Shown here piece after piece: positions 1-64,000 of a stretch of 64,000 nt of DNA. Numbering within the stretch: position 1 is the first letter of the stretch; each line of letters opens with the position of its first letter. The stretch spans positions 1-64,000 of the forward strand of contig JAJYVF010000021.1 of assembly GCA_021792135.1 (NCBI GenBank). The letters run 5' to 3'. Made by a program: the position numbers and the translations under genes. Source of the DNA: Acidobacteriota bacterium. Its GTDB lineage: Bacteria; Acidobacteriota; Terriglobia; Terriglobales; Acidobacteriaceae. The notes beneath the pieces are model-generated. The model was given only the letters and a program-made list of their open reading frames with translations. It made no database searches and was not told the origin of the DNA.

Positions 1-91
1 GGCATGGGCGGACAGGCTGGGTATACCCCGTCTCGGTTGACCTCAACTTCCTGAACCGCCCGCTGCGGACCCGCATGCCGGGTGGTGCGGC

Positions 92-118
92 AGGGGAGAG
101 CGGCTATCCGCTCCCCCT
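92..118 (-). terminator. Hairpin downstream of the BamD-like gene
   Basis: GC-rich inverted repeat: six base pairs next to the loop, one A-C mismatch, then further G-C pairs, around a four-base loop. It lies about 20 bases past the stop of the BamD-like gene. No T-tract follows on the minus strand, so it may be an RNA 3' end stabiliser rather than a classical intrinsic terminator. The remaining bases 1-91 hold nothing I can support. Confidence 0.35.
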
Positions 119-136
119 CTGCCGATCAGTACAGCG

Positions 137-1750
137 CTAGAACGGATTCAGCTTGTCCAGTCCCGTCTTCTTCTTGTGCTTGCTCGAAGACTCTTGTTTC
201 TTGTTGTAAGGAGCCTTCTTCTTTTTCCTGCTCGGAAGCGCAGACCCGGTGGCATTCGCGCCCGTGTTCACCTGGGCCCCGGCGCCGCCAGCAGGAATCT
301 CGTTGATCTGCTGCGGAGCCTCAGCGGGTTTGTCGATCGCCGGGAGCGGCTGATTATTGGTCGGTCCCACCGGCATCGCAATCGGATCGGCGTTGCTGTG
401 CACCACCGCGTTACTCGCCGGTGCTGCACTGCCCGGCGCCCCCGACGTCCCAGCAGGAGTACTCGAGTTGTCGGCCGGTACCTCCACCGTCACCGTGCTG
501 CCTGGCGAGCCGGATGCATCGGGCACCTCCTCCAGTTGCAGCGGCTGGGCAGATGCCGGCTGGCCGGTGCGTGGCGGCGCCGTTCCACTCTGGATCGCCG
601 CGTTGACCGGGGCGGCCGGGGCGCTGACCGGCTGGTCGCCCGGGATCGGCTGTCCCTTCATCGCGGCAATGTAGGCTTCCCTCGCCTGATCGGTGATTCC
701 CTTCGGCAGCACCGGGGGGGGGCTGTTGAGCGACGGTTCACCCACACGGGCGGCGTGGATCGTGTTGGGCCCGTTCCCCAGCAGCTGCATGGCTCTGGTT
801 CCCAGTCTCACGCTTACGCGGCTGTCTTCCTCCGCCTGGCTCTCCGCCAGCGCCTGCGGGGTCGGCTCGGGAACCGGCCGCCCCATCGCGATCAGCCGGT
901 CCTTCGCGTCTTCCACGTGGGGAGCCAGAGGATACCGTGTCACCACCCGATCCCAAGCCTGGGCTGCGCGGTTATCGTAGTACCGGATTAGCTCGGCCTT
1001 GGCCCCCTCCGGCAGCTTCCACTTCGAAACCATCTGCGCCTGGTCGGCATACGCGTCGCCGATCGTGATCAGGGTTTCATCGCTGTGGCTGAACAGCGGA
1101 TACGTATCGGCCACCGTCTGCAACCGCGCAATCGCCGCCGCCCAGTTCTCCCGCGAAGCGTAGTATTCGCCGATCTCGTACTGCCGCTGCGCCAGTACTT
1201 CCTGCACTTCACGCAGCTTCTGTTTTGCCCGCGGAATCAGCGGCGAGTCCGGGAATTGCTCCAGCATCGTCCGGTATTCCTGCTCCGCGTGAATCGCGTT
1301 CTGCGGGTCCCGATCGGGTTTCGCCATCTGCTGGTAGTAAATGTCGCCCACCTTCATCTGCGCCTCGGCCGCCTCCGGCGAGTTGGGGAAGAAGGTGATG
1401 AAATCCTTGTATTCCGACTCGGCCTGCGTCAGTGCCGCCGATCCACCTTCCTTGAACCAGGTGTCGCCCACGGCCAGCTTGGCACGCATGTCGTACTCGG
1501 AGTCCGGATACGTGTTCAGCAGCGTCTGCAGATCGAGCCGCGCCACGTCGTAACGGCCCTTCTTCATGGCCACCATCGCCTTGTCATAGAGCAGCTTGTC
1601 CGGCTGTTGCGACTTCACGCCGGCCAGCGCCGTCACGCTGGAGTTGTACTCCTTCTGCTTCTTCTTGTGCTTCCTGGCGAAAGCGCAGGGTGAAAACGCG
1701 ATTGCCGCGCCCAGAACAAATGCCGACGTACGAATGAACGACCGATTCAT
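137..1750 (-). CDS. BamD/YbgF-like tetratricopeptide outer-membrane protein
   Basis: This 537-residue exported protein has an N-terminal signal peptide (hydrophobic core about residues 8-20, AFA cleavage motif). A block of TPR-like repeats follows at about residues 40-300, with recurring motifs such as YPDSEY, FPNSPEA, FPDSPLI and TYPLFSH. These are typical of BamD (YfiO), which scaffolds the outer-membrane beta-barrel assembly machine. The repeats are then extended by about 230 residues rich in Pro, Ala, Gly and Ser, ending in a Lys-rich tail. Classical BamD is a lipoprotein of about 245 residues. Here the only early Cys (FSPC) is not a good lipobox, and the protein is twice as long. It is the last gene of a minus-strand run beginning at thiE. 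The BamD-like fold is well supported; true BamD function is inferred. Confidence 0.8.
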   Translation of the reverse strand: MNRSFIRTSAFVLGAAIAFSPCAFARKHKKKQKEYNSSVTALAGVKSQQPDKLLYDKAMVAMKKGRYDVARLDLQTLLNTYPDSEYDMRAKLAVGDTWFKEGGSAALTQAESEYKDFITFFPNSPEAAEAQMKVGDIYYQQMAKPDRDPQNAIHAEQEYRTMLEQFPDSPLIPRAKQKLREVQEVLAQRQYEIGEYYASRENWAAAIARLQTVADTYPLFSHSDETLITIGDAYADQAQMVSKWKLPEGAKAELIRYYDNRAAQAWDRVVTRYPLAPHVEDAKDRLIAMGRPVPEPTPQALAESQAEEDSRVSVRLGTRAMQLLGNGPNTIHAARVGEPSLNSPPPVLPKGITDQAREAYIAAMKGQPIPGDQPVSAPAAPVNAAIQSGTAPPRTGQPASAQPLQLEEVPDASGSPGSTVTVEVPADNSSTPAGTSGAPGSAAPASNAVVHSNADPIAMPVGPTNNQPLPAIDKPAEAPQQINEIPAGGAGAQVNTGANATGSALPSRKKKKAPYNKKQESSSKHKKKTGLDKLNPF

Positions 1751-1832
1751 AACACCTCAGGATGGCAGACGCTTCCTCGTTCTTCAAACCGATTCAGGGT
1801 AGTCTGCGATGACCCCATTCCCGGCGATTTTC

Positions 1833-2507
1833 TCAGGCTGCCAGTTTTGCCGCGCGTCGTGCCGCGTCGAGCAGCGAGCGCGCATCCCGCTCCGCATGCC
1901 CCGCGCCAAAAACAGCGTTTCCCGCCACCAGCAGCTCCGCCCCCGCTTCGACGACACGGCTCACCGTATCGTGAGCCACCCCGCCGTCCACCTCAATCCT
2001 ATAACTCAGCCCGAGTTCCTGGCGAAGTTCTTTGAGCCGCCGCAGCTTACTGAGCGAGTAAGGGATAAACTTCTGTCCTCCAAACCCCGGATTCACGCTC
2101 ATCACCAACACGTGGTGCACCATGCCCAGCACCGGAATCAGCAAATCCACCGAGGTTGCCGGGTTGATCACCACTGCCGGCTCCATCCCATGCTGGGCGA
2201 TCAGCTCCAGCGAGCGGTGCAGGTGCCGGCAGGCCTCGTAGTGGACGCTCACCCAGTTCGCCCCCGCTTCGGCGAAATCAGGGATGAACTGATCCGGATT
2301 CTCGATCATCAGATGGCAGTCCAGCGGCAGCTTCGTGTACTTCCGCAGGGACTTCACGATAGGCGGTCCCAGCGTAATGTTGGGCACAAAATGCCCGTCC
2401 ATCACGTCCACATGGATCACGCTTCCGCCGCCGCATTCCGCGGCCGCCACCTCGTCTGCCAGACGCGCGAAATCCGCTGAAAGGATGGATGGGGCCAATT
2501 CCACCAC
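1833..2507 (-). CDS. rpe: Ribulose-phosphate 3-epimerase
   Basis: This 224-residue TIM-barrel enzyme interconverts ribulose 5-phosphate and xylulose 5-phosphate in the pentose phosphate pathway. Family motifs are all present: LAPSILSADF at the N-terminus, HVDVMDGHFVPN (metal-binding His and Asp), DCHLMI, the MSVNPGFGGQKF phosphate loop and the EVDGGV catalytic Asp segment. Length is normal for the family. The start is a GTG directly followed by a second GTG codon, and I see no convincing Shine-Dalgarno before either. It lies between the EamA transporter gene and the BamD-like gene on the same strand, with gaps under 100 bases, so co-transcription is plausible. Confidence 0.96.
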   Translation of the reverse strand: MVELAPSILSADFARLADEVAAAECGGGSVIHVDVMDGHFVPNITLGPPIVKSLRKYTKLPLDCHLMIENPDQFIPDFAEAGANWVSVHYEACRHLHRSLELIAQHGMEPAVVINPATSVDLLIPVLGMVHHVLVMSVNPGFGGQKFIPYSLSKLRRLKELRQELGLSYRIEVDGGVAHDTVSRVVEAGAELLVAGNAVFGAGHAERDARSLLDAARRAAKLAA

Positions 2508-2606
2508 GATACGTCAAGTGTATCAGCCTGATGCCGCCAGATCGTCCAAATACCGCCCCTCCACCGTCCAACGATCGTTCATCGCCAGTCGAAGGAGCGC
2601 CGCTCC

Positions 2607-3575
2607 CTACGACCCCACGGGAATCTCGGTCTCCACCTTGCCCGTGGTCGTCAGTACCACCGCGGCTGCGATAATCAGCGCTCCCCCAACCCACGTCCCC
2701 GGGCCCAGCCGGTCTCCCAGCAACTCCACCCCCAGAACCGACCCCAGAGCCGGTTCAATATTCAGAAATACCCCCGCCCGTGAAGCGGGCACATGGTGGA
2801 TGCCCCAGTTCCACAGCAGCGTGGCCGCTGCGGTGCACAGCAGTCCACTGGCCGCCGTTGCCGACCAGACCTCCCAACCCAGGCCTCGCACCGGAGGCGC
2901 TCCGTCCCGCAGCAGGACCCAGGCTGCCAGCATTGCCGTTCCCGTCAGCAGTCCCCACACCGTTACCGCCATCGGGGAATGTCCCTGGCGCATCAGCCGC
3001 TGATTGATCAGGATCCATGCCAGCGCAAAGAACATCGCCGCAATCACCAGCAGGTCGCCGGTCAGATTGCCGCCGCCGATCGTGCCTTCCCGACCGCTCG
3101 AAACAATCAGCACGATGCCCAGCGTGGATCCCAGCAGCGCCACCCAGCCCTTCAGATCGAGGCGCTCATGCGAGAACAGCGTCGCGCCCACAGCCAGAAT
3201 CACCGGCATCGTCCCCACCATCAGGGCGGCATGGCTTACCGTCGTAAGCTTCAGCCCATAGAACTGGACCAGAAACTGCACCGGAATCCCCAGCAGCGAC
3301 CCGATCAGCAGCAGCCTCCACTCCCGCGGGGAGAAGCGCGGCTGCTCCACCATCGGCAGCAGCCCCGCGCAGGCAAAGAGAAACCGGTACAGCACAAAAT
3401 GTCCTACGCTGAGCCGCGCAAAGGCGATCTTGCCGAAGAAGAATCCCGTGCTCCAGAAGCAACCTGCCAGCGCACAAGCCCCGTAGCCGAGCCCGCGCCC
3501 AACCCGTTGCCGCCGCTCGGCTGCCGATGCGGTGCTCACAGTTCGGCCGCGGCGTTCGCGGAGGGAGAAGGGCAT
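2607..3575 (-). CDS. EamA (DMT) family transporter
   Basis: Integral membrane protein of about 322 residues with ten predicted hydrophobic segments arranged as two EamA repeats. Examples are the GACALAGCFWSTGFFFGKIA segment at the start and LLCTAAATLLWNWGI plus ALIIAAAVVLTTTG near the end. The family exports or imports small metabolites such as amino acids or nucleotide precursors in the inner membrane; the substrate cannot be read from sequence. I chose the ATG at 3575 rather than an upstream Met at 3689, because the extra residues are hydrophilic and overlap the 3' end of the upstream gene. The chosen start also has an AAAGG element in front. It lies 53 bases downstream of the HEPN-like gene. 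Confidence 0.85.
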   Translation of the reverse strand: MPFSLRERRGRTVSTASAAERRQRVGRGLGYGACALAGCFWSTGFFFGKIAFARLSVGHFVLYRFLFACAGLLPMVEQPRFSPREWRLLLIGSLLGIPVQFLVQFYGLKLTTVSHAALMVGTMPVILAVGATLFSHERLDLKGWVALLGSTLGIVLIVSSGREGTIGGGNLTGDLLVIAAMFFALAWILINQRLMRQGHSPMAVTVWGLLTGTAMLAAWVLLRDGAPPVRGLGWEVWSATAASGLLCTAAATLLWNWGIHHVPASRAGVFLNIEPALGSVLGVELLGDRLGPGTWVGGALIIAAAVVLTTTGKVETEIPVGS

Positions 3576-3628
3576 TTTGCCTTTGGATGAAGCATCAGGA
3601 CGATGGTCGCACGATGGAGGCGGAATCC

Positions 3629-4240
3629 CTACTGGACTGTGCCGGGCAACGATTCGGCGAGTGCCGCGAGCGCGCTCTTGCCAGTACACGCGGCAAGAAA
3701 GAACCAGAATGTGCGGTCGGCATCGGAAACCTGGAATTGGCCAGGGGGTTCCTCCTTAGAGTCGCCCTTGCGAGCCCAGGGCTGTACGATGCCATCCCTT
3801 ATGCGCCAATTCCCATGGGCGACCGCATTACGAAAGGCTCGGACAGGGTTTTCAGTGAGATAACGGCAACAACGGCCAGCAGTTGTCTTCTTTGGAAGCT
3901 GCTTGCGCAGACGAACGAAGCAGATTTCCCCCAGATAGACGAAGCACATGTAATTGGACAGCACTAATCTGGCGCGACTCAGGCAGGAACTCTCTTTCTT
4001 CACATAATCCTGAGACTCGGCGTTCCAGTTGAGGAAGAGCGCAAGTTCATTGAAGCGTTCCGCGTAGGGGATAACATCGGAGACACTGGAGAGATTGATA
4101 GGCAAGGTGCGGATGTCTCGATAGATTGAGGTAGCGAGAGTTGCACTCGCCTCCCCTGAAACACCCACCTCATGCTGCAAGCGATCCGACCACTCGCTCA
4201 TCTTGAGGTCGTCTTTGGAGAGCTCCGCCGCAGTTGTCAT
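3629..4240 (-). CDS. HEPN-like protein with RNxxxH motif
   Basis: A 203-residue, Cys-rich, mostly helical protein with no signal peptide. Residues 137-142 read RNAVAH, an exact RNxxxH motif in a context (AFRNAVAHGNWR) typical of HEPN domains. HEPN domains are frequently metal-independent RNases in toxin-antitoxin, abortive infection and CRISPR systems, though some are inactive. The gene begins 12 bases after the thiE stop, so it is probably translated from the same transcript. Its codons are visibly less GC-rich than those of thiE, sthA or rpe, which suggests recent acquisition. No recognisable antitoxin (for example MNT nucleotidyltransferase or DNA-binding partner) lies beside it. The HEPN assignment rests on the motif and context alone; function is unknown. 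Confidence 0.7.
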   Translation of the reverse strand: MTTAAELSKDDLKMSEWSDRLQHEVGVSGEASATLATSIYRDIRTLPINLSSVSDVIPYAERFNELALFLNWNAESQDYVKKESSCLSRARLVLSNYMCFVYLGEICFVRLRKQLPKKTTAGRCCRYLTENPVRAFRNAVAHGNWRIRDGIVQPWARKGDSKEEPPGQFQVSDADRTFWFFLAACTGKSALAALAESLPGTVQ

Positions 4241-4252
4241 CTCAGCACTCTT

Positions 4253-4954
4253 TCAGGCCCGGCTCCGTTTTTCCCGCTCCTCGGCCAGCCCCCGCCAGGC
4301 ATTCCCCAGGAACAATCGGATCGCCGCCACGCCCGCCGCGCCCGCCTGGACGCAAGCCGTCGCATTTTTCCTCGTCACGCCGCCCAGCGCCAGCACCGGG
4401 ATCGGCCTGGCCGCACCAACCGCAGCGCGCAGCGCTGCCAAGCCCTGGCCCACCGTCAGCTGGTTGCCGCTTACTTTCTCGAAGACGGGGGAAAACAGGA
4501 GCAGGGAAGCGCCCGCCGCCTGGCGGATCTCCTCCGCCGAGTGGCAGGCTGCGCTGACCACCGCCTCCCGTCCCGCGCGTGCATACACCTGCCGTGCAGC
4601 CCGCACCGCCGCCAGGCCCAGCCCTGGATGCGCGGGATCGCCACCCTGAGACCGGATGCGGTTGTCCCCCGCCGTCACCGCCGAAGGCAGATGCACGCCG
4701 TCCGCGGCGGCATCGATCGCCACCTGAGCCGGCCCGTTCAGCAGCACCCGCGTGGCACCGCCGCCGCGCCGCACCGCCGCCACAATCCTGGCCGCCAGCG
4801 TCTGTAGTTCCGTCAGCGGCAGATCCATCTCGCGCACCTGGATGTAATCCACGCCGCCCTGCGCCCACTCCTCGGCCAGTTGCACAAGCCGGTCCCGCCG
4901 CGCGGACTCGTTGCCCTCCAGCAGCTTGCGGTTCGTGATGGCATACAGGAGCAT
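4253..4954 (-). CDS. thiE: Thiamine phosphate synthase (ThiE/TenI-like)
   Basis: This 233-residue TIM-barrel protein couples hydroxymethylpyrimidine diphosphate to thiazole phosphate in thiamine synthesis. Visible motifs are YAITNRK at the N-terminus, DYIQVREMDL (diphosphate-binding Arg), RVLLNGP, ADGVHLPS, SAACHSAEE, LLFSPVFEK and VLALGGV (phosphate loop). The usual SCH and GPI/FxT motifs are altered (SAACHS, FSPVFEK), as in the TenI-like branch, which can act as a thiazole tautomerase. The activity is therefore slightly uncertain. The reading frame is open far upstream across sthA, but homology starts at the ATG at 4954, which leaves 93 bases to the divergent sthA gene. I see no TPP riboswitch in that gap. 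Confidence 0.85.
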   Translation of the reverse strand: MLLYAITNRKLLEGNESARRDRLVQLAEEWAQGGVDYIQVREMDLPLTELQTLAARIVAAVRRGGGATRVLLNGPAQVAIDAAADGVHLPSAVTAGDNRIRSQGGDPAHPGLGLAAVRAARQVYARAGREAVVSAACHSAEEIRQAAGASLLLFSPVFEKVSGNQLTVGQGLAALRAAVGAARPIPVLALGGVTRKNATACVQAGAAGVAAIRLFLGNAWRGLAEEREKRSRA

Positions 4955-5047
4955 CAGATTCAGTGTAGGAGCCAAATCGATACGGCGCGTTGTCCGAGGA
5001 TTTAAGATGAGCACTGGCCTGCTCCCCGCGGGTCCCTGTTCGAACGC

Positions 5048-6445
5048 ATGGCAAAATACGATCTGCTGGTGATAGGTTCGGGTCCTTCCGGGCAGCGCGC
5101 GGCGGTTTCCGCGGTCAAGAAGGGCAAGCACGTGGCGCTCGTAGAGATGCGGAGTGTAGTGGGGGGTGTATGCATCAACACCGGCACCATCCCCAGCAAG
5201 ACCATGCGCGAAGCGGTCCTGCACCTCTCCGGCTACAACTACCGCTCCATCTACGGCCTCAACTACCGCGTGAAGGAAAAGATCACCATGGCCGATCTTG
5301 CCTTCCGCGTGCAGCACGTCATTAAAACCGAAATCGACGTCACCGAAGCTCAGCTTTCCCGCAACGGCGTTGAGGTCATGAACGGTGTCGCGCGCTTCGA
5401 GGACTCCCACCACGTCCGGGTTGACAGCTCCCGCGGCACCAACAATTACGAGGCTGACAACATCGTCATCGCCGTGGGCACCCGCCCGGCCTCGTCCCCC
5501 AAAGTTCCCGTCAACGGCAAAACCATTATCAACAGCGACCAGGTCCTCGATCTCGAGGAGTTGCCGAAGAGCCTCATCGTCGTGGGAGGCGGCGTCATCG
5601 GCGTCGAATATACCTGCATGTTCGCCGCGCTCGGCGTGCGGGTCACGCTCATCGAGAAGCGGCCGCGCCTCCTCGAGTTCGCCGATCAGGAGATCATCGA
5701 GGCCCTCAGCTATCACCTGCGTGACAGCCGCGTCACCATGCGTCTTGGCGAAGAAGTCGGCAGTGTCGAGCAGCTCGCTGAGGGCGCTGTGGTCGCGAAT
5801 CTCGAAAGCAAGAAGCGTGTCTCCGGCGATGCGCTGCTCTACGCCGTCGGACGTCAGGGCAACATCGACGAGCTCAACCTCACCGCCGCTGGCATCGAAG
5901 CCGACAACCGCGGCCGTATCCCCGTCGACAAGGACTTCCGCACCAAGGTTCCGCATATCTACGCTGTCGGCGACGTCATCGGCTTTCCCGCGCTCGCCTC
6001 GGTTTCCATGGAGCAGGGCCGCATCGCCGCCGAGCGCGCATTCGGCGACCAGCACACCCAGTCCAACCCGAGCTTCTATCCCTACGGCATCTACACCATT
6101 CCCGAAATCTCCTTCATCGGCAAAACCGAGGAGCAGCTCACAGAAGAGGATGTGCCCTACGAAGTCGGCGTCGCCTACTATCGCGAGATTGCGCGCGGCC
6201 AGATTCGCGGCGACACCACGGGGCGCCTCAAGCTTATCTTTCATCGCGAGAACCGTCAGGTTCTCGGCGTCCACATTATCGGCGAAGGGGCAGCGGAGCT
6301 GGTCCACATCGGACAGGCCGTCATGTCTCTCAACGGCACCGTCGACTACTTCGTGGACACGGTCTTCAACTATCCCACCCTGGCCGAGTGCTACAAGGCC
6401 GCCGCTTTCAACGGCATTAACCGGCTGGCTCGTTTCGAGGACTAG
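5048..6445 (+). CDS. sthA: Soluble pyridine nucleotide transhydrogenase
   Basis: This 465-residue FAD flavoprotein exchanges reducing equivalents between NADPH and NAD+ in the cytoplasm. The N-terminal FAD dinucleotide fold (LLVIGSGPSGQRAA, residues 5-18) is followed by GGVCINTGTIPSKT. The latter keeps a single Cys where lipoamide dehydrogenases have the CxxxxC redox disulfide; this loss distinguishes SthA/UdhA from the dehydrogenases. A second nucleotide fold (VVGGGVIGVEY) and the YAVGDVIG FAD motif follow, then the dimerisation domain (HIIGEGAAELVHIG). Length matches E. coli SthA. It is transcribed divergently from thiE and followed after 29 bases by the ROK gene. Confidence 0.95.
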   Translation: MAKYDLLVIGSGPSGQRAAVSAVKKGKHVALVEMRSVVGGVCINTGTIPSKTMREAVLHLSGYNYRSIYGLNYRVKEKITMADLAFRVQHVIKTEIDVTEAQLSRNGVEVMNGVARFEDSHHVRVDSSRGTNNYEADNIVIAVGTRPASSPKVPVNGKTIINSDQVLDLEELPKSLIVVGGGVIGVEYTCMFAALGVRVTLIEKRPRLLEFADQEIIEALSYHLRDSRVTMRLGEEVGSVEQLAEGAVVANLESKKRVSGDALLYAVGRQGNIDELNLTAAGIEADNRGRIPVDKDFRTKVPHIYAVGDVIGFPALASVSMEQGRIAAERAFGDQHTQSNPSFYPYGIYTIPEISFIGKTEEQLTEEDVPYEVGVAYYREIARGQIRGDTTGRLKLIFHRENRQVLGVHIIGEGAAELVHIGQAVMSLNGTVDYFVDTVFNYPTLAECYKAAAFNGINRLARFED

Positions 6446-6474
6446 ACACCGATGGACTGGGGCGGAGGGTCATC

Positions 6475-7374
6475 ATGGCGAACACGATTGGCGTGATCAT
6501 GACGGCAAATATCGTTGCCGGTGTGGTCGAGGATCATCGGCTTGCGGACGGGCTCAGAAGTTACCCCGAACACCTCGATGACGTGAACGGCCTCATCGAA
6601 GTTCCGGCCGACAGTCTTTGCGAAATCATCTGCGATGCGGTCGCCTCGCTGGCATCCTCCTCCGGTTCGCCCGTTGAAGCTGCCGGCGTCGCCATGCCCG
6701 GCTATGTCCACCAGGGCGTTGTGCTCGATTCGCCAAATCTGCCCCAGCTCAAGGGCGCCCGCGTCTGCGAGTCCATCAGGGCCGGCCTCCGGCGCCGCAG
6801 GGTTGATGTGAAGGTGAGCGTATTCAACGACGCCGACGCCGTGGCCGCCGGCATCGCCGCCACCCGCGGCCACCTCGAGCGCCAGGTGCGCGTCTGGACC
6901 ATCGGCAACGGCATCGGCTTCGGTCGGTATCCCTGGACCGAAGGTCCCTGGGAAGGCGGTCATATGGTTGTCACTCTCGATCCGCGCGAAAATTACTGCG
7001 GCTGCGGCGGCCGCGGCCATCTCGAAGGCATCATGGGCCACCGCGCCATGCGTCTGCGCTTCCTCGACATGGAGCCGGACGAAGTTTTCGCGGCTGCGAA
7101 AAAGGGCGACCGCCGCTGCATGGACTTCGTCGAACTGTGGCATCGCGCCCTCGCCGCCGCCACCGCTTCTCAGATTCACCTCGAAGGACCGGGACGCTTC
7201 TACTACACAGGCCGCGACATCCAGCGCCTCGACCTCTCACGTCTCCAGCACTACCTCTACGAGATGGTCAAGATGAGCCCGCTTCAGAACTACATCGTGG
7301 AGATCGTGCCGGAAGATCCCGCCACCGCCGTCATCGGCGCCGGTGTCGCAGCCCTCATCGAGAGCCGCTGCTGA
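6475..7374 (+). CDS. ROK family protein (sugar kinase-like)
   Basis: This 299-residue protein of the ROK superfamily includes sugar kinases and transcriptional repressors. There is no N-terminal helix-turn-helix, so a kinase-type protein is favoured. The catalytic-base motif is FNDADAVAAG (Asp119). The ROK zinc signature is present as G162-H163, C175-x-C177-G, G181-H182-x-E184. The third Cys of the canonical CxCGxxGCxE motif is His here, while the other ligands are intact. The N-terminal phosphate-1 DxGGT motif is degenerate (IGVIMTANIVAG), which raises doubt about ATP-dependent kinase activity. The gene lies 29 bases after sthA and may be co-transcribed with it. The start is the ATG preceded by GGAGGG. 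Confidence 0.85.
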   Translation: MANTIGVIMTANIVAGVVEDHRLADGLRSYPEHLDDVNGLIEVPADSLCEIICDAVASLASSSGSPVEAAGVAMPGYVHQGVVLDSPNLPQLKGARVCESIRAGLRRRRVDVKVSVFNDADAVAAGIAATRGHLERQVRVWTIGNGIGFGRYPWTEGPWEGGHMVVTLDPRENYCGCGGRGHLEGIMGHRAMRLRFLDMEPDEVFAAAKKGDRRCMDFVELWHRALAAATASQIHLEGPGRFYYTGRDIQRLDLSRLQHYLYEMVKMSPLQNYIVEIVPEDPATAVIGAGVAALIESRC

Positions 7375-7383
7375 CGGGATTTC

Positions 7384-7404
7384 CGCCCGCTCTTGCTGCG
7401 GGCG
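7384..7404. terminator. Hairpin between convergent genes
   Basis: Perfect seven-base-pair GC stem around a TCTTGCT loop, in the 45-base gap between the convergent stops of the ROK gene and the TonB-dependent receptor. Position suggests a bidirectional terminator. T-tracts are weak on both sides. Confidence 0.45.
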
Positions 7405-7419
7405 AGCATTTCTGAGCCC

Positions 7420-9654
7420 TCACTCGCCCCAACTTATCCGCAACCCCGCCCGCACGAGACGCGGGGTGCCCAGCGTCAACACCGGCGTCCTGCCCACCTG
7501 AATGGCGCGATTGAAGAGGTTTTCGCCCGAGGCAAAGGCCTCCACATGACTGCCGAGATTATGCTGCGCATAGGCGTCGAGACGGAAGAATCCATGCAGC
7601 AGAAAAACGTTGGTGTCATCGTCGAACTGGCGTCCGCTGACCTGCCCCTGGAGGCTCAGAACGCCGAGCCGTGGCTGCCAGAAGCGTACCTGCGCGGTTC
7701 CCGTGTTCCGCGGCACTTCCGGAATCCACTTGCCCACCAGCGAGGGATCCGGCGCGAACTGCGTCACCGTCGCATCGGCGTACTGATAGCCTCCGTCGAT
7801 CGAGAGCCAGTCCGCCGGTTGCATCGCATAATCCAGCGAGATGCCCCGGCTTTCAATCTGTCCCAGGTTCTCGCGCTTCAGCAGCACCTGGGCTGGCTTG
7901 ATGCTCAGCGTCAGGGAGGTGATCGGGCGGTTCACCTGGGTCCAGAAATAGCTGGCCCGCACGCTCGAACCCCAGCGGCGAATGTCGTCCTGGACTCCCG
8001 TCTCCCAGCCGGTCGCCCGTTCCGAGCGCAGGTTCGGATTGGCCTGGGTAAACTCCTGCCCCACCTGGAAGCTGCGGTACAGTTCGTCCTCTGTCGGCGC
8101 GCGGAAGGCGCGGAAAGCGGAAGCGCTCCACGCCAGCGATGGCGTGATCCGCCGCACAATCCCCAGGCGCGGATTGAAGAGCGTCTGGTGGATCGTTGGC
8201 AGGTCTTTTTGTGGCGGGGCCGGATAGCTGAACTGCCGCGCATTGAAGTTCGAAAAGTGATCCACTCGAGCCGATGCGCTGATCGTCCATTGCGACGGAG
8301 TCAGCAGCACCTCCGCCCACCCCCCGGTCAGCCGCTGCCGCGCCGAGGTGTCCAGAAAGCCGCCCGACCCGATCAGAATCTGCTCGCTGTCTTCGGCGCG
8401 CACGTCGTGCGTATCTGCTCCGGCGAGCACCACCGCATGTGATCCGATCGCATGATGCCAGCGCAGACCCGCGCCCAGTTCATCCGCCGGGTCGAATACA
8501 AAGCGCACTGGCTTCTCGAAGGCGCGGCTGAGGGGAATGATGGAGAAGGTCTGGCGGTAATGTTCATTGCTGCCGTAGAGACGCAGGTTGAACCCATTCC
8601 AGTCCACACCGCCCGCGTAGCGCCACAGGCGGGTCGCGTTCATCTGGAAAGGCGTTCCATTGTGGCGACTTTCGTTCAGCACATTGCTGCGCAGGAAGAT
8701 CCTTCCGCCGTTGCCAAAACTGCGCTCGATTTCCACCAGGCCGTTCTGCGCGTGAACGTTCGATGGCTGATCGATCGGCCCGCGCACGTCGGGTGCAACC
8801 AGCGTGTAGCCATCCGTGGCAATCAGGCCCGCGCTCCCCAGACCCGACCACGCGCCATGCTTCACGGTAGCCAGCAGGCCTTCATCCAGCGTGCTCTCCG
8901 ACCCGCCGCTCGTCTCAATCTCCAGTCCCGTATCCGAGGGATGGACCGGGATCACGCTGATCACGCCGCCGATGGCGCTCGATCCATACAGGTCCGAAGC
9001 GCCGCCACGAACGATTTCCACCGAATGCACCGCCAGCTCCGGCAGCTCTTCCCAGTGGATCCATCCGCCGTAGGGATCGTTCAGCGGCACCTCATCGAAC
9101 AGCACCAGCGACCGGCTTGCCGAGGTCGAGCCCAGGCCGCGCAGCGATACGCCCTCCGTCGTCGGGTTCGCCACCAGCGAACTGGACCGCCGGAATAGCT
9201 GGAAGCCCGGAATCTCTTTGAGCTTCCCGTCCAGGGCCGGCGGTGCGGCCTGCTGCAATTGCTGCCGGCTCAGGACCCGCGTGCTCGCCGGGCTGTCCGA
9301 GGCTCCCAGCGGCGAACGGTACGCTGTCACCGTCACCGTTTCCAGGGGACGCGTCAGCACCACGTGCAGTGGCTCATTTGGCACAACGGTCACGACGTTG
9401 ACCAGATAATGCGCTGCCGTTACTTCAATCTGGCGCGGGGGCTGCTCCAGGGTGAAGCTGCCATCGGTGCCGGAGACTGCCAGCTTTTTCCCCGCCATGT
9501 CCGTAACCAGCGCGCCCGCCACCGGCGCACCATGGGCGGTGCGGACCGTGCCCTGGACCTGCTGCTGGGCAACCACAACCTGCCCAGTTCCCGCCGCCAG
9601 CATCAGCGCGAGACAGACCCTCCCGGCAACATTCAGCATGAATTTTCGATTCAC
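7420..9654 (-). CDS. TonB-dependent outer-membrane receptor
   Basis: A 744-residue outer-membrane receptor. A signal peptide (residues about 8-30, ending VVAQQ) precedes a carboxypeptidase-regulatory-like beta domain at about 31-105 (VQGTVRTAHGAPVAGALVTD). The plug domain at about 120-240 carries the typical LRGLGSTSASRSLVLFDEVPLNDPYGG and VEIVRGGASDLYGSSAIGGVI segments. A beta-barrel follows to the C-terminus. The plug resembles BtuB/CirA-type receptors; the ligand is unknown. The start is a GTG overlapping the folK stop in a GTGA arrangement, so translation is probably coupled to folK. The C-terminus (RISWGE) lacks the usual terminal aromatic residue of barrel proteins. No tonB/exbBD genes are nearby. 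Confidence 0.93.
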   Translation of the reverse strand: MNRKFMLNVAGRVCLALMLAAGTGQVVVAQQQVQGTVRTAHGAPVAGALVTDMAGKKLAVSGTDGSFTLEQPPRQIEVTAAHYLVNVVTVVPNEPLHVVLTRPLETVTVTAYRSPLGASDSPASTRVLSRQQLQQAAPPALDGKLKEIPGFQLFRRSSSLVANPTTEGVSLRGLGSTSASRSLVLFDEVPLNDPYGGWIHWEELPELAVHSVEIVRGGASDLYGSSAIGGVISVIPVHPSDTGLEIETSGGSESTLDEGLLATVKHGAWSGLGSAGLIATDGYTLVAPDVRGPIDQPSNVHAQNGLVEIERSFGNGGRIFLRSNVLNESRHNGTPFQMNATRLWRYAGGVDWNGFNLRLYGSNEHYRQTFSIIPLSRAFEKPVRFVFDPADELGAGLRWHHAIGSHAVVLAGADTHDVRAEDSEQILIGSGGFLDTSARQRLTGGWAEVLLTPSQWTISASARVDHFSNFNARQFSYPAPPQKDLPTIHQTLFNPRLGIVRRITPSLAWSASAFRAFRAPTEDELYRSFQVGQEFTQANPNLRSERATGWETGVQDDIRRWGSSVRASYFWTQVNRPITSLTLSIKPAQVLLKRENLGQIESRGISLDYAMQPADWLSIDGGYQYADATVTQFAPDPSLVGKWIPEVPRNTGTAQVRFWQPRLGVLSLQGQVSGRQFDDDTNVFLLHGFFRLDAYAQHNLGSHVEAFASGENLFNRAIQVGRTPVLTLGTPRLVRAGLRISWGE

Positions 9655-10184
9655 GAGGTCCTCGTCTGGCTGCTCAACCTGCGAACAGCGCTGCTGCGGT
9701 TGGCGCCCTCTTCCGGCAGTACCGCCAGTAACTCGCGCATGGTGGCCCCGCTCACGGGATGCCTCAGCTCGGGTGCGATCTGGCTCAGCGGTTCCAGCAC
9801 AAACCTCCGCTGATCCAGTTCGGGATGCGGAAGCGTCAGCCGCGGCGAGCGCATCACCAGCTCATCCATCAGCAGAAGATCCAGATCCAGCGACCGCGGC
9901 CCCTTCGGAACATCCCGTGTCCGCTGCCGCCCATACCGGCGCTCCAGGGCCAGCAGGAAATCCAGGAGCGGTTCTGCCTCCAGTTCCGTCTCCAGCTTCA
10001 CAACGGCATTTACAAAAGGCGGCTGGTTCGCAAAACCCACGGGTTCACTACTGTACAGCGAAGACGCCGCCGCCACGCGCCCCGCCTCGCTCAGTTCGTT
10101 CATCGCGGCGGCCACCGTTACATCCGGTTCGCCTGCTCGCGACCTCAGGTTGGCTCCCAGGCCGACATACGCAATATGCCTCAC
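9651..10184 (-). CDS. folK: 2-amino-4-hydroxy-6-hydroxymethyldihydropteridine pyrophosphokinase
   Basis: This 177-residue enzyme transfers pyrophosphate from ATP to 6-hydroxymethyl-dihydropterin, the step before dihydropteroate synthesis in folate biosynthesis. Motifs are AYVGLGANL at the N-terminus, QPPFVNAV, LERRYGRQRTRDVPKGPRSLDLDLLL (the PS00794 signature with metal-binding DLD) and LPHPELDQRRFVLEPL. The start is a GTG, 60 bases from the divergent nadD gene. Its stop overlaps the start of the TonB-dependent receptor by four bases, an odd partner for a folate gene. Function is secure. Confidence 0.95.
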   Translation of the reverse strand: MRHIAYVGLGANLRSRAGEPDVTVAAAMNELSEAGRVAAASSLYSSEPVGFANQPPFVNAVVKLETELEAEPLLDFLLALERRYGRQRTRDVPKGPRSLDLDLLLMDELVMRSPRLTLPHPELDQRRFVLEPLSQIAPELRHPVSGATMRELLAVLPEEGANRSSAVRRLSSQTRTS

Positions 10185-10244
10185 AAACCCAAGGTACCCG
10201 AAACCCCACTGCCGCGCCGCCTCTCCGCGATATGCTCAGAAACA

Positions 10245-10928
10245 ATGAGAGTCGGCTTCTTTGGAGGCAGTTTCGATCCGCCTCACCGTGGCCATATTGC
10301 CCTGGCGCGTCTGGCTATGGAGCGTCTCCGCCTCGACCGTGTGTTGCTGGCTCCGGTGGGCATGCAGCCGCTCAAGCGCGACCGCCCCCAGGCCGGTTTC
10401 GACGACCGCGTCGCCATGGTGCGTCTTGCGATCCGCAACCAACCGGGCCTCGAGCTTTCCCTCATCGACAAGCAGCATGTGAACGGCCGCCCCAACTACA
10501 CCGTCGACGCCATCCGCGCGCTGCGCTCTTCGCTGCCTCCCGGCGATGAGATTGTCTGTCTGATGGGCGCCGACTCCTTCCTTAGCATCGGCCGCTGGTA
10601 TCGCGCCGCCGATCTGCTCCTTGCCTGCGATTTCGCCGTGGCCTCCCGTCCCGGCTTCGATCTGGGCCGCCTCGCCGCCGCGTTGCCGGCAACGATCTCG
10701 GTTGCCTCCTGCGACTCGCCGCCGCAGCAGACCCTGGTGCTCTGCCTCCGCGGCCCGGGACGCCGCGAATCCCGCCTCTATCTGCTGCCGGATCTCGAGG
10801 AACTGGCTTCCGCCAGCTCCATTCGCGCGGCGCTCCATCAGGGCGCCGATCCGAACGCGGTCCTCGACCCGGTCGTGGCCGCGTACATTCGCGACCACCA
10901 TCTGTACGGCCGGCATCCGCAACCCTGA
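10245..10928 (+). CDS. nadD: Nicotinate-nucleotide adenylyltransferase
   Basis: This 227-residue enzyme adenylates nicotinate mononucleotide to form deamido-NAD, the penultimate step of NAD synthesis. The N-terminus MRVGFFGGSFDPPHRGH carries the nucleotidyltransferase GGSFDPxHxGH motif. Further motifs are LIDKQHVNGRPNYTVD, LMGADSFLSIGRWY and, near the end, ASSIRAAL, corresponding to the (I)SSTxIR ATP-binding motif. The frame is open far upstream, antisense to folK, but homology starts at the ATG at 10245. It precedes rsfS, a common bacterial pairing (nadD-rsfS). Confidence 0.95.
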   Translation: MRVGFFGGSFDPPHRGHIALARLAMERLRLDRVLLAPVGMQPLKRDRPQAGFDDRVAMVRLAIRNQPGLELSLIDKQHVNGRPNYTVDAIRALRSSLPPGDEIVCLMGADSFLSIGRWYRAADLLLACDFAVASRPGFDLGRLAAALPATISVASCDSPPQQTLVLCLRGPGRRESRLYLLPDLEELASASSIRAALHQGADPNAVLDPVVAAYIRDHHLYGRHPQP

Positions 10929-11054
10929 TCGTTCCTGTTTTCCGCTCCCCATTCCGCCCTGAATGCCGTACCATCGTCCTGGAGCAAACCCGAAACGGAG
11001 CATTCCTGAGTCACGGCATCTCCGGTTCGTCCAAGGAGCAGTCGAACCCCACGC

Positions 11055-11600
11055 ATGCCATCGACCGAAACGCGCAGAATGGTGTTGGCCGCCGCCGCGG
11101 CCTGCGACGATAAGAAAGGCGAGGACACCCGGATCCTCCAGCTTGACCCATCCGATTCCGCTTTTACCGACTTCTTCCTCATCACCAGTTCCGCCAACGA
11201 ACGCCAGTCGCAGGCCATCGCCGATGAAATCGAGCTGCGCCTGAAGCGCGACTTCGGCACCTGGCCCAACTCCGTCGAAGGCCGCCGGCTCGGTGAGTGG
11301 ATCCTGATGGACTACGTCGATTTCGTCGTCCACGTCTTCCTTCGCGAGCGCCGCGCCTTCTACGACATCGAGCGCCTGCGCAAATCCGCCCGCGTTATTG
11401 CCCTCGCCGAACTCACTGCGGCCCTCACCGAAAGAACTCTCGCGGCCCGCAGGAAAGCGCCAGCCAAACGCGCTGCGAAGAAAACAGCGGTGAAGAAAGC
11501 GGCTTCCGGAAAGGCTCCCGTGGGAAAGGCGCCTCGCAAGGCGGCAGCAAAGAAATCCGCGAAGAAAGCTGTGAAAACCGCAGCGAAACGGACAAAATAA
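11055..11600 (+). CDS. rsfS: Ribosome silencing factor with Lys/Ala-rich tail
   Basis: Residues 1 to about 125 are a complete RsfS (DUF143/Iojap) domain: [38 protein letters not shown] and [11 protein letters not shown]. RsfS binds ribosomal protein L14 and blocks subunit joining during starvation. The final 50 or so residues are a low-complexity tail of repeated AAKK/KKAA/KAP blocks, like histone H1 or AlgP tails, and are not part of the usual 105-130 residue family. The tail should be disordered and strongly basic, so it probably binds RNA or DNA. The gene follows nadD by 126 bases and is followed after four bases by the start chosen for the methyltransferase gene. Confidence 0.93.
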
Positions 11601-11604
11601 TCCC

Positions 11605-12687
11605 GTGGCCAGGGCCGCCTTCATGTTCATCGACCTGTTCGCCGGCATCGGCGGTATGCGGATGGGCTTCGAGTCCGCAGGCGGCCACTGTGTCTTTACC
11701 AGCGAATGGAATCGGTGGGCGCGCGAGACCTACACCGCCAACTTCGGCGAGGAGCACCCTCTGGTCGGCGACATTCGCGAACAGCGCGAAGACGAAATCC
11801 CCGATCACGACATCCTGCTCGCCGGCTTCCCCTGTCAGCCGTTCTCGATCGCAGGGGTCAGCAAGAAAAACGCCCTTGGCCGCCCGCACGGATTCGCCTG
11901 CGCCACCCAGGGAACGCTCTTCTTCGACGTGGCCCGCATCATCGCGGCCAAACGGCCCCGCGCTTTCCTGCTGGAGAATGTCAAGAACCTGCTGAGCCAC
12001 GACCGCGGCCGGACCTTCAGGATTATCCGCCAGACGCTCGAAGAAGAACTCGGCTATTCCATCTCCTGGCGCGTGATTGATGCCGCGCATTTCGTGCCGC
12101 AGCATCGCGAACGCATCCTGATTGCCGGCTTCCGCGAGCCCGTTGGCTTTTCGCTCAAGGATCTGCCGCTGCCGCGTGCCGGTCCGCGGCTTTCCGCCAT
12201 CCTGCATCCGGAAGACGGCAGCGAATCGCCGGAAGAGCCTTATACGTTGCCTCCCACCGGGGCCGTGAATCAGAAATACGTGCTGACCAACAAACTCTGG
12301 GGCTATCTCCAGGCGTACGCCGCAAAGCACCGCGCCGCCGGCAACGGCTTCGGCTTCGGCCTGGTCGATGGGGCCACCATCGCCCGCACGCTCTCCGCGC
12401 GCTACTACAAGGATGGATCGGAGATCCTGATCAGCCGTGGTTCCGGCGCCAATCCCCGCCGCCTGACGCCGCGAGAGTGCGCCCGCCTTATGGGCTTCCC
12501 CGACAGCTACCGCATCCCCGTCTCCGACACCCAGGCCTACAAGCAATTCGGCAACAGCGTCGCCGTCCCGGTCATTGCCGCTGTGGCTTCCGCCATCGTT
12601 CCCTGGCTTTACGCCGAGCCGTCACAGGTTCCCCACCTGCTCCCTCTGCGCGGATCCCAGCGTATGCTCTTCGCAACAACACCATGA
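11605..12687 (+). CDS. DNA (cytosine-5) methyltransferase, Dcm type
   Basis: This 360-residue methyltransferase transfers a methyl group from S-adenosylmethionine to cytosine C5 in DNA. The conserved C5-MTase motifs occur in order. They are I ([15 protein letters not shown]), IV with the catalytic Cys ([10 protein letters not shown]), VI (LENVKNLL), VIII ([11 protein letters not shown]), IX ([18 protein letters not shown]) and X ([12 protein letters not shown]). The start is either GTG 11605 or ATG 11623; the second has a modest AGGG upstream and loses only six residues. No restriction endonuclease is adjacent. The next gene is vsr, which normally accompanies Dcm-like enzymes of CCWGG or related specificity. 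The recognition sequence itself cannot be read directly. Confidence 0.94.
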
Positions 12688-12732
12688 ATCCGGCGCCGGG
12701 GCGATTCTCCGCCGATCGCTGTACCCTGTTCT

Positions 12733-13155
12733 GTGACCGACGTCCACACCCGCGAACAGCGCAGCCGCAACATGGCGGCGATCCGCTCCGCGAACACCAA
12801 ACCGGAGATGCGCGTGCGCTCCGCCCTGCACGTGCTCGGCTTCCGTTTTCGCCTGCACCGTAAAGATCTGCCCGGCCGCCCTGACATTGTCCTCCCGAAA
12901 TACCGCACCGCCATCTTCGTGCACGGCTGTTTTTGGCACTGCCATCAGTGCAAATACGGATCGGTCGTTCCCGCGACCCGCGCGGAGTTCTGGGCTGCCA
13001 AACGCGCCGGAAACGTTGTCCGCGACCGGGCCAACGCCGCGGCCCTGCGCAGACTGGGCTGGCGGGTCATCGTACTCTGGGAGTGTGAGGTCAGCACCGC
13101 GGAAGCCGCTCAGGCAAAGGTCGGCAGGCTGCGCATCGCCGCCAGCCATGTCTGA
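12733..13155 (+). CDS. vsr: Very short patch repair endonuclease
   Basis: This 140-residue Vsr endonuclease nicks DNA next to T:G mismatches arising by deamination of 5-methylcytosine, starting very short patch repair. Motifs are the N-terminal REQRSRNMAAIRSANTKPE, LPGRPDIVLPKYR (catalytic Asp) and the zinc-binding FVHGCFWHCHQC with a distal LWECEV Cys. All expected zinc ligands and the catalytic Asp and His are present. The GTG start at 12733 lies 45 bases after the methyltransferase stop, which supports a methylation plus repair cassette. Confidence 0.95.
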   Translation: MTDVHTREQRSRNMAAIRSANTKPEMRVRSALHVLGFRFRLHRKDLPGRPDIVLPKYRTAIFVHGCFWHCHQCKYGSVVPATRAEFWAAKRAGNVVRDRANAAALRRLGWRVIVLWECEVSTAEAAQAKVGRLRIAASHV

Positions 13156-13185
13156 CGAAACCCTGGTAAGGTAGCATCAAATTCG

Positions 13186-14076
13186 ATGTCCAATCTCGCT
13201 CATCTCCCCACGGAAGCCCGTAATCCGTCCTCCTACCGGCTGGACGAGCTGCCCACCGCGGAAGTGCTCCGGGTCATCCACGCCTGCGATCACGAAGCCG
13301 TCGCCGCCGTCCAGCGCGAACTGCCCCGCATTGCCCCGGCCGTGGATGCCATCGTCGAGCGCATCGGCGGCGGAGGCCGCCTTTTCTACATCGGCGCCGG
13401 CACCTCCGGCCGCCTCGGCGTCCTCGATGCTTCCGAGTGCCCGCCCACCTATAACACCCCACCGGAACTCGTGCAGGGGCTGATCGCCGGCGGCGACTTC
13501 GCTCTGCGGCACTCCGTGGAGCGCGCCGAAGACGATCCCGCCCAGGGAGAACTCGATCTCCGCATCCACGGCTTTTCGGCGAAAGACGCGCTCGTCGGCA
13601 TCGCCGCCAGCGGGCGCACTCCTTATGTCCTCGGCGGCATCGAGTATGCCCGAGGTCTGGGTGCGCTCACCATCGGTCTCAGCTGTGTCCCCGGTTCGGA
13701 GCTGGCCACCGCAGCCGAGCTGGCCATCACCCCCGCCACCGGCCCCGAAGTGGTCACCGGCTCCACGCGCATGAAGGCCGGCACGGCCACCAAGCTTGTT
13801 CTCAATATGCTTTCCACCGGCGCGCTCGTGCGCCTGGGGTACGTCTACGGCAATCTGATGGTGAATGTTCAGCCCACCAACACGAAACTGGCTGATCGCG
13901 CCGCGCGGATTGTCGATGCCATCACCGGAATGGGATATCACGAGGCCGCGCAGCTTCTCGAGCAGGCCGGCTCCGTCAAAACTGCTGTCGTCATGCAGGA
14001 GCTCGGCCTCAGCCGTCCCGAAGCGGAAGCTCGTCTTCGAGCGGCTTCTGGCCGCCTTCGGGATGCCCTGCTGTGA
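13186..14076 (+). CDS. murQ: N-acetylmuramic acid 6-phosphate etherase
   Basis: This 296-residue SIS-domain enzyme cleaves the lactyl ether of MurNAc 6-phosphate, giving GlcNAc 6-phosphate and D-lactate in murein recycling or environmental MurNAc use. Motifs are the N-terminal LPTEARNP, GGRLFYIGAGTSGRLGVLDASECPPTY (SIS domain with the catalytic Glu region), GIAASGRTPYV, TGSTRMKAGTATKLVLNM and YGNLMVNVQPTN. Length is normal. It starts 30 bases after vsr. I see no anmK or murP next to it, so substrate entry must be encoded elsewhere. Confidence 0.96.
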   Translation: MSNLAHLPTEARNPSSYRLDELPTAEVLRVIHACDHEAVAAVQRELPRIAPAVDAIVERIGGGGRLFYIGAGTSGRLGVLDASECPPTYNTPPELVQGLIAGGDFALRHSVERAEDDPAQGELDLRIHGFSAKDALVGIAASGRTPYVLGGIEYARGLGALTIGLSCVPGSELATAAELAITPATGPEVVTGSTRMKAGTATKLVLNMLSTGALVRLGYVYGNLMVNVQPTNTKLADRAARIVDAITGMGYHEAAQLLEQAGSVKTAVVMQELGLSRPEAEARLRAASGRLRDALL

Positions 14077-14142
14077 TCCCCGGAAACCTTTCGCCGGCGC
14101 CGGGCATTTCCTCTTGCGCTCCCTTCCCGGCCCAGGAGAACC

Positions 14143-14877
14143 ATGAAAGCCACGCAGTTTGAGTTTCGCTTTCGCGTTCTGATCGTCGCTCTCCTCTATA
14201 TCCTCGGTTTTTGGGCGCCCTGGACCCGCTACGGCGCCGCAGCTCCCGCCACCACCGCCTGGCTCGCGCTCTGCACAATCTTTGCCCGCTGGGGTTGGCT
14301 GCCTCTCGACAGATCCACCCTGTTCGTCACGGGGCTGGCCATCCTCTTCGCCCTGGCGGGAGCGGCGCTGCGCATCTGGGGCACATCGTATCTCGGCCCC
14401 TCGGTCGTGCAGTCCCCGGCCATGCATGCCGGCCAGATGATGGCCTCCGGGCCGTACCGCTATGTGCGCAACCCGCTCTACCTCGGCACCTTGCTCTTCT
14501 CGGTCGGCGTCTCCATCCTCATGCCGCCCACCGGCGCGCTCTTCTTCCTGGCAGCCAATGTGCTTTTCTATCTGCGTCTCATCCTTGCCGAGGAAGCGTA
14601 CCTGGGCACCCAGATCGGCCCTGCCTATCTCGACTATTGCCGGCGCGTTCCGCGCCTTCTGCCCAGCCTGCGACCCCGCATGCCCGCCTCGCCGGTGCGC
14701 GCCCACTGGCTCCATGGCGTGATGGGCGAAGTCTACCCCGCCGGATTCGCCCTCTGTCTGGCCGTCCTGGCCTGGCGCTACAACCCCGAGCTGCTGATCC
14801 GGTGCGTGCTGCTCTGCTTTGGGCTGTCTCTCATCACGCGCGCGCTGCTCCCGCGCGAACGCTTTGCCGGCGACTGA
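14143..14877 (+). CDS. Isoprenylcysteine carboxylmethyltransferase-like membrane protein
   Basis: A 244-residue integral membrane protein with about five or six hydrophobic segments. The ICMT/phospholipid methyltransferase signature GPYRYVRNPLYLG occurs around residue 103, followed by an EEAYLGTQIGPAYLDYCRRVPRLLP segment with the conserved Glu and the distal YxxYxxxVPRLLP element. Members use S-adenosylmethionine to methylate lipid or protein substrates at the membrane; the substrate here is unknown. The ATG has a strong GGAG Shine-Dalgarno four bases upstream. An extra hydrophobic C-terminal pair of segments lies beyond the catalytic core. Confidence 0.82.
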   Translation: MKATQFEFRFRVLIVALLYILGFWAPWTRYGAAAPATTAWLALCTIFARWGWLPLDRSTLFVTGLAILFALAGAALRIWGTSYLGPSVVQSPAMHAGQMMASGPYRYVRNPLYLGTLLFSVGVSILMPPTGALFFLAANVLFYLRLILAEEAYLGTQIGPAYLDYCRRVPRLLPSLRPRMPASPVRAHWLHGVMGEVYPAGFALCLAVLAWRYNPELLIRCVLLCFGLSLITRALLPRERFAGD

Positions 14878-15000
14878 TCGGGCTCAGTCGCTTGTGCGGC
14901 GAACTCAGACTTAGGGTCTGCCTCCTCCGCACAGAGGTGAACGCACGACCAGGAGGAGAGTCTCGTCCGGCCGCAACCGGGGAATCGTTCCCGGGAAGTC

Positions 15001-15159
15001 CTACCTCAAATCGCCGGCGCCATATCCCGGGCTCTCTTCATGATGCCGGTGTTGCAGCTTCCACTCCGTGTACATTCCGCGCGTGGCCCACAGAATGCAC
15101 CCCAGGAAAACAGCCAGAAAGAGCAGAATCATTCCAACCGTGTTCGGCGTTGTCCGCAT
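15001..15159 (-). CDS. Small single-pass membrane protein (52 residues)
   Basis: A short reading frame of 52 codons. The ATG at 15159 is preceded by GGAGG five bases upstream, an ideal Shine-Dalgarno. The peptide begins MRTTPNTVG, then has one hydrophobic helix (about residues 8-25, MILLFLAVFLGCILWA). A charged, His-rich tail follows (EWKLQHRHHEE). The topology suggests an inner-membrane protein. It sits in the otherwise empty 495-base gap between two plus-strand genes, and the rest of the gap (14878-15000) holds only weak hairpins. Function unknown. Confidence rests on the RBS, the helix and the clean gap. Confidence 0.6.
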   Translation of the reverse strand: MRTTPNTVGMILLFLAVFLGCILWATRGMYTEWKLQHRHHEESPGYGAGDLR

Positions 15160-15372
15160 ACAAGCCTCCACACAGCACAGAGTGCCGCCAACTCCTTTTC
15201 GTTGTCTGCGTTCCGCGCAGACCGGTTGTCCCGATCAGGATTCCTGCTCCACCGGCTCCGAAATGGGCTTACCATGGGCGACACGCCGCGAGAAAGCCTT
15301 TCCGCTGCGGCATGCATCTGAATGACCGTCCCCCACGGCCCGGCTTCTCGCGCGGGACAGGAGAGAGACGCC

Positions 15373-15897
15373 GTGAAACGCTGCTTAGCTGTGTTCGCAC
15401 TGGCCTGGCTGTCTGTCCTCTTCACCACCCCGGCATTCTCGCAGGACTCTCCTTTCATCAGCGGCCACAACCTCAACGTCTTTGCCGAATTCTCCGGCGC
15501 ACGCTCCGGCCAGGGCGTCGGCTACCTCTGGGGAGGCAGTGCGGGAGCCTACCTCCAGGGACGGCTCCTGGGCCTTGTTCTTCGGGGAACCGTGGCTTCC
15601 AGCAATGCTTCGGTTCACATTTTTGATGCCGTGTTCGGCCCCCGTTTCGCGCTGAATCTGCCGTTTTTCAGGGGCTATATCGAGGCCGGAGGCGGCATCG
15701 GCCGCAGCGGCTACGTCGACTCGCTGGGCAATCTCGGGTCTTCCTGGGGACCTGCCTGGCAGGCGGATGCCGGCCTCAGCCATGAGCTCTTACCCCACCT
15801 CAACTGGCACGTGCTCGAATTGGCGTACGGGCAAATCTACGTTGGCCCCATCGTCAAGCCGGTTATCCTGAGCACCGGCGTGGCGCTGCATTTCTGA
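15373..15897 (+). CDS. Outer-membrane beta-barrel protein
   Basis: About 174 residues from the GTG at 15373; an ATG at 15322 is in frame but adds a hydrophilic stretch before the signal peptide. The signal peptide (CLAVFALAWLSVLFTTPAFS) ends with an AFSQD cleavage site. The mature part alternates short amphipathic strands rich in Gly and aromatics (LNVFAEFSGAR, GRLLGLVLRGTV, GYIEAGGGIGRSGY) and ends in VALHF with a terminal Phe. This is the pattern of a small eight-stranded outer-membrane barrel. A GGAG element nine bases before the GTG supports that start. Ligand or role is unknown. Confidence 0.75.
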   Translation: MKRCLAVFALAWLSVLFTTPAFSQDSPFISGHNLNVFAEFSGARSGQGVGYLWGGSAGAYLQGRLLGLVLRGTVASSNASVHIFDAVFGPRFALNLPFFRGYIEAGGGIGRSGYVDSLGNLGSSWGPAWQADAGLSHELLPHLNWHVLELAYGQIYVGPIVKPVILSTGVALHF

Positions 15898-15914
15898 GGC
15901 GCAGCGGTCGGGCC

Positions 15915-17213
15915 TCAGCGGCTGAGGGCGAAGGCATGCTGCGCCGCTCTTACTGTGTGCTCGATGTCTCCCTCGCTGTGTGCCGTGCTCAGAAACGCCG
16001 CTTCAAACTGCGACGGCGGCAGCCAGACACCCGCGTCCAGCAGGGCCCGATGAAACGCCGCGAAGCGCTTCGTGTCCGAGTGCGCCGCGCTTGCGAAGTC
16101 CGTGACTGGCTCGCCTGTAAAGAACCACGTAAACATCGCGCCCACCCGGTTCGCCGTCAGCGGAACGCCAGCCTTCTTCGCCTCCGCCAGCACACCCTCC
16201 ACCAGCGCAGCGCTCAGCTTCTCCAGACTCGGATACACCACCTCGCGGTGATCCCGCAGATATCCGACCGTGGCAATTCCCGCGGCCATGGCCAGCGGAT
16301 TCCCGCTCAGCGTTCCTGCCTGGTAAACCGGCCCCAGCGGCGCCAGCTGATCCATGATCTCCGCCCGCCCGCCGAAGGCGCCGCACGGCAGTCCACCGCC
16401 CAGAATTTTCCCCAGCGTTGTCAGGTCGGGGCGGATTCCGAAGTGCTCCTGCACCCCGCCCAGCGCAACCCGGAAGCCGGTCATCACCTCATCGAAGATG
16501 AGCAGCGCCCCATGCTTTTCCGTCAGGGCGCGAAGCGCCTCCAGATACCCCGCGGCCGGGGGAATGCATCCCGAGTTTCCGACGACTGGTTCGACGATGA
16601 TGCAGGCAATTTCGTCCGGATGGCTGACAAAGGCCGCCTCCACCGCCGCGGCGTCATTGAAGGGCAGCGCCAGCGTGAAGAGCGCCGTCTCCTCCGGGAC
16701 GCCCGCTGAGCCCGGAATCCCGAACGTCGCGACGCCCGAGCCCGCCTTCACCAGCAGCCCGTCCGCATGTCCGTGATAGCAGCCCTCGAATTTAACGACA
16801 TATTTCCGGCTGGTAAAGGCCCGCGCCAGGCGGATCGCCGACATCGTGGCTTCTGTTCCGGAACTGACAAACCGCAGCTTTTCAACCGAGGGAAAGGCCG
16901 CTGCGACCAACTCGGCCAGATCTCCTTCGAGCGCCGTTGAAGCGCCGAAACTGGCGCTGCGCTGCGCCGCCTGCCGGACCGCCTCCACCGCTGGCGGAAA
17001 TGCGTGGCCCAGGATCATAGGACCCCACGAGCCAACATAGTCGATGTACCGGTTGCCGTCGGCGTCCCACAGGTACGCGCCCTCGGCACGCTCGACGAAG
17101 GGCGGATCGCCCCCCACGGCGCGAAACGCGCGAACCGGGGAATTCACTCCGCCGGGGAAGAGTCTTTCCGCGCGCTGGCGCAGTGCCTGAGAGCGTTCTG
17201 AAGGAAGGGGCAT
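15915..17213 (-). CDS. hemL: Glutamate-1-semialdehyde 2,1-aminomutase
   Basis: This 432-residue PLP enzyme makes 5-aminolevulinate in the C5 pathway of tetrapyrrole synthesis. Motifs are [12 protein letters not shown] near the N-terminus, [52 protein letters not shown] and [17 protein letters not shown], which carries the PLP-binding Lys. [16 protein letters not shown] follows. Length and motif order are standard. It stands alone on the minus strand, converging on the barrel gene 17 bases away. A small hairpin (CCTCAG/CTGAGG) overlaps its stop. Confidence 0.97.
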
Positions 17214-17272
17214 AAGCCCCAGTATAGGTGGCGGTCAGTCGCAGGGATGTGCCTGAAAGATGCTGAATGGCC

Positions 17273-18031
17273 TCAGATCCCCGCGTACCATGCATAACCC
17301 GCTTCCGGAGAAGCCGATCCCAGCCCCTTGCCGAAGTGCTTCATGCTGTCGGTTGCGGTCAGGCGCGTAATGTACTTCAGGCTCTTATACCCAAGCTGCC
17401 GCGGCACTCGCAGGCGCAGCGGTCCGCCGAACTTCACCGGCAAATCCCCGTCGTTCATCCCCCAGGTCACATAAGTCTGGGGGTGCAGGGCATCGGCCAT
17501 ATCGATGCTTTCCCAAACCCCCTGCTGAATCGAAAAGTAGACGACATAGCGAGCCTGGGGCAGAATCGCGGCTTCCCGCAGAACCTCGTGCAGCGGGGTC
17601 CCGATCCACTCGGCGATGTAGGACCAGCCCTCTTCGCAGACCACTTCCGTGATCTGGCTCCGGTAGGGCATCGAGTGCAGGTCGGCCACGGACAGCGACA
17701 GAGGATGTGCGACCATTCCATCCACCGTCAGCCGCCAGTCGGCAAAGCCCGCGGCCTCGTACCGTTTGAACTCCTCGCTGGGCGGCGCGGTTTCGTTGGC
17801 GAAGGGTGCCTTCGAAATCATGCTGCGGGGAAACTCCCTCGCCAGCGAGTGCCGCGTCAGCAGCCGCTGTGCCGCGTAGGTCAGCGTCTCGCCCGGCCCG
17901 TAAATGCCTCCGTGATCGGGAGGAATCAGTCCGTACCGGCGCGCGATCCGGTCCGCCGCGGTCAATCCCGCAGCGCCCGCCGTTGCGGCCAGTCCCGTCC
18001 AGATCAGCTTCCGCCGTGTAATCCCGCTCAT
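17273..18031 (-). CDS. MsrP/YedY-like molybdopterin oxidoreductase
   Basis: This 252-residue protein of the sulfite oxidase/YedY fold binds a molybdopterin cofactor. The N-terminus TRRKLIWTGLAATAGAAG is a Tat-type signal, as expected for a cofactor folded before export. The molybdenum-coordinating Cys is Cys132 in EVVCEEGWS, matching the RCVEAWS segment of MsrP. GGPLRLRVPRQLGYKSLKYI is the family C-terminal motif. MsrP reduces methionine sulfoxide in periplasmic proteins. The ATG at 18031 overlaps the cytochrome b gene stop by four bases, so the two are translationally coupled. The electron donor is therefore probably that cytochrome, not an MsrQ-type protein. The exact substrate is unproven. 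Confidence 0.88.
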   Translation of the reverse strand: MSGITRRKLIWTGLAATAGAAGLTAADRIARRYGLIPPDHGGIYGPGETLTYAAQRLLTRHSLAREFPRSMISKAPFANETAPPSEEFKRYEAAGFADWRLTVDGMVAHPLSLSVADLHSMPYRSQITEVVCEEGWSYIAEWIGTPLHEVLREAAILPQARYVVYFSIQQGVWESIDMADALHPQTYVTWGMNDGDLPVKFGGPLRLRVPRQLGYKSLKYITRLTATDSMKHFGKGLGSASPEAGYAWYAGI

Positions 18032-18765
18032 GGCTGCACCTCTGTTTCGGCCGCCCGGCCCGTGATCATCGCGCGCATGCGGCCCCAGAAGCCCGCCAGC
18101 GCCACCATCGTCACGTGTACCACCAGAAACAGCACCAGGGCCCACGAGACAAAGAAGTGCAGCGTCCGGGCCGACTGCCGTCCACCCAGCCAGTTCACCG
18201 CCTCGGGGACCGCCGAATCGAACGACGGCGACAGCGCCAGTCCGGTCCAGATCACCAGCGGAAACAGCACGAAGATCACCGCCAGATAGGCGGTCCGCTG
18301 CAGCACGTTGTACGATCGCGCCTCATGGGCGTTCAGTGGCGCCCGCCGCAGATGGCGCGCAATTTGCTCCCGGTATGCCTGCCACGACCGCTGGCCGCGC
18401 CGCGGCGTCAGATTCCTGCCGAAGTGGCCCGTCCAAAAGCCCCAGATCCCGTACACCAGCGCCGTCAGCACCAGGACCCACGCCGCCTCAAAGTGCAGAT
18501 ACCGGCTCCAGCCATTCTCATCCGGCATCACGAACTTGTACCCCGTCGGAACCATGTCCCTCGACGCCGGTATCGGCAGCGAGAACAGCGGTTTCATGTT
18601 CACGTTGCCCGTCTCGCCCCAGTAGAACCGCGGATGCGAGATCACAATCTCCCCGCCGGTGATCAGCAGGGCTGAGAAAGCCAGGACCGTGAGCCAGTGC
18701 GTCACACGCACAAGCGCAGAGTGCCGGGAAACCTCCGGCTTGGATTGCGGGGCGGCGGCTGACAC
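18028..18765 (-). CDS. Cytochrome b561-type membrane protein
   Basis: A 245-residue protein with four to five transmembrane segments and His residues placed for b-type haem: RVTHWLTVLAF near the N-terminus, YLHFEAAWVL, and TLHFFVSWALVLFLVVHV at the C-terminus. It fits the cytochrome b561/b6 N-terminal-like superfamily (CybB and hydrogenase cytochrome b relatives). It has a large loop between helices one and two. It starts with GTG and overlaps the molybdopterin gene by four bases, so it probably carries electrons from the quinone pool to that periplasmic enzyme. Confidence 0.85.
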   Translation of the reverse strand: MSAAAPQSKPEVSRHSALVRVTHWLTVLAFSALLITGGEIVISHPRFYWGETGNVNMKPLFSLPIPASRDMVPTGYKFVMPDENGWSRYLHFEAAWVLVLTALVYGIWGFWTGHFGRNLTPRRGQRSWQAYREQIARHLRRAPLNAHEARSYNVLQRTAYLAVIFVLFPLVIWTGLALSPSFDSAVPEAVNWLGGRQSARTLHFFVSWALVLFLVVHVTMVALAGFWGRMRAMITGRAAETEVQP

Positions 18766-18874
18766 GCGGCGAGCATAACACAGCGCGATATCCCCTGGCC
18801 CCTGGATTCAGAGTCCGATTCCCCGAAAGCATCATCGACGCATCCCGCGCCGATGGAAGATACTGGAGGTCTCC

Positions 18875-20635
18875 ATGCCGAAGCGCTATTCCGCCTTCTT
18901 TGCCCTGGGAGCATTGCTCATGACCGCCGCGCCCCTCTACCCTCAGGCCGGCAACGCGGGCGCACGATTCCGTGCCCTCGCCGACCAGTATTTTTCCGAC
19001 GCTGTTTTCCGCTATTCCCCCACCGAAGCTACGAGCGCCGGCCTCCATCAGTACGACGCGAAGCTCGAAGACTACAGCCGCGCCGGAATTGATTCCCAGA
19101 TCGCGACTCTGCACCAGTTCGAGGTCAAATTCGATGCTTTTCCGGCCGCTGGCCTCGATCGGAGCACCCAGGGCGATCTGGCCATGGTCCGCAACAACAT
19201 TCGCGGTACTCTCCTTGAACTCGAAACGATCCGCGGCTGGGAGAAAGACCCGGATCTCTATTCCAGCGGTATCACCGGCAGCGCCTTCGTCCTCATGGAA
19301 CGGAAGTTCGCTCCCCCCGCCGAGCGCCTTCGCGCCCTCATTGCCCGCGAGAAGCAGATGCCCGCCGCATTCACCGCGGCCCGGCAAAATCTGAAGAACC
19401 CGCCCCGCATCTACACCGAAATCGCCCTGCAGCAACTGCCCGACCTCATCAGCTTCTTCCAGCACGACGTCCCCGAAGCCTTCCACGACGTCACTGACAC
19501 CGCTGAGTTGGCCGAGTTCCACCAGACGAACGCCCAGGTCATCGCGGCTCTGCAGAGCTACGAAGGCTGGCTGAAGTCGGATGTTCTGCCCCGCTCGAAC
19601 GGCGATTTCCGCATCGGCGCCGACGCCTTCCGCAAGAAGCTCGAGTACGACGAGATGGTCGATACTCCGCTCGACAGGCTCCTTGAGATCGGCTACGCCG
19701 ACCTCCATAAGAATCAGGCCGAGTTTCAGCGCATCGCCCACGAAGTCGATCCGTCGAAAACTCCCAAAGAAGTCCTCGCGGAACTCGACGCCATCCATCC
19801 CGCGCCGGGCCAGCTGCTCGATACCTTTCATAGCACCTTCAAAAGTCTGATCGCCTTCATCAACACGAAACACATCATCACCATCCCCTCGACCGTCGAA
19901 CCCACCCTCGAGGAGACGCCGCCTTTCATGCGCGCCACCACGCAGGCTTCGATGGACTCGCCCGGCCCGTTCGAGAAGCACTCCACCACCGCGTACTTCA
20001 ACGTCACCTTGCCGGAAGAGAGCTGGTCACCGCACCAGGTGTCGGAATACATGGCAGCTTTCAACATCGGCACCGTCATCAGCACGGCTACCCACGAGGC
20101 CTATCCGGGCCATTACGTGCAGTTCCTCTGGGTGAACCACAGCAACCTCAGCACGGTGCGCAAGCTCATCACCGCCAACACCAATGTGGAAGGCTGGGCG
20201 CACTACTGCGAGCAGATGATGCTCGACGAGGGGTACAACCAGCCGGGCATCGGAGCCAAAGACCTGCGCCAGTCGCGCCTGATCCGCCTGGGCCAGCTCC
20301 AGGATGCGCTGCTCCGCGATGCCCGCTACATCGTCGGCATCAAAATGCATACCCGGGGTATGACCCTCGACCAGGCCCGGGCCTTCTTCGTGCAGGATGG
20401 CTACCAGTCCCCCTCCATTGCCGACGTCGAAACCAAACGCGGCACCGCCGATCCGACCTACCTCTATTACACCCTCGGCAAACTCGAGATTCTGAAGCTC
20501 CGAGCCGACCTCATGAAGAAGGAGGGCTCCGCTTTCTCGCTTGAGAAGTTTCATGACGACTTCATGCGCCAGGGAGGAGCGCCCATCAGGATCGTCCGCC
20601 AGGCGCTGCTGGGCGACAACTCTCCGACACTGTGA
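18875..20635 (+). CDS. DUF885 family exported metallopeptidase-like protein
   Basis: A 586-residue protein with a signal peptide (hydrophobic residues 6-20, cleavage near YPQAGNA). The diagnostic HEAYPGH segment is at residues 407-413, giving an HExxxxH zinc-like site. It is followed by EGWAHYCEQMMLDEGY, which supplies the conserved Glu ligand region of DUF885. These proteins are mainly helical and related to M2/M3/M32-type peptidases; few have been assayed. GGAGG lies seven bases before the ATG. No operon partners. Location should be periplasmic. Confidence 0.9.
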   Translation: MPKRYSAFFALGALLMTAAPLYPQAGNAGARFRALADQYFSDAVFRYSPTEATSAGLHQYDAKLEDYSRAGIDSQIATLHQFEVKFDAFPAAGLDRSTQGDLAMVRNNIRGTLLELETIRGWEKDPDLYSSGITGSAFVLMERKFAPPAERLRALIAREKQMPAAFTAARQNLKNPPRIYTEIALQQLPDLISFFQHDVPEAFHDVTDTAELAEFHQTNAQVIAALQSYEGWLKSDVLPRSNGDFRIGADAFRKKLEYDEMVDTPLDRLLEIGYADLHKNQAEFQRIAHEVDPSKTPKEVLAELDAIHPAPGQLLDTFHSTFKSLIAFINTKHIITIPSTVEPTLEETPPFMRATTQASMDSPGPFEKHSTTAYFNVTLPEESWSPHQVSEYMAAFNIGTVISTATHEAYPGHYVQFLWVNHSNLSTVRKLITANTNVEGWAHYCEQMMLDEGYNQPGIGAKDLRQSRLIRLGQLQDALLRDARYIVGIKMHTRGMTLDQARAFFVQDGYQSPSIADVETKRGTADPTYLYYTLGKLEILKLRADLMKKEGSAFSLEKFHDDFMRQGGAPIRIVRQALLGDNSPTL

Positions 20636-20794
20636 AAGATTTCGGCGGTGAAAGCCGCTGTAACCGGTTGGAAGAATCCGCGTTTGACTGTGATTAACCC
20701 GATTCCCAATTCGCATCTAACCCATATCGTTCTGTAAAATGCCCGTTTCGCTCACACTCGGTCCAAAAACAGAGGAAGGAATCCGAACGCAACG

Positions 20795-21676
20795 ATGGCC
20801 ACAAAGACGAAAGTGCGCAAGGCGGTTTTTCCGGCGGCGGGGTTTGGCACCCGCTTTTTACCAGCCACTAAATCCATTCCCAAGGAAATGCTGGCGCTCG
20901 TCGACAAGCCGATCATCCAGTACGGAGTCGAGGAAGCGCTGGCTGCCGGCTGCGATCAGATCGTCATCGTCACGGGCCGCGGCAAATCCGCCATCGAAGA
21001 CCACTTCGATGTGAGCTACGAGCTCGAGTGCACCCTGGAGAAGCGCGGCAAGAGCGATCTCCTCGCCCTCAGTCGCCAGGTCTCGCACATGGTGCGCGTC
21101 TCCTATGTCCGTCAGAAGGAAGCCATGGGCCTTGGCCACGCGGTTCTTATGGCCCGCGACCTTGTCGGCGACGAGCCCTTCGCGGTCATTCTTCCCGACG
21201 ACGTCATCGACGCGCCCACCCCCTGTCTGAAACAGATGATGGACATCTTCGACGATGTGCAGTCCTCCATCCTTGCCACGCAGGTCGTCGAGGGCCCTGC
21301 CATCTCCGCCTATGGCGTGCTCGATGGCTCATCCGTCCCCGGCAACCCGCGCCTCTTCGACGTCACAGGTCTGGTCGAGAAGCCCAAGCCGGCCGAAGCG
21401 CCCTCGAAGAACGCGATCATCGGCCGTTACATCCTCACTCCAAGGGTTTTCGATCTGCTCGAAACCACCCCGCTCGGCGCTGGCGGAGAGCTCCAGCTCA
21501 CCGACGGCCTCAAGGGCCTTCTCCAGACCGAGAAAGTCTACGGTTACAGCTTCGATGGGGTTCGCCACGACGCCGGCGACAAGTTCGGCATGCTGCGGGC
21601 TACGGTCGAATTCGCCCTGAAACGCGAGGACCTCGGCCCCGCTTTCCGCGACTATCTGAAATCACTGAAGCTGTGA
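20795..21676 (+). CDS. galU: UTP--glucose-1-phosphate uridylyltransferase
   Basis: This 293-residue enzyme makes UDP-glucose for envelope polysaccharide and sugar interconversion. Motifs are VRKAVFPAAGFGTRFLPATKSIPKEML (nucleotide-binding and catalytic Lys/Arg), IVTGRGKSAIEDHFD, KEAMGLGHAVL, FAVILPDDVI (metal-binding Asp), LVEKPKPAEAPS, GRYILTP and GGELQLTD. The length is standard. The preceding gap of 159 bases contains a TTGACT hexamer near 20684 but no convincing -10 at the right distance, so no promoter is called. Confidence 0.96.
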   Translation: MATKTKVRKAVFPAAGFGTRFLPATKSIPKEMLALVDKPIIQYGVEEALAAGCDQIVIVTGRGKSAIEDHFDVSYELECTLEKRGKSDLLALSRQVSHMVRVSYVRQKEAMGLGHAVLMARDLVGDEPFAVILPDDVIDAPTPCLKQMMDIFDDVQSSILATQVVEGPAISAYGVLDGSSVPGNPRLFDVTGLVEKPKPAEAPSKNAIIGRYILTPRVFDLLETTPLGAGGELQLTDGLKGLLQTEKVYGYSFDGVRHDAGDKFGMLRATVEFALKREDLGPAFRDYLKSLKL

Positions 21677-21711
21677 GCCGCCGGACAGGTGGGACTCTTT
21701 TCAAACGCACC

Positions 21712-21815
21712 GTCATCCTGAGCGCAGTGAGGGATTCATGCCGGCACTCGGTCTCCGCGGCGCGGCGAATAGTCCCAGGTCCATTTGCCGCCAGTCCGCA
21801 TGAATGTCATCCTCG
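21712..21815. repeat. REP-like palindromic element
   Basis: The segment opens with GTCATCCTGAGCGCAGTGAG and contains ATTCATGC, whose exact reverse complement GCATGAAT recurs about 55 bases later. That copy is followed by a second GTCATCC. Together they give a hairpin with an 8-bp outer stem. The GTCATCCTGAGCG word resembles intergenic REP-like sequences common in bacterial genomes. Only one copy is in this window, so repeat status is inferred. It lies between galU and the next gene. Confidence 0.4.
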
Positions 21816-21819
21816 AGAG

Positions 21820-22281
21820 ATGATCCGATTCCCACGGCTCGGCGCGGCCTTGCTGCTGCTCGCCTGTGCACTCTCCGGAATGGCCCAGGACCGCGGTACC
21901 TGGAGCGCGGCAAGTTCGAACGCGAGAGCCATCACCGGTGACCTTGAAATCTCCGACGCGAGGCTCTCCATCAACTTTGCAAAGTATCCGCTTGCCCAAA
22001 TCCGCTCGATCACGCCAGCTGAAGCAGCGGCTCTGTTTCAGGCAGACAGCAGTGCCCCCGGCAGCGGAAATCTCTACCGACTGAGCGTCCCGCCCACAAA
22101 GCAGTTTCTGCACCATAACACCCTGTGCGGCAGCGAGGAAACGCAGTGGATGGTGACGTGGCTTCAGGGAAAAGATCTGCAGGTCGCTTTTTTCTCGGGG
22201 TCGAAGATGCCCATCCTGACCTTCGATGCCCTGAACAGCTCCGCGGACCTCTGCGGCACCTTTTCCTATCTCCGCTGGTGA
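21820..22281 (+). CDS. Exported protein of unknown function
   Basis: A 153-residue protein with a clear signal peptide (FPRLGAALLLLACALSGMAQ) and a compact mature part. The mature part has two Cys residues (NTLCGSEETQW and SADLCGTF) that could form a disulfide. I recognise no family. The mature sequence reads like a small periplasmic beta-rich domain. The ATG at 21820 is embedded at the end of the REP-like element, and its Shine-Dalgarno (CGAGAG) is weak. Real status is supported by the signal peptide and by the drop of signal in other frames. Confidence 0.6.
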   Translation: MIRFPRLGAALLLLACALSGMAQDRGTWSAASSNARAITGDLEISDARLSINFAKYPLAQIRSITPAEAAALFQADSSAPGSGNLYRLSVPPTKQFLHHNTLCGSEETQWMVTWLQGKDLQVAFFSGSKMPILTFDALNSSADLCGTFSYLRW

Positions 22282-22408
22282 TCCAATGCGTGCCTCCTGT
22301 CCGTGGCGGCGTGGCCGGCAACGGAACCATCCCCACGATGCCAGCCGGTAAAGGTGGCTGCACGCTGGATGGAGGGTAGATCCCGAGTGGAACTGGGAAG
22401 GGTTTGGG

Positions 22409-22432
22409 TTGACAATGGCGACAGGAAATACT
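22409..22432 (+). promoter_or_regulatory. Candidate promoter/operator before the ribose operon
   Basis: A perfect TTGACA hexamer at 22409-22414 is followed by the partial palindrome GGAAATACTTCC (GGAA, four bases, TTCC), 83 to 66 bases before the operon start. The -10 hexamer at 17 bases spacing is poor, so the palindrome may mark an activator or repressor site. Weak evidence. Confidence 0.25.
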
Positions 22433-22496
22433 TCCGTTCTTTGAAGGATTTGATTGTCCCTGCGCAAAGCAGGCATTTTGCTTCAGGCAGGTCCGC

Positions 22497-23486
22497 TTGT
22501 TTCAGCCGCAGACTTACGCCATCGCCCTGAGCTTCATGCTGATCAGCATGCTTTGCTGGGGCTCCTGGGCGAACACTCTCAAGCTTTGCCCCGGCTACCG
22601 CTTCCAGCTCTTTTACTGGGACTATGTGATCGGGGTGCTGCTGGGTTCCTTCTTCTGGGGGCTGACGCTGGGCAGCCTGGGCCACAGCGGACCGGGATTC
22701 CTCGCCGCCATTGACCATGCCGACATTCGGCATGCGCTGCTGGCGGTGGCCGGCGGGGTGGTCTTCAATGTCGCGAATCTGCTGCTGGTCGCCGCCATCG
22801 ACATCGCCGGGCTTGCGGTCGCTTTTCCGGTGGGAATCGGGTTGGCCCTGGTCATCGGCGCGCTCAGCAGCTATGTGGTCTCTCCACGGGGCAATCCGTG
22901 GCTGCTCTTCGGCGGGATCGCGCTGGTGCTGGCGGCCATCGTGGTGGACGCACTCGCCTACCGCATGCGCGAGCAGACGCAGGCCGCCATGAGCCGGCGC
23001 GGCGTGGTGATCTGTATCGTCTCCGGCGTTCTGATGGGGACGTTTTACCCGCTGGTCGCGGGTTCCATGGGCGGGACCGGTTCGCCCGGGCCGTACGCCG
23101 CCGGGTTCTTCTTCGCGATCGGCGTGGCGATCTGCGCTCTGCCCGTGAACTGGCTGTTTATGCGCAAGCCGCTGGATGGTCGCGAGCCTGTTGCGCTGGC
23201 CGGAGTCTTCCGCGCACCGTCGCGCTGGCATGTGTGGGGTGCGATTGGTGGCGCGGTGTGGTGCACTGGCGCGGTGATGAATTTTGCGGCGTCCCAGGCG
23301 CACCTGGTGGGACCGGCGGTTTCCTACTCCATCGGGCAGGGAGCCACCATGGTATCGGCTGGCTGGGGTGTGTTTGTGTGGAAGGAATTTGGAGGAGCGC
23401 CGGCAGCGGCCAAACGTCTGCTGGTGTGGATGTTTCTCTTGTTTGTGGCGGGACTGACGGCCGTAGCTGTGGCCCCGATCCTGTAG
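22497..23486 (+). CDS. GRP-family sugar permease (RbsU/RusT-like)
   Basis: A 329-residue inner-membrane protein with ten hydrophobic segments. The N-terminal MLCWGSWANTLKL motif and FNVANLLLVAAIDIAGLAVAFPVGIG are typical of the glucose/ribose porter (GRP) branch of the DMT superfamily. The start is a TTG with AGG about five bases upstream; the next Met would remove the first helix. It is followed 30 bases later by ribokinase and then by a nucleoside hydrolase, so ribose is the likely substrate. Members of this family are often mis-annotated as multidrug transporters. Sugar specificity is inferred from context. Confidence 0.85.
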   Translation: MFQPQTYAIALSFMLISMLCWGSWANTLKLCPGYRFQLFYWDYVIGVLLGSFFWGLTLGSLGHSGPGFLAAIDHADIRHALLAVAGGVVFNVANLLLVAAIDIAGLAVAFPVGIGLALVIGALSSYVVSPRGNPWLLFGGIALVLAAIVVDALAYRMREQTQAAMSRRGVVICIVSGVLMGTFYPLVAGSMGGTGSPGPYAAGFFFAIGVAICALPVNWLFMRKPLDGREPVALAGVFRAPSRWHVWGAIGGAVWCTGAVMNFAASQAHLVGPAVSYSIGQGATMVSAGWGVFVWKEFGGAPAAAKRLLVWMFLLFVAGLTAVAVAPIL

Positions 23487-23516
23487 CGGGGGCCGGTGGC
23501 GGAGAAAGCAGGATCT

Positions 23517-24461
23517 ATGAGCAGCAAACCCATCGTAGTGGTCGGCAGTATCAATATCGATCTGGTCGTGAAATCAGAGCGGCTGCCGGTTCCCGGGGAA
23601 ACGATTCTTGGCGGTGAATTCAGGTCGCATCCGGGCGGCAAGGGGGCCAATCAGGCGGGGGCGGCTGCGCGGCTCGGGCATCCGGTATTCATGATCGGGC
23701 GCGTCGGGCGCGATCTGTTCGGGCAGGAGCTTCTCGGTTTTCTGGGCCGCGCGGGAGTGGACACATCGTTCGTGGCGCCCTCCGATACGACGACCGGCAC
23801 GGCGATCATCACCGTGACGCCTGGAGGGCAGAACAGCATCATCGTGGCGTCAGGGGCAAATTCCGAGGTCAGTCCGGAAGACCTTGACCTCGCTCGGGGA
23901 CTCATCCGCAGCGCCAGTCTGGTGCTGGCGCAGCTGGAGATTCCGATGCGCACGGTGGAAAATCTGGCGGAGATCTGCGCGGAGGAGCAGGTGCCGCTGG
24001 TGCTGGATCCGGCGCCGGCGCAGGTTCTGGCTCCCGAACTGCTGCGCACGATCACCTGGATCACTCCCAACGAGGTGGAGGCGCGGCAGCTCCAGAGCTT
24101 TGCGGGCGCCGCCTCCAGTCCGACGCCGAAGGAATCCGCCGAAGGTATGCTGGCGCTCGGCGCCCGGAACGTGGTGCTGAAGCTGGGCGAATGCGGGGCG
24201 TTCCTGGCGACAGCGGCCGGATTGCGGACGGCTGTGCCGGCCTTTCCGGTGAAGGCCGTGGACACGACGGGTGCCGGAGACGCCTTCAACGGGGCCTTCG
24301 CCGTAGCTCTGGCGCGGGGCGCGGAGCCGCTGGAGGCGGCACGGTTTGCTTCCGCGGTCGCCGCAATCTCTGTTACTCGCCACGGCGCACTGCCCTCGAT
24401 GCCGGCCGAGCCGGAAGTGGACGCATTCCTCCAAAATCGCTCGCACATGGAGATTGCATGA
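23517..24461 (+). CDS. rbsK: Ribokinase
   Basis: This 314-residue PfkB-family kinase phosphorylates ribose to ribose 5-phosphate. Motifs are VVVGSINIDLVV, HPGGKGANQAGAAARLG (PfkB signature 1), GTAIITVTPGGQNSIIVASGAN, LDPAPAQ, TPNEVEARQL and the C-terminal DTTGAGDAFNGAF (signature 2, catalytic Asp and anion hole). I chose the ATG at 23517, preceded by AGGA; an earlier Met at 23496 is also in frame. Its stop overlaps the nucleoside hydrolase start (ATGA), indicating coupled translation. Confidence 0.94.
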   Translation: MSSKPIVVVGSINIDLVVKSERLPVPGETILGGEFRSHPGGKGANQAGAAARLGHPVFMIGRVGRDLFGQELLGFLGRAGVDTSFVAPSDTTTGTAIITVTPGGQNSIIVASGANSEVSPEDLDLARGLIRSASLVLAQLEIPMRTVENLAEICAEEQVPLVLDPAPAQVLAPELLRTITWITPNEVEARQLQSFAGAASSPTPKESAEGMLALGARNVVLKLGECGAFLATAAGLRTAVPAFPVKAVDTTGAGDAFNGAFAVALARGAEPLEAARFASAVAAISVTRHGALPSMPAEPEVDAFLQNRSHMEIA

Positions 24462-25510
24462 TGACGAAAGGGACTGGAATCCTGACTTACCTGACTGCCT
24501 TTGTGTTCGCGGTGGGAATCTGCCAGCGCCTGCCAGCGCAGGAGAACGCAGCCGCGTCGCCGGAAAAGGTGATTCTGGATACGGATATCGGGGACGATAT
24601 TGACGATGCCTTTGCCCTGGCGCTGGCCCTGTCGAGCCCGCGAGTGCAGCTGCTGGGCGTGACCACCGCCTGGGGCGATACCGATCTGCGGGCGCGCCTG
24701 GCGGCGCGCTTTCTCTCGCGCACCGGGCACAGCAGAATTCCGGTAGCGGCGGGGCCTAAAACGCACGCTGTGTATCCCTTCACGCAGCTACGCTGGGCTG
24801 AGGCCTGGCCCGAGCCGAAGCCGGGCTGGCCCGACGCCGTCGATTTTATGCTGGACGCCATCCGCAGGAATCCTGGGCAGATCACGTTGATTTCCATTGC
24901 TCCCTTCAGCAATATCGGCGCCCTGATCGACCGCGACCCGGCAGCCTTCCGGCAGCTGAAACGGGTAGTGATCATGGGCGGGTCGATTCATCGTGGCTAC
25001 GGTGACCTTGGCTACCTGCCCGACCACGGGCCCGACCCTGAATACAACGTGCTCATGGACATTCCGGCGGCGAAGAAGCTTTTCGCGGCGGGGGTGCCGC
25101 TGTACATGATGCCGCTCGACTCCACGCAGCTGAAATTCCAGGAGGTGCTGCGCAGCACGCTCTTCAGCCAGGGAACGGCCACCACGAACGCGCTGTCGGA
25201 GCTGTACGAGCAGTGGACGGCCAGCACGCAGAACCCGACGCCGACACTCTTCGATGCGATGGCCGTGGCGTACAGTCTGCGTCCGGACCTGTGCCCGACC
25301 GAGCCGATGCACATCGTGGTCGACGACAAGGGATACACGCGCGCTGAGCCGGGAGAGCCGAACGCGCAGGTCTGCCTGAATTCCGACTCGGACAAATTCT
25401 TCCATTTTTACATTCCAGCAGTGCTGCGCACGGAAGCAGGCCAGCCGCTGATGGCGCACGAATCTGTGCCGGCGGATCCTGCGCCGGTAAAGAAACACAG
25501 GCACCCGTAG
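24458..25510 (+). CDS. Exported inosine-uridine-type nucleoside hydrolase
   Basis: A protein of 350 residues with a signal peptide (YLTAFVFAVGICQRLPAQ) followed by the nucleoside hydrolase fold. VILDTDIGDDIDDAFAL is the calcium-binding DTDxGxDDxxA signature. LISIAPFSNIGALI, VIMGGS, DPEYNVLMD (ribose-binding Asn/Asp) and FDAMAVAY (metal-binding Asp) complete the active site. The family hydrolyses ribonucleosides to free base and ribose. The export signal places the reaction in the periplasm, upstream of the ribose permease and ribokinase encoded just before it. The start ATG overlaps the ribokinase stop by four bases. Confidence 0.92.
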   Translation: MMTKGTGILTYLTAFVFAVGICQRLPAQENAAASPEKVILDTDIGDDIDDAFALALALSSPRVQLLGVTTAWGDTDLRARLAARFLSRTGHSRIPVAAGPKTHAVYPFTQLRWAEAWPEPKPGWPDAVDFMLDAIRRNPGQITLISIAPFSNIGALIDRDPAAFRQLKRVVIMGGSIHRGYGDLGYLPDHGPDPEYNVLMDIPAAKKLFAAGVPLYMMPLDSTQLKFQEVLRSTLFSQGTATTNALSELYEQWTASTQNPTPTLFDAMAVAYSLRPDLCPTEPMHIVVDDKGYTRAEPGEPNAQVCLNSDSDKFFHFYIPAVLRTEAGQPLMAHESVPADPAPVKKHRHP

Positions 25511-25515
25511 GACCT

Positions 25516-25528
25516 GGGGCGACGCCCC
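25516..25528 (+). terminator. Hairpin after the ribose operon
   Basis: A short perfect stem (GGGGC/GCCCC, three-base loop) five bases after the nucleoside hydrolase stop. No T-tract, so only a candidate. Confidence 0.3.
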
Positions 25529-25593
25529 GGGGACCGGGCAGGGGTTTCGCGGACCGGGGCCGACCAGAAAATGGATGTCTCACGTTTCCGTCC

Positions 25594-25616
25594 CCCCCCA
25601 GGTCTATACTGGGGGG
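25594..25616. promoter_or_regulatory. Palindrome overlapping a TATACT hexamer
   Basis: CCCCCCAG and CTGGGGGG form a perfect eight-base inverted repeat around the loop GTCTATA. The loop and right arm together spell TATACT at 25605-25610, a good -10 hexamer. No clear -35 TTGACA lies 17 bases upstream. It is 35 bases before the small membrane protein gene. It could be an operator on a promoter or a terminator hairpin of the preceding operon; a T-tract is absent. Confidence 0.4.
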
Positions 25617-25650
25617 TCTCTGCTCCGCCAGCAGGGAGCTGTCCAGCGCA

Positions 25651-26040
25651 TTGACTGCTCGACCGACATCGACGACCAGATCCAGGGCCTCCGGGTGGCT
25701 GCCCCTGAAGCCCTGTGCTCTCGGCCTTACCGCCCTTGCTGTTGCAGTATTTCTGTGGGGCCTGGCCTATAAGCTGTCGCTCTATCATGGGCGGTCGAAC
25801 ACGACTCCGCGGTTCACGGTCGCCAAGCTGTGGATCGCCCCCAAGGCGTCAGGGCTGACGTCTTCCGCAACGTCCGCGCACCGCGCGCCTCTGACGCCGG
25901 GTCTCGCGCTTCCGGCCGCTCCCCATGCCTGGCACCGACCGGAACTCTCCGCAAATCTGCCGATTGCGCCGATGCGCGGAATCGAGGCTCCCTCATTCTC
26001 CTGTTCCTCCCGCGCTCCCCCATCCCAGCCCCTCGCCTGA
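25651..26040 (+). CDS. Small membrane protein of unknown function
   Basis: A 129-residue frame from a TTG codon with one strong transmembrane segment (about residues 22-41, ALGLTALAVAVFLWGLAYKL) followed by SLYHGRSN. The remainder is a Pro/Ser/Ala-rich, probably disordered tail. The Shine-Dalgarno (GGGAG) is about 12 bases away, longer than ideal. Codon usage matches the neighbours and the frame spans the gap between two operons, so I believe it is real. No family is recognised. It precedes the membrane rhodanese and sigma-factor genes and may share their transcript. Confidence 0.5.
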   Translation: MTARPTSTTRSRASGWLPLKPCALGLTALAVAVFLWGLAYKLSLYHGRSNTTPRFTVAKLWIAPKASGLTSSATSAHRAPLTPGLALPAAPHAWHRPELSANLPIAPMRGIEAPSFSCSSRAPPSQPLA

Positions 26041-26132
26041 CGTAACCAGCACCGCGATTCGGTGGCGGAGGCCTAGTGCCCCGGACCGGTCGCCGTAATT
26101 CCTTTGCCGGTTTCGCTGTGGAGGAGCACATC

Positions 26133-26606
26133 ATGGATTTTCTCTGGGCTCTGACTGCTTTGGCTTTAGGGTTCCTGCTCTACCCTGCCTGGCAGCTCGT
26201 TCGATCCGTGGGGCGAGGTTCGCCTCGCATCTTCGCGCCGCCGCCCGTTTCTCCCGCTGCCAAAGGAGGAAAGATCCACGCATTCAGCGGCGGGCAAATC
26301 CGCAACCTCGAATGGGTTTCCATGGGCCAGTTTACGAGTCTGCTCGCCGAGTCGGACGACCTGGTCGTCATCGATCTTCGGCCGGAAAGTCAGCACCTTC
26401 GGTTGCGGCTTCCGGCCGCGCAGGTGCTCACGATCAGCCCTGACGAACTGCCCGAAGTGCTCGAATGGCTTCCGCGGAATCGAAGCGCGGCCTTCTGCGG
26501 GGCCTCGGGGACTGCTCTTTCCCTGATCCGCGCGAGTTCGTGCATGCGGGGTTCGGCTCCTCTCTATGTGCTGAAGGATGGCTCAGCCTGGGCGGAGGTC
26601 GCATGA
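26133..26606 (+). CDS. Membrane-anchored rhodanese-like protein
   Basis: A 157-residue protein with one N-terminal transmembrane helix (FLWALTALALGFLLYPAWQLV) and a cytoplasmic or periplasmic rhodanese-like domain at about residues 60-150. VVIDLRPESQH (Asp81, Arg83) is the DxR motif, and AAFCGASGTALSL holds the catalytic-loop Cys122. Rhodaneses carry persulfide sulfur on that Cys. GGAG lies in front of the ATG at 26133. The stop overlaps the start of the ECF sigma factor by four bases (ATGA), an unusual partnership that suggests a regulatory link. Confidence 0.82.
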   Translation: MDFLWALTALALGFLLYPAWQLVRSVGRGSPRIFAPPPVSPAAKGGKIHAFSGGQIRNLEWVSMGQFTSLLAESDDLVVIDLRPESQHLRLRLPAAQVLTISPDELPEVLEWLPRNRSAAFCGASGTALSLIRASSCMRGSAPLYVLKDGSAWAEVA

Positions 26607-27316
26607 TGCGGAACGCGGGGATCCCACCGCAGCCGTTGGCCCAGGAGGACAGCTTCTCCGACCTTGTGCGAACGGTTGAGCAGCGGCGCACGCAACTGGT
26701 GCGTGTGGCCCAGCGCATGACGCGCTGTCAGGAGGACGCAGAAGACGTGGTACAGGATTCCGTCCTGAAGGCGCTTGCCAACCTCTCCACCTTCCGCGGC
26801 GATTCGCGGCTGGACACATGGCTTCATGCCATCGTGGTCAACACGGCGCGGAGCCGGCTCCGTTCTCAGTGCGGCCGAGTCTACATCCCGATCGAATCCG
26901 ATGACGAGAGCGAGCGCGACTCTGCGAGGATCGAGCTGCCTCACCCTGGAAAGGATCCGGAGGAATTCTGCAGCACGTACGAGCTGCAGAGGCTGCTGCT
27001 TGCGGAAATTGCCAGCCTCGATCCGATCTACGGGACCCTGATCCGGATGTGCGATCTGGACCAGCGCTCCTATCGTGAGACGGCTCAGGCCCTGCATCTG
27101 AACATCGCCACTGTGAAGGCGCGGCTGTTCCGGGGCCGGGCGCTGTTACGGCGGAAGCTCCGCCGGCATTTGCCGCGGGACCGACGGCAAAGGGATCCGC
27201 TCGGCAAAGGCAAGCGGAAACGCCAGCCCGGGGAGGAGGCCATCGAGCAGGTGGGCCCGGAAGCCGGGGTGGGCAGCGAGCCTGGTTCGCCGGTTCCAGT
27301 GTTAACGGATTGTTAA
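26603..27316 (+). CDS. ECF-type RNA polymerase sigma factor
   Basis: A 237-residue sigma-70 family factor of the extracytoplasmic function type. The sigma-2 region is at about residues 25-95 (EDAEDVVQDSVLKALANLSTF, DSRLDTWLHAIVVNTARSRLR), and sigma-4 at about 130-190 (YRETAQALHLNIATVKARLFRGRALLRRKLR, a helix-turn-helix). A basic then acidic tail of about 45 residues follows and ends in Cys. No classical anti-sigma factor with a zinc-binding HxxxCxxC motif lies beside it. The upstream overlapping rhodanese-like membrane protein is the obvious candidate for a sensing partner. The next gene encodes an exported protein and may be a target. Confidence 0.92.
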   Translation: MMRNAGIPPQPLAQEDSFSDLVRTVEQRRTQLVRVAQRMTRCQEDAEDVVQDSVLKALANLSTFRGDSRLDTWLHAIVVNTARSRLRSQCGRVYIPIESDDESERDSARIELPHPGKDPEEFCSTYELQRLLLAEIASLDPIYGTLIRMCDLDQRSYRETAQALHLNIATVKARLFRGRALLRRKLRRHLPRDRRQRDPLGKGKRKRQPGEEAIEQVGPEAGVGSEPGSPVPVLTDC

Positions 27317-27382
27317 AAACTTAAAACGTCTCCTCGATGCGGGAGTCTCAGTCTTCAGAGGGTCCTTGGAAAGGAGACACTC

Positions 27383-28090
27383 ATGAAGTTTGCATGGCTC
27401 CTGCTTGCGCTGCTGCTGCCACCCGCTCTGCCGGCGCAAAATACCATCCCTGCGGGTACGATTCTTCCGCTTCGTCTGGAAACCACGCTGAAGACCGGCA
27501 GGATCAAAGCTGGCCAGGCCATTCGGGCCGAGGTTATGCAGGACATTCCCGGGACGCGCATTCACAGGCGAGCCCGGGTGTTGGGGCATGTAGTCAGTGC
27601 GGCTCCCGGTCGTCTGGAGCTGCGCTTCGATACGCTGGTGGCGAACGGCCGGCATATTCCGCTGAAGACGAATCTGCGGGCGCTCGCTTCCATGACGGAG
27701 GTGGAGATTGCGCAGACTCCCGAAGGTGGACCGGACCGCGCAACCCCACCGCCCTTCTGGACCACAGAACAGATCGGCGGCGAACAGGTATACCGCGGCG
27801 GCGGCCCTGTGGCCCGCGGCCTGACGCTGGTTGGAAAGCCGACGCCGTATGGAGTGCTCGGCCAGCTCAACAGCAGTCCTCCGTGCCGCGCGGAGATTGC
27901 CGGTAACAGCGCTCCGCAGGCGCTGTGGCTCTTCTCGACGGATGCCTGCGGTCTTTACGGCTTCAACAATCTGAAGATCGGCCATGCGGGACGAACCGAA
28001 CCTGCGGGCAGTATCCTGCTGCTCTCCAAGGGCAGCAAGATCGATCTCCGCAGCGGAAGCGGGCTGCTGTTGCGCGTGCAGGGCTCATAA
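27383..28090 (+). CDS. Exported protein of unknown function
   Basis: A 235-residue protein with a textbook signal peptide (FAWLLLALLLPPALPAQ) and an excellent Shine-Dalgarno (AAAGGAG, six bases before ATG). The mature N-terminal half (IPAGTILPLRLETTLKTGRIKAGQAIRAEVMQDI, then RIHRRARVLGHVV) resembles the beta domain seen in VirB10/TrbI-like and related exported proteins. The C-terminal part has two Cys residues (PCRAEIAG, DACGLYG). Function unknown. It follows the sigma factor by 66 bases, within which GTCTC occurs twice, 17 bases apart, a possible sigma-target feature. Confidence 0.75.
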   Translation: MKFAWLLLALLLPPALPAQNTIPAGTILPLRLETTLKTGRIKAGQAIRAEVMQDIPGTRIHRRARVLGHVVSAAPGRLELRFDTLVANGRHIPLKTNLRALASMTEVEIAQTPEGGPDRATPPPFWTTEQIGGEQVYRGGGPVARGLTLVGKPTPYGVLGQLNSSPPCRAEIAGNSAPQALWLFSTDACGLYGFNNLKIGHAGRTEPAGSILLLSKGSKIDLRSGSGLLLRVQGS

Positions 28091-28178
28091 GCGGGATCGC
28101 GCAGTGCGGGGGATGATCCTTTCCCCCGTCCCGCCCTGCGTGCGTCTCTGAGGCGTCGCGGGAGGGGTCGGCGCGCTG

Positions 28179-28202
28179 CGCTGTCTCAGCCCGGAGACAG
28201 CG
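28179..28202. terminator. Nine-base-pair hairpin upstream of the Xaa-Pro peptidase
   Basis: CGCTGTCTC and GAGACAGCG are perfect inverted arms around a six-base loop in the 151-base gap between 28090 and 28242. No T-tract follows. It may end the preceding transcript or act in the leader of the peptidase-accBC operon. Confidence 0.35.
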
Positions 28203-28241
28203 GCCAGCGAAGGGAATGCCCGTCCGTTTACTATCATCCTG

Positions 28242-29342
28242 ATGCAACCTGTTCAGAATTACGCGGCCCGGCGCTGGCGTACGCTGCGCCGTTCCATGGC
28301 CGATCAGCAAATCGACGCTCTGCTCATCACCCATTTGCCCGATGTGCGCTGGCTCTCGGGTTTCACCGGATCGAATGCGGCGCTGGTTGTGACGGCGCGC
28401 GGGGCGGCTCTGTTTACCGACGGGCGGTATACCGTGCAGGCTCGCGAGGAGGTGCGCGGCGCCCGCGTGGTGATTGCGGGGCGGTCGGCGCTGCAGGAAG
28501 CCTGCGCGTTTGCCGGCAGCCGGGCACAGCGCTGCTGGTTCGATCCGGAGCACACGACGGTCGCCGATCTGGAGCTCATGCGCGGCGGCCTGAACGGAAA
28601 GAGCCGGCGGGGTTTCTTCACGCCCCTCGGATCGCCGCTCGTCTCCACGCTGCGCATGGTGAAGGATGCTGCGGAGCTGAGCCTGATGGAAAGAGCGGCA
28701 AATCTGGGCTGCACGCTCTTTGAGATGATGCTTCCGCGCATCGAATCGGGCATGACGGAAAAGGCTCTGGCAGCCGAACTGGAGTTCCTGGCCCGCGGGC
28801 TGGGCGCGGAGGGCATGTCGTTTGAAACTATTGTGGCTTCCGGCCCACGCTCGGCGTTGCCGCATGGCCGCGCGACGGAGGCACAGCTGCCGCGCAAGGG
28901 ATTCGTTACACTGGACTTCGGTGTTATTCTCAAGGGTTATTGCTCGGATATGACGCGCACGGTGCGACTCGGCCGGGCGGTGGATGAAGAGCGCACCACC
29001 TTCGACGCGGTGCTGGCGGCGCAGCAGGCCGCGGTCGATGCGGTGAAGCCGAATGCCACCTGTGGCGAAGTGGACGAGGCCGCGCGCAGCGTGCTGCGGG
29101 CGGCCGGGCTGGGGAAGTACTTCACGCATTCCACCGGGCATGGTGTCGGACTGGAGATTCATGAACAGCCGCGCATTGCGGCTGCCCAGGCGGCCCGGCT
29201 TGTGCCCGGCATGGTGGTTACGATTGAACCCGGCGTTTATCTGCCGGGGAAGTTCGGTGTTCGGATCGAAGACATGGTCGCCGTAACAGAAGAAGGCCAC
29301 CGAATCCTGACGCCAGCTACGAAGAGCTGGATCGAGTTGTGA
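28242..29342 (+). CDS. Xaa-Pro aminopeptidase/dipeptidase (M24 family)
   Basis: This 366-residue cytoplasmic metallopeptidase cleaves peptide bonds involving proline. The N-terminal creatinase-like domain (ITHLPDVRWLSGFTGSNAALVV) is followed by the pita-bread catalytic domain. The dimetal ligands are visible in LDFGVILKGYCSDMTRTV (two Asp), the HSTGHGVGLEIHE His motif, VVTIEPGVY (Glu) and GVRIEDMV (Glu). It is followed after 16 bases by accB. In many bacteria this peptidase sits next to efp and accBC; here efp is absent from the cluster. Confidence 0.92.
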   Translation: MQPVQNYAARRWRTLRRSMADQQIDALLITHLPDVRWLSGFTGSNAALVVTARGAALFTDGRYTVQAREEVRGARVVIAGRSALQEACAFAGSRAQRCWFDPEHTTVADLELMRGGLNGKSRRGFFTPLGSPLVSTLRMVKDAAELSLMERAANLGCTLFEMMLPRIESGMTEKALAAELEFLARGLGAEGMSFETIVASGPRSALPHGRATEAQLPRKGFVTLDFGVILKGYCSDMTRTVRLGRAVDEERTTFDAVLAAQQAAVDAVKPNATCGEVDEAARSVLRAAGLGKYFTHSTGHGVGLEIHEQPRIAAAQAARLVPGMVVTIEPGVYLPGKFGVRIEDMVAVTEEGHRILTPATKSWIEL

Positions 29343-29358
29343 GGCCGGGAATATAACG

Positions 29359-29889
29359 ATGAATGCGGACGACATGAAAGAACTGAAGGAACTCATCGAG
29401 TTCCTCAAGGAAAACAAGATCGGCGAATTCGATCTGGAGCGCGGCGACCTGAAAGTTCGCATCAAGTTTGCCCAGGAGGGCGGCGCCGATCTGGCCGGCC
29501 TGGCGCGTATGATCGCCGCGCAGACCGTGGGGGCAGCCGCGCCCGCCACGCCGCCGGTGGTGAGTCCCGGACTGCTTCCCGCGGCGCAGGCCGCAAGCCC
29601 CGCCACACATGCCGGACCGGCGGCGACAGCGCCCTCGGAAGAAGAGTCCCTGCACATCGTCAAGTCGCCGATCGTTGGGACATTTTACGAGTCGCCTTCG
29701 CCGGGATCGCCGGCCTTCATCAAGATCGGTGACCGTGTCGATATCGGCCAGGTGCTCTGCATTGTGGAAGCCATGAAGCTGATGAACGAGATCGAAAGCG
29801 ACGCCTCCGGCGAGGTCGTGAAGCGTTTTGTCCAGAACGGCCAGCCCGTCGAATACGGCCAGCAGCTCTTTGCGCTGCGAATCTCTTAA
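29359..29889 (+). CDS. accB: Biotin carboxyl carrier protein of acetyl-CoA carboxylase
   Basis: This 176-residue carrier holds the biotin used by acetyl-CoA carboxylase in the first committed step of fatty acid synthesis. The N-terminal helix region (ELKELIEFLKENKIGEFDLERGDLKVRI) is typical of BCCP. A Pro/Ala-rich linker spans about residues 55-92. The biotinyl domain has VGTFYESPSPGSP (the thumb) and EAMKLMNEIES with biotin on Lys140. It is followed by accC after 21 bases. Confidence 0.96.
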   Translation: MNADDMKELKELIEFLKENKIGEFDLERGDLKVRIKFAQEGGADLAGLARMIAAQTVGAAAPATPPVVSPGLLPAAQAASPATHAGPAATAPSEEESLHIVKSPIVGTFYESPSPGSPAFIKIGDRVDIGQVLCIVEAMKLMNEIESDASGEVVKRFVQNGQPVEYGQQLFALRIS

Positions 29890-29910
29890 GCAGGTGCGAA
29901 TTTCGTAGAT

Positions 29911-31284
29911 ATGCGTAAGGTTCTTATCGCCAACCGTGGCGAAATCGCGCTGCGCGTGATTTGCGCCTGCAGAGAAATGGGCATCCGCACGGTCGCCATC
30001 TACAGCGAGGCGGACCGGCATTCGCTGCACGTTCGCTTTGCCGATGAGGCCATCTGCATCGGGCCGCCGCGCTCGGCGGAGAGCTACCTCAACGTGCCGG
30101 CCGTGATCAGCGCCGCGGAGATCGCCGACGTGGACGCGATCCATCCCGGATACGGACTGCTGAGTGAGAACGCCAACTTCGCCGAGGTATGCCGCGCCTC
30201 CAACATCAAGTTCGTCGGACCGCCGCCGGAGGTGACGCGGCTGATGGGCGAGAAAGAGAAAGCCCGCCAGACGATGAAGAAAGCCCGGGTACCGATTCTG
30301 CCCGGCTCCGACGGCGTCATTCAGTCGGAAGGCGAAGCTCTGGAATGGGCGCAGACGGTTGGTTATCCGGTCATCCTGAAGGCCTCGGCAGGTGGCGGCG
30401 GCCGCGGCATGCGCGTGGTGCGCTCGCCGGAGGAACTCCCCGGGTTGTTTCATGCGGCGCAGAGCGAAGCCGCCAATGCCTTTGGCAACGGCGACCTCTA
30501 CATGGAGAAATTCATCGAGCGCCCGCGCCACATCGAGTTTCAGATCCTGGCCGACGAGCACGGCACCGCCATGTCGCTGGGCGAGCGCGAGTGCTCGATC
30601 CAGCGGCGCCATCAGAAGCTCATCGAGGAAGCACCGTCGCTGAAGGTCACACCGCGTCTGCGCGAAGAGATGGCGCGAACGCTGAAACGCTCCCTCGAAG
30701 CCGTGGGCTATCAGAACGCCGGCACCATCGAGTTCCTCATGGATGAGGACGGGAAGCTCTACTTCATCGAGATGAACACACGTATCCAGGTGGAGCATCC
30801 GGTCACGGAGATGATCACCGGCATCGACCTGGTGAAGGCGCAGCTGCGCATCGCGTTAGGCGAGAAGCTCTCCAGCATCGTCCCCGAAATCGTTCCCATG
30901 CGCGGCCATGCGATCGAGTGCCGCATCAACGCGGAACATCCGGAAAAATTCACTCCTTCAGCGGGCAAGATCACGGCCTTCAATGTGCCGGGTGGTAACG
31001 GCATCCGTGTCGACACGGCGCAGTACGCCGAAGGCGTGGTGCCGCCGTACTACGATTCGCTGATCGCCAAGCTGATTGCCCACGGTGCCGACCGCGAGGA
31101 GGCCATGGCCCGGATGCGGCGGGCGCTCGAGATGTTCATCGTCGAGGGCATCCACACCAGCATTCCGCTGCACGAACGCATCTTCCAGGATGAAGAATTT
31201 CGGCACGGGCACTTCGACACGAAGTTCATGGAGCGGTTCTTCGAGCGCGAGAAGCAGAGACGGGAACTGGCCGCCGCCGTCTAG
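29911..31284 (+). CDS. accC: Biotin carboxylase of acetyl-CoA carboxylase
   Basis: This 457-residue ATP-grasp enzyme carboxylates biotin on AccB using bicarbonate and ATP. Motifs are [15 protein letters not shown] at the N-terminus, [28 protein letters not shown] (ATP-binding Gly-rich loop), [32 protein letters not shown] (catalytic Glu/Asn/Arg) and [11 protein letters not shown]. Length is standard. The stop is nested in CTAG, which is also the stop of the convergent gene on the other strand, so the two overlap by four bases. Confidence 0.97.
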
Positions 31285-32135
31285 ACATCGCAGATCTCTA
31301 CCGCCTCGCGCAGCTGCGACAGCGGATCACCGGTCGGCACAAACTCGTGCGCAACGTAGCCCTGAAATCCGGTATCCGCGATGGCGTTCATGACGGCGGC
31401 GTACTGAATCTCCTGGGTGGCGTCGATCTCATGCCGCCCGGGGACGCCTCCGGTGTGGAAGTGGGCAAGGACGCCGATGTTGGCGCGGATGGTGTCGATG
31501 AGATCCCCTTCCATGATCTGCATGTGGTAAATGTCGTAGAGCAGCTTCACCCGGGGCGAGTTCACGGCGTGCATGACCTCGGCGCCCCAGGCGGTGTGGT
31601 CGGCCATATAGTCCGGGTGGTTGACTTTGCTGTTGAGGAGCTCGAGGCAGATCGTCACGCCATTGTCTTCGGCGATCTTCCTGACGCGATTCAGCCCGGC
31701 GATGGTGTTGCGTGCGCCCTCCTCATCGGACATGCCGCGCCGGTAGCCGGAGAAGGTGATCACGTTGGGCACGCCGGCCTTTGCCGCCAGCGGGATATTT
31801 CTGCGGAAGGCGGCCTCGATGGCGGCATGGTTCTCGACACGGTTGAGGCCGTCGGGGATGGTGCCTCCGCCGGCGTAGCCCATAGTACAGATGAGCCCGT
31901 ATCGATGCGGCACGTCCCACTCATCTACCTCCAGCAGGTCGACGCCCTTGAGGCCCAGGCTCTGCGCCCACTGGCAAAGCTGATCGAGCGGGGTGTCTTT
32001 ATAGCACCACCGGCACACCGACTGGTGGATACGGCCTTTGCGCGTGGTCTGCTGCGCGGAGAGTTCCGGCAAAGCGGCAGCCAGACTGGCAGCACCGCCC
32101 GATTTCAGGAAATCACGTCGTGAAGTGCACACCAC
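31281..32135 (-). CDS. Tat-exported TIM-barrel protein, hydroxypyruvate isomerase family
   Basis: A 284-residue protein. [18 protein letters not shown] is a Tat signal. The remainder is an AP-endonuclease-2/xylose-isomerase-like TIM barrel of the Hyi group. Both catalytic Glu positions appear to be kept ([16 protein letters not shown] and VAHEFVP), along with [14 protein letters not shown] and [13 protein letters not shown]. The family includes hydroxypyruvate isomerase and keto-sugar isomerases/epimerases; the substrate is unknown. Export of such an enzyme is common among Acidobacteria and Planctomycetes. GTG start. It overlaps accC at its 3' end. Confidence 0.85.
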
Positions 32136-32248
32136 AACAGACTACAGTGGAAAGAAAGGAAAGGAACAGGCACAAAAACTGCGGTCCCGATGCAGAGGCC
32201 AAAGAACCGCGGCGGCGTGTCCATTAGAATCTTTCCCGAAGGCCTGCC

Positions 32249-34198
32249 GTGCGGGGATTTCTGCCTATGCTTCGTTGTCTGCATCGTTCTGCTGCCATTG
32301 CTGCCTGCTGCGCCGCCGCCGCGGCGTGCGCACAAAACTCCGCCGGCCCGGAGCCGGTGCCCATGCCGCCTCCCATCGCCGCGCCCGCCGATACGCCCTG
32401 GCCGGGCACGATCTCGCTGACGGTGAACCTCACCAATACGACCGACCGCGTGGCCGCGGTACACGAAACCATTCCCGTGGGTCCGGGCGAGGTGACGCTG
32501 CTCTATCCGGAGTGGATTCCGGGGGAGCATGCGCCGGAGGGACCGATTGAGAATGTGGCCGGGCTGGTCGTGACGGGGAACGGGAAGCGCATTGCGTGGG
32601 TGCGGGACCGCGTGAACATGTATGCCTTCCACGTTCTGGTGCCGCCGGGGACGAGCGCGCTTAACGTGGACTTCGACTATCTCTCGCCCACTCGCCGGCA
32701 GAATGGCCGCATCGAAATCTCCTCCAGTCTTGCCGATCTTGCCTGGAATACGGTGCTACTCTATCCCGCCGGCCACTTCTCCCGCGATATCCGCTTTGCT
32801 CCCGGCATTGTGCTGCCGCAGGGCTGGAAATACGCCACGGCGCTTGAGACGGCCTCGCAGGAGGGAGACACGGTCCACTTCAGGGAGACGACGCTGAACG
32901 CCCTGGTCGATTCGCCGCTCTACGCGGGCGCGAACTACAAACGCGTGGACCTCTCGACCGGCCCGGATAATCGTGTCTATCTGGATGTCTTTGGCGACGA
33001 GCCGAAGGACCTTGATATCACTCCGGACGAGCTGCAGGTTCATAGGAACCTCGCCATCCAGGCGCAGAAGCTCTTCGCTTCGCACCACTACAGCCACTAC
33101 GATTTTCTCTTTGCCGTGACCGATGTGGTGGGTGGGCAGGGGCTCGAGCACCACCAGTCGAGCGAGGACGCGACCCGCGCCAACTACTTCACCGACTGGG
33201 CCGCGGGCGTGCGCGGGCGCGACCTGCTGGCGCATGAATACACGCACTCCTGGAACGGGAAGTTCCGCCGCCCCGCCGACCTGTGGACTCCGAACTTCAA
33301 TGTGCCAATGCGCGACGATCTGCTGTGGGTGTACGAAGGGTTGACGCAGTACTGGGGTTACGTGCTGACGGCGCGGGCGGGCATGCGTACGCCGGAGCAG
33401 ACCCGCGACCTGATGGCGGGGATCGCGGCGAATTTCGAGGCCAGCCCGGGCCGCAAATGGCGCCCGCTGGTGGATACGACCAACGAGGAGATTCTGTCGG
33501 AGCGGCGCCCGGTGAGCTGGGTGAGCTTTCAGCGCTCCGAGGACTACTACATGGAGGGGTTGCTGATCTGGCTCGATGCCGACACGAAAATTCGCGAGCT
33601 GACCAACGGCAGAAAGTCGCTCGATGACTTCGCGAAGCTCTTCTACGGCATCGACAACGGCAGTTTTGTCACCCACACCTACGCGTTCCGGGATGTGGTG
33701 AACGTGCTGAACCAGGTCCAGCCCTATGACTGGACGAGCTTCCTCCGGAGCCGCGTGTACGAACTGCATCCGCAGGTGCCCGAGGAGGGCTTTACGCAGG
33801 GGGGCTACCGTCTGGTGTACAACGACACCCCGCCCGCCTGGCAGAAACAGGCGGCGATCGGCCGCTACGGCGTGAGCTTTTCCACGTCCATCGGCTTCAG
33901 CGTGGTGAACAACGGAACGGTCAGCAGTGTCTGGTGGGCCAGCGCGGGGTTCAGGGCGGGCGTCACGCCGGGTATGCAGTTGATTGCCGTTAACGGCCAG
34001 GCGTACACGGAGCAGGACCTCCGCGATGCGATCCTGAGCGCGGAGAAGGGTACGGAGCCGATCCACCTGGTGATGAAGCGCGGCGACCGCGTCGTGAACA
34101 TCGACGTTGATTACCACGGCGGGCTGCGGTATCCGCATCTGGAGCGGGTGGAAGGCACGCCGGACCGGCTGGATCAGATCCTCGCTCCGGTGCAGTAG
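32249..34198 (+). CDS. M61 family exported metallopeptidase with PDZ domain
   Basis: About 649 residues from GTG 32249; ATG 32267 is equally plausible and better spaced from GGGGA. The signal peptide (SAAIAACCAAAAACAQ) might be a lipoprotein signal, although the lipobox is imperfect. The N-terminal beta domain is followed by the gluzincin active site LLAHEYTHSWNGKFRRP (first zinc His at residue 329) and WVYEGLTQYWG (zinc Glu). A C-terminal PDZ domain is at about residues 540-620 (VVNNGTVSSVWWASAGFRAGVTPGMQLIAVNGQ). M61 glycyl aminopeptidases remove N-terminal Gly or Ala; specificity here is inferred. Confidence 0.92.
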   Translation: MRGFLPMLRCLHRSAAIAACCAAAAACAQNSAGPEPVPMPPPIAAPADTPWPGTISLTVNLTNTTDRVAAVHETIPVGPGEVTLLYPEWIPGEHAPEGPIENVAGLVVTGNGKRIAWVRDRVNMYAFHVLVPPGTSALNVDFDYLSPTRRQNGRIEISSSLADLAWNTVLLYPAGHFSRDIRFAPGIVLPQGWKYATALETASQEGDTVHFRETTLNALVDSPLYAGANYKRVDLSTGPDNRVYLDVFGDEPKDLDITPDELQVHRNLAIQAQKLFASHHYSHYDFLFAVTDVVGGQGLEHHQSSEDATRANYFTDWAAGVRGRDLLAHEYTHSWNGKFRRPADLWTPNFNVPMRDDLLWVYEGLTQYWGYVLTARAGMRTPEQTRDLMAGIAANFEASPGRKWRPLVDTTNEEILSERRPVSWVSFQRSEDYYMEGLLIWLDADTKIRELTNGRKSLDDFAKLFYGIDNGSFVTHTYAFRDVVNVLNQVQPYDWTSFLRSRVYELHPQVPEEGFTQGGYRLVYNDTPPAWQKQAAIGRYGVSFSTSIGFSVVNNGTVSSVWWASAGFRAGVTPGMQLIAVNGQAYTEQDLRDAILSAEKGTEPIHLVMKRGDRVVNIDVDYHGGLRYPHLERVEGTPDRLDQILAPVQ

Positions 34199-34205
34199 GC
34201 CCTGC

Positions 34206-34245
34206 GGCTCCGTTTCGGCGCAAGGAAGCTGCGAGTAACGGAGCC
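34206..34245. terminator. Inverted repeat between convergent M61 and aroA genes
   Basis: GGCTCCGTT and AACGGAGCC are exact nine-base inverted arms separated by 22 bases, in the 73-base convergent gap. Suggests a bidirectional transcript end. No strong T-tract. Confidence 0.4.
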
Positions 34246-34271
34246 CGGGATGGCGAGGTGAGAGGCTTCGC

Positions 34272-35573
34272 CTATCGAACCGCCACCCGATCCAGCAACT
34301 CAAAGAACTCGGGAAAGGAAATCGCCGCTGATTCGGCGCCGCGGATGAGCGTTCCTCCCTGGGCGCGCAGGCCCGCGACGGCAAAGGCCATCGCGATGCG
34401 GTGATCTCCGCCGGAATCGATCTCGGCGCCGTACAGCGTCTGGCCGCCGGGCACATCGAGGCCGTCCTCGAACTCATCCACTTCCGCGCCCATCGCGCGC
34501 AGATTCCGGGAGACCAGCGCGATGCGATCCGACTCCTTGACGCGCAGTTCCCGGGCATCGCGAATGCGAATGCCGTTCTGGGTATACGGTCCGATGGCCG
34601 CCAGCACGGGCAGCTCGTCGATGAGCTGCGCCGCCAGCGCGCCGGAGACGGTCGTGCCGGTAAGCCCCTTCGGTGGCGCATTCACCTGCACCGTGCCCAC
34701 CAGTTCGCCGTTCTTCTCCTCGAGATTCAGCACGCCGATATGCGCGCCCAGCGCCGTGAGCACGTCGAGCAGAGTGGCACGCGTGGGGTTCAGTCCCAGC
34801 GCATCGAAGATAAGATTCGAGCCTGGAAACAGCGCGGCAGCACAGAGAAAGAAGGCAGCCGAGGAGATGTCTCCGGGGACTGCGCCGTCGATGGCGGTGA
34901 GAAGCTGGCCGCCGGCGATGGAGACGGAATCAAGCGACCGGTCTACCTTTGCGCCGAAGGCCCGCAGCGCCAGCTCGCCGTGATCGCGCGTGCGCACGGC
35001 TTCATGGACCGTGGTCGTGCCGTCCGCCTGCAGTCCCGCGAAGAGCAGCGCTGTTTTTACCTGCGCACTGGGGATCGGCGCGATGTAGTCGATTCCGGTC
35101 AGACGACCGCCATGAATGGTGACCGGCGCATGTCCCTCGGTCAGTTCCACACGCGCGCCCATCTGCGCCAGTGGCTTGCGGATGCGTTCCATTGGCCGGC
35201 GGCTGAGGGACGCATCGCCGACCAGGGTAAAGCTTCCCGGCTGTGCTGCCAGCAGTCCCGAGAGCATGCGCATGGTCGAGCCGGAGTTGCCGCAGTCCAG
35301 CGCCGAGGCCGGCGGGGTGAGAGCGCCCCCGGTGCCGACGATCTCGACCGTCCCGTCATCTTTGCGTGTGACCCGCGCGCCAAGCGCACTGACGCAGGCA
35401 AGGCTCGAAGTGCAGTCCGCGCCCGTCGAGAAATTCTCGAATTTCGAGGTGCCGCTTGCCAGGCCTCCCAGCAAAGCGTAACGGTGGGAGATACTTTTGT
35501 CGCCCGGCAGGCGAAGACTGCCTTCAATATTGCGGGCGGGCGCGATGAGACGTTCGGTGGCTGCGGCCTGCAA
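34272..35573 (-). CDS. aroA: 3-phosphoshikimate 1-carboxyvinyltransferase (EPSP synthase)
   Basis: This 433-residue shikimate-pathway enzyme joins phosphoenolpyruvate to shikimate 3-phosphate. Motifs are LPGDKSISHRYALLG (PEP/S3P binding), DCGNSGSTMRMLSGLLA (signature 1), SLSRRPMERI, PIPSAQVKTALLFAGL, GDISSAAFFLCAAALFPGS, DELPVLA and LRVKESDRIALVSRNLRAMG (signature 2). The start is a TTG with GGAG six bases upstream. It stands alone, convergent to M61 and divergent from the SprT-like gene. Confidence 0.96.
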   Translation of the reverse strand: MQAAATERLIAPARNIEGSLRLPGDKSISHRYALLGGLASGTSKFENFSTGADCTSSLACVSALGARVTRKDDGTVEIVGTGGALTPPASALDCGNSGSTMRMLSGLLAAQPGSFTLVGDASLSRRPMERIRKPLAQMGARVELTEGHAPVTIHGGRLTGIDYIAPIPSAQVKTALLFAGLQADGTTTVHEAVRTRDHGELALRAFGAKVDRSLDSVSIAGGQLLTAIDGAVPGDISSAAFFLCAAALFPGSNLIFDALGLNPTRATLLDVLTALGAHIGVLNLEEKNGELVGTVQVNAPPKGLTGTTVSGALAAQLIDELPVLAAIGPYTQNGIRIRDARELRVKESDRIALVSRNLRAMGAEVDEFEDGLDVPGGQTLYGAEIDSGGDHRIAMAFAVAGLRAQGGTLIRGAESAAISFPEFFELLDRVAVR

Positions 35574-35813
35574 GAGGTTCTCCGATCATTGAGATATTTC
35601 TATGGTAACGGAGGGCACCGCCGCACCACCCGGGAGCATTTCCGGTAATGCGTCGGCCCACGCCAGAGTGCGCACTGGGGCGCGCATCTTGATTTTCACT
35701 TTCCTGCTGTGCGACTCTCGAATCGAGTGAACCCGCAGCTATCGCGTTTTCTGAATCCGTGTATCTCGAATCAGTCCACCTCAACGCCGCCGCGACCAGC
35801 AGGGAGCGAAGGC

Positions 35814-36530
35814 ATGGAGCAAATCTCAAAGGGACACAGTCATTCAGAAAACGCTGTCGCCACTCTGTTCGCCGAGGAGTACCGTGCCCTGCGACCCCGT
35901 GCGCCGATTCCTCCGATTGAAGTTCGCTTTCGCCGGTTCACCTCGCTGAATACCACGATTCGCCTGCGTGAGGGACATATCCGCGCCAGCCTCTCCGATC
36001 TGCTTGAGGGCGCGCCCGAAGCTGTTCTGCGGGCGATCGCGCACATCCTCCTGGCGAAGCTCTACCGCAAACCGATTGACGCGAACCATGCCCGCCGCTA
36101 TCGGCGCTACACGGCCAGCGAGCCCGTGGTGCGCCAGAGCGAGCGCATCCGCCAAACCCGCGGACGTAAGCGGATCCTTTCGGCGCGCGGCCAGCACTAC
36201 GATCTCGATGAAGTCTTTGAATCGCTGAACCGGCGATTCTTTCACGGACTGATGGGGCGGCCCCAGCTCACCTGGAGCGAAACCACCGCGCGCCGCCTGC
36301 TCGGCCACTACGATCCGGCGCACAACACCATCATGGTCAGCCGTGTCTTCGACCGCAAAGACACGCCGCGCTACGCCATCGAATACCTGATGTACCACGA
36401 GATGCTGCATCTGCGGCATCCCGTGCGCCAGAAGAATGGGCGGCGGTGCGTGCACTCCCGCGATTTTCAGGAGGATGAGAAGCTGTTTCCCGAGATCGAG
36501 CGTGCCAAGGCCTATCTGAAAACCCTGTGA
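35814..36530 (+). CDS. SprT-like zinc metallopeptidase domain protein
   Basis: About 238 residues from the ATG at 35814; an earlier in-frame Met at 35709 only adds a non-conserved stretch. YHEMLHLRHP at residues 194-203 carries the HExxH zinc motif (His195, Glu196, His199), and VHSRDFQEDEKLFPEIERA follows, as in SprT-like/M48-like proteins. An N-terminal Arg-rich helical domain (residues 20-120) may bind nucleic acid. The SprT family includes the DNA-protein crosslink proteases SPRTN/Wss1, but most bacterial members are untested. No signal peptide, so cytoplasmic. Confidence 0.78.
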   Translation: MEQISKGHSHSENAVATLFAEEYRALRPRAPIPPIEVRFRRFTSLNTTIRLREGHIRASLSDLLEGAPEAVLRAIAHILLAKLYRKPIDANHARRYRRYTASEPVVRQSERIRQTRGRKRILSARGQHYDLDEVFESLNRRFFHGLMGRPQLTWSETTARRLLGHYDPAHNTIMVSRVFDRKDTPRYAIEYLMYHEMLHLRHPVRQKNGRRCVHSRDFQEDEKLFPEIERAKAYLKTL

Positions 36531-36591
36531 GGCGTGGCAACCCCGCGGGCTCTCCGGCTCACAGCGCGGCGGCGCCGTATTCGCTGAATTG

Positions 36592-37206
36592 CTATTGGGC
36601 TTTCTGCAGCAGACGGGCGCGGACGAACTCGACCAGATCATCGTTTACAGAATGCGGCGGCTCGAAGGGCAAGAGTGGCCGGTCGTGTCGCAGCGACTCC
36701 TGAATGCCGGGCGGCAGGGTGGAAGGCCGCAGGCCGCCCAGGCAGAGGACGGCGTCGGCACGCCGGAGGAACCTCTGCGCGGAGGCCTTGAAATCCGCAG
36801 TGGCCGGATTGAGAACGGTGATGTAGAGGTCCGGCTCAAGAAATTCCAGGATGCTGTTCGATTCCAGGATGGCATTCTCCGACCTGGCGATTTCCTCAGC
36901 TATGCGCGGCATCGCTTCGGCCAGCATCCCGATGCGCGTTCGCACCCAGATGGAGCGGACCGCGCCGGCCGCGAGGAAGCGGGAAGTATCGGTGCCGCTC
37001 CCCGGGTCGCGCTCGGCGCTGACCGAGACACAGGAATCGGCCGTCTGGCACTGGCAGGGATGGCCGTCGGCGGTGCAGAAGCCGTGACCGTACTGCGTGA
37101 TCTTGAAGGCGGTCCAGCGAATCTCCGGCAGTCGCGCGATGAGGCCGGCGACGACCGAGGTTTTGCCGATATTCCGTGCCTGCCCACCGACCACGACGAT
37201 TGCCAC
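36592..37206 (-). CDS. P-loop NTPase with four-Cys insertion
   Basis: A 204-residue cytoplasmic protein. AIVVVGGQARNIGKTSVVAGLI is a phosphate-binding loop of the MobB/BioD-like SIMIBI type. Gln9 stands where the first Gly of GxxxxGKT is expected. Directly after the next strand come Cys44, Cys51, Cys53 and Cys59 in FCTADGHPCQCQTADSCV, which could hold zinc or an Fe-S cluster. The C-terminal ITVLNPATADFK and LCLGGLRPSTLP resemble Walker-B-side strands. Partner and reaction unknown. The GTG start shares a base with the lpxD stop (TAGTG), so translation is coupled to lpxD. Confidence 0.7.
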   Translation of the reverse strand: MAIVVVGGQARNIGKTSVVAGLIARLPEIRWTAFKITQYGHGFCTADGHPCQCQTADSCVSVSAERDPGSGTDTSRFLAAGAVRSIWVRTRIGMLAEAMPRIAEEIARSENAILESNSILEFLEPDLYITVLNPATADFKASAQRFLRRADAVLCLGGLRPSTLPPGIQESLRHDRPLLPFEPPHSVNDDLVEFVRARLLQKAQ

Positions 37207-38213
37207 TACGAATCCCCCTGCTTATCCGATGCGCGGGCGAGGCGCGCGAGTGCCGCCAGTTCCTTCAGGTACTGGCGCAGCGGCCGCGCTGGCCGGCCCC
37301 AGAAGACAACGCCGGCCCCGCGGACTTTCTTGTGCGTGAGCACACCCGAGCCGGAGCCGAGGATGACCTGTTCGCCGACGCTGGCATGATCGCCGATACC
37401 AACCTGGCCGCCGACCACCGCGTTCGCGCCGATGGAGCTCGAGCCGGAGACGCCGGTCTGCGCCGCGATGACCACGTCGCGGCCCACGCGGACATTGTGG
37501 CCGAGATGGACGAGGTTGTCGATCTTGACCCCGCGCTCGATGCGCGTTTCTTCGAGGGCGCCGCGGTCGATGGTGGTGTTCGCGCCGATCTCGACGTCGT
37601 CCTCAATCACCAGCCGCCCCTGCTGCGGGAACTGGAGATACTCGCCGGTCTCCGCATTGCGCACGTAGCCGAAGCCGTCGGAGCCGAGCACGCCTCCGGC
37701 ATGGACGACCACGTTGTTGCCCAGTTCTGTGCCGGGATAGAGCACCACGCGCGGATAGATGCGGCAGCGCTCGCCGAGTTTCGCGCCAGCGCCGATTACC
37801 GCGCCGGCGCCGATGCGGGTACCGGCGCCGATCTGCGCCTGCGCTTCGATGACGGCACAGGCAGCAACCGAAACGCGTTCCCCCAGGATGGCGGAAGGAT
37901 CGATGACTGCGGTGGGATGAACGCTGGTGTCAGGCTCGGTGCTTCGCAGCAGGCGAGCTGCCTGCGCGAAGAGGAGGCGAGGCTGAAGGCCGAGCAGCAG
38001 CGGCTTTTCCGCACCTGATGGCACGAATTTCGGGGAGGCGATTACGGCGGCGGCGTCTGAGGCCAGAGTGGTGGCGAGCGTCTGAGGGTCCTCTGCGAAA
38101 ACCAAGGTGTCGCCGGTGGCGTTCCTGGCGCTGGAGACGGCTGCGATTTCGATCTCTGCTTCGGGAGGACGCAACTCCGCCCCCAGAGCCTTTGCTAAAT
38201 CCGACAATCTCAT
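37206..38213 (-). CDS. lpxD: UDP-3-O-(3-hydroxyacyl)glucosamine N-acyltransferase
   Basis: About 335 residues from the ATG at 38213; other Met codons up to 38258 are possible. LpxD adds the N-linked hydroxyacyl chain in lipid A synthesis. The N-terminal uridine-binding domain (MRLSDLAKALG, then SSARNATGDTLVF) precedes a left-handed beta helix of hexapeptide repeats (IGAGTRIGAGAVIGAGAKLG). GSDGFGYV and IDNLVHLGHNVRVG carry the catalytic His region, and a C-terminal helix (RQYLKELAAL) follows. No lpxA, lpxB or fabZ is adjacent, unlike the classical bam-skp-lpxD-fabZ-lpxA operon. Confidence 0.95.
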   Translation of the reverse strand: MRLSDLAKALGAELRPPEAEIEIAAVSSARNATGDTLVFAEDPQTLATTLASDAAAVIASPKFVPSGAEKPLLLGLQPRLLFAQAARLLRSTEPDTSVHPTAVIDPSAILGERVSVAACAVIEAQAQIGAGTRIGAGAVIGAGAKLGERCRIYPRVVLYPGTELGNNVVVHAGGVLGSDGFGYVRNAETGEYLQFPQQGRLVIEDDVEIGANTTIDRGALEETRIERGVKIDNLVHLGHNVRVGRDVVIAAQTGVSGSSSIGANAVVGGQVGIGDHASVGEQVILGSGSGVLTHKKVRGAGVVFWGRPARPLRQYLKELAALARLARASDKQGDS

Positions 38214-38329
38214 TGGCATCAAGGGTACAGCGGGATCGGGAGAGGCAAAAGCCGGCACCGGGCAGGCAGGGGGAAAAGCCTCCGCGAAGCGGCTTCGGCG
38301 GAGGTTTTGGAATCAGCAGGGAAGCGAGG

Positions 38330-39322
38330 CTACTTTTCGCGCGCCACCACGAATTCCGGCATCCACTGCAGGGCTCGCTTGTACTCGGAATCGGGCAGCA
38401 CGGCCAGGGCCGCCTGCGCCGCCGCCGCGAGCCGGAAGGCCGTCTGCATGGCGTAATGCACGGACTGATTACGATGGAGGATGCGCAGAATCTCGGCGGG
38501 GGAGACCTGATCGAAGTTCCGCTCGCGCAGAACTGTCTGGATGGCGGCCCGCTCGGCGGGCGTGCTGCCGTTGTTCAGAGTGTGGATGACAGCCAGGGTA
38601 GCTTTGCCTTCGCGCAAGTCGCTGGCCACCGGCTTGCCCAGCACATCCTCGCTCGCCGTCAGGTCCAGCACATCATCGACGATCTGGAAAGCCAGCCCAA
38701 GGTCGCGTCCATAGTTTCCGAGGGCATCCTCCACCTCGCGGCTGGCGCCGGCAAGCACTGCGCCCAGGCGCATCGAGACCTCAAAGAGGCAGGCAGTCTT
38801 GCGATAGATCAGGTCTTTATACTCGGGTTCGGAAATGGCGTGGCCCAGACTCTCCATCTGCAGCAGTTCGCCTTCGACCATCTGCTGGGTCAGGCCAATG
38901 AGCAGATCCAGCACGCGGAAGCTGCCCTCGCCCAGGGCCACGCGAAAGGCCTGCATATAGAGCCAGTCGCCGGCCAGCACGCATTTGCTGTTGCCCCAGG
39001 TCCGGTTGGTGGAGGGCCGCCCGCGGCGGGTATCCGCGGCATCGATGATATCGTCGTGCACCAGGGTGGCCGTGTGGACCATTTCCACGACAGCGCCGAG
39101 GCGGATCATGCTGCGCCCCGAATAGCCAAGGCTGCGCGCCGCCAGCAGCAGCAGGGAAGGGCGAATGCGCTTGCCGCCGCCTTCGCGCAGGTAATCGGAG
39201 ATTTCCGTGATGGCCTGCACGGAGGAGACCGCGTCCGCACCGAATTCGCGCTCGATGGCCGCGAGATCGTCGTGCAGCAGGTCGAAGATTTCCCTGGCCG
39301 TTGCTGTCGCCGCTGTGCTCAC
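38330..39322 (-). CDS. Long-chain polyprenyl diphosphate synthase (IspB-like)
   Basis: A 330-residue trans-prenyltransferase making the side chain of quinones. GGKRIRPSLLLLAAR, the first Asp-rich motif in TLVHDDIIDAADTRRGRPSTN, KTACLFEVSMRLGAVLAG and the second Asp-rich motif FQIVDDVLDL are all present. The residues before the first DDxxD (VVEMVHTA) are small, consistent with a long product. Octaprenyl or nonaprenyl length cannot be read. GTG start. It is in a minus-strand series with lpxD (116 bases) and yajQ-tatD-metG. Confidence 0.93.
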   Translation of the reverse strand: MSTAATATAREIFDLLHDDLAAIEREFGADAVSSVQAITEISDYLREGGGKRIRPSLLLLAARSLGYSGRSMIRLGAVVEMVHTATLVHDDIIDAADTRRGRPSTNRTWGNSKCVLAGDWLYMQAFRVALGEGSFRVLDLLIGLTQQMVEGELLQMESLGHAISEPEYKDLIYRKTACLFEVSMRLGAVLAGASREVEDALGNYGRDLGLAFQIVDDVLDLTASEDVLGKPVASDLREGKATLAVIHTLNNGSTPAERAAIQTVLRERNFDQVSPAEILRILHRNQSVHYAMQTAFRLAAAAQAALAVLPDSEYKRALQWMPEFVVAREK

Positions 39323-39359
39323 TCAAACTCCGTCGCCCGAGGCTGTTCGGGGCCTCCGC

Positions 39360-39860
39360 TCAGCTCGAGCGGTAATTCGTGAACTGCATGTCGATGCCCA
39401 GGTCGCGCCCGCGCAGCAGCGCGATGATCTCCTGCAATGCATCGCGATCCTTGCCGGAAACCCGCACGGTATCGCCCTGGATGGAAGCCTGTACCTTCTT
39501 CTTCGAGTCTTTGATGATCTTTACGATCTCTTTGGCCTTTTCGCCCGCGATACCTTGCTGCAGCGAAACCTTCTGACGCACGCTGGAGCCCGCCGCCTTC
39601 TCGATGGGGCCGAAAGTGAGGGCCTTAAGGGAAACCCCGCGCTTCACCAGCTTCTGGCGCAGAATCTCCGTCACTGCTTCCAGCTTATATTCATCCGCCG
39701 ATGCCAGTTGGATGGCATCCTCGCCCTCCAGCCTGATTTCGGATTTTGAGTCTTTCAGATCGAAGCGGGTACGCACCTCTTTCGTCGCCTGATCGATGGC
39801 GTTGCGCACTTCCTGAATATCAACCTTGCTGACAATATCGAAGGAATTCTCCGCTGCCAT
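39360..39860 (-). CDS. YajQ family nucleotide-binding protein
   Basis: This 166-residue cytoplasmic protein contains two ferredoxin-like domains with NSFDIVSKVD at the start, KEVRTRFDLKDSKSEI, FGPIEKAAGSSVRQKVSL and DSKKKVQASIQGDTVRVSGKDRDALQ. Members bind cyclic di-GMP (Xanthomonas) or other nucleotides and RNA, and act as regulators. Length and motifs match the family. It starts 33 bases downstream of tatD and precedes the polyprenyl synthase. Confidence 0.94.
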   Translation of the reverse strand: MAAENSFDIVSKVDIQEVRNAIDQATKEVRTRFDLKDSKSEIRLEGEDAIQLASADEYKLEAVTEILRQKLVKRGVSLKALTFGPIEKAAGSSVRQKVSLQQGIAGEKAKEIVKIIKDSKKKVQASIQGDTVRVSGKDRDALQEIIALLRGRDLGIDMQFTNYRSS

Positions 39861-39893
39861 GTCGGGCGCCTCTGTCTCCTCTTAGATTATCCG

Positions 39894-40733
39894 CTACGGG
39901 TCCAAATCGTGGGTTGCGGCGGCGGTTGGCAGCCGAAACAGCAAACCGAAGTTTGCCGTGGTGCGCGCCTGGACCTCCCGCGGTTCGATGCCGCGAACCT
40001 CGGCAATTGTAGCGGCAACTTCCTTCACCCAGGCTGGCTCATTGCGCTTGCCGCGGTTCGGCATGGGGGCCAGAAAAGGCGCGTCCGTCTCAATCAGCAT
40101 GTGATCGAGCGGCACCGCCGCGGCCGCATCGCGAATGGCCTGGGCTTTGGGGAAGGTCACGTTTCCGGCAAAAGAAATCAGAAATCCCAGGTCCATGGCT
40201 GCGCGGGCGTGGCGCCATTCCCCGGTAAAGCAGTGCAGGATGCCGCCCAGGCCGGTGCGGGACCACTGGGACTGGAGCATGTCCAGGGTGTCGTCCCAGG
40301 CATCGCTGGTGGTTCCTGACGGGCGGCAGTGGATGATGATGGGCTTGCGGCGGTCGGCGGCGATCTCCATCTGCCGGGCGAATACGGATTTTTGCACCTC
40401 GCGCGGCGAGTGCTCGTAGAAGTAGTCCAGACCGATCTCACCGCAGGCCAGCACCTCGGGCTCCTGGAGCAGGGAATCCAGTTTGGCAAGAGCCGGCTCA
40501 TCGGCAAGGCGAGCCTCGTGGGGATGGATCCCGGCGCTGGCCCGGATCTTTGGAATTCCAGGACGTCCGCTATATTCGCGGCTGAGTTCGAGGGCTCGGT
40601 GCATGGTATCCGGCCCCTCGCCGATACCGATGGAGAGAATCTCGTGCACCCCCGCAGCCCAGGCCCGCTGGAGGAGGGCCTCGCGGTCCTGGTCGTAGCG
40701 GGGGCTGTCGAGATGGGCGTGGGAGTCGATCAT
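39894..40733 (-). CDS. tatD: TatD family metal-dependent hydrolase/DNase
   Basis: A 279-residue TIM-barrel nuclease-like protein. Metal ligands are visible in MIDSHAHLD (HxH), CGEIGLDYFYEHSP (Glu), IIHCR (His), ILHCFTGEW (His) and LIETDAPFLAP (Asp). TatD enzymes show 3'-5' exonuclease or D-aminoacyl-related activities in repair and quality control. The gene starts four bases after the metG stop, matching the widely conserved metG-tatD pair. Confidence 0.93.
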   Translation of the reverse strand: MIDSHAHLDSPRYDQDREALLQRAWAAGVHEILSIGIGEGPDTMHRALELSREYSGRPGIPKIRASAGIHPHEARLADEPALAKLDSLLQEPEVLACGEIGLDYFYEHSPREVQKSVFARQMEIAADRRKPIIIHCRPSGTTSDAWDDTLDMLQSQWSRTGLGGILHCFTGEWRHARAAMDLGFLISFAGNVTFPKAQAIRDAAAAVPLDHMLIETDAPFLAPMPNRGKRNEPAWVKEVAATIAEVRGIEPREVQARTTANFGLLFRLPTAAATHDLDP

Positions 40734-40737
40734 GAAG

Positions 40738-42957
40738 CTACTTCAGCCGCGCCCCGATCTCCACGTCTTCGAGGAAGCCCGCCAGCACCGGCCTGCCACC
40801 TTCGACCGAGGCTGCCACGATCATGCCGTTGGATTCGTAGCCGCGCAGCTTCCGGGGCGCGAGGTTGGCGACAATCACCACTTTACGGCCGATCAGCGAT
40901 TCGGGTGTGTAGGCCTCGGCGATGCCGGCCAGGATCTGGCGGGTTTCGTAGCCAAGATCCACTTCGAGGCGGAGCAGCTTATCGGCCCTGGGCACGCGTT
41001 CGGCGACCTTCACCTGGGCCACGCGCAGCTCCACTTTGGCGAAGTCGTCGATACCGATCTTTCTCTCAGGCGCAGATGTGGGAGCGACAGCAGGTGCGGT
41101 GGGCGGCGGGTTCTGCGTTCCCGGCGCCAGATTCGGAGGAGAGGAGGGACGGGCGGCATTGCCTCCACCCGCCTCGCGGAGGGTTTCCGCAATGGCGCTT
41201 TCGAAGGCAAGGATGGCCGCGGTTTCGTTGGTCGATTCGGTCAGCGCTACGGCCAGCCCGTCGATCAGCGAATGCAGCTTTGAAATGCGCCCCTCGGCGG
41301 ATTTCCGCTCCGGCGCCTTTCCGATCGCGGGCGCGTTGTTCTTCTGTTCCAGTTCGGTCATACGCGTAATCGTCTCCTTGTCGGCGCGGGGAAAAAGCGG
41401 CGCGAATTCGCCGAGTTTCGTGCCCGGCTCGAGACCGCCCCAGCGCAAATCCTTCAGATCGGCTTTCCTGATGTCTCCCAGCCCCAGCTGCGCCCAGACC
41501 CTGGCCGCCGCATCCGGAATCACGGGGTAGACGAGCGCGGTGATCATACGAATCGCCTCCGCGGCGGTGTACAGAACCGTCGCCCGCAGAGACGCCTGCT
41601 GCTCATCCGTGACGCTCCCGGCCTGCTTCCAGGGAGCCGTCGCGGTGAGATAGCCGTCCACCGCAGCCACCATCGCCCAGGCCGTTTCCAGCGCCCGCGA
41701 GAAGTCCAGAGCGTCGAAAGACTGCGCAAAGGCGCCAATAGCTTTGGGCATCTCTACGGGAATGGAGCTGGCCTGGGTAGTGCCGCCATGTCCCACGGGA
41801 TCAGGGACCACACCGCCGAAATACCGCCCGATCATCGCCAGCGTTCGGCTGACAAGATTTCCGTATCCATTCGCCAGGTCGGAGTTGTAGCGCTGCACCA
41901 GCGCGTCGAAGGAAAAGCTGCCGTCTTGCCCAAAGACGATCTCCCGCATCAGGAAATAGCGCAGCGCATCCGCGCCGAAGAGATCCTGCTCCGCTCTGGG
42001 CAGGCCGGGCTTGAGTGCGCCGAAGCCTTCGAGGATGGTCTCTGCGCGGACGATATTGCCGCGGGACTTCGACATCTTGCTTTCCTCGAAGAGCAGCCAG
42101 CCGTGGGCCACAACGCTCTTCGGCAGCGGCAGCCCGGCGGCCATGAGGAAAGCCGGCCAGTAGACGCAGTGGAATCGGGAAATTTCCTTGCCCACCATGT
42201 GCAGATCGGCGGGCCAGAACTTGTCATAGCGGCTCGGATCGTCGCTGCCCCAGCCAGGAGCGGTGACGTAGTTGGCCAGCGCATCCATCCAGACGTAGAT
42301 CACGTGCTTCTCGTCGCCGGGAACGGGAATGCCCCAGTTGAAGCTGGTGCGGCTGACGGAGAGGTCGCGCAGGCCGCTCTTGACGAAGGCGATCACCTCG
42401 TTACGCCGCGTCTCCGGCCGGATGAAGTCCGGATGCTCTTCGTAGAACTCCAGCAGTCTCCGCTCGAAGGCCGAGAGCTTGAAGAAGTAGTTCTCCTCGC
42501 TGACCGTCTCTGTAGGCCGTCCGCAGTCGGGGCAGGGCGCGCCCGGCGGGGCCTCGACGTAAAGCTCGTCGTAGACACAGTACTGGCCGGTGTAGGAGCC
42601 CTTGTAGATGTAGCCGTTGTCGCGTATCAGCGCGAACAGCTTCTGCACCGCCTGCTTGTGCCGCGGCTCGGTGGTGCGGATGAAGTCGTCATAGGTGAGC
42701 CCCATGCGGTCCCACAGGCCGCGGAATTCGGCCGAAACGCGGTCGGCAAACTCCTGGGGGCTGCATCCGGCCTGCCGCGCCGAACGCTCGATCTTCTGGC
42801 CGTGCTCGTCGGTCCCGGTCAGCAGCCAGGTGTCGAGGCCGAGCGAACGCTTGCGCCGCGCGATGGCATCGGCCACGACAGTCGTGTAGGTATGGCCGAT
42901 GTGCGGGCGCGCGTTGACGTAGTAGATCGGCGTGGTGAGATAGAACTTTTCGGCCAT
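40738..42957 (-). CDS. metG: Methionyl-tRNA synthetase
   Basis: This 739-residue class I synthetase charges tRNA-Met. The catalytic domain has TTPIYYVNARPHIGHTYTTV (HIGH motif) and FEESKMSKSRGNIV (KMSKS). A zinc knuckle with one CxxC (APCPDCGRPT) indicates the single-zinc form. The anticodon-binding helical domain is followed by a Pro-rich linker and a C-terminal EMAP/Trbp111-like tRNA-binding domain (IDDFAKVELRVAQVKVAERVP) that mediates dimerisation. It diverges from argS, 135 bases away. Confidence 0.97.
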   Translation of the reverse strand: MAEKFYLTTPIYYVNARPHIGHTYTTVVADAIARRKRSLGLDTWLLTGTDEHGQKIERSARQAGCSPQEFADRVSAEFRGLWDRMGLTYDDFIRTTEPRHKQAVQKLFALIRDNGYIYKGSYTGQYCVYDELYVEAPPGAPCPDCGRPTETVSEENYFFKLSAFERRLLEFYEEHPDFIRPETRRNEVIAFVKSGLRDLSVSRTSFNWGIPVPGDEKHVIYVWMDALANYVTAPGWGSDDPSRYDKFWPADLHMVGKEISRFHCVYWPAFLMAAGLPLPKSVVAHGWLLFEESKMSKSRGNIVRAETILEGFGALKPGLPRAEQDLFGADALRYFLMREIVFGQDGSFSFDALVQRYNSDLANGYGNLVSRTLAMIGRYFGGVVPDPVGHGGTTQASSIPVEMPKAIGAFAQSFDALDFSRALETAWAMVAAVDGYLTATAPWKQAGSVTDEQQASLRATVLYTAAEAIRMITALVYPVIPDAAARVWAQLGLGDIRKADLKDLRWGGLEPGTKLGEFAPLFPRADKETITRMTELEQKNNAPAIGKAPERKSAEGRISKLHSLIDGLAVALTESTNETAAILAFESAIAETLREAGGGNAARPSSPPNLAPGTQNPPPTAPAVAPTSAPERKIGIDDFAKVELRVAQVKVAERVPRADKLLRLEVDLGYETRQILAGIAEAYTPESLIGRKVVIVANLAPRKLRGYESNGMIVAASVEGGRPVLAGFLEDVEIGARLK

Positions 42958-43092
42958 GGAAGATGCAGAGTCGCAGCTTCGATTTTAGCAGCGAAGAAAC
43001 GGTGCGTTGGGACTGGCGCCGGAACTGCATAGCTGCGAACCCAGGCCTGCTAAAATCAAGCTTCTTCGCGAATTCCATCCGGTGGTATCTGC

Positions 43093-45108
43093 GTGTACTT
43101 GGCTCAGCAAAGGCAGCTCCAGCAGCGTATCCGCGCCGCGCTTGGCAGCCTGTATCAGATCGAAGTGGAAAGCGTCGTCCTCGAGCAGCCCCCTGACCTG
43201 GCCTTCGGCGAATACGCCACCCCCATCGCGTTCGAGCTGGCGCGGAAGCTGCGCAAGGCCCCGCGCAAAATCGCTGAGGAAATCGTTGCAGCCCTGGGCG
43301 CCGTTCCTGGTTTCGCCGGGTTTGAGGTTGCCGGAGCGGGCTACATCAACGCGCGGCTGGATCGCGGCCATGCAGTTCTCTCGTATGCCGGAGCATCCGA
43401 GGTCGAGCGGCCGGAGCAACCCGTGCACGCGCTGGTGGAGCACACCAGCATCAATCCCAACAAGGCCGCGCACGTCGGCCATCTGCGCAATGCCATTCTG
43501 GGCGATACGTTCGTTCGCCTGCTGCGCGCCGCCGGGCAGAAAGTCGATGTGCAGAACTACATCGACAATACCGGCGTGCAGGTCGCGGATGTGGTGGTGG
43601 GGCTGCTCCACCTCGAAGCATTGAATCTCGCTGGTGTGGAAGAGCTGATGGCGGATCTGGCCGAAGACGGCGAGCGCATCGACTACTACTGCTGGGACCT
43701 GTACGCGCGTGTTTCCCAGTGGTACACCGAAGACCCCGCCCACGCCGCAGCCCGCAAAAAGCTGCGCCTGAACACGCTGCACGCCATTGAGGCCGGCGGC
43801 AACGAGACGGCGCAGATCGCCAACCTGCTCTCAACAGCCATCCTGCGGCGCCATCTCGAAACCATGCTCCGGCTGGGCATCGAATACGACCTCCTGCCCC
43901 GCGAGAGCGAAATCCTGCATCTGCACTTCTGGGACTCGGCCTTCGAGCAGCTGAAGGCGAAGGGCGTTCTCTACTTCGAAACGGAAGGGAAGAACAAAGG
44001 CTGCTGGGTGATGCGGCGGGCCTCTTCCGCCTCCGAACCAGCTCCCGCTCAGGAACCGCGAAGCGAGTTAGCCGCCCGCGAGGGTCCGGATGAGGATGCG
44101 AAGGTGATCGTTCGCTCGAACGGCACTGTCACCTATGTCGGCAAGGACATCGCCTACCACCTTTGGAAGTTCGGAGTCCTCGGCCGTGACTTTGCCTACC
44201 GCCGCTTCTTCCGCTACCCAAATCACGAGTGCTGGATTTCCGCGGAGAAGGGTGAGCTCGACCATCCTCATTTCGGCGGAGCGCAGGCCATCTACAACGT
44301 CATCGACTCGCGCCAGTCGGATCCGCAGGCCAACGTCATGGAAGCGCTGCGCGGACTCGGCTATACGGAGCAGGCCGCGCACTACACGCATTTCTCCTAC
44401 GAAATGGTTGCCCTCACGCCCCGCTGCGCGCTCGAGTTGGGCTACGAAGTGGCCGAGGAAGACCGCGCGCGGCCCTACATCGAGGTCTCCGGCCGCAAGG
44501 GGTTCGGCGTCAAGGCCGATGACCTGATCGATAAGCTGCTCGCCGCCACGCGGACCGAGGTCGACAGCCGCCATCCCGAACTGAGCGCGGAAGACCGCGA
44601 GCAGACCGCCCAGGCCATCGCTGTCGGAGCGCTTCGCTACTTCATGCTGCGGTATACACGCAATTCCGTCATCGCCTTCGACTTTAAAGACGCGCTCAGC
44701 TTCGAGGGCGAGACCGGGCCCTATCTCCAATATGCCGTCGTCCGCACGCGCAGCATCTTCCGCAAGGCGGGAACCACGCCGGAGGATGCATTGGCCGCGT
44801 TGGCCGAAATCGATGCGGCGCCGTACCTCACCGGCCCCGGTACGGAAGGCATCTGGGAAGTATGGCTGCGCGCGGCGAAGACCACGCTGCTGCTCGACCA
44901 GTGCATCGCGACGGCGGAGCCCGCCTATCTGGCGAAGCACGCCTTCCAGCTCGCGCAGGACTTCAGCAATTTCTATCGCCTCCACCACATCCTGAGCGAA
45001 GAAGACCCGGCCCGGAAGAAGCTCCTGCTGGCGACGGCTGCCGTCACGCAGAGGGAACTCATTCGCTCGCTCGCGTGGCTCGGCATCAGCGCGCCGGAGG
45101 TGATGTGA
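43093..45108 (+). CDS. argS: Arginyl-tRNA synthetase
   Basis: This 671-residue class I synthetase charges tRNA-Arg. The N-terminal additional domain (residues about 1-105) is followed by the HIGH region VEHTSINPNKAAHVGHLRNAILGD, then VQNYIDNTGVQVADVV, GKDIAYHLWKFG, SGRKGFGVKADDLID (degenerate KMSKS region) and the anticodon-binding DALRA domain (YLQYAVVRTRSIFRK, then FYRLHHIL). The chosen start is a GTG. A hydrophilic insertion near residues 315-335 (SASEPAPAQEPRSE) looks like a lineage-specific loop. Confidence 0.96.
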   Translation: MYLAQQRQLQQRIRAALGSLYQIEVESVVLEQPPDLAFGEYATPIAFELARKLRKAPRKIAEEIVAALGAVPGFAGFEVAGAGYINARLDRGHAVLSYAGASEVERPEQPVHALVEHTSINPNKAAHVGHLRNAILGDTFVRLLRAAGQKVDVQNYIDNTGVQVADVVVGLLHLEALNLAGVEELMADLAEDGERIDYYCWDLYARVSQWYTEDPAHAAARKKLRLNTLHAIEAGGNETAQIANLLSTAILRRHLETMLRLGIEYDLLPRESEILHLHFWDSAFEQLKAKGVLYFETEGKNKGCWVMRRASSASEPAPAQEPRSELAAREGPDEDAKVIVRSNGTVTYVGKDIAYHLWKFGVLGRDFAYRRFFRYPNHECWISAEKGELDHPHFGGAQAIYNVIDSRQSDPQANVMEALRGLGYTEQAAHYTHFSYEMVALTPRCALELGYEVAEEDRARPYIEVSGRKGFGVKADDLIDKLLAATRTEVDSRHPELSAEDREQTAQAIAVGALRYFMLRYTRNSVIAFDFKDALSFEGETGPYLQYAVVRTRSIFRKAGTTPEDALAALAEIDAAPYLTGPGTEGIWEVWLRAAKTTLLLDQCIATAEPAYLAKHAFQLAQDFSNFYRLHHILSEEDPARKKLLLATAAVTQRELIRSLAWLGISAPEVM

Positions 45109-45157
45109 CGGCTGCCTTCGGCGCACAGACTTCAGAGCACAGCGAGGGCAGTATCTG

Positions 45158-47251
45158 GTGAACTGGAAGGCGTCTCGAGCGCTTCGTCTCGCGCTGCTGC
45201 TTCTCCTCGCCGTGTTGTCTTCGGCAGCCTTCGCTGCCACCCGCGTCAGTATCGCCCGGATCCCCGCAGAGATCCGCTCCGACTACTTTGTCGTCACGAT
45301 CAACGGTCGGGCATCCCCGGTCGTGCTGGCCGCCAGCAGCTATTACCTGCTCAACTTCGACCTCGATGGTCCGGCAACGGTTTCCGTTCGCGGTCCGGAC
45401 CCGCACTACTGGGATCGCGGAGTGGAAATCCAGCCGATGCGCTACGGCATCCGCCCGCGGCGCAGCGGGGCAGTCATCACCTTTCGCATCCCCGGCCCGG
45501 TCAAGCTTTCCATCTCGCGGCCGGGGGCCCATTTTGCCGACTCCCAGATGCTCTATCTGCTCGGGAGCCCGCCCGATCGCTCCGGCATCACCGCCGCGAC
45601 TCCCGCCGTGCGCTACTACGGTCCCGGTGTCCACCACGAGAATATCGATGCGCATTCCGGCGACCGCATCTATATTGCGCCCGGAGCCGTGGTTTTCGGT
45701 GCTCTGAACCTCTGGCGGGTGCATGACGTGCGTGTCGAGGGCCGCGGCATCATCCTCTATGACGGCCCGCAGGACGCTGCGAACGACGAAGGCTGGATGC
45801 AGAAGCCGAACTGGCACTGCATCGTCATGGACCAGGCTCGCAACATCGAGATCGACGGCATCACCTGCATCGTGCGCAGCCGCACCTGGCAGGTGCAGAT
45901 GCGCGACTCGCGTCACATCGGCTTCTACAACGTGAATATCATCGGCGGCCATCCCCGCAACGCCAATGTGGACGGCATGGACTGGCTGGGCGGCGGCGAT
46001 ACGACGGTTCGCGACTGCTTTATTCGCGCCTCCGACGATGATTTCGCCATCCAGGGAAACTGGCCCGGCTACAGCGTCGAGGCGATGCGCATCCCCGGCC
46101 ACGACGTCAGCAACATCACGATCGAGGACAGCGTCGTCTCCACCAGCATTTCCAACACCATGCGCGTCGGCTGGCCGCGCAAGACCTTCCGCAGCTCCCA
46201 TGTGTTGATGCGCAACACGGACGTGATCCACACCGGCTTCGGCGGCTGCGTGGTGCCCTTCGCGTTTTTCGAGCTGTGGGCCGACCCCGAGGGCCGGGGC
46301 CCGCAGACGGATTACGACTTCAGTGACATCCGCCTCGAAGACTGGTATTCGCTCTTTCAGATTCGCCAGGAAAGTCCTTCCGTGCGCAACATCGTCTTCT
46401 CGAACATCACGGCGATGGACGGCCCGGGGATGATTCCTTCGCGGCTCAGTGGCGATGTTTCGGGAGTGGTCCTGGACGGCGTGCGGGTGCAGGGCAACGT
46501 GGCCCAGGACGACGGCGGCATTCCCCTGGAACTGCGCGGCGATGCCGATGAGCCGATGTATGGGCCGGGGACGGTGGATGCTTCGTTCAGCTACGACGCA
46601 GGCCTCGTCCGCCCCGGCCAGAGCATTACGTTCCGCGTGCTCGCTCCGGTTGGGGGCTGGCACTACCACTGGCTCTTCGGCGACGGAAGCACGGCCGACG
46701 GGGCGGTGGTGCATCATGCATTCCCCGATACACAGGGCACGTTGCTCGACGGGTCGGGGAGGTTTCGGGTGCTGGTGCGCGCCCGGAAAACGGCGGAAAA
46801 CGAAGTATGGTCCTCGCGCTCCGTGGTGGTGGCGAAGCGTCTCTTGCCAGCGATTGAAGCACAGCAGCCCGGCGCTTCGGGGCTCTTTCTTTCGCCGCTG
46901 CAGAACGGGCGGGGGACGCTCTGGGAGGGGTGGCTGCGCATCCCGACGGATGGCGGCTACACCCTGACGCTGCTCACCAGCCGGCGCGCGAGGCTGTCCA
47001 TCGACGATCTGCCGCCCGTGCACAGCCCGGAGTTGCGCATGGACGTCTGTGGTTCCTTTGGAGACGCCGTTCAGCCGACCCGCCTCAGCCTTGCGGCCCA
47101 CGCTGGACTGCACCGCATCCGCATCGAGCTAAGCCCCGGCGTCGAGAATGAGCCGCTCTCGGAAGACGGCGCGCCGGTGCTCGAGTGGCAGGGGCCGGCA
47201 ACTCCGCTGGGACCTGTACCGGCGGAGGCGCTGGCGCATACAGCACCGTAG
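45158..47251 (+). CDS. Exported beta-helix glycosidase-like protein with PKD and PA14-like domains
   Basis: A 697-residue exported protein (signal peptide ALRLALLLLLAVLSSAAFA). Residues about 30-140 form an N-terminal beta domain (FVVTINGRASPVVLAASSYY). Residues about 150-440 form a right-handed beta helix of the GH28/GH49 type (VRVEGRGIILYDG, IEIDGITCIVRSRTWQ, NVDGMDWLGGGDTTVRDCFIRASDDDFAIQ). NVDGMD and ASDDDFAI correspond to the Asp-bearing catalytic strands of polygalacturonase-like enzymes. A PKD-like domain (about 465-565, WHYHWLFGDGSTADGAVVHHAF) and a PA14/GLEYA-like C-terminal domain (GTLWEGWLRIPTDGGYTLTL) follow. The polysaccharide substrate is unknown. GTG start, 49 bases after argS. 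Confidence 0.85.
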   Translation: MNWKASRALRLALLLLLAVLSSAAFAATRVSIARIPAEIRSDYFVVTINGRASPVVLAASSYYLLNFDLDGPATVSVRGPDPHYWDRGVEIQPMRYGIRPRRSGAVITFRIPGPVKLSISRPGAHFADSQMLYLLGSPPDRSGITAATPAVRYYGPGVHHENIDAHSGDRIYIAPGAVVFGALNLWRVHDVRVEGRGIILYDGPQDAANDEGWMQKPNWHCIVMDQARNIEIDGITCIVRSRTWQVQMRDSRHIGFYNVNIIGGHPRNANVDGMDWLGGGDTTVRDCFIRASDDDFAIQGNWPGYSVEAMRIPGHDVSNITIEDSVVSTSISNTMRVGWPRKTFRSSHVLMRNTDVIHTGFGGCVVPFAFFELWADPEGRGPQTDYDFSDIRLEDWYSLFQIRQESPSVRNIVFSNITAMDGPGMIPSRLSGDVSGVVLDGVRVQGNVAQDDGGIPLELRGDADEPMYGPGTVDASFSYDAGLVRPGQSITFRVLAPVGGWHYHWLFGDGSTADGAVVHHAFPDTQGTLLDGSGRFRVLVRARKTAENEVWSSRSVVVAKRLLPAIEAQQPGASGLFLSPLQNGRGTLWEGWLRIPTDGGYTLTLLTSRRARLSIDDLPPVHSPELRMDVCGSFGDAVQPTRLSLAAHAGLHRIRIELSPGVENEPLSEDGAPVLEWQGPATPLGPVPAEALAHTAP

Positions 47252-47260
47252 GCACGGCCT

Positions 47261-47282
47261 GAGACTCCCGCGCGGGAATCTC
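47261..47282. terminator. Hairpin between convergent genes
   Basis: GAGACTCCCGC pairs with GCGGGAATCTC with one mismatch, ten bases after the glycosidase-like gene stop and 23 before the lipoprotein gene stop. Likely a shared transcript end, though T-tracts are lacking. Confidence 0.45.
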
Positions 47283-47304
47283 GGGGGAGAACCAAAGGGC
47301 GACG

Positions 47305-47622
47305 TTACTGCCGAATGAACGTGTCCTGCGGCTGGCGGCGCGGCCAGCTGGGCCATCCTTTTTCCGTGCCGGGGCTCTTCCGGGCGTCGCTGTCATTGCT
47401 GGGCTGCATGCCGTCGGGTCCGGCGGCCGTGGGCGATGCCGGCACCGGAGGAATCCCCGTGGAAACGGAGGCATATTGCGGGTTCGGATGCGGGACCGTA
47501 GTTATGTCGGAAATCTCCTCGAACGGGGCATGCAGTTTATTTACCCGGCCGGTTTCGCATCCGGTCAGAGCAAAGACGGCAAGAGCGCCGAACAAGCCGA
47601 GAGCCATGGTCGCTGAACGCAT
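47305..47622 (-). CDS. Small predicted lipoprotein
   Basis: From the ATG at 47622 the product is 105 residues. GGAGG sits five bases upstream, which fixes this start over a longer in-frame one at 47688. The signal sequence MALGLFGALAVFALTGC ends in a canonical lipobox (LTGC), so the mature protein should be lipid-anchored at Cys. The remaining 80 or so residues are hydrophilic and Pro/Ser-rich with no known domain. Function unknown. Confidence 0.75.
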   Translation of the reverse strand: MRSATMALGLFGALAVFALTGCETGRVNKLHAPFEEISDITTVPHPNPQYASVSTGIPPVPASPTAAGPDGMQPSNDSDARKSPGTEKGWPSWPRRQPQDTFIRQ

Positions 47623-47774
47623 ATTCCTCCGAAGCTGAGTGATGGTGTAAAGCAGCGCGCCGAGCAGTTCCGGGAAAAACCGCGGCACGCCGCGAACCGA
47701 TTCTACGACGTTTTCCGAGAGGCTGTTTCCTCCCGGGCCACCGCCCCCGACAGCAGGCGCATCCTCTGAAAATG

Positions 47775-48215
47775 CTATACCGCGCTCGCCGTTTCCTGAT
47801 GCAGCGTCCGGTGGATGGCCGAAAAATAAGGTTCGGGCATGGGGCGCTTCTGCATCTGACGGTCGACCACCACATGCACGGTCTCCGCCTCGGCCAGCAG
47901 CACCGGCTCAGCGCCGTTGCCCGCGCGCAGCAGCCGGTAAGCGAATTTGATCACCGAGCTGCGCAGCGCAGCCACCCGGGTCTCGATGACGATCTGGTCG
48001 TCATAACGGGCCGGCGACTTGTAGCGGCACGAGGCCTCCACGACCGGCAGATGGCAGTTGTGCTCCACTTCCATCTCCCGGTAATCGAAGCCGAGCTGGC
48101 GCATAAGCTCTACGCGCCCAATCTCGCACCACACGAAATAATTGGCATAGTAGGCCACGCCCATCTGATCGGTTTCCGCGTAGCGGACCCGAAGCGTGGT
48201 AGTAGAAGGCGGCAT
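47775..48215 (-). CDS. YbgC-like acyl-CoA thioesterase
   Basis: A 146-residue hotdog-fold thioesterase. RVRYAETDQMGVAYYANYFVWCEIGRVEL is the 4-hydroxybenzoyl-CoA thioesterase signature with the catalytic Asp in TDQMG, followed by SCRYKSPARYDDQIVIETRV. In E. coli the relative YbgC associates with the Tol-Pal locus and phospholipid metabolism; no tol genes are adjacent here. Cytoplasmic. Start is an ATG. Confidence 0.92.
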   Translation of the reverse strand: MPPSTTTLRVRYAETDQMGVAYYANYFVWCEIGRVELMRQLGFDYREMEVEHNCHLPVVEASCRYKSPARYDDQIVIETRVAALRSSVIKFAYRLLRAGNGAEPVLLAEAETVHVVVDRQMQKRPMPEPYFSAIHRTLHQETASAV

Positions 48216-48265
48216 GGCACCAGCTTACAGCGAGCGCCACGCCGAGATGCGATGGGAGGGGGTGC

Positions 48266-48745
48266 TTAGTTCTGGATGGTGTGCGCGTCGGCCAGAGTTC
48301 CGGCCAGGGCGGTATTCGAAGAGGATGCCGAATCCGTCGCGCCGGGCTCCTGAGCCGCAGGCTGCCTGGCGGAATCAGCCTTTGCGGACTGCACGCTGTC
48401 GTTGTGAGGACCAAGACCCAGCTTGATGAGCGCACGAGAGTCGGGAACCAGTTTGGTCTGCCAGCCATGGTCGGCCTGGTACTTCTCCATGGCGGCTTCG
48501 GTGGCGGCGTCCCACTCGCCGGAGGCTGGGCCGGTCAGGTAGTGCTCGCGAATCAGGGCATCCTGGATCTGCGTGGCGCGCGCAGGGTCGATCCCTCTCT
48601 GTCCACGAACGACGTGAGAGCGCCGGTGTCTGTGGGAATGGGAATGTCCGGAAGTAGCAGCCCGATGAGTGCGTGTTGCGAATGCCGGACTGGCAACCAG
48701 GAGAAGGCCAAGCAGAATGCCCTGGCAGGTCCTGAAAGGGAACAT
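48266..48745 (-). CDS. Exported peptidoglycan-binding-domain protein
   Basis: From the ATG at 48745 (GAGG six bases upstream) the product has 159 residues. A signal peptide (CQGILLGLLLVASPAFA) is followed by a His/Arg-rich stretch (SHSHRHRRSHVVRGQRG). A single PG_binding_1-like domain follows (IQDALIREHYLTGPASGEWDAATEAAMEKYQADHGW, then SRALIKLGLG), with a disordered Ser/Ala C-terminus. The domain normally binds murein. The basic His-rich linker may bind metal or anionic polymers, which is speculative. Confidence 0.82.
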   Translation of the reverse strand: MFPFRTCQGILLGLLLVASPAFATRTHRAATSGHSHSHRHRRSHVVRGQRGIDPARATQIQDALIREHYLTGPASGEWDAATEAAMEKYQADHGWQTKLVPDSRALIKLGLGPHNDSVQSAKADSARQPAAQEPGATDSASSSNTALAGTLADAHTIQN

Positions 48746-48816
48746 AAGGAACCTCAAGAGTACAGAAATGCCGCTTGTTATGGAGCAGCCTAGTCCCGGC
48801 TGCCCCAAAAATCAAC

Positions 48817-48861
48817 CCCAAATGGAGGGGCTCCCAAAATTCGGGAGCCCCTCCATTTGGG
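48817..48861 (-). terminator. Rho-independent terminator of the Deg-type protease gene
   Basis: Perfect 19-base-pair inverted repeat (CCCAAATGGAGGGGCTCCC and its complement) with a seven-base loop, starting 12 bases after the protease gene stop. On the minus strand it is followed by GGTTGATTTTTGG, a short U-tract. By far the strongest terminator in the window. Confidence 0.8.
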
Positions 48862-48872
48862 TAAATGCGGGC

Positions 48873-50531
48873 TTACGGCAACGTGCCGCCCAGGTATTCG
48901 TTGCCGGCATTGGGGTGTTGTGGATCAACGATTTCCAGCACAACGTCCTCGCCGGAGTGCAGTCCGGCCACAATCGTCTGGAATTCCTGCACGTTGCGGA
49001 CCGGATGACGGTTCACCGAGACGATCACGCCTCCTTCGAAGTTGGAGACGCCGATCTCATCGGCAAAGGAGCCTGGTTTTACGGACTGGATCAGCACGCC
49101 GTGCAGTCCGGCCGGTGCGCCCTGGGGCAGATCCTGCACGGTGATGCCCAGCCTGGCCGGAGAAACGTTGCCGCCCTGCTGGCCCGGCCCGCCTTCGCCT
49201 CCGCTGCCGCTGGCTGCTGCGTTCATCGCGGCCATGACCTTGTCACGGTCGGCGATGGCTACTTTGGCGTGCATCTGCTGGCCGTTTCGGAGATAACCAA
49301 TGTCCACTGTCTCGCCAGGCTTATGCGACGAGATAATGTTCACCAGTTCGTCTCCGTCCTTGATCGACTGGCCGTCAATGGTGGTGATGATGTCGCCGGC
49401 TTTCAGCCCGGCATTGGCCGCGGGCTGTCCGGGTGTCACGGCGCTGATGATCACGCCGGACTTGAAGCCGTAGACGCGCGCCACGGCGCTCGGCGGATTC
49501 GGCTGGAAGCTGATGCCGATGCTGCCGCGGATCACCTTGTGCTCAGGCCCGATGAGCTGGTTGTAAACGCCGATGACGGTGTTGGAAGGCATCGCAAAGC
49601 CGATCCCCTCGTTACCGGCCGACTGCGTGTAGATGGCGGTGTTGACCCCGATGACTTCGCCTGCCATATCGACCAGCGGTCCGCCCGAGTTGCCGGGATT
49701 GATGGCCGCGTCGGTCTGCAGGAAGTGCTGGAACTCACCCGAGGTGCCAGGCTCCACGGTGCGGTTCTTGCTGGAAATAATGCCGGCCGTCACGGTGTGC
49801 GCCAGCCCGAAGGGCTCGCCGATGGCAATGACCCAGTCACCCACCTGTGCGCCGTCCGAATTGCCCATTTTCACGGTAGGCAGCGGCTTGTCGCTCTGGA
49901 TCTTGATCACAGCGATGTCGGTGGCCTTGTCGACGCCCACCACCTTCGCCGGGCGCCCCTGGTTGCCCTCCGGGTCGCTGGCCAGCCGGACGAAGATCCG
50001 GTCGGCTTTGTCCACCACGTGATTATTGGTGATGATGTAGCCCCTGGAATCGACAATGAAACCCGAGCCCAGCGACTCGCGTTCCTGTCCTCCGCCTTCA
50101 TCCGGCTGACCGGCTCCTCCGCCGCCACCCGGCCCCATGCCGAAGAAGCGGTTGAAGAAGTCCTGCAATCCACCCTGCGGGCCCTGATCCTGATCGTCAT
50201 CGCCGTTGCCGTCATCGGGCGGTCCCTGCTGAGGGTTCGACCAGGGCTGCATGTAGTGGGGACCGTGACGCCGCTGCTTGGGGAGAATCTGGGTATTGAT
50301 ATTCACTACTGCCGGGCTTACTTCCTTCGCGATTTTCGTGAAGTCCGTGGAGAGATCGCGTGGCGCCGGAATCTTCAGCGGGGTGGCATCAGAGCTGTTA
50401 ACCTGCGACTCCTGACCGTGAACTTTGTGCGCTACCACCGAGCCGATCAGAATCCCGGTCGACAGAATCGCCAGAATCGTGAAGGCGGAAGCGAGACGGT
50501 TATAGCGGAACCGTCCGGAAAGGGATTTCAT
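48873..50531 (-). CDS. Do/DegP-type periplasmic serine protease
   Basis: This 552-residue HtrA-family protease degrades or chaperones misfolded envelope proteins. One N-terminal membrane anchor or signal (FTILAILSTGILIGSVVAH) precedes a Pro/Gly-rich segment. The trypsin-like domain has a complete triad: NHVVD (His), ATDIAVIKI (Asp) and GNSGGPLV (Ser). Two PDZ domains follow (GVIISAVTPGQPAANAGLKAGDIITTIDG and the second, ending LEIVDPQHPNAG). A Gly-rich loop separates them. The family name DegP/DegQ/MucD cannot be settled. A TATACT hexamer on the minus strand at 50584-50589 is a possible -10 about 50 bases upstream of the start. Confidence 0.94.
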   Translation of the reverse strand: MKSLSGRFRYNRLASAFTILAILSTGILIGSVVAHKVHGQESQVNSSDATPLKIPAPRDLSTDFTKIAKEVSPAVVNINTQILPKQRRHGPHYMQPWSNPQQGPPDDGNGDDDQDQGPQGGLQDFFNRFFGMGPGGGGGAGQPDEGGGQERESLGSGFIVDSRGYIITNNHVVDKADRIFVRLASDPEGNQGRPAKVVGVDKATDIAVIKIQSDKPLPTVKMGNSDGAQVGDWVIAIGEPFGLAHTVTAGIISSKNRTVEPGTSGEFQHFLQTDAAINPGNSGGPLVDMAGEVIGVNTAIYTQSAGNEGIGFAMPSNTVIGVYNQLIGPEHKVIRGSIGISFQPNPPSAVARVYGFKSGVIISAVTPGQPAANAGLKAGDIITTIDGQSIKDGDELVNIISSHKPGETVDIGYLRNGQQMHAKVAIADRDKVMAAMNAAASGSGGEGGPGQQGGNVSPARLGITVQDLPQGAPAGLHGVLIQSVKPGSFADEIGVSNFEGGVIVSVNRHPVRNVQEFQTIVAGLHSGEDVVLEIVDPQHPNAGNEYLGGTLP

Positions 50532-50583
50532 GCGAAACGTACCTCGTGATCTTCAGGTTGCAACGGAATAGCGATCCTGCTCC

Positions 50584-50589
50584 AGTATA
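50584..50589 (-). promoter_or_regulatory. Candidate -10 element for the protease gene
   Basis: TATACT read on the minus strand, 53 bases before the protease start codon. No good -35 at 17 bases, so low confidence. The remaining gap to 50769 holds nothing else recognised. Confidence 0.25.
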
Positions 50590-50769
50590 GAGCTTTGCCC
50601 TGAGCCAATTTGGATTTCAGACCGCAGTCGTATTCTCTGCGCGTTAGACGCAGAACAGAGTCCCTGGTTTGGGAAGGCGATTTTGCAGCTCCTCTTACCT
50701 CAGTGGGACGCCTGCAGGGGCCGTTGGTTGCATGGATTCCGCGAAAAGGTCCCGGCTCGGTCAGTTGTT

Positions 50770-51693
50770 TCATTCGGCAATGGGGACGCCCTCGTGGGGC
50801 GTGGGCTGAATCGCCATTGGGACCAGCTCGGAGACTGCAATGCCCGCAAGAATGAGCAGAGCGCCGCTGCCGCTGCGCCGGCTGAGGCGCTCGCCGAGGA
50901 ACAGGAACGACGTGAGCCACGCGAAGACCGGTTCGAGGGCAAGGATCAGGGCCGTGTGCGTCGCCGGCAGATAGCGCTGCGCCCACGACTGGACGGCGAA
51001 GGCCACGGCGGTGGCCAGGATCGCGGTGACGAGCAGCGCCACGATGACCGGGGCCGACCAGCGGATCCATGGATGCTCCAGCAGAGGCATGCTGACGCCC
51101 ATGAAGAGAGCGCAGAAGCCGATCTGAACGATCGCGAGCTGTTCGAAGGGGATGCGCGGCGCGGTGTGGGCCAGTGCCAGCACATGGAGGGAGAAGGCCA
51201 GCGCGCACCCGAAGGTCAGCAGATCGCCGAGATGCATGGTTCGGAGGTCGAAGCCGGCTCCGGCGGGGGTCGTCAGCAGAATGATTCCCGCGAAGGCGAT
51301 GACCGCTCCAGCCCAGGCACTCCAGCGCGGCGCGCCAACATGGCGTACGCGCAGTCCGGGAATCGCCGACAGCAACGGCACCAGCACGACGACCATTCCG
51401 GTGATGAACGCCGATTTCGACGGAGTGGTCAGGCGCAGGCCGGCGGTCTGGAACTGATAGCCCATCGCCAGGCACAAGCCGACCATCGCTCCGCCTGCGA
51501 CTGCGCTGCGGTCCATACGCGAAAACTGACCGCGATAAAGGAGGGCCAGACAGGAAAACGCGAGGGACATGCGCACGAAGTTGAAGAGCAGGGGAGAGAC
51601 GTCGGCCAGAGCATTCTTGACCAGAACAAAGGTCGCCCCCCACACGGCAACGACCGCGAGAAGAAGCAGGTGGGCGCGCAGGGAGCGGGACAT
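50770..51693 (-). CDS. EamA (DMT) family transporter
   Basis: A 307-residue protein with ten transmembrane segments in two EamA repeats (LLLLAVVAVWGATFVLVKNA at the start; ALEPVFAWLTSFLFLGERLS near the end, the typical EPV...GE motif). Inner-membrane small-molecule transporter of unknown substrate, distinct in sequence from the EamA protein at 2607-3575. It stands alone on the minus strand between the protease gene and the divergent rodA. Confidence 0.9.
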   Translation of the reverse strand: MSRSLRAHLLLLAVVAVWGATFVLVKNALADVSPLLFNFVRMSLAFSCLALLYRGQFSRMDRSAVAGGAMVGLCLAMGYQFQTAGLRLTTPSKSAFITGMVVVLVPLLSAIPGLRVRHVGAPRWSAWAGAVIAFAGIILLTTPAGAGFDLRTMHLGDLLTFGCALAFSLHVLALAHTAPRIPFEQLAIVQIGFCALFMGVSMPLLEHPWIRWSAPVIVALLVTAILATAVAFAVQSWAQRYLPATHTALILALEPVFAWLTSFLFLGERLSRRSGSGALLILAGIAVSELVPMAIQPTPHEGVPIAE

Positions 51694-51880
51694 CAGGTAT
51701 GGGATTCAGCTGGTGGGTCGATGGTTCCGGCGACGGCTTCCCGAAGGGTCAGGATGTTCGAAACGTTCCGGGCATGGAGGCCGCCGGGCATTTGGTTTCT
51801 GCGCAATGCTATCACTGCCGGCACTGTTCTTAAATGCCAGTCAACCGAGGGGAAGACCGCCTGGAGCGGTTCTCCCGGAA

Positions 51881-51916
51881 CCTCCTGCAGTCAGCCTCCG
51901 GGCCGACTGCGGGAGG
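51881..51916. other. Long hairpin in the rodA upstream region
   Basis: Twelve-base-pair stem with one G-T wobble and a 12-base loop, 79 bases before rodA, within the 302-base divergent gap 51694-51995. A GATAAT -10-like hexamer follows at 51927-51932 but without a matching -35. The rest of the gap shows no gene. The hairpin may be a leader structure, an operator or a terminator of an upstream short transcript. Confidence 0.35.
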
Positions 51917-51995
51917 CAAAGAATGCGATAATGCTCTCTAAACCCCGCATCAGGATGGTTCGACCAGGTCCCGCTCGCGGGAAGCCTGTTCCGCT

Positions 51996-53096
51996 ATGCG
52001 CCGCTTTCTCTCCCTCCGCGATTTCGACTGGACCCTGCTTGGCTTCGTGATGATCCTCTCGGTCATCAGTGTTCTCGAGATCTACAGCGCCACCATGCAC
52101 ACCAAGTTCCACGGTTTCGAGAAGATGCAGATTCTGTGGATACTGGGCGGTCTCACGGCCATGTTTGTCATGTCGGTGATCGACTACCACCGCCTGCTGA
52201 ACGCCGTGTACTGGTTCTACGGATTCTGCCTGGTCTCTCTGGTGGCGGTGCTGGCGATCGGCACCCGGGTCAACGGCGGCAAACGCTGGATCAAGCTTCC
52301 TGGCGGGATCCACTTTCAGCCGTCGGAGTGGGTCAAGCTGGTCCTGATCGTGGTAGTGGCCCGCTACTTTGCGGCCCTGGCCGGGCGCGAACTCTCCTGG
52401 AAGGATATCTTCAGGGTGATCGGCCTCGTGGCGCTGCCCATGCTGCTGGTTCTCAAACAGCCGGACATGGGGACAGCGCTCACCTACTTCCCAGTCCTGC
52501 TCGTGGGGCTGTTCCTCGGCGGCATCGGCTGGAAGAAGGGCTGGCTGCTGCTGTTCGTCATGCTGCTGGGCGTAGGGGTGGTCTGGAAGAGCGGCAAGAT
52601 CCTGAAGCCCTACCAGAAGGCCCGGCTCACCAGCTTTCTCAATCCCGACGACGATCCCCGCGGTACCGGCTACCAGATCCGGCAGTCGCTGATCGCGGTC
52701 GGAGACGGCGGAGTCTTCGGCCGGGGCGCCAACAGGGGGACGCAGACCCAGGGCGATTTTCTCCCGATCCCCTACACCGACTTTATTTTCGCGGCCTACA
52801 GCGAAGAGCACGGCTTCGTCGGCGCAGTCCTTGTGCTGCTGATATACTTTTTAATACTGATGCGTTTGATTCAAAACGCTCAGACGGCCGCGGATCTGCC
52901 AGGCTCGTTCCTGGTGATGGGCGTGGCGGCGGTGCTGATTTTTCAGATCGCTGTCAACGTGGGAATGGTCCTCGGACTGATGCCGGTCACCGGTATTCCT
53001 CTTCCGCTGATGAGCTACGGAGGATCCTCGGTGCTGTTCACGTTCCTCGCTCTGGGCATGGTGATGAATGTCCGCATGAGCCGCTTCGTGAACTGA
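51996..53096 (+). CDS. rodA: Rod-shape-determining SEDS protein RodA
   Basis: This 366-residue SEDS-family glycosyltransferase polymerises lipid II with a class B PBP during cell elongation. Ten hydrophobic segments occur. Motifs are TRVNGGKRWIKLPGGIHFQPSEWVKL, the DMGTALTYFPV segment, NRGTQTQGDFLPIPYTDFIFAAYSEEHGF and the C-terminal LMPVTGIPLPLMSYGGSS. The sequence lies in the RodA rather than FtsW group by length and by FQPSE/TDFIFA. No mreBCD or PBP2 gene is adjacent. Confidence 0.93.
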   Translation: MRRFLSLRDFDWTLLGFVMILSVISVLEIYSATMHTKFHGFEKMQILWILGGLTAMFVMSVIDYHRLLNAVYWFYGFCLVSLVAVLAIGTRVNGGKRWIKLPGGIHFQPSEWVKLVLIVVVARYFAALAGRELSWKDIFRVIGLVALPMLLVLKQPDMGTALTYFPVLLVGLFLGGIGWKKGWLLLFVMLLGVGVVWKSGKILKPYQKARLTSFLNPDDDPRGTGYQIRQSLIAVGDGGVFGRGANRGTQTQGDFLPIPYTDFIFAAYSEEHGFVGAVLVLLIYFLILMRLIQNAQTAADLPGSFLVMGVAAVLIFQIAVNVGMVLGLMPVTGIPLPLMSYGGSSVLFTFLALGMVMNVRMSRFVN

Positions 53097-53123
53097 CTGG
53101 CGCGACAAGGTTTCAGGAACGTG

Positions 53124-53148
53124 GCCCGCAGGGCGGGCACAGGTTTTT
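53124..53148 (+). terminator. Rho-independent terminator of rodA
   Basis: GCCCGC/GCGGGC stem with a three-base loop, 28 bases after the rodA stop, followed after five bases by TTTTT. Fits an intrinsic terminator. Confidence 0.55.
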
Positions 53149-53566
53149 ACGACTAACGAAGTTTATTTAACCGGCCAGTGGATCGAAACAGGCCGGGCAG
53201 GATCAGGAATGAGCGCGCAGGCGCAAAGCCAGGGCAAAGGGTTTTCGAAACCGGGCTGCCCGGATCGACGCGACCCCCAGGAAGCGGCGGTGCTGGGTGA
53301 GGTTCGGCAGGAACATCAAGCCTCTGGTTTTGCCGGCAGACGGGTAACGGCCCCGCCGTGTGAGAAGGCTGAAGCGGTCACAAAGTCTATGCGCGCGGAC
53401 AACTCCCCGGAATTCAGGCATATCCTAAGCGGGCTTTCCGTGGTTTTCTCGCCGCCTCCAGGGCGAGAGGGCGCGGGATGGTCCGTGAACGACCCGGGTG
53501 GTTCGTCCTGCAGCTCCGATCTTTTCCGGTGATCCAATTCGGTCCGCCTGGCTTTACAGAGGCGGA
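53149..53566 (+). other. Long leader/intergenic region before the RNase E/G gene
   Basis: 418 bases with no convincing gene; short frames here have no signal of coding. A short AT-rich patch (AAGTTTATTTAACC, near 53160) could hold a promoter. In E. coli the rne 5' leader mediates autoregulation; whether this long gap does so is inference. I see no named RNA motif. Confidence 0.3.
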
Positions 53567-56500
53567 ATGGCAAAAGAGATTTGCATATCCAGCACGCCGC
53601 ACGAGACGCGGCTTGCGATTCTTGAAGACGATCAGCTCGCGGAGATCTACTACGAGCGCGAGAACGAATATACCTTAGCCGGCTCCATCTACAAGGGCCG
53701 CGTCACCCGAGTCCTGCCCGGCATGCAGTCCGCTTTTGTGGACATCGGCCTGGAGCGGGACGCCTTCCTGTATGTCACCGATTTTCTCGAGGAGCAGGAA
53801 GAGGATTCAGCCGAGTTCGAGCGTGTGGAGGCCAGCGGCAACGGCCGCAAACCCCGCGAACAGCGGGAGCCTCGGGAACAGCGCGAGCCGCGGGAACAGC
53901 GGGAAGCCCGCCAGCGGCCCCAGGAATCCGAAACGGAGTTGATGGCTTCCGAAGCCCCCCAGCGCGGGAGCGACAGAGAACAGGAACGCGGTGAAGAGGG
54001 CAGCCAGGGCGTTCGCCGCTGGCGTGGACGGCGCGGACGTCGCTTCCGGGGCCGCGAACCACGCGGTGAACGGCTGCTGGAATCTCCTGAGGTGGTCGAC
54101 GAGGCCATTGCGGCCGAACCGGTAGCGCTCCCTGAACACGGGGCTCCCGGCGGAGTGCCGGCGCAGAACCTGCCCGTGGTCCTGCCCGGAGAGTCGCTTT
54201 CGAAGTACGGCGGCGGCGCCGAAGCCAGGCTGGTGCGGAATGAAGGTCCTGCCGCGGCACGCTCTCAGGCCCCGGCCGCAGCATCCACATCCAGGCCCTC
54301 GACACTGGTCGAGGTTCCTTCGTCGGGATGGGATGGTGGTGCGATCCTGCCCGGCGAATCCCTTTCCCGCCATCGCCGGCCTGAATCCGAAGCCGTTCCC
54401 GCTCCGGTGCAGTCACTGGCCGCAGCCCTCGATGCTCCGCCGGAGAAGGCTCCCGAAGTCGGCGCCGAGCCGGAGATCAGCTCCGAGCCGGAAGTAATCC
54501 CGACGCGCGAGATCAGCTCCGAGCCTGCCGAGGAGCCGTTCCTGAGTCACGAAGCTCAGCCGCAGGCTGCTGCTGAGGCAATCCTCGAACCGGAGGCTGC
54601 GGAGACGCGGCAACGGAGCGATATCGCGCAGGCTGCCGCTCCGAAGCGGCACGATCTGGCTTCCGAGCCGGTCGTCGAGACCGAAGTCGTCGAGACCGAA
54701 GAGGAAGTGCGTGAGTACGAGCCTGAGGACGCCTCTGCCTCCTACCGGGTCGATCCCGCTCGCAGCGAGTTCCGGTTCACGCTCCCCCTTGAGGAGGAGG
54801 CGTTTCAGGAAGAAACGGTACAGTCGCCCGAAGCCTCTGCATCCACGGCGCCTCCGGCGCCGGTCGAGGAAAGCCGGGCCGCAACCGCAGCGGTGTCTTC
54901 CGCGGAACAACACGCGGGTTCGCCGGAGTCGGAGGTCGTTCGCCAGCTCTTTGGCTATGCGCCTGGAATGGGTGTTATCGAGGAAGAAACCATCGACGAG
55001 GAGGAGTACGACTTCGAGCCGATTCCCGGTCAGCCTGAGGAGCACGTGACCGAGGAAATGGAAGAAGAGACGCTCGACCATGCTTCCACCATCGGCGACA
55101 CCGTCCGCGACGTGCACATCGACAGGCGCCTGGGCTACGGAACTCCGGCCGAGGCAGCCGAGGAAGACGAGACCTCTGAGCTTGAGTCCCGCTTCGCCGA
55201 AACCGAGGAAGCGGGACTCCAGGAGACCGAAGTCGAGGAGCCGGGAATCGAGGAGGGGGAAGAGGGCTTCGAGGAGGGCGCTGAAGAAACCGAGGAGCAG
55301 CCAGGCGTTGTCGCGGGAGCTCCCGCTCGCCGTGAAGACCGGCGTTTCGGACGTCGTGGCGGACGAAGCCGTCAGCCGGGACGCCGGCACGGGCGCCGTC
55401 CGAACGTCCAGACCATGGACATGCCCATCATCAGCGAGCTGCTGAAGCAGGGGCAGGAGATCCTGGTGCAGATCGCCAAGGAACCTATCGCCCGCAAGGG
55501 TGCGCGCATCACCAGCCACATCGCCCTGCCGGGCCGCTTCCTGGTCTTTATGCCGACGGTAAATCACGTGGGCGTGTCCCGCAAAATCGCCTCGGATGAA
55601 GAGCGCCAGCGCCTGAAGCGGATCCTCATCAGCGAGAAGGGCGGTGCCCCGGGCGGCTTCATCGTCCGCACTGCGGCGGAAAGCGCCAGCGAGGATGATC
55701 TACGCGCCGATATCCGCTTCCTGATCAACCTGTGGAGCGAGATCCGGCAGCGCTCCGACAACGCCAAAGCTCCGGCGCTGATCTACCACGACCTGAACCT
55801 TGTGGAGCGGGTCCTGCGCGACCAAGTCAGTGAGAGCTTCTCGACCATCTGGGTCGATACCGAGACGGAATACGAGCGCATCGTGCGTTTCCTGAACCGC
55901 TTCCAACCCTCGCTGGTGCGCCGGGTGAAGCTCTACACCAAGGAGACGCCGCTCTTCGAGCAGTTCGGCATTCAGGACGAGATTAGCAAGGCTCTGAAGT
56001 CGAAGGTCTGGCTCAAATCCGGCGGCTCGATCGTCATCAATCAGACCGAAGCCCTGGTCGCGATTGACATCAACACCGGCAAGTACGTCGGCAAGACGGC
56101 GCGCCTCGAGGACACCATCCTCAGGACCAACCTCGATGCGATCCCGGAGATCGTCCGCCAGATCCGCCTCCGCGATCTGGGCGGCATCATCGTGATCGAC
56201 TTCATCGACATGGACGAACGGCGCAACCGGCAGAAGGTCACACAGGCTCTGGAGGAAGCTCTGAAGGCCGACCGTGCTCCGTCCAAGGTCCTGCAGTTCA
56301 ATGACTTCGGACTGGTCGCGATCACCCGCAAACGCGTCAAGCAGTCGCTCGAGCGGACTCTCAGCGTGCCGTGCCCTGTCTGCACAGGAACCGGAATGGT
56401 CAAGAGCCCGGTGACGGTGGCGAACGAAGTCTATATTGAAATGCGTAAAATGGTTCGGCACTTCGAGCGGAATGACGTGCTGCTCCGTGTGCACCCCGAG

Positions 56501-56626
56501 GTGGTGAAGGTGCTCAAGGCGAACAACGCAAAATGGCTGAATGAGCTTGAAGAGATGACCGGCAAGACCATCATCGTCAAAAGCGACCCCGCGCTGCCGC
56601 CGGAGCAGTTCGACATTCAGGGTTAG
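53567..56626 (+). CDS. Ribonuclease E/G with large acidic insertion
   Basis: A 1019-residue endoribonuclease that initiates mRNA decay and rRNA processing. The N-terminus starts the S1 domain (AGSIYKGRVTRVLPGMQSAFVDIGLERDAFLYVTDF), which is interrupted at about residue 77. A roughly 535-residue, Glu/Pro/Ala-rich low-complexity segment follows, with EQREPR repeats and two LPGESLS motifs. The S1 domain resumes near residue 617 (MPIISELLKQGQEILVQIAKEPIARKGARIT). The catalytic DNase-like domain has AIDINTGKYVG and IIVIDFIDMDERRNR (magnesium-binding Asp), and the zinc-link CPVCTGTG. I chose the ATG at 53567 (AGAGG upstream) over 53498. RNase E versus G cannot be settled from the core alone. Confidence 0.94.
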   Translation: MAKEICISSTPHETRLAILEDDQLAEIYYERENEYTLAGSIYKGRVTRVLPGMQSAFVDIGLERDAFLYVTDFLEEQEEDSAEFERVEASGNGRKPREQREPREQREPREQREARQRPQESETELMASEAPQRGSDREQERGEEGSQGVRRWRGRRGRRFRGREPRGERLLESPEVVDEAIAAEPVALPEHGAPGGVPAQNLPVVLPGESLSKYGGGAEARLVRNEGPAAARSQAPAAASTSRPSTLVEVPSSGWDGGAILPGESLSRHRRPESEAVPAPVQSLAAALDAPPEKAPEVGAEPEISSEPEVIPTREISSEPAEEPFLSHEAQPQAAAEAILEPEAAETRQRSDIAQAAAPKRHDLASEPVVETEVVETEEEVREYEPEDASASYRVDPARSEFRFTLPLEEEAFQEETVQSPEASASTAPPAPVEESRAATAAVSSAEQHAGSPESEVVRQLFGYAPGMGVIEEETIDEEEYDFEPIPGQPEEHVTEEMEEETLDHASTIGDTVRDVHIDRRLGYGTPAEAAEEDETSELESRFAETEEAGLQETEVEEPGIEEGEEGFEEGAEETEEQPGVVAGAPARREDRRFGRRGGRSRQPGRRHGRRPNVQTMDMPIISELLKQGQEILVQIAKEPIARKGARITSHIALPGRFLVFMPTVNHVGVSRKIASDEERQRLKRILISEKGGAPGGFIVRTAAESASEDDLRADIRFLINLWSEIRQRSDNAKAPALIYHDLNLVERVLRDQVSESFSTIWVDTETEYERIVRFLNRFQPSLVRRVKLYTKETPLFEQFGIQDEISKALKSKVWLKSGGSIVINQTEALVAIDINTGKYVGKTARLEDTILRTNLDAIPEIVRQIRLRDLGGIIVIDFIDMDERRNRQKVTQALEEALKADRAPSKVLQFNDFGLVAITRKRVKQSLERTLSVPCPVCTGTGMVKSPVTVANEVYIEMRKMVRHFERNDVLLRVHPEVVKVLKANNAKWLNELEEMTGKTIIVKSDPALPPEQFDIQG

Positions 56627-56639
56627 CACACAAAGTCGC

Positions 56640-56669
56640 CGCGGGCCGGGCAAAACTGCACGGCTCGCG
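56640..56669 (+). terminator. Hairpin after the RNase E/G gene
   Basis: CGCGGGCCG pairs with CGGCTCGCG (one G-T wobble) around a 12-base loop, followed by TTATTATC. It starts 14 bases past the stop; probably an intrinsic terminator with an imperfect U-tract. Confidence 0.5.
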
Positions 56670-56832
56670 TTATTATCAGTGGTTTAGCAAAGTGGTCAGC
56701 GGTAAGGGCCAAAATGCCTCAAATCGCGGAGGGCCATGCAACTTAAGTCGCTCTAAGGTGTCAAATTGTTTGCGGAGGCAGGGTATCCCTGTTTTCCCGG
56801 TTTCTCACCCAACAACACTGAGGGGTTTTGAA

Positions 56833-57708
56833 ATGGTTGCGAACTCTGATCGTACCTGCCCGCTTACTCGGCGTATGCTGGTCGCCGCTTCCGCCTTAAC
56901 CCTGGCATTCTCACTCACTGCGGCAGCTCAGACCGATTCCGCTCTGAGTTCGTCCTCCAACGGGCAGAGCTATTCGAGCTCAGCCGCTTACGAGGCGTAT
57001 TTCGGCAATGTCGCCGAAGCGGGCGGGTCTTCCTCGGTTGCGCCTCTTGCCAGTGCCGCCATTGCCAGTCCGAAGCCCCAGTACGGCGGCAGCAGCAACA
57101 CCCCGTCGTACCCTAACTACGAGAGCAAGTGGAGCCATATAGCCTTCATCGGCGGAGGTGGCCTCTCATCCCCGATCGGCAACGCCACCCACGGCTTTGA
57201 AACCTTCGGTTACAATCTCACCTTCGGCGGCGGCTGGAGTTTCACGAAGAACTTTGGCGTGCTCTTCGAGTACCAGTTCAACCGGTTGAAGGTCCCGGGC
57301 AGGACCATTGCGCTGGTGGGAGCGCAGGGTGGCAACATTAACACCCACCTCTTCCTGTTTGACCCGGTTTACTATTACTCGCTGGGCCCCACCACCGGCA
57401 TCTACGCAACGGGCGGCGCGGGCTTCAGCCGGAAGGTGACGAACTTCACGGATCTGGTTCCGAGTTCCTTCTGTTATTACATCTGCTACCCGACCTATGC
57501 CCCGCAGACCATTGCGAGCTTCTCGAGCACGCAGATGGCTGCCGATTTAGGCTTCGGCCTCTACTGGAAGGCCTTTGGCGAGGACAGCCGGGCGAAGCTT
57601 TTCGCCGAGGCCCGTTATGTCTTTGTCGACTCACCCAAAGCATCGAAGACCCAGAACGGTGAAGGAACGGAGGAAATCATCCCGGCCACCTTCGGAATAC
57701 GATTCTGA
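56833..57708 (+). CDS. Outer-membrane beta-barrel protein
   Basis: About 291 residues from the ATG at 56833. The signal peptide (MLVAASALTLAFSLTAAAQ) is preceded by an N-terminal basic stretch (NSDRTCPLTRR). Low-complexity Ser/Gly sequence to about residue 100 is followed by a barrel-like domain with GGGWSFTKNFGVLFEYQFN, GIYATGGAGFSRKV and ARYVFVDSP, ending in GIRF. It fits the OmpA/OprF-like outer-membrane barrel group. A disulfide is possible in the SFCYYICYP loop. Role unknown. Confidence 0.78.
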   Translation: MVANSDRTCPLTRRMLVAASALTLAFSLTAAAQTDSALSSSSNGQSYSSSAAYEAYFGNVAEAGGSSSVAPLASAAIASPKPQYGGSSNTPSYPNYESKWSHIAFIGGGGLSSPIGNATHGFETFGYNLTFGGGWSFTKNFGVLFEYQFNRLKVPGRTIALVGAQGGNINTHLFLFDPVYYYSLGPTTGIYATGGAGFSRKVTNFTDLVPSSFCYYICYPTYAPQTIASFSSTQMAADLGFGLYWKAFGEDSRAKLFAEARYVFVDSPKASKTQNGEGTEEIIPATFGIRF

Positions 57709-57873
57709 ACCCTCAACCAGCGGAGCGCCCGGCCGCCGAAGCTCCACAGGGCCGGCGCTTCTGCCATGTTTTCCCAGAATATCGGCGGGTCTGGCTCTGG
57801 CGTTCACGCCTGCCAATCTCCCGCTGATGCGAATGCAGTTTCTCGACCGGGTCAGGCTTTGGAGCAAATATCT

Positions 57874-59796
57874 GTGGCAAGATCGCACGTACTCCGCGTC
57901 GTGCTTGCGCTGAGCGTTTCGACAGTGTTTCTGGCCGCAGGCTGCGGTGTTACCCAGGGGACCGAACCGCCCCCGCCGCAGAAAGCACCCACCCAGCCTC
58001 CCCCCGTTGCCGGCGCGATCGGTTCCGTCACCATCGAGCCGCGGTATGTGGCGCTGGCCCCAGGGCAGAAGGTCCACCTCAGCGCCTCCTCCAGCATCGC
58101 CGGCCAGCTGCAGTGGCTGGTGGATGGAGTCCCGGGAGGCAATCCCGCGATCGGAACCGTGGATACCTCCGGTAATTACACGGCACCGGGTGCGCTCCCT
58201 CAAAGCGCGAACTTCAGAGTCACTGCGGAACTTACCTCAGCCCCAACCCAGAACAATGCGACCGCTGTGGTTTCCGTCATTCAGCCAGGCGTCGTTTATC
58301 CCACCAAAAACCCACAGGTGGTGCAGTACTCGATTTATCTGCCCGTACCAGGCCAGGCTTTCATCCAGTTCGGTCAGACCACGGATTATGGTCGCAACAC
58401 CTGGCAGGTGGCAACGCCCACTCCGTATGGCGGGCAGGTGAGTGTCTACGTCGCTGGCATGCTGGCGCAAACGCTGTACCACATGCGCGCCCAGGTGACG
58501 CTCGACGACGGCGCCTCCCTGACCGACCCCGACCACGACACCTTCGCCTCGGGCCTGCCACTGGTCACCGGGACCCCTCCCGTGACGAGCCCCATCACCG
58601 TTACCCAGTCCGGGACCCCGGCTTCCGGGATCCAGATGTGGAACACGATCCTGCCCCTCACCGATACCCAGGCGTTCGCCACCGACATGCAGGGCCACGT
58701 GCTGTGGACCTACAGCTATAGTCAGGGCTCAACCCTGGACATGATCCAGGGCTTCCAGCTCCTGCCCAACGGCGACATCCTCATGGTGATTTCCTACCTG
58801 TCGTCGCTTTCGCCCGGCATTGTGAGCCAGCAGCCGAACACGATCAATGTCGTGCGGGAAGTCGATCTGGCCGGCAACACCGTGCGCGAGCTGAGCATGA
58901 GCACCCTCAACCAGAAGCTGGCTGCTGCCGGCTTCCACGACTCCGACGGCAGCCAATACAATCTGAAGAATTTTCACCATTGGGTTCTCGCCCTCCCGAA
59001 CGGCCACTGGGTGCTGCTGACCTCCTATCCCAAAACCTTCACCAACCTCCCCGGCCACCCCGGAGCCCTCACCGTCCTCGGCGATGTTCTTGTCGATGTC
59101 GATCAGAATATGAATCCCGACTGGGTCTGGAGCACCTTCGATCACCTCGACATCAACCGCCATCCCATGTACTTCCCCGACTGGACGCATTCCAACGACA
59201 TTCTCTATTCAACCGACGACCATAATCTCCTGCTCTCCATGCGGCATCAGAACTGGATCATCAAGATCGACTTTGACGATGGCAAGGGAACCGGCAATAT
59301 CATCTGGCGCCTGGGTGAAGGCGGAGATTTCAAACTTGTCGGTGGCACCGATCCCACAGACTGGTTCTATGCGCAGCACGGTATGAACTACTTCACACCC
59401 AATACAACGGGTGTCTTCCGGCTTGGCATGATGGATAACGGCAACGACCGTATCTATCCGCCTCCGAAAGGGCAGGTCTTCTGTGCCGGTTTTGCCGCCG
59501 CCAATCCCAGCTGCTATTCCACGATGCCGGTCCTTGAGATCAACGAGACCGATATGACGGCTACGCTGCTGACCAACTACACGCCGCCGGATACCTATTT
59601 CAGCTTCTTTGGAGGGGACGCGGCGCTGCTGAACAACGGCGATATGCAGGTGGACTTCTGTGCGGCTCTGTCGGGAGCCATCGTGCAGGAACTGGACCCG
59701 TCAGCCTCGCACGTCATCTGGCAGGGGACAACCCCGAAAGCCGACCAGTTCCGTGTCGACCGCTGGCCCAGCCTCTATCCCGGCGTACAGTGGTGA
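57874..59796 (+). CDS. Arylsulfotransferase-like lipoprotein
   Basis: About 640 residues from a GTG at 57874 (GGAG ten bases upstream); an in-frame ATG at 57766 precedes the signal sequence by too much. The signal sequence VLRVVLALSVSTVFLAAGC ends in a lipobox. An Ig-like domain (about residues 45-140, VTIEPRYVALAPGQKVHLSASSS) precedes a six-bladed propeller of the aryl-sulfate sulfotransferase (PF05935) type. The propeller has NFHHWVLALPNGHWVLLTSY and YFPDWTHSNDILYSTDDHNLLLSMRHQNWIIKID. The family moves sulfate between phenols in the periplasm. Catalysis is inferred. The C-terminus also fits (QGTTPKADQFRVDRWPSLYP). Confidence 0.85.
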   Translation: MARSHVLRVVLALSVSTVFLAAGCGVTQGTEPPPPQKAPTQPPPVAGAIGSVTIEPRYVALAPGQKVHLSASSSIAGQLQWLVDGVPGGNPAIGTVDTSGNYTAPGALPQSANFRVTAELTSAPTQNNATAVVSVIQPGVVYPTKNPQVVQYSIYLPVPGQAFIQFGQTTDYGRNTWQVATPTPYGGQVSVYVAGMLAQTLYHMRAQVTLDDGASLTDPDHDTFASGLPLVTGTPPVTSPITVTQSGTPASGIQMWNTILPLTDTQAFATDMQGHVLWTYSYSQGSTLDMIQGFQLLPNGDILMVISYLSSLSPGIVSQQPNTINVVREVDLAGNTVRELSMSTLNQKLAAAGFHDSDGSQYNLKNFHHWVLALPNGHWVLLTSYPKTFTNLPGHPGALTVLGDVLVDVDQNMNPDWVWSTFDHLDINRHPMYFPDWTHSNDILYSTDDHNLLLSMRHQNWIIKIDFDDGKGTGNIIWRLGEGGDFKLVGGTDPTDWFYAQHGMNYFTPNTTGVFRLGMMDNGNDRIYPPPKGQVFCAGFAAANPSCYSTMPVLEINETDMTATLLTNYTPPDTYFSFFGGDAALLNNGDMQVDFCAALSGAIVQELDPSASHVIWQGTTPKADQFRVDRWPSLYPGVQW

Positions 59797-60020
59797 ACCG
59801 GCACACCTGAAAAGTCAGCGAGATTCTGGCCGCTTTGGGCAGTCCGCGGCCACTGGAAGCTGCGCAGATTCAGGCGCTCGCAAATCTCTGCAAACACAGA
59901 TTTCAATCGATCCATGGCCACCATTCCCACCCTTGCGCAATCCCTGGCCATGCTTTTGAGCTGTCCCCTCCGATTCGTCCACAGGCAGTGAGAGTTCTCC
60001 GATAATAGGGTCCAGGAGTT

Positions 60021-60467
60021 GTGGGCCGACGATCCGTTCACGCTCAGGTCTACAAGGGTGCAGAGATATCGAGCGCGAATTACTGGCTTGAGATCGTCTC
60101 TTCGGCTGGGATCGCCGCTCTCGGTCTGGTACTCAACAGTCCGGCTGTCATCATCGGAGCCATGCTCATCTCGCCGCTGATGGGACCTATCATGGCGGTG
60201 GGTCTGGCGCTCGCGGCCGGCGATCTCTATCTTGCGCTCGCAATGGCCTCACCTTATCTGCGCCGCGTGGCGCTGTCTATGGCTTTCCTGGCCGTAATGG
60301 CGCCGGCAAGAGAACGACTATGGCCATGTCCGGGGCGTTGGCGGGCTGCCGGCGCAGGCGGAGACGCAGGGACCGCGCCGCTGCCTCGTTCCCTGGGATT
60401 GGGAGTGGAGCCGGCTGTCGCTTATTATCAAAGCGTGGGGGCAGGTGTCCCCGCACAGGAGAATTGA
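60021..60467 (+). pseudogene. DUF389 membrane protein remnant
   Basis: The first 90 or so residues match the start of the DUF389 membrane domain (YWLEIVSSAGIAALGLVLNSPAVIIGAMLISPLMGPIM, then GLALAAGDLYLALAMASPYLRR). After about 60300 similarity stops and the frame continues as Arg/Gly/Pro-rich sequence to a stop at 60467, without further transmembrane helices. Intact DUF389 proteins are several hundred residues with six or more helices. This looks like a truncated gene whose distal part was deleted, or a frameshift. A GTG start at 60021 with AGGAG upstream is probably still translated. Confidence 0.6.
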
Positions 60468-60481
60468 AGTTGCCCCAGCTC

Positions 60482-61222
60482 ATGCGAACCTCCAATCCGG
60501 CGTTGAATGACAGGATCTTTCGCGGCGTGCCGTACGCAAGCGGCGAAACGATGACTCTGCAGGGAACCGTGAACCGGACCGGTATCCTTCTGCTTTGCGC
60601 GATGGCCACTGCGGCCTGGACCTGGCATCTGGCCATGAGTCCCGAGTCTGCAGCGGCGGTCGTTCCGCTGATGTGGGTTGGCCTGCTTGGCGGCCTGGTT
60701 TTTGCCCTGGTTACCTCGTTCAAACCGGCGTGGTCACCGGTGACGGCACCGATCTATGCGCTGCTCGAAGGTCTTGCGCTGGGCGGCATTTCGGCCGCCT
60801 TTGAAGTGCGCTTCCCCGGGATCCCCATCGAAGCCGTCTGCCTCACCTTCGGGACGCTGCTCGTGCTGCTGCTGGCTTACTCGGCCCGCATCTTCCGCGT
60901 CACCCAGAAGTTCCGCCTCGGCGTAGTTGCCGCCACCGGCGCAATCATGCTGTTCTACGTGGTGGAGATGGTGCTCGGTCTGTTCCACATTCATCTCGGC
61001 GCAGTGAACGGCTCGGGCGCCATCGGCATCGGATTTTCACTGGTCATCGTCGGCGTCGCGGCCCTCAACCTGGTACTCGACTTCGACTTCATCGAGCGGG
61101 GCGCCATGGCCGGAGCCCCCAAATACATGGAGTGGTACGGCGCCTTCGGCCTGATGGTCACGCTGGTGTGGCTCTATCTCGAGATGCTCCGCCTGCTCGC
61201 CAAGCTGCAGCGCCGCGACTAA
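60482..61222 (+). CDS. Bax inhibitor-1/YccA family membrane protein
   Basis: A 246-residue protein with seven hydrophobic segments. The N-terminal MRTSNPALNDRIF and the C-terminal KYMEWYGAFGLMVTLVWLYLEMLRLL are typical of the bacterial YccA-like BI-1 group, several members of which are calcium-leak channels or FtsH-associated modulators. A TTG at 60470 with GGAG seven bases upstream is an alternative start that adds four residues. It follows the DUF389 remnant closely. Cellular role here is unknown. Confidence 0.9.
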   Translation: MRTSNPALNDRIFRGVPYASGETMTLQGTVNRTGILLLCAMATAAWTWHLAMSPESAAAVVPLMWVGLLGGLVFALVTSFKPAWSPVTAPIYALLEGLALGGISAAFEVRFPGIPIEAVCLTFGTLLVLLLAYSARIFRVTQKFRLGVVAATGAIMLFYVVEMVLGLFHIHLGAVNGSGAIGIGFSLVIVGVAALNLVLDFDFIERGAMAGAPKYMEWYGAFGLMVTLVWLYLEMLRLLAKLQRRD

Positions 61223-61231
61223 GCTGTCCGG

Positions 61232-61250
61232 CCACGGTCAGGAACCGTGG
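61232..61250. terminator. Hairpin between BI-1 and ureG
   Basis: CCACGGT and ACCGTGG, perfect seven-base stem with a five-base loop, spanning the 15-base convergent gap and the ureG stop codon. A likely shared transcript end. Confidence 0.45.
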
Positions 61251-61948
61251 TGGTGATGGTGGTGGCCATCTCCATGAGTGTGGCCACCCGCTGCGAGATG
61301 GAGAGGTTCCCGCAGACTGCCGAGTGTCCTCCGCTGGTCCGCCTTCAGGTGGGCGTCCACCCAGGCAACGACCTGATCCAGACCCTCCTCAGTCTTCAGA
61401 TTGGTGAACACAAAGGGACGGTCGCTGCGCATTTTGCGGGAGTCGCGGTCCATGACCTCAAGGGATGCTCCGACGTGGGGCGCCAGGTCGATCTTGTTGA
61501 TCACCAGCAGACTGGAACGCGTGATGCCGGGTCCGCCCTTGCGGGGGACTTTGTCGCCTCCGGCCACGTCGATGACGTAGATCCATTCATCGACCAGTTC
61601 CGGACTGAAGGCGGCTGAGAGGTTGTCGCCTCCGCTTTCGACCAGGATCATTTCCAGGCCGGGATGCGCCGCTTCGAGATCTTCGATGGCCTCCAGGTTC
61701 ATCGAGGCATCCTCGCGGATGGCGGCGTGCGGGCATCCTCCGGTTTCGACGCCGCGGATGCGCGCCGCATCGAGTGTGCCCTGGCGGATCAGGAACTCCG
61801 CATCTTCGAGCGTGTAGATATCGTTGGTGATGACGGCCAGGTTGATGCGGTCCTTCATCCGGCGACTCAGCGCATCCACCAGAGCGGTTTTGCCGGATCC
61901 GACCGGACCCGCGACGCCGATCCGGTAAGCGCGATTTGTATCTTCCAT
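61238..61948 (-). CDS. ureG: Urease accessory GTPase UreG with His-rich C-terminus
   Basis: This 236-residue SIMIBI GTPase drives nickel insertion into urease. [15 protein letters not shown] is the P-loop, [34 protein letters not shown] (the Cys-Pro-His nickel site), [17 protein letters not shown] and [13 protein letters not shown] (NKxD) follow. The C-terminus ends in a His run ([15 protein letters not shown], eight His), a metal-storing tail normally found on UreE or at the N-terminus of some UreG proteins. AAGGAG precedes the ATG. It is nine bases downstream of ureC. Confidence 0.95.
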
Positions 61949-61957
61949 GGTTCTCCT

Positions 61958-63691
61958 TCAAAAGAGGAAATAACGCTGCGCCAGGGGAAGCTCCGCAGCC
62001 GGTTCACAGGTGAGCAGTTCGCCGTCGGCGCGAACCTCGTAGGTTTCCGGATCGACTTCAATCTTCGGCATGGCCGAGTTATGAATCATCCCGGATTTGG
62101 TGATGCTTCTGCAGTTCTGCACCGCGACGGGCCGCTTTTTCAGGGCAGCGATTGCGGGCGCACCGGATTCAAGCGCAAGGCGCGATGTGAAGAGGACGCT
62201 GGTGGCAGGAACGGCAGCCCCGAAGCCGCCGAACATCGGCCGGTAGAGGACCGGCTGAGGAGTTGGGATCGAGGCGTTAGCATCCCCCATGGTGCTCCAG
62301 GCGATGAAGCCGCCCTTCACGATGATCTCGGGTTTCACTCCGAAGAATGCCGGTTTCCAGAGGACAAGGTCCGCAAGCTTGCCCGGCTCGATCGAACCCA
62401 CCTCATGCGCGATGCCGTGTGTCAGCGCCGGGTTGATGGTGTATTTGGCGACATAGCGCCGGATGCGGAAGTTATCATGACCTGCGTTGTCCTCCCGCAG
62501 AGAACCACGCTGCGCTTTCATTTTGTGCGCGGTTTGCCAGGTGCGTGTGATCACCTCTCCCACGCGGCCCATGGCCTGGGAGTCGCTCGATATCATCGAG
62601 AAGACTCCGAGGTCGTGCAGGATGTCCTCGGCCGCGATGGTCTCCGGGCGTATGCGGCTTTCCGCGAAGGCCACGTCCTCGGGCACCAGCGGGTTCAGAT
62701 GATGGCAGACCATCAGCATGTCGAGGTGCTCGGCGATGGTATTCACCGTAAAGGGCCGGGTCGGATTCGTGGACGAAGGCAGCACGTTCGGCAGAGAAGC
62801 GATGCGGATGATATCCGGCGCATGTCCGCCCCCTGCGCCTTCCGTGTGATAGGTGTGGATTACCCGGCCCGCAATGGCAGCGATGGTGTCCTCGACGAAT
62901 CCCGCTTCGTTGATGGTGTCGGTGTGAATTGCGACCTGCACATCGAACTGATCCGCTACGCGCAGACAGGTATCGATGGCCGCGGGCGTGCTTCCCCAGT
63001 CCTCGTGCAGTTTGAGCCCGCAGGCACCGGCGCGCACCTGCTCCTGGAGGGGAGCTTCCCGGGAGGCATTGCCTTTCCCCAGAAATCCGAGGTTCGTGGG
63101 CCAGGCTTCGGCGGCTTCAATCATGCGCGCCAGGTTCCATGCTCCGGGAGTACAGGTCGTCGCGCAGGTTCCGGTTGCCGGACCGGTGCCGCCGCCGATC
63201 ATGGTGGTGATGCCGCTGGCCAGGGCTGCGGGAATTTGCTGGGGCGCGATGAAATGGATATGGCTGTCGATACCGCCTGCGGTGACGATCAGATTTTCCC
63301 CGGCGATCACTTCCGTCGATGCGCCGACAACGAGTTCCGGATCCACACCGTTCATGGTGTCGGGATTGCCGGCCTTGCCCACTTTGACAATGCGCCCACC
63401 CCGGACCCCGATGTCGCCCTTGACGATGCCCCAGTGATCCACGATTACAGCGTTGGTGATCACGAGGTCGAGCGCTCCATGCCCGGCAGCCGCAGCTTCC
63501 CGCGTTACTCGGGAGCTTTGCCCCATACCATCGCGGATGGTCTTGCCGCCACCAAACGCGATCTCGTCGCCGTACACTGTGTAGTCGCGCTCGATCTCAA
63601 CAAGGAGATCGGTATCCGCCAGACGGATGCGATCGCCGGTGGTGGGGCCGTAGAGGTCGGCATAAGTCCGACGGGATACGGAGCGGCTCAT
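61958..63691 (-). CDS. ureC: Urease alpha subunit
   Basis: This 577-residue catalytic subunit of urease hydrolyses urea to ammonia and carbamate. Nickel ligands and active-site residues are present. They are [14 protein letters not shown] (two His), [12 protein letters not shown] (the carbamylated Lys and a His), [12 protein letters not shown] (His), [21 protein letters not shown] (active-site flap His) and [11 protein letters not shown] (the Asp ligand). Length is standard. The ATG at 63691 overlaps the ureB stop (ATGA), so the subunits are translationally coupled. Confidence 0.98.
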
Positions 63692-64000
63692 TGGCCTGCT
63701 CCTTCGGAGGAGAGGTTCCCATTCACCATGCCGCGATGGCCGAGGATCTCGCGGCTGCCGCCGAACTCGACCAGCTGCACCTCCCGTTCGTCACCCGGCT
63801 CAAAGCGTGCCGCCATTCCCGAAGGGATATCCAGACGCATCCCATAGGCCTGGCGGCGGTCGAACTCCATGGCGCGATTTACTTCGTAGAAGTGAAAATG
63901 GCTGCCGATCTGGATGGGCCGGTCCCCTGTGTTGCACACCACGATGACGGCTGTGCGGCGGCCCTGGTTGATGGTGATTTCGTCCTGAGCAAGAATGTAC
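63688..64000 (-). CDS. ureB: Urease beta subunit (5' end outside window)
   Basis: The frame runs off the right end of the window, so the true start is missing; about 103 residues are visible. [53 protein letters not shown] and VRFEPG-like [17 protein letters not shown] are diagnostic of urease beta. In Gram-negatives the beta subunit is a small separate polypeptide next to alpha. Its stop overlaps the ureC start by four bases. ureA is expected beyond the window. Confidence 0.95.

Follow-up and report, generated by a model that had tools for sequence, protein, structure and literature searches.

A candidate self-controlled ECF sigma factor module with a rhodanese-fold membrane protein in the Acidobacteriaceae

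A gene cluster at positions 25580-28090 of the plus strand of the window, the whole stretch of 64,000 nucleotides analysed here, consists in order of a promoter-like element and the genes for a small transmembrane protein (TMS), a rhodanese-fold membrane protein (RHO), an ECF sigma factor (SIG) and a protein with a signal-like start. The favoured explanation, to which we give about an even chance, is an ECF module under its own control, in which a rhodanese-fold protein acts as a non-catalytic regulator at the membrane. SIG would transcribe its own cassette and few other genes from a CAAC(A/G)TT-N14/15-GTCTAWA-like promoter before TMS, a reading that takes the motif for a promoter and SIG for its reader. 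RHO would bind SIG and set its activity at the membrane, the rhodanese-fold domain on its single transmembrane helix serving for protein docking and not as a sulfurtransferase; the positive charges after the helix suggest that this domain is cytoplasmic. Where present, REC, a protein with a receiver fold that lacks the phospho-acceptor Asp, would assist RHO. TMS, which is related to a small protein often found ahead of RND efflux adaptors, is the likely envelope-facing member and may have a sensing role.

This module is favoured because all six genes of the SIG clade adjoin TMS, RHO or REC, because RHO retains the rhodanese fold even as its catalytic residue varies between Cys (9 of 19) and Tyr (10 of 19), because REC has a receiver fold in which His takes the place of the phospho-acceptor Asp in 6 of 9 members, because the motif is found in 8 of 14 cassettes though the sequence preceding it is dissimilar, and because RHO overlaps the next gene by four bases (SIG in the window, REC in relatives). 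It is weakened by the 13 of 18 RHO loci without SIG and by genome G037, which has SIG without RHO, as well as by the motif, which occurs without a SIG-clade sigma factor in G083 and G652, was chosen by eye, shows no enrichment and scores highly inside genes. A bolder version, which would be a new kind of membrane control of an ECF factor and in which the rhodanese fold has become a docking or anti-sigma domain and is combined with a phosphorylation-dead receiver and an RND-companion-like TMS, the cassette being the main target of the sigma factor, is put forward more tentatively, as possible though not probable. The features in the window are:

25580-25608, plus strand: ECF-promoter-like element ahead of the cassette (TCACGTT at 25580-25586, 15 bp, GTCTATA at 25602-25608)
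25594-25616, no strand assigned: G+C-rich palindrome centred on GTCTATA (CCCCCCAG-GTCTATA-CTGGGGGG)
25651-26040, plus strand: TMS, small single-transmembrane protein (TTG start; predicted start codon)
26133-26606, plus strand: RHO, transmembrane-anchored rhodanese-fold protein (Cys122 at the catalytic position)
26603-27316, plus strand: SIG, ECF sigma factor (ATGA shared with RHO at 26603-26606)
27383-28090, plus strand: protein of unknown family with a signal-like start (N-terminus judged by eye)

All parts named in the earlier note are thus present on the plus strand where it had placed them, including the four-base overlap of the sigma factor with the rhodanese. The exported protein that it counted to the cluster has a signal-like start by eye but gave no Pfam or NCBIfam match and no homologue of it was detected at E≤1 when the other loci were scanned, so that its membership is not supported and it appears unrelated to the cassette. 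The cassette neighbours in the window are ordinary genes by Pfam (PfkB-family kinase, nucleoside hydrolase, M24 peptidase), and no anti-sigma family was found by Pfam among the 6 neighbours scanned, in line with the absence of a classical anti-sigma described before. An adjoining cognate anti-sigma is not a requirement in every ECF group. A defence system was also considered and rejected, five proteins giving no PADLOC match at E≤0.01. The genome of the window (5.1 Mb) contains 16 matches to SIG at E≤0.001 and a second cassette on contig C24 (G000:C24), composed of TMS-RHO-REC without SIG, while the gene for REC is absent from the SIG-bearing cassette of the window. REC, the shared promoter-like motif and the link of TMS to RND operons were not part of the earlier note.

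RHO profile searches, in which 9 candidates per genome were scored so that weak relatives may escape, yielded 18 RHO genes in 15 of 398 Acidobacteriaceae genomes at E≤1e-12. A spread across the phylum was rejected, since a phylum-wide draw at the same threshold gave RHO in 3 of 396 genomes, all Acidobacteriaceae; as far as sampled, the cassette appears confined to this family. L146 (Acidobacteriaceae bacterium, isolate bog_368), the one new locus from a search of named genomes, brings the tally to 19 genes at 18 loci, G083 holding two in tandem. The fullest form among the relatives is TMS-RHO-REC-SIG. TMS lies directly upstream of RHO on the same strand at 13 of the 18 loci and is a commoner partner than SIG; an upstream TMS was not found at the RHO loci of G111, G070, G119 and G142, and in G579, where an ECF factor from another branch lies near RHO, TMS is downstream of it. 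REC follows RHO at 6 of 18 loci (G167, G122, G083, G000:C24, G137:C64 and L146, where it is poorly preserved), and a REC remnant is present at G137:C524. The four-base overlap of RHO with REC is seen in G122, G000:C24 and both G083 copies, if REC uses its first start codon. SIG is intact at 4 of 18 loci (window, G167, G122, G111) and broken at G137:C524, the other 13 having neither form; these counts say nothing on the downstream partner in G626, where the contig stops 0.6 kb past RHO. In G574 the cassette is split into TMS-RHO on C77 and TMS-transmembrane stub-SIG on C1. Seen from the side of RHO, the coupling to SIG is accordingly loose, intact SIG being found at 4 of 18 loci.

The genes around single cassettes vary. 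Glycogen phosphorylase genes adjoin six cassettes (L034, L035, L036, L043, L134, L136; by eye, with L036 confirmed by Pfam), and single cassettes have in their vicinity a cation P-type ATPase with ScdA/hemerythrin (L033), Usp with NifX-type genes (L036), a Rieske gene (L134) or a VWA protein gene (L037). Such surroundings give hints of energy or anoxia stress; those of the window show none of these neighbours.

The palindromic promoter-like element of the earlier note is present as a palindrome at 25594-25616, but as a conserved operator it was rejected, as it is absent from the 13 other upstream regions examined. Of the 14 regions, 3 contain inverted repeats whose arms are 8 or longer, with unrelated sequences, and the palindrome of the window is most likely incidental or local. 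What 8 of 14 cassettes share ahead of TMS is a bipartite motif, CAAC(A/G)TT-like and GTCTA(T/A)A separated by 14-15 bases, which was chosen by eye and from whose 8 sites the scoring matrix was built. When each site was left out in turn, 7 of the 8 outscored all 892 control windows, the site of the window being the weakest and reached by 8 of 892 controls. The 40 bp preceding the motif are dissimilar, with a mean pairwise identity of 0.27 and a maximum of 0.50. ECF promoters are described in an excerpt of PMC8103513 with AAC at -35 and CGT at -10; AAC is present in 6 and CGT in 3 of the 8 sites, and the site of the window has neither.

Among the other cassettes the matrix gave scores of 18.2 (G502), 14.6 (G626) and 13.1 (G037), the remainder being background, and the VWA-linked cassettes of G137 (two loci) and G017 were accordingly rejected as motif bearers. 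A site outside the training set scored 23.3, a value reached by 6 of 1404 windows from the same set of loci, training sites counted in; it lies ahead of a TMS-adaptor-RND operon near TMS-REC-SIG in G037. High scores also fall inside genes, with 20.2 in the RND gene on the same G037 contig, presumably by chance, and 18.1 in an ECF gene of G652. The exact pattern ACRTT-N14/15-GTCTAWA matched four times in the genome of the window, namely at the two cassettes and at one repeat on two contig ends. In G167 and in G574 the cassette was the sole match, and in G083 and G652 the matches fell outside their cassettes. Genome-wide enrichment was rejected, with 32 matches in 31 genomes vs 62 for the reversed control; the motif evidence is therefore positional only, and any regulon would be small. 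Other ECF genes were likewise rejected as bearers, the best upstream score being 11.8 among those scanned. Directly upstream of the SIG genes scores of 2.2-7.2 show no motif, as expected for genes inside an operon. In G083 and G652 the motif stands ahead of TMS-RHO and no SIG-clade member was found, their best sigma matches (1.2e-44 and 5.5e-43) being at the level of general ECF factors, so the motif may there have another reader or be a relic.

TMS has one hydrophobic stretch in a Kyte-Doolittle scan and the motif YKLSLY ... AKLW ... R[S/A/P]PP, and is taken as coding because 8 columns are invariant in 11 homologous sequences. TMS relatives were found in 60 of the 200 family genomes searched, and at 23 of 23 non-cassette loci taken from a longer list of TMS matches (L053-L075) a homologue of the HlyD-type RND adaptor lies 3' of TMS on the same strand. 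By Pfam the adaptor was HlyD_D23/HlyD_3 in 2 of 2 cases tested and the pump ACR_tran in 1 of 1. A downstream adaptor was not found at L138 (G000:C74), L133:12320, L038:8728 and L141, the last of which has its TMS near a contig end. TMS is thus largely an RND-operon companion, of whose family the cassette uses a branch. These findings bear on an alternative in which TMS is the real regulator, anti-sigma-like or pump-associated, with RHO as an accessory in a cassette that serves RND efflux. Besides the regular adaptor, it draws on the presence of TMS at 5 of 6 SIG-clade loci, on the high-scoring RND operon of G037, and on three genomes of one genus (G070, G119, G142) in which RHO is divergent from an adaptor-like gene, followed in G119 by RND genes (both by eye). 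We nevertheless consider it rather unlikely: no adaptor was found downstream at the four loci above, G111 has RHO-SIG with no TMS detected, and TMS shows no known anti-sigma domain by Pfam. The motif, moreover, is missing from most of the 23 TMS-RND loci (best score 15.0, L060), where it was rejected as a general feature, and from the one TMS-RND operon examined in the genome of the window (C64, L137; score 9.0).

SIG matches Pfam Sigma70_r2 at residues 25-89 (E=3.8e-15) and Sigma70_r4_2 at residues 130-182 (E=1.1e-10), as well as NCBIfam TIGR02937 with 80.4 bits vs a cut-off of 42.9, and with regions 2 and 4 only and a short linker it is an ECF factor. In a FastTree phylogeny of 45 ECF sequences, from the genomes with RHO or the cassette and from five other genomes, the six cassette sigma factors form one clade with a support of 0.98. 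Four of the six are encoded in a cassette with RHO, either straight after it (window, G111) or after RHO and REC (G167, G122). The fifth, G574:C1, adjoins a transmembrane stub resembling the RHO N-terminus by eye and came to light only through a search restricted to RHO-bearing genomes, and the sixth, in G037, accompanies TMS and REC without RHO. When 200 genomes of the family were searched without such selection (E≤1e-30, no more than 14 candidates scored in each), the clade members recovered were those of the window, G167, G111, G122 and G037, of which 4 of 5 are found with RHO; homologues occurring mostly without the rhodanese, named in the earlier note as an outcome that would speak against the pair, are not what was found. 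The other five genomes at this threshold gave general ECF factors, and among the genes called in their loci (L028-L032) neither RHO nor TMS nor REC was noticed; in the ten RHO-bearing genomes outside the clade the best intact ECF match reached 145-159 bits vs 201-348 for clade members.

Judged by these locus counts, the view that RHO and SIG belong together beyond chance adjacency is supported. The opposite view, in which SIG, an ordinary ECF factor controlled by an unlinked anti-sigma, has come to lie beside a separate RHO-TMS unit, would account for the 13 RHO loci where SIG is neither intact nor broken but is improbable, since every clade member adjoins at least one of TMS, RHO and REC in different genera and neighbourhoods and since RHO and SIG share ATGA in the window.

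The membrane-anchored rhodanese-like protein with an intact Cys loop of the earlier note is confirmed, with Cys122 in FCGASG. RHO alone matches Pfam Rhodanese with E=0.15 and 13 bits, below the cut-off of 22.2, and member by member 1 of 19 homologues does so at E≤0.1; the family profile, on the other hand, matches the C-terminal part of 6pfz (E=0.00034), which we take to be a rhodanese domain. The AlphaFold2 model (mean pLDDT 80.3, pTM 0.61) has an N-terminal helix at 2-27, a low-confidence linker at 29-50 and an alternating beta/alpha domain. Rhodanese domains make up most of the best 50 of 975 Foldseek matches, with TM-scores of about 0.34-0.45 on the whole query that are low partly because the helix and linker are included in its length; only one of the 975, yeast RDL2, is at E≤0.001. 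By family profile and model, RHO is predicted to be a rhodanese fold.

At the catalytic position of this fold Cys is replaced by Tyr in just over half of the members, the Gly right after it being invariant. Tyr is also found in G167, of the same genus as the window, whose RHO is 52% identical and is followed by REC and SIG. This substitution argues against a general persulfide switch, and because the catalytic Cys is so often lost, a docking role is preferred: RHO probably serves as a docking component and not as a sensor of sulfur or redox state. A second Cys (Cys137 in the window, ..CM.GSAP) is kept in 8 of 19, among them 4 Tyr forms, so that redox chemistry at this residue could still occur. 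The proposal of the earlier note, that the persulfide or redox state of the rhodanese Cys holds or releases the sigma factor, can point to this residue, to Cys122 in the window and Cys in 9 of 19 RHO, to Cys in 4 of 5 RHO with intact or broken SIG vs 5 of 14 others (Fisher p=0.14, not significant) and to the redox or anoxia genes near single cassettes (L033, L036, L134), but it is very doubtful given Tyr in 10 of 19, including the SIG-bearing cassette of G167, and given that the Cys with which SIG does end in the window, as the same note had remarked, is not conserved in position (5 sequences).

REC gave no Pfam match for the 4 members tested, but its profile matches the BfmR receiver (E=0.0022) and its model gave a best Foldseek E of 8.5e-6 to receiver domains, from which it is predicted to be a receiver fold. 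In alignment with BfmR the phospho-acceptor Asp position holds His in 6 of 9 members and Asn, Ser and Tyr in one each; where it holds Tyr (L139), Asp follows directly and a shift of the alignment by one is possible. REC thus appears to lack the phospho-acceptor residue.

The classical class I ECF anti-sigma is a transmembrane protein encoded next to the ECF factor. RHO is likewise a transmembrane protein adjoining an ECF factor gene, but no anti-sigma domain was found by Pfam in either RHO or TMS. RHO has the same fold by Foldseek as the single-domain rhodaneses YgaP, which is also membrane-bound, and RDL2, and differs from both in that 10 of its 19 members have Tyr instead of the catalytic Cys. 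No link of single-domain rhodaneses to a sigma factor was found in the open-licence literature searched. ECF41 is reported in an excerpt of PMC3426412 to have a conserved bipartite promoter, TGTCACA-N16-CGTC, ahead of a neighbouring gene as its sole target. The likeness is that of an ECF factor with such a promoter ahead of its neighbour, whereas ECF41, according to the same excerpt, has a fused C-terminal regulatory domain and COE neighbours, and SIG is without such a Pfam domain and is accompanied by TMS, RHO and REC. In SigE/CseBC and EcfG-NepR-PhyR, as far as covered by an excerpt of PMC8999054, a receiver-fold protein likewise acts together with an ECF factor, the control being of the two-component or partner-switch type; the REC of the cassette differs in having neither the phospho-acceptor Asp nor a sigma-like part, and no kinase was noticed among the cassette genes. 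No description of the RHO-SIG cassette was found in the open-licence literature searched on rhodanese, ECF sigma, pseudo-receiver and Acidobacteriaceae, and the pairing is undescribed there, in agreement with the earlier note, to which the design was not known.

ECF factors for which no anti-sigma can be recognised mark a known gap in the understanding of signalling in bacteria. The cassette ties an uncharacterised small protein, TMS, to RND efflux operons, and it brings together two folds whose usual chemistry is lost in many members, a rhodanese without its Cys and a receiver without its Asp. Compact and lineage-bound, it offers an opportunity to test whether enzyme and phosphorelay folds have been reused as protein-interaction parts.

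Genes for RND efflux adaptors are preceded by members of the small single-TM protein (TMS) family (YKLSLY ... PPP) in loci L053-L075 and at G000:C64:65949-66314 in the genome of the window itself. Within the L053-L075 sample of TMS loci outside cassettes, the adaptor gene followed the TMS gene in 23/23 cases, with exceptions elsewhere. For the window's own family member, no Pfam match above the cut-off was found. A TMS relative at L138:6370-6888 (G000:C74) adjoins Rieske/cytochrome b-like genes, identified by eye, and no RND adaptor was found near it.

Directly ahead of some cassettes joining TMS to the rhodanese-fold protein (RHO) lies a gene for a VWA-type protein, assigned by Pfam in L037 and by eye in L042, L038 and L133. 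The promoter motif scored at background in L037, L042 and L038, and 18.2 in L133 (G502). The L037 locus (G137:C524) is a full cassette in decay, in which TMS-RHO is followed by a broken ECF sigma factor gene with a remnant of the receiver-fold gene (L037:6298-7107). A copy of the promoter pattern, within sequence identical between the end of G000:C64 (L184) and the start of G000:C70 (L185), is probably there by chance.

Glycogen phosphorylase genes, assigned by eye with one confirmed by Pfam, repeatedly adjoin cassettes (L034, L035, L036, L043, L134 and L136), and P-type ATPase, Usp or NifX-type genes are sometimes cassette neighbours. Cassettes in such company possibly belong to an energy or anoxia stress island.
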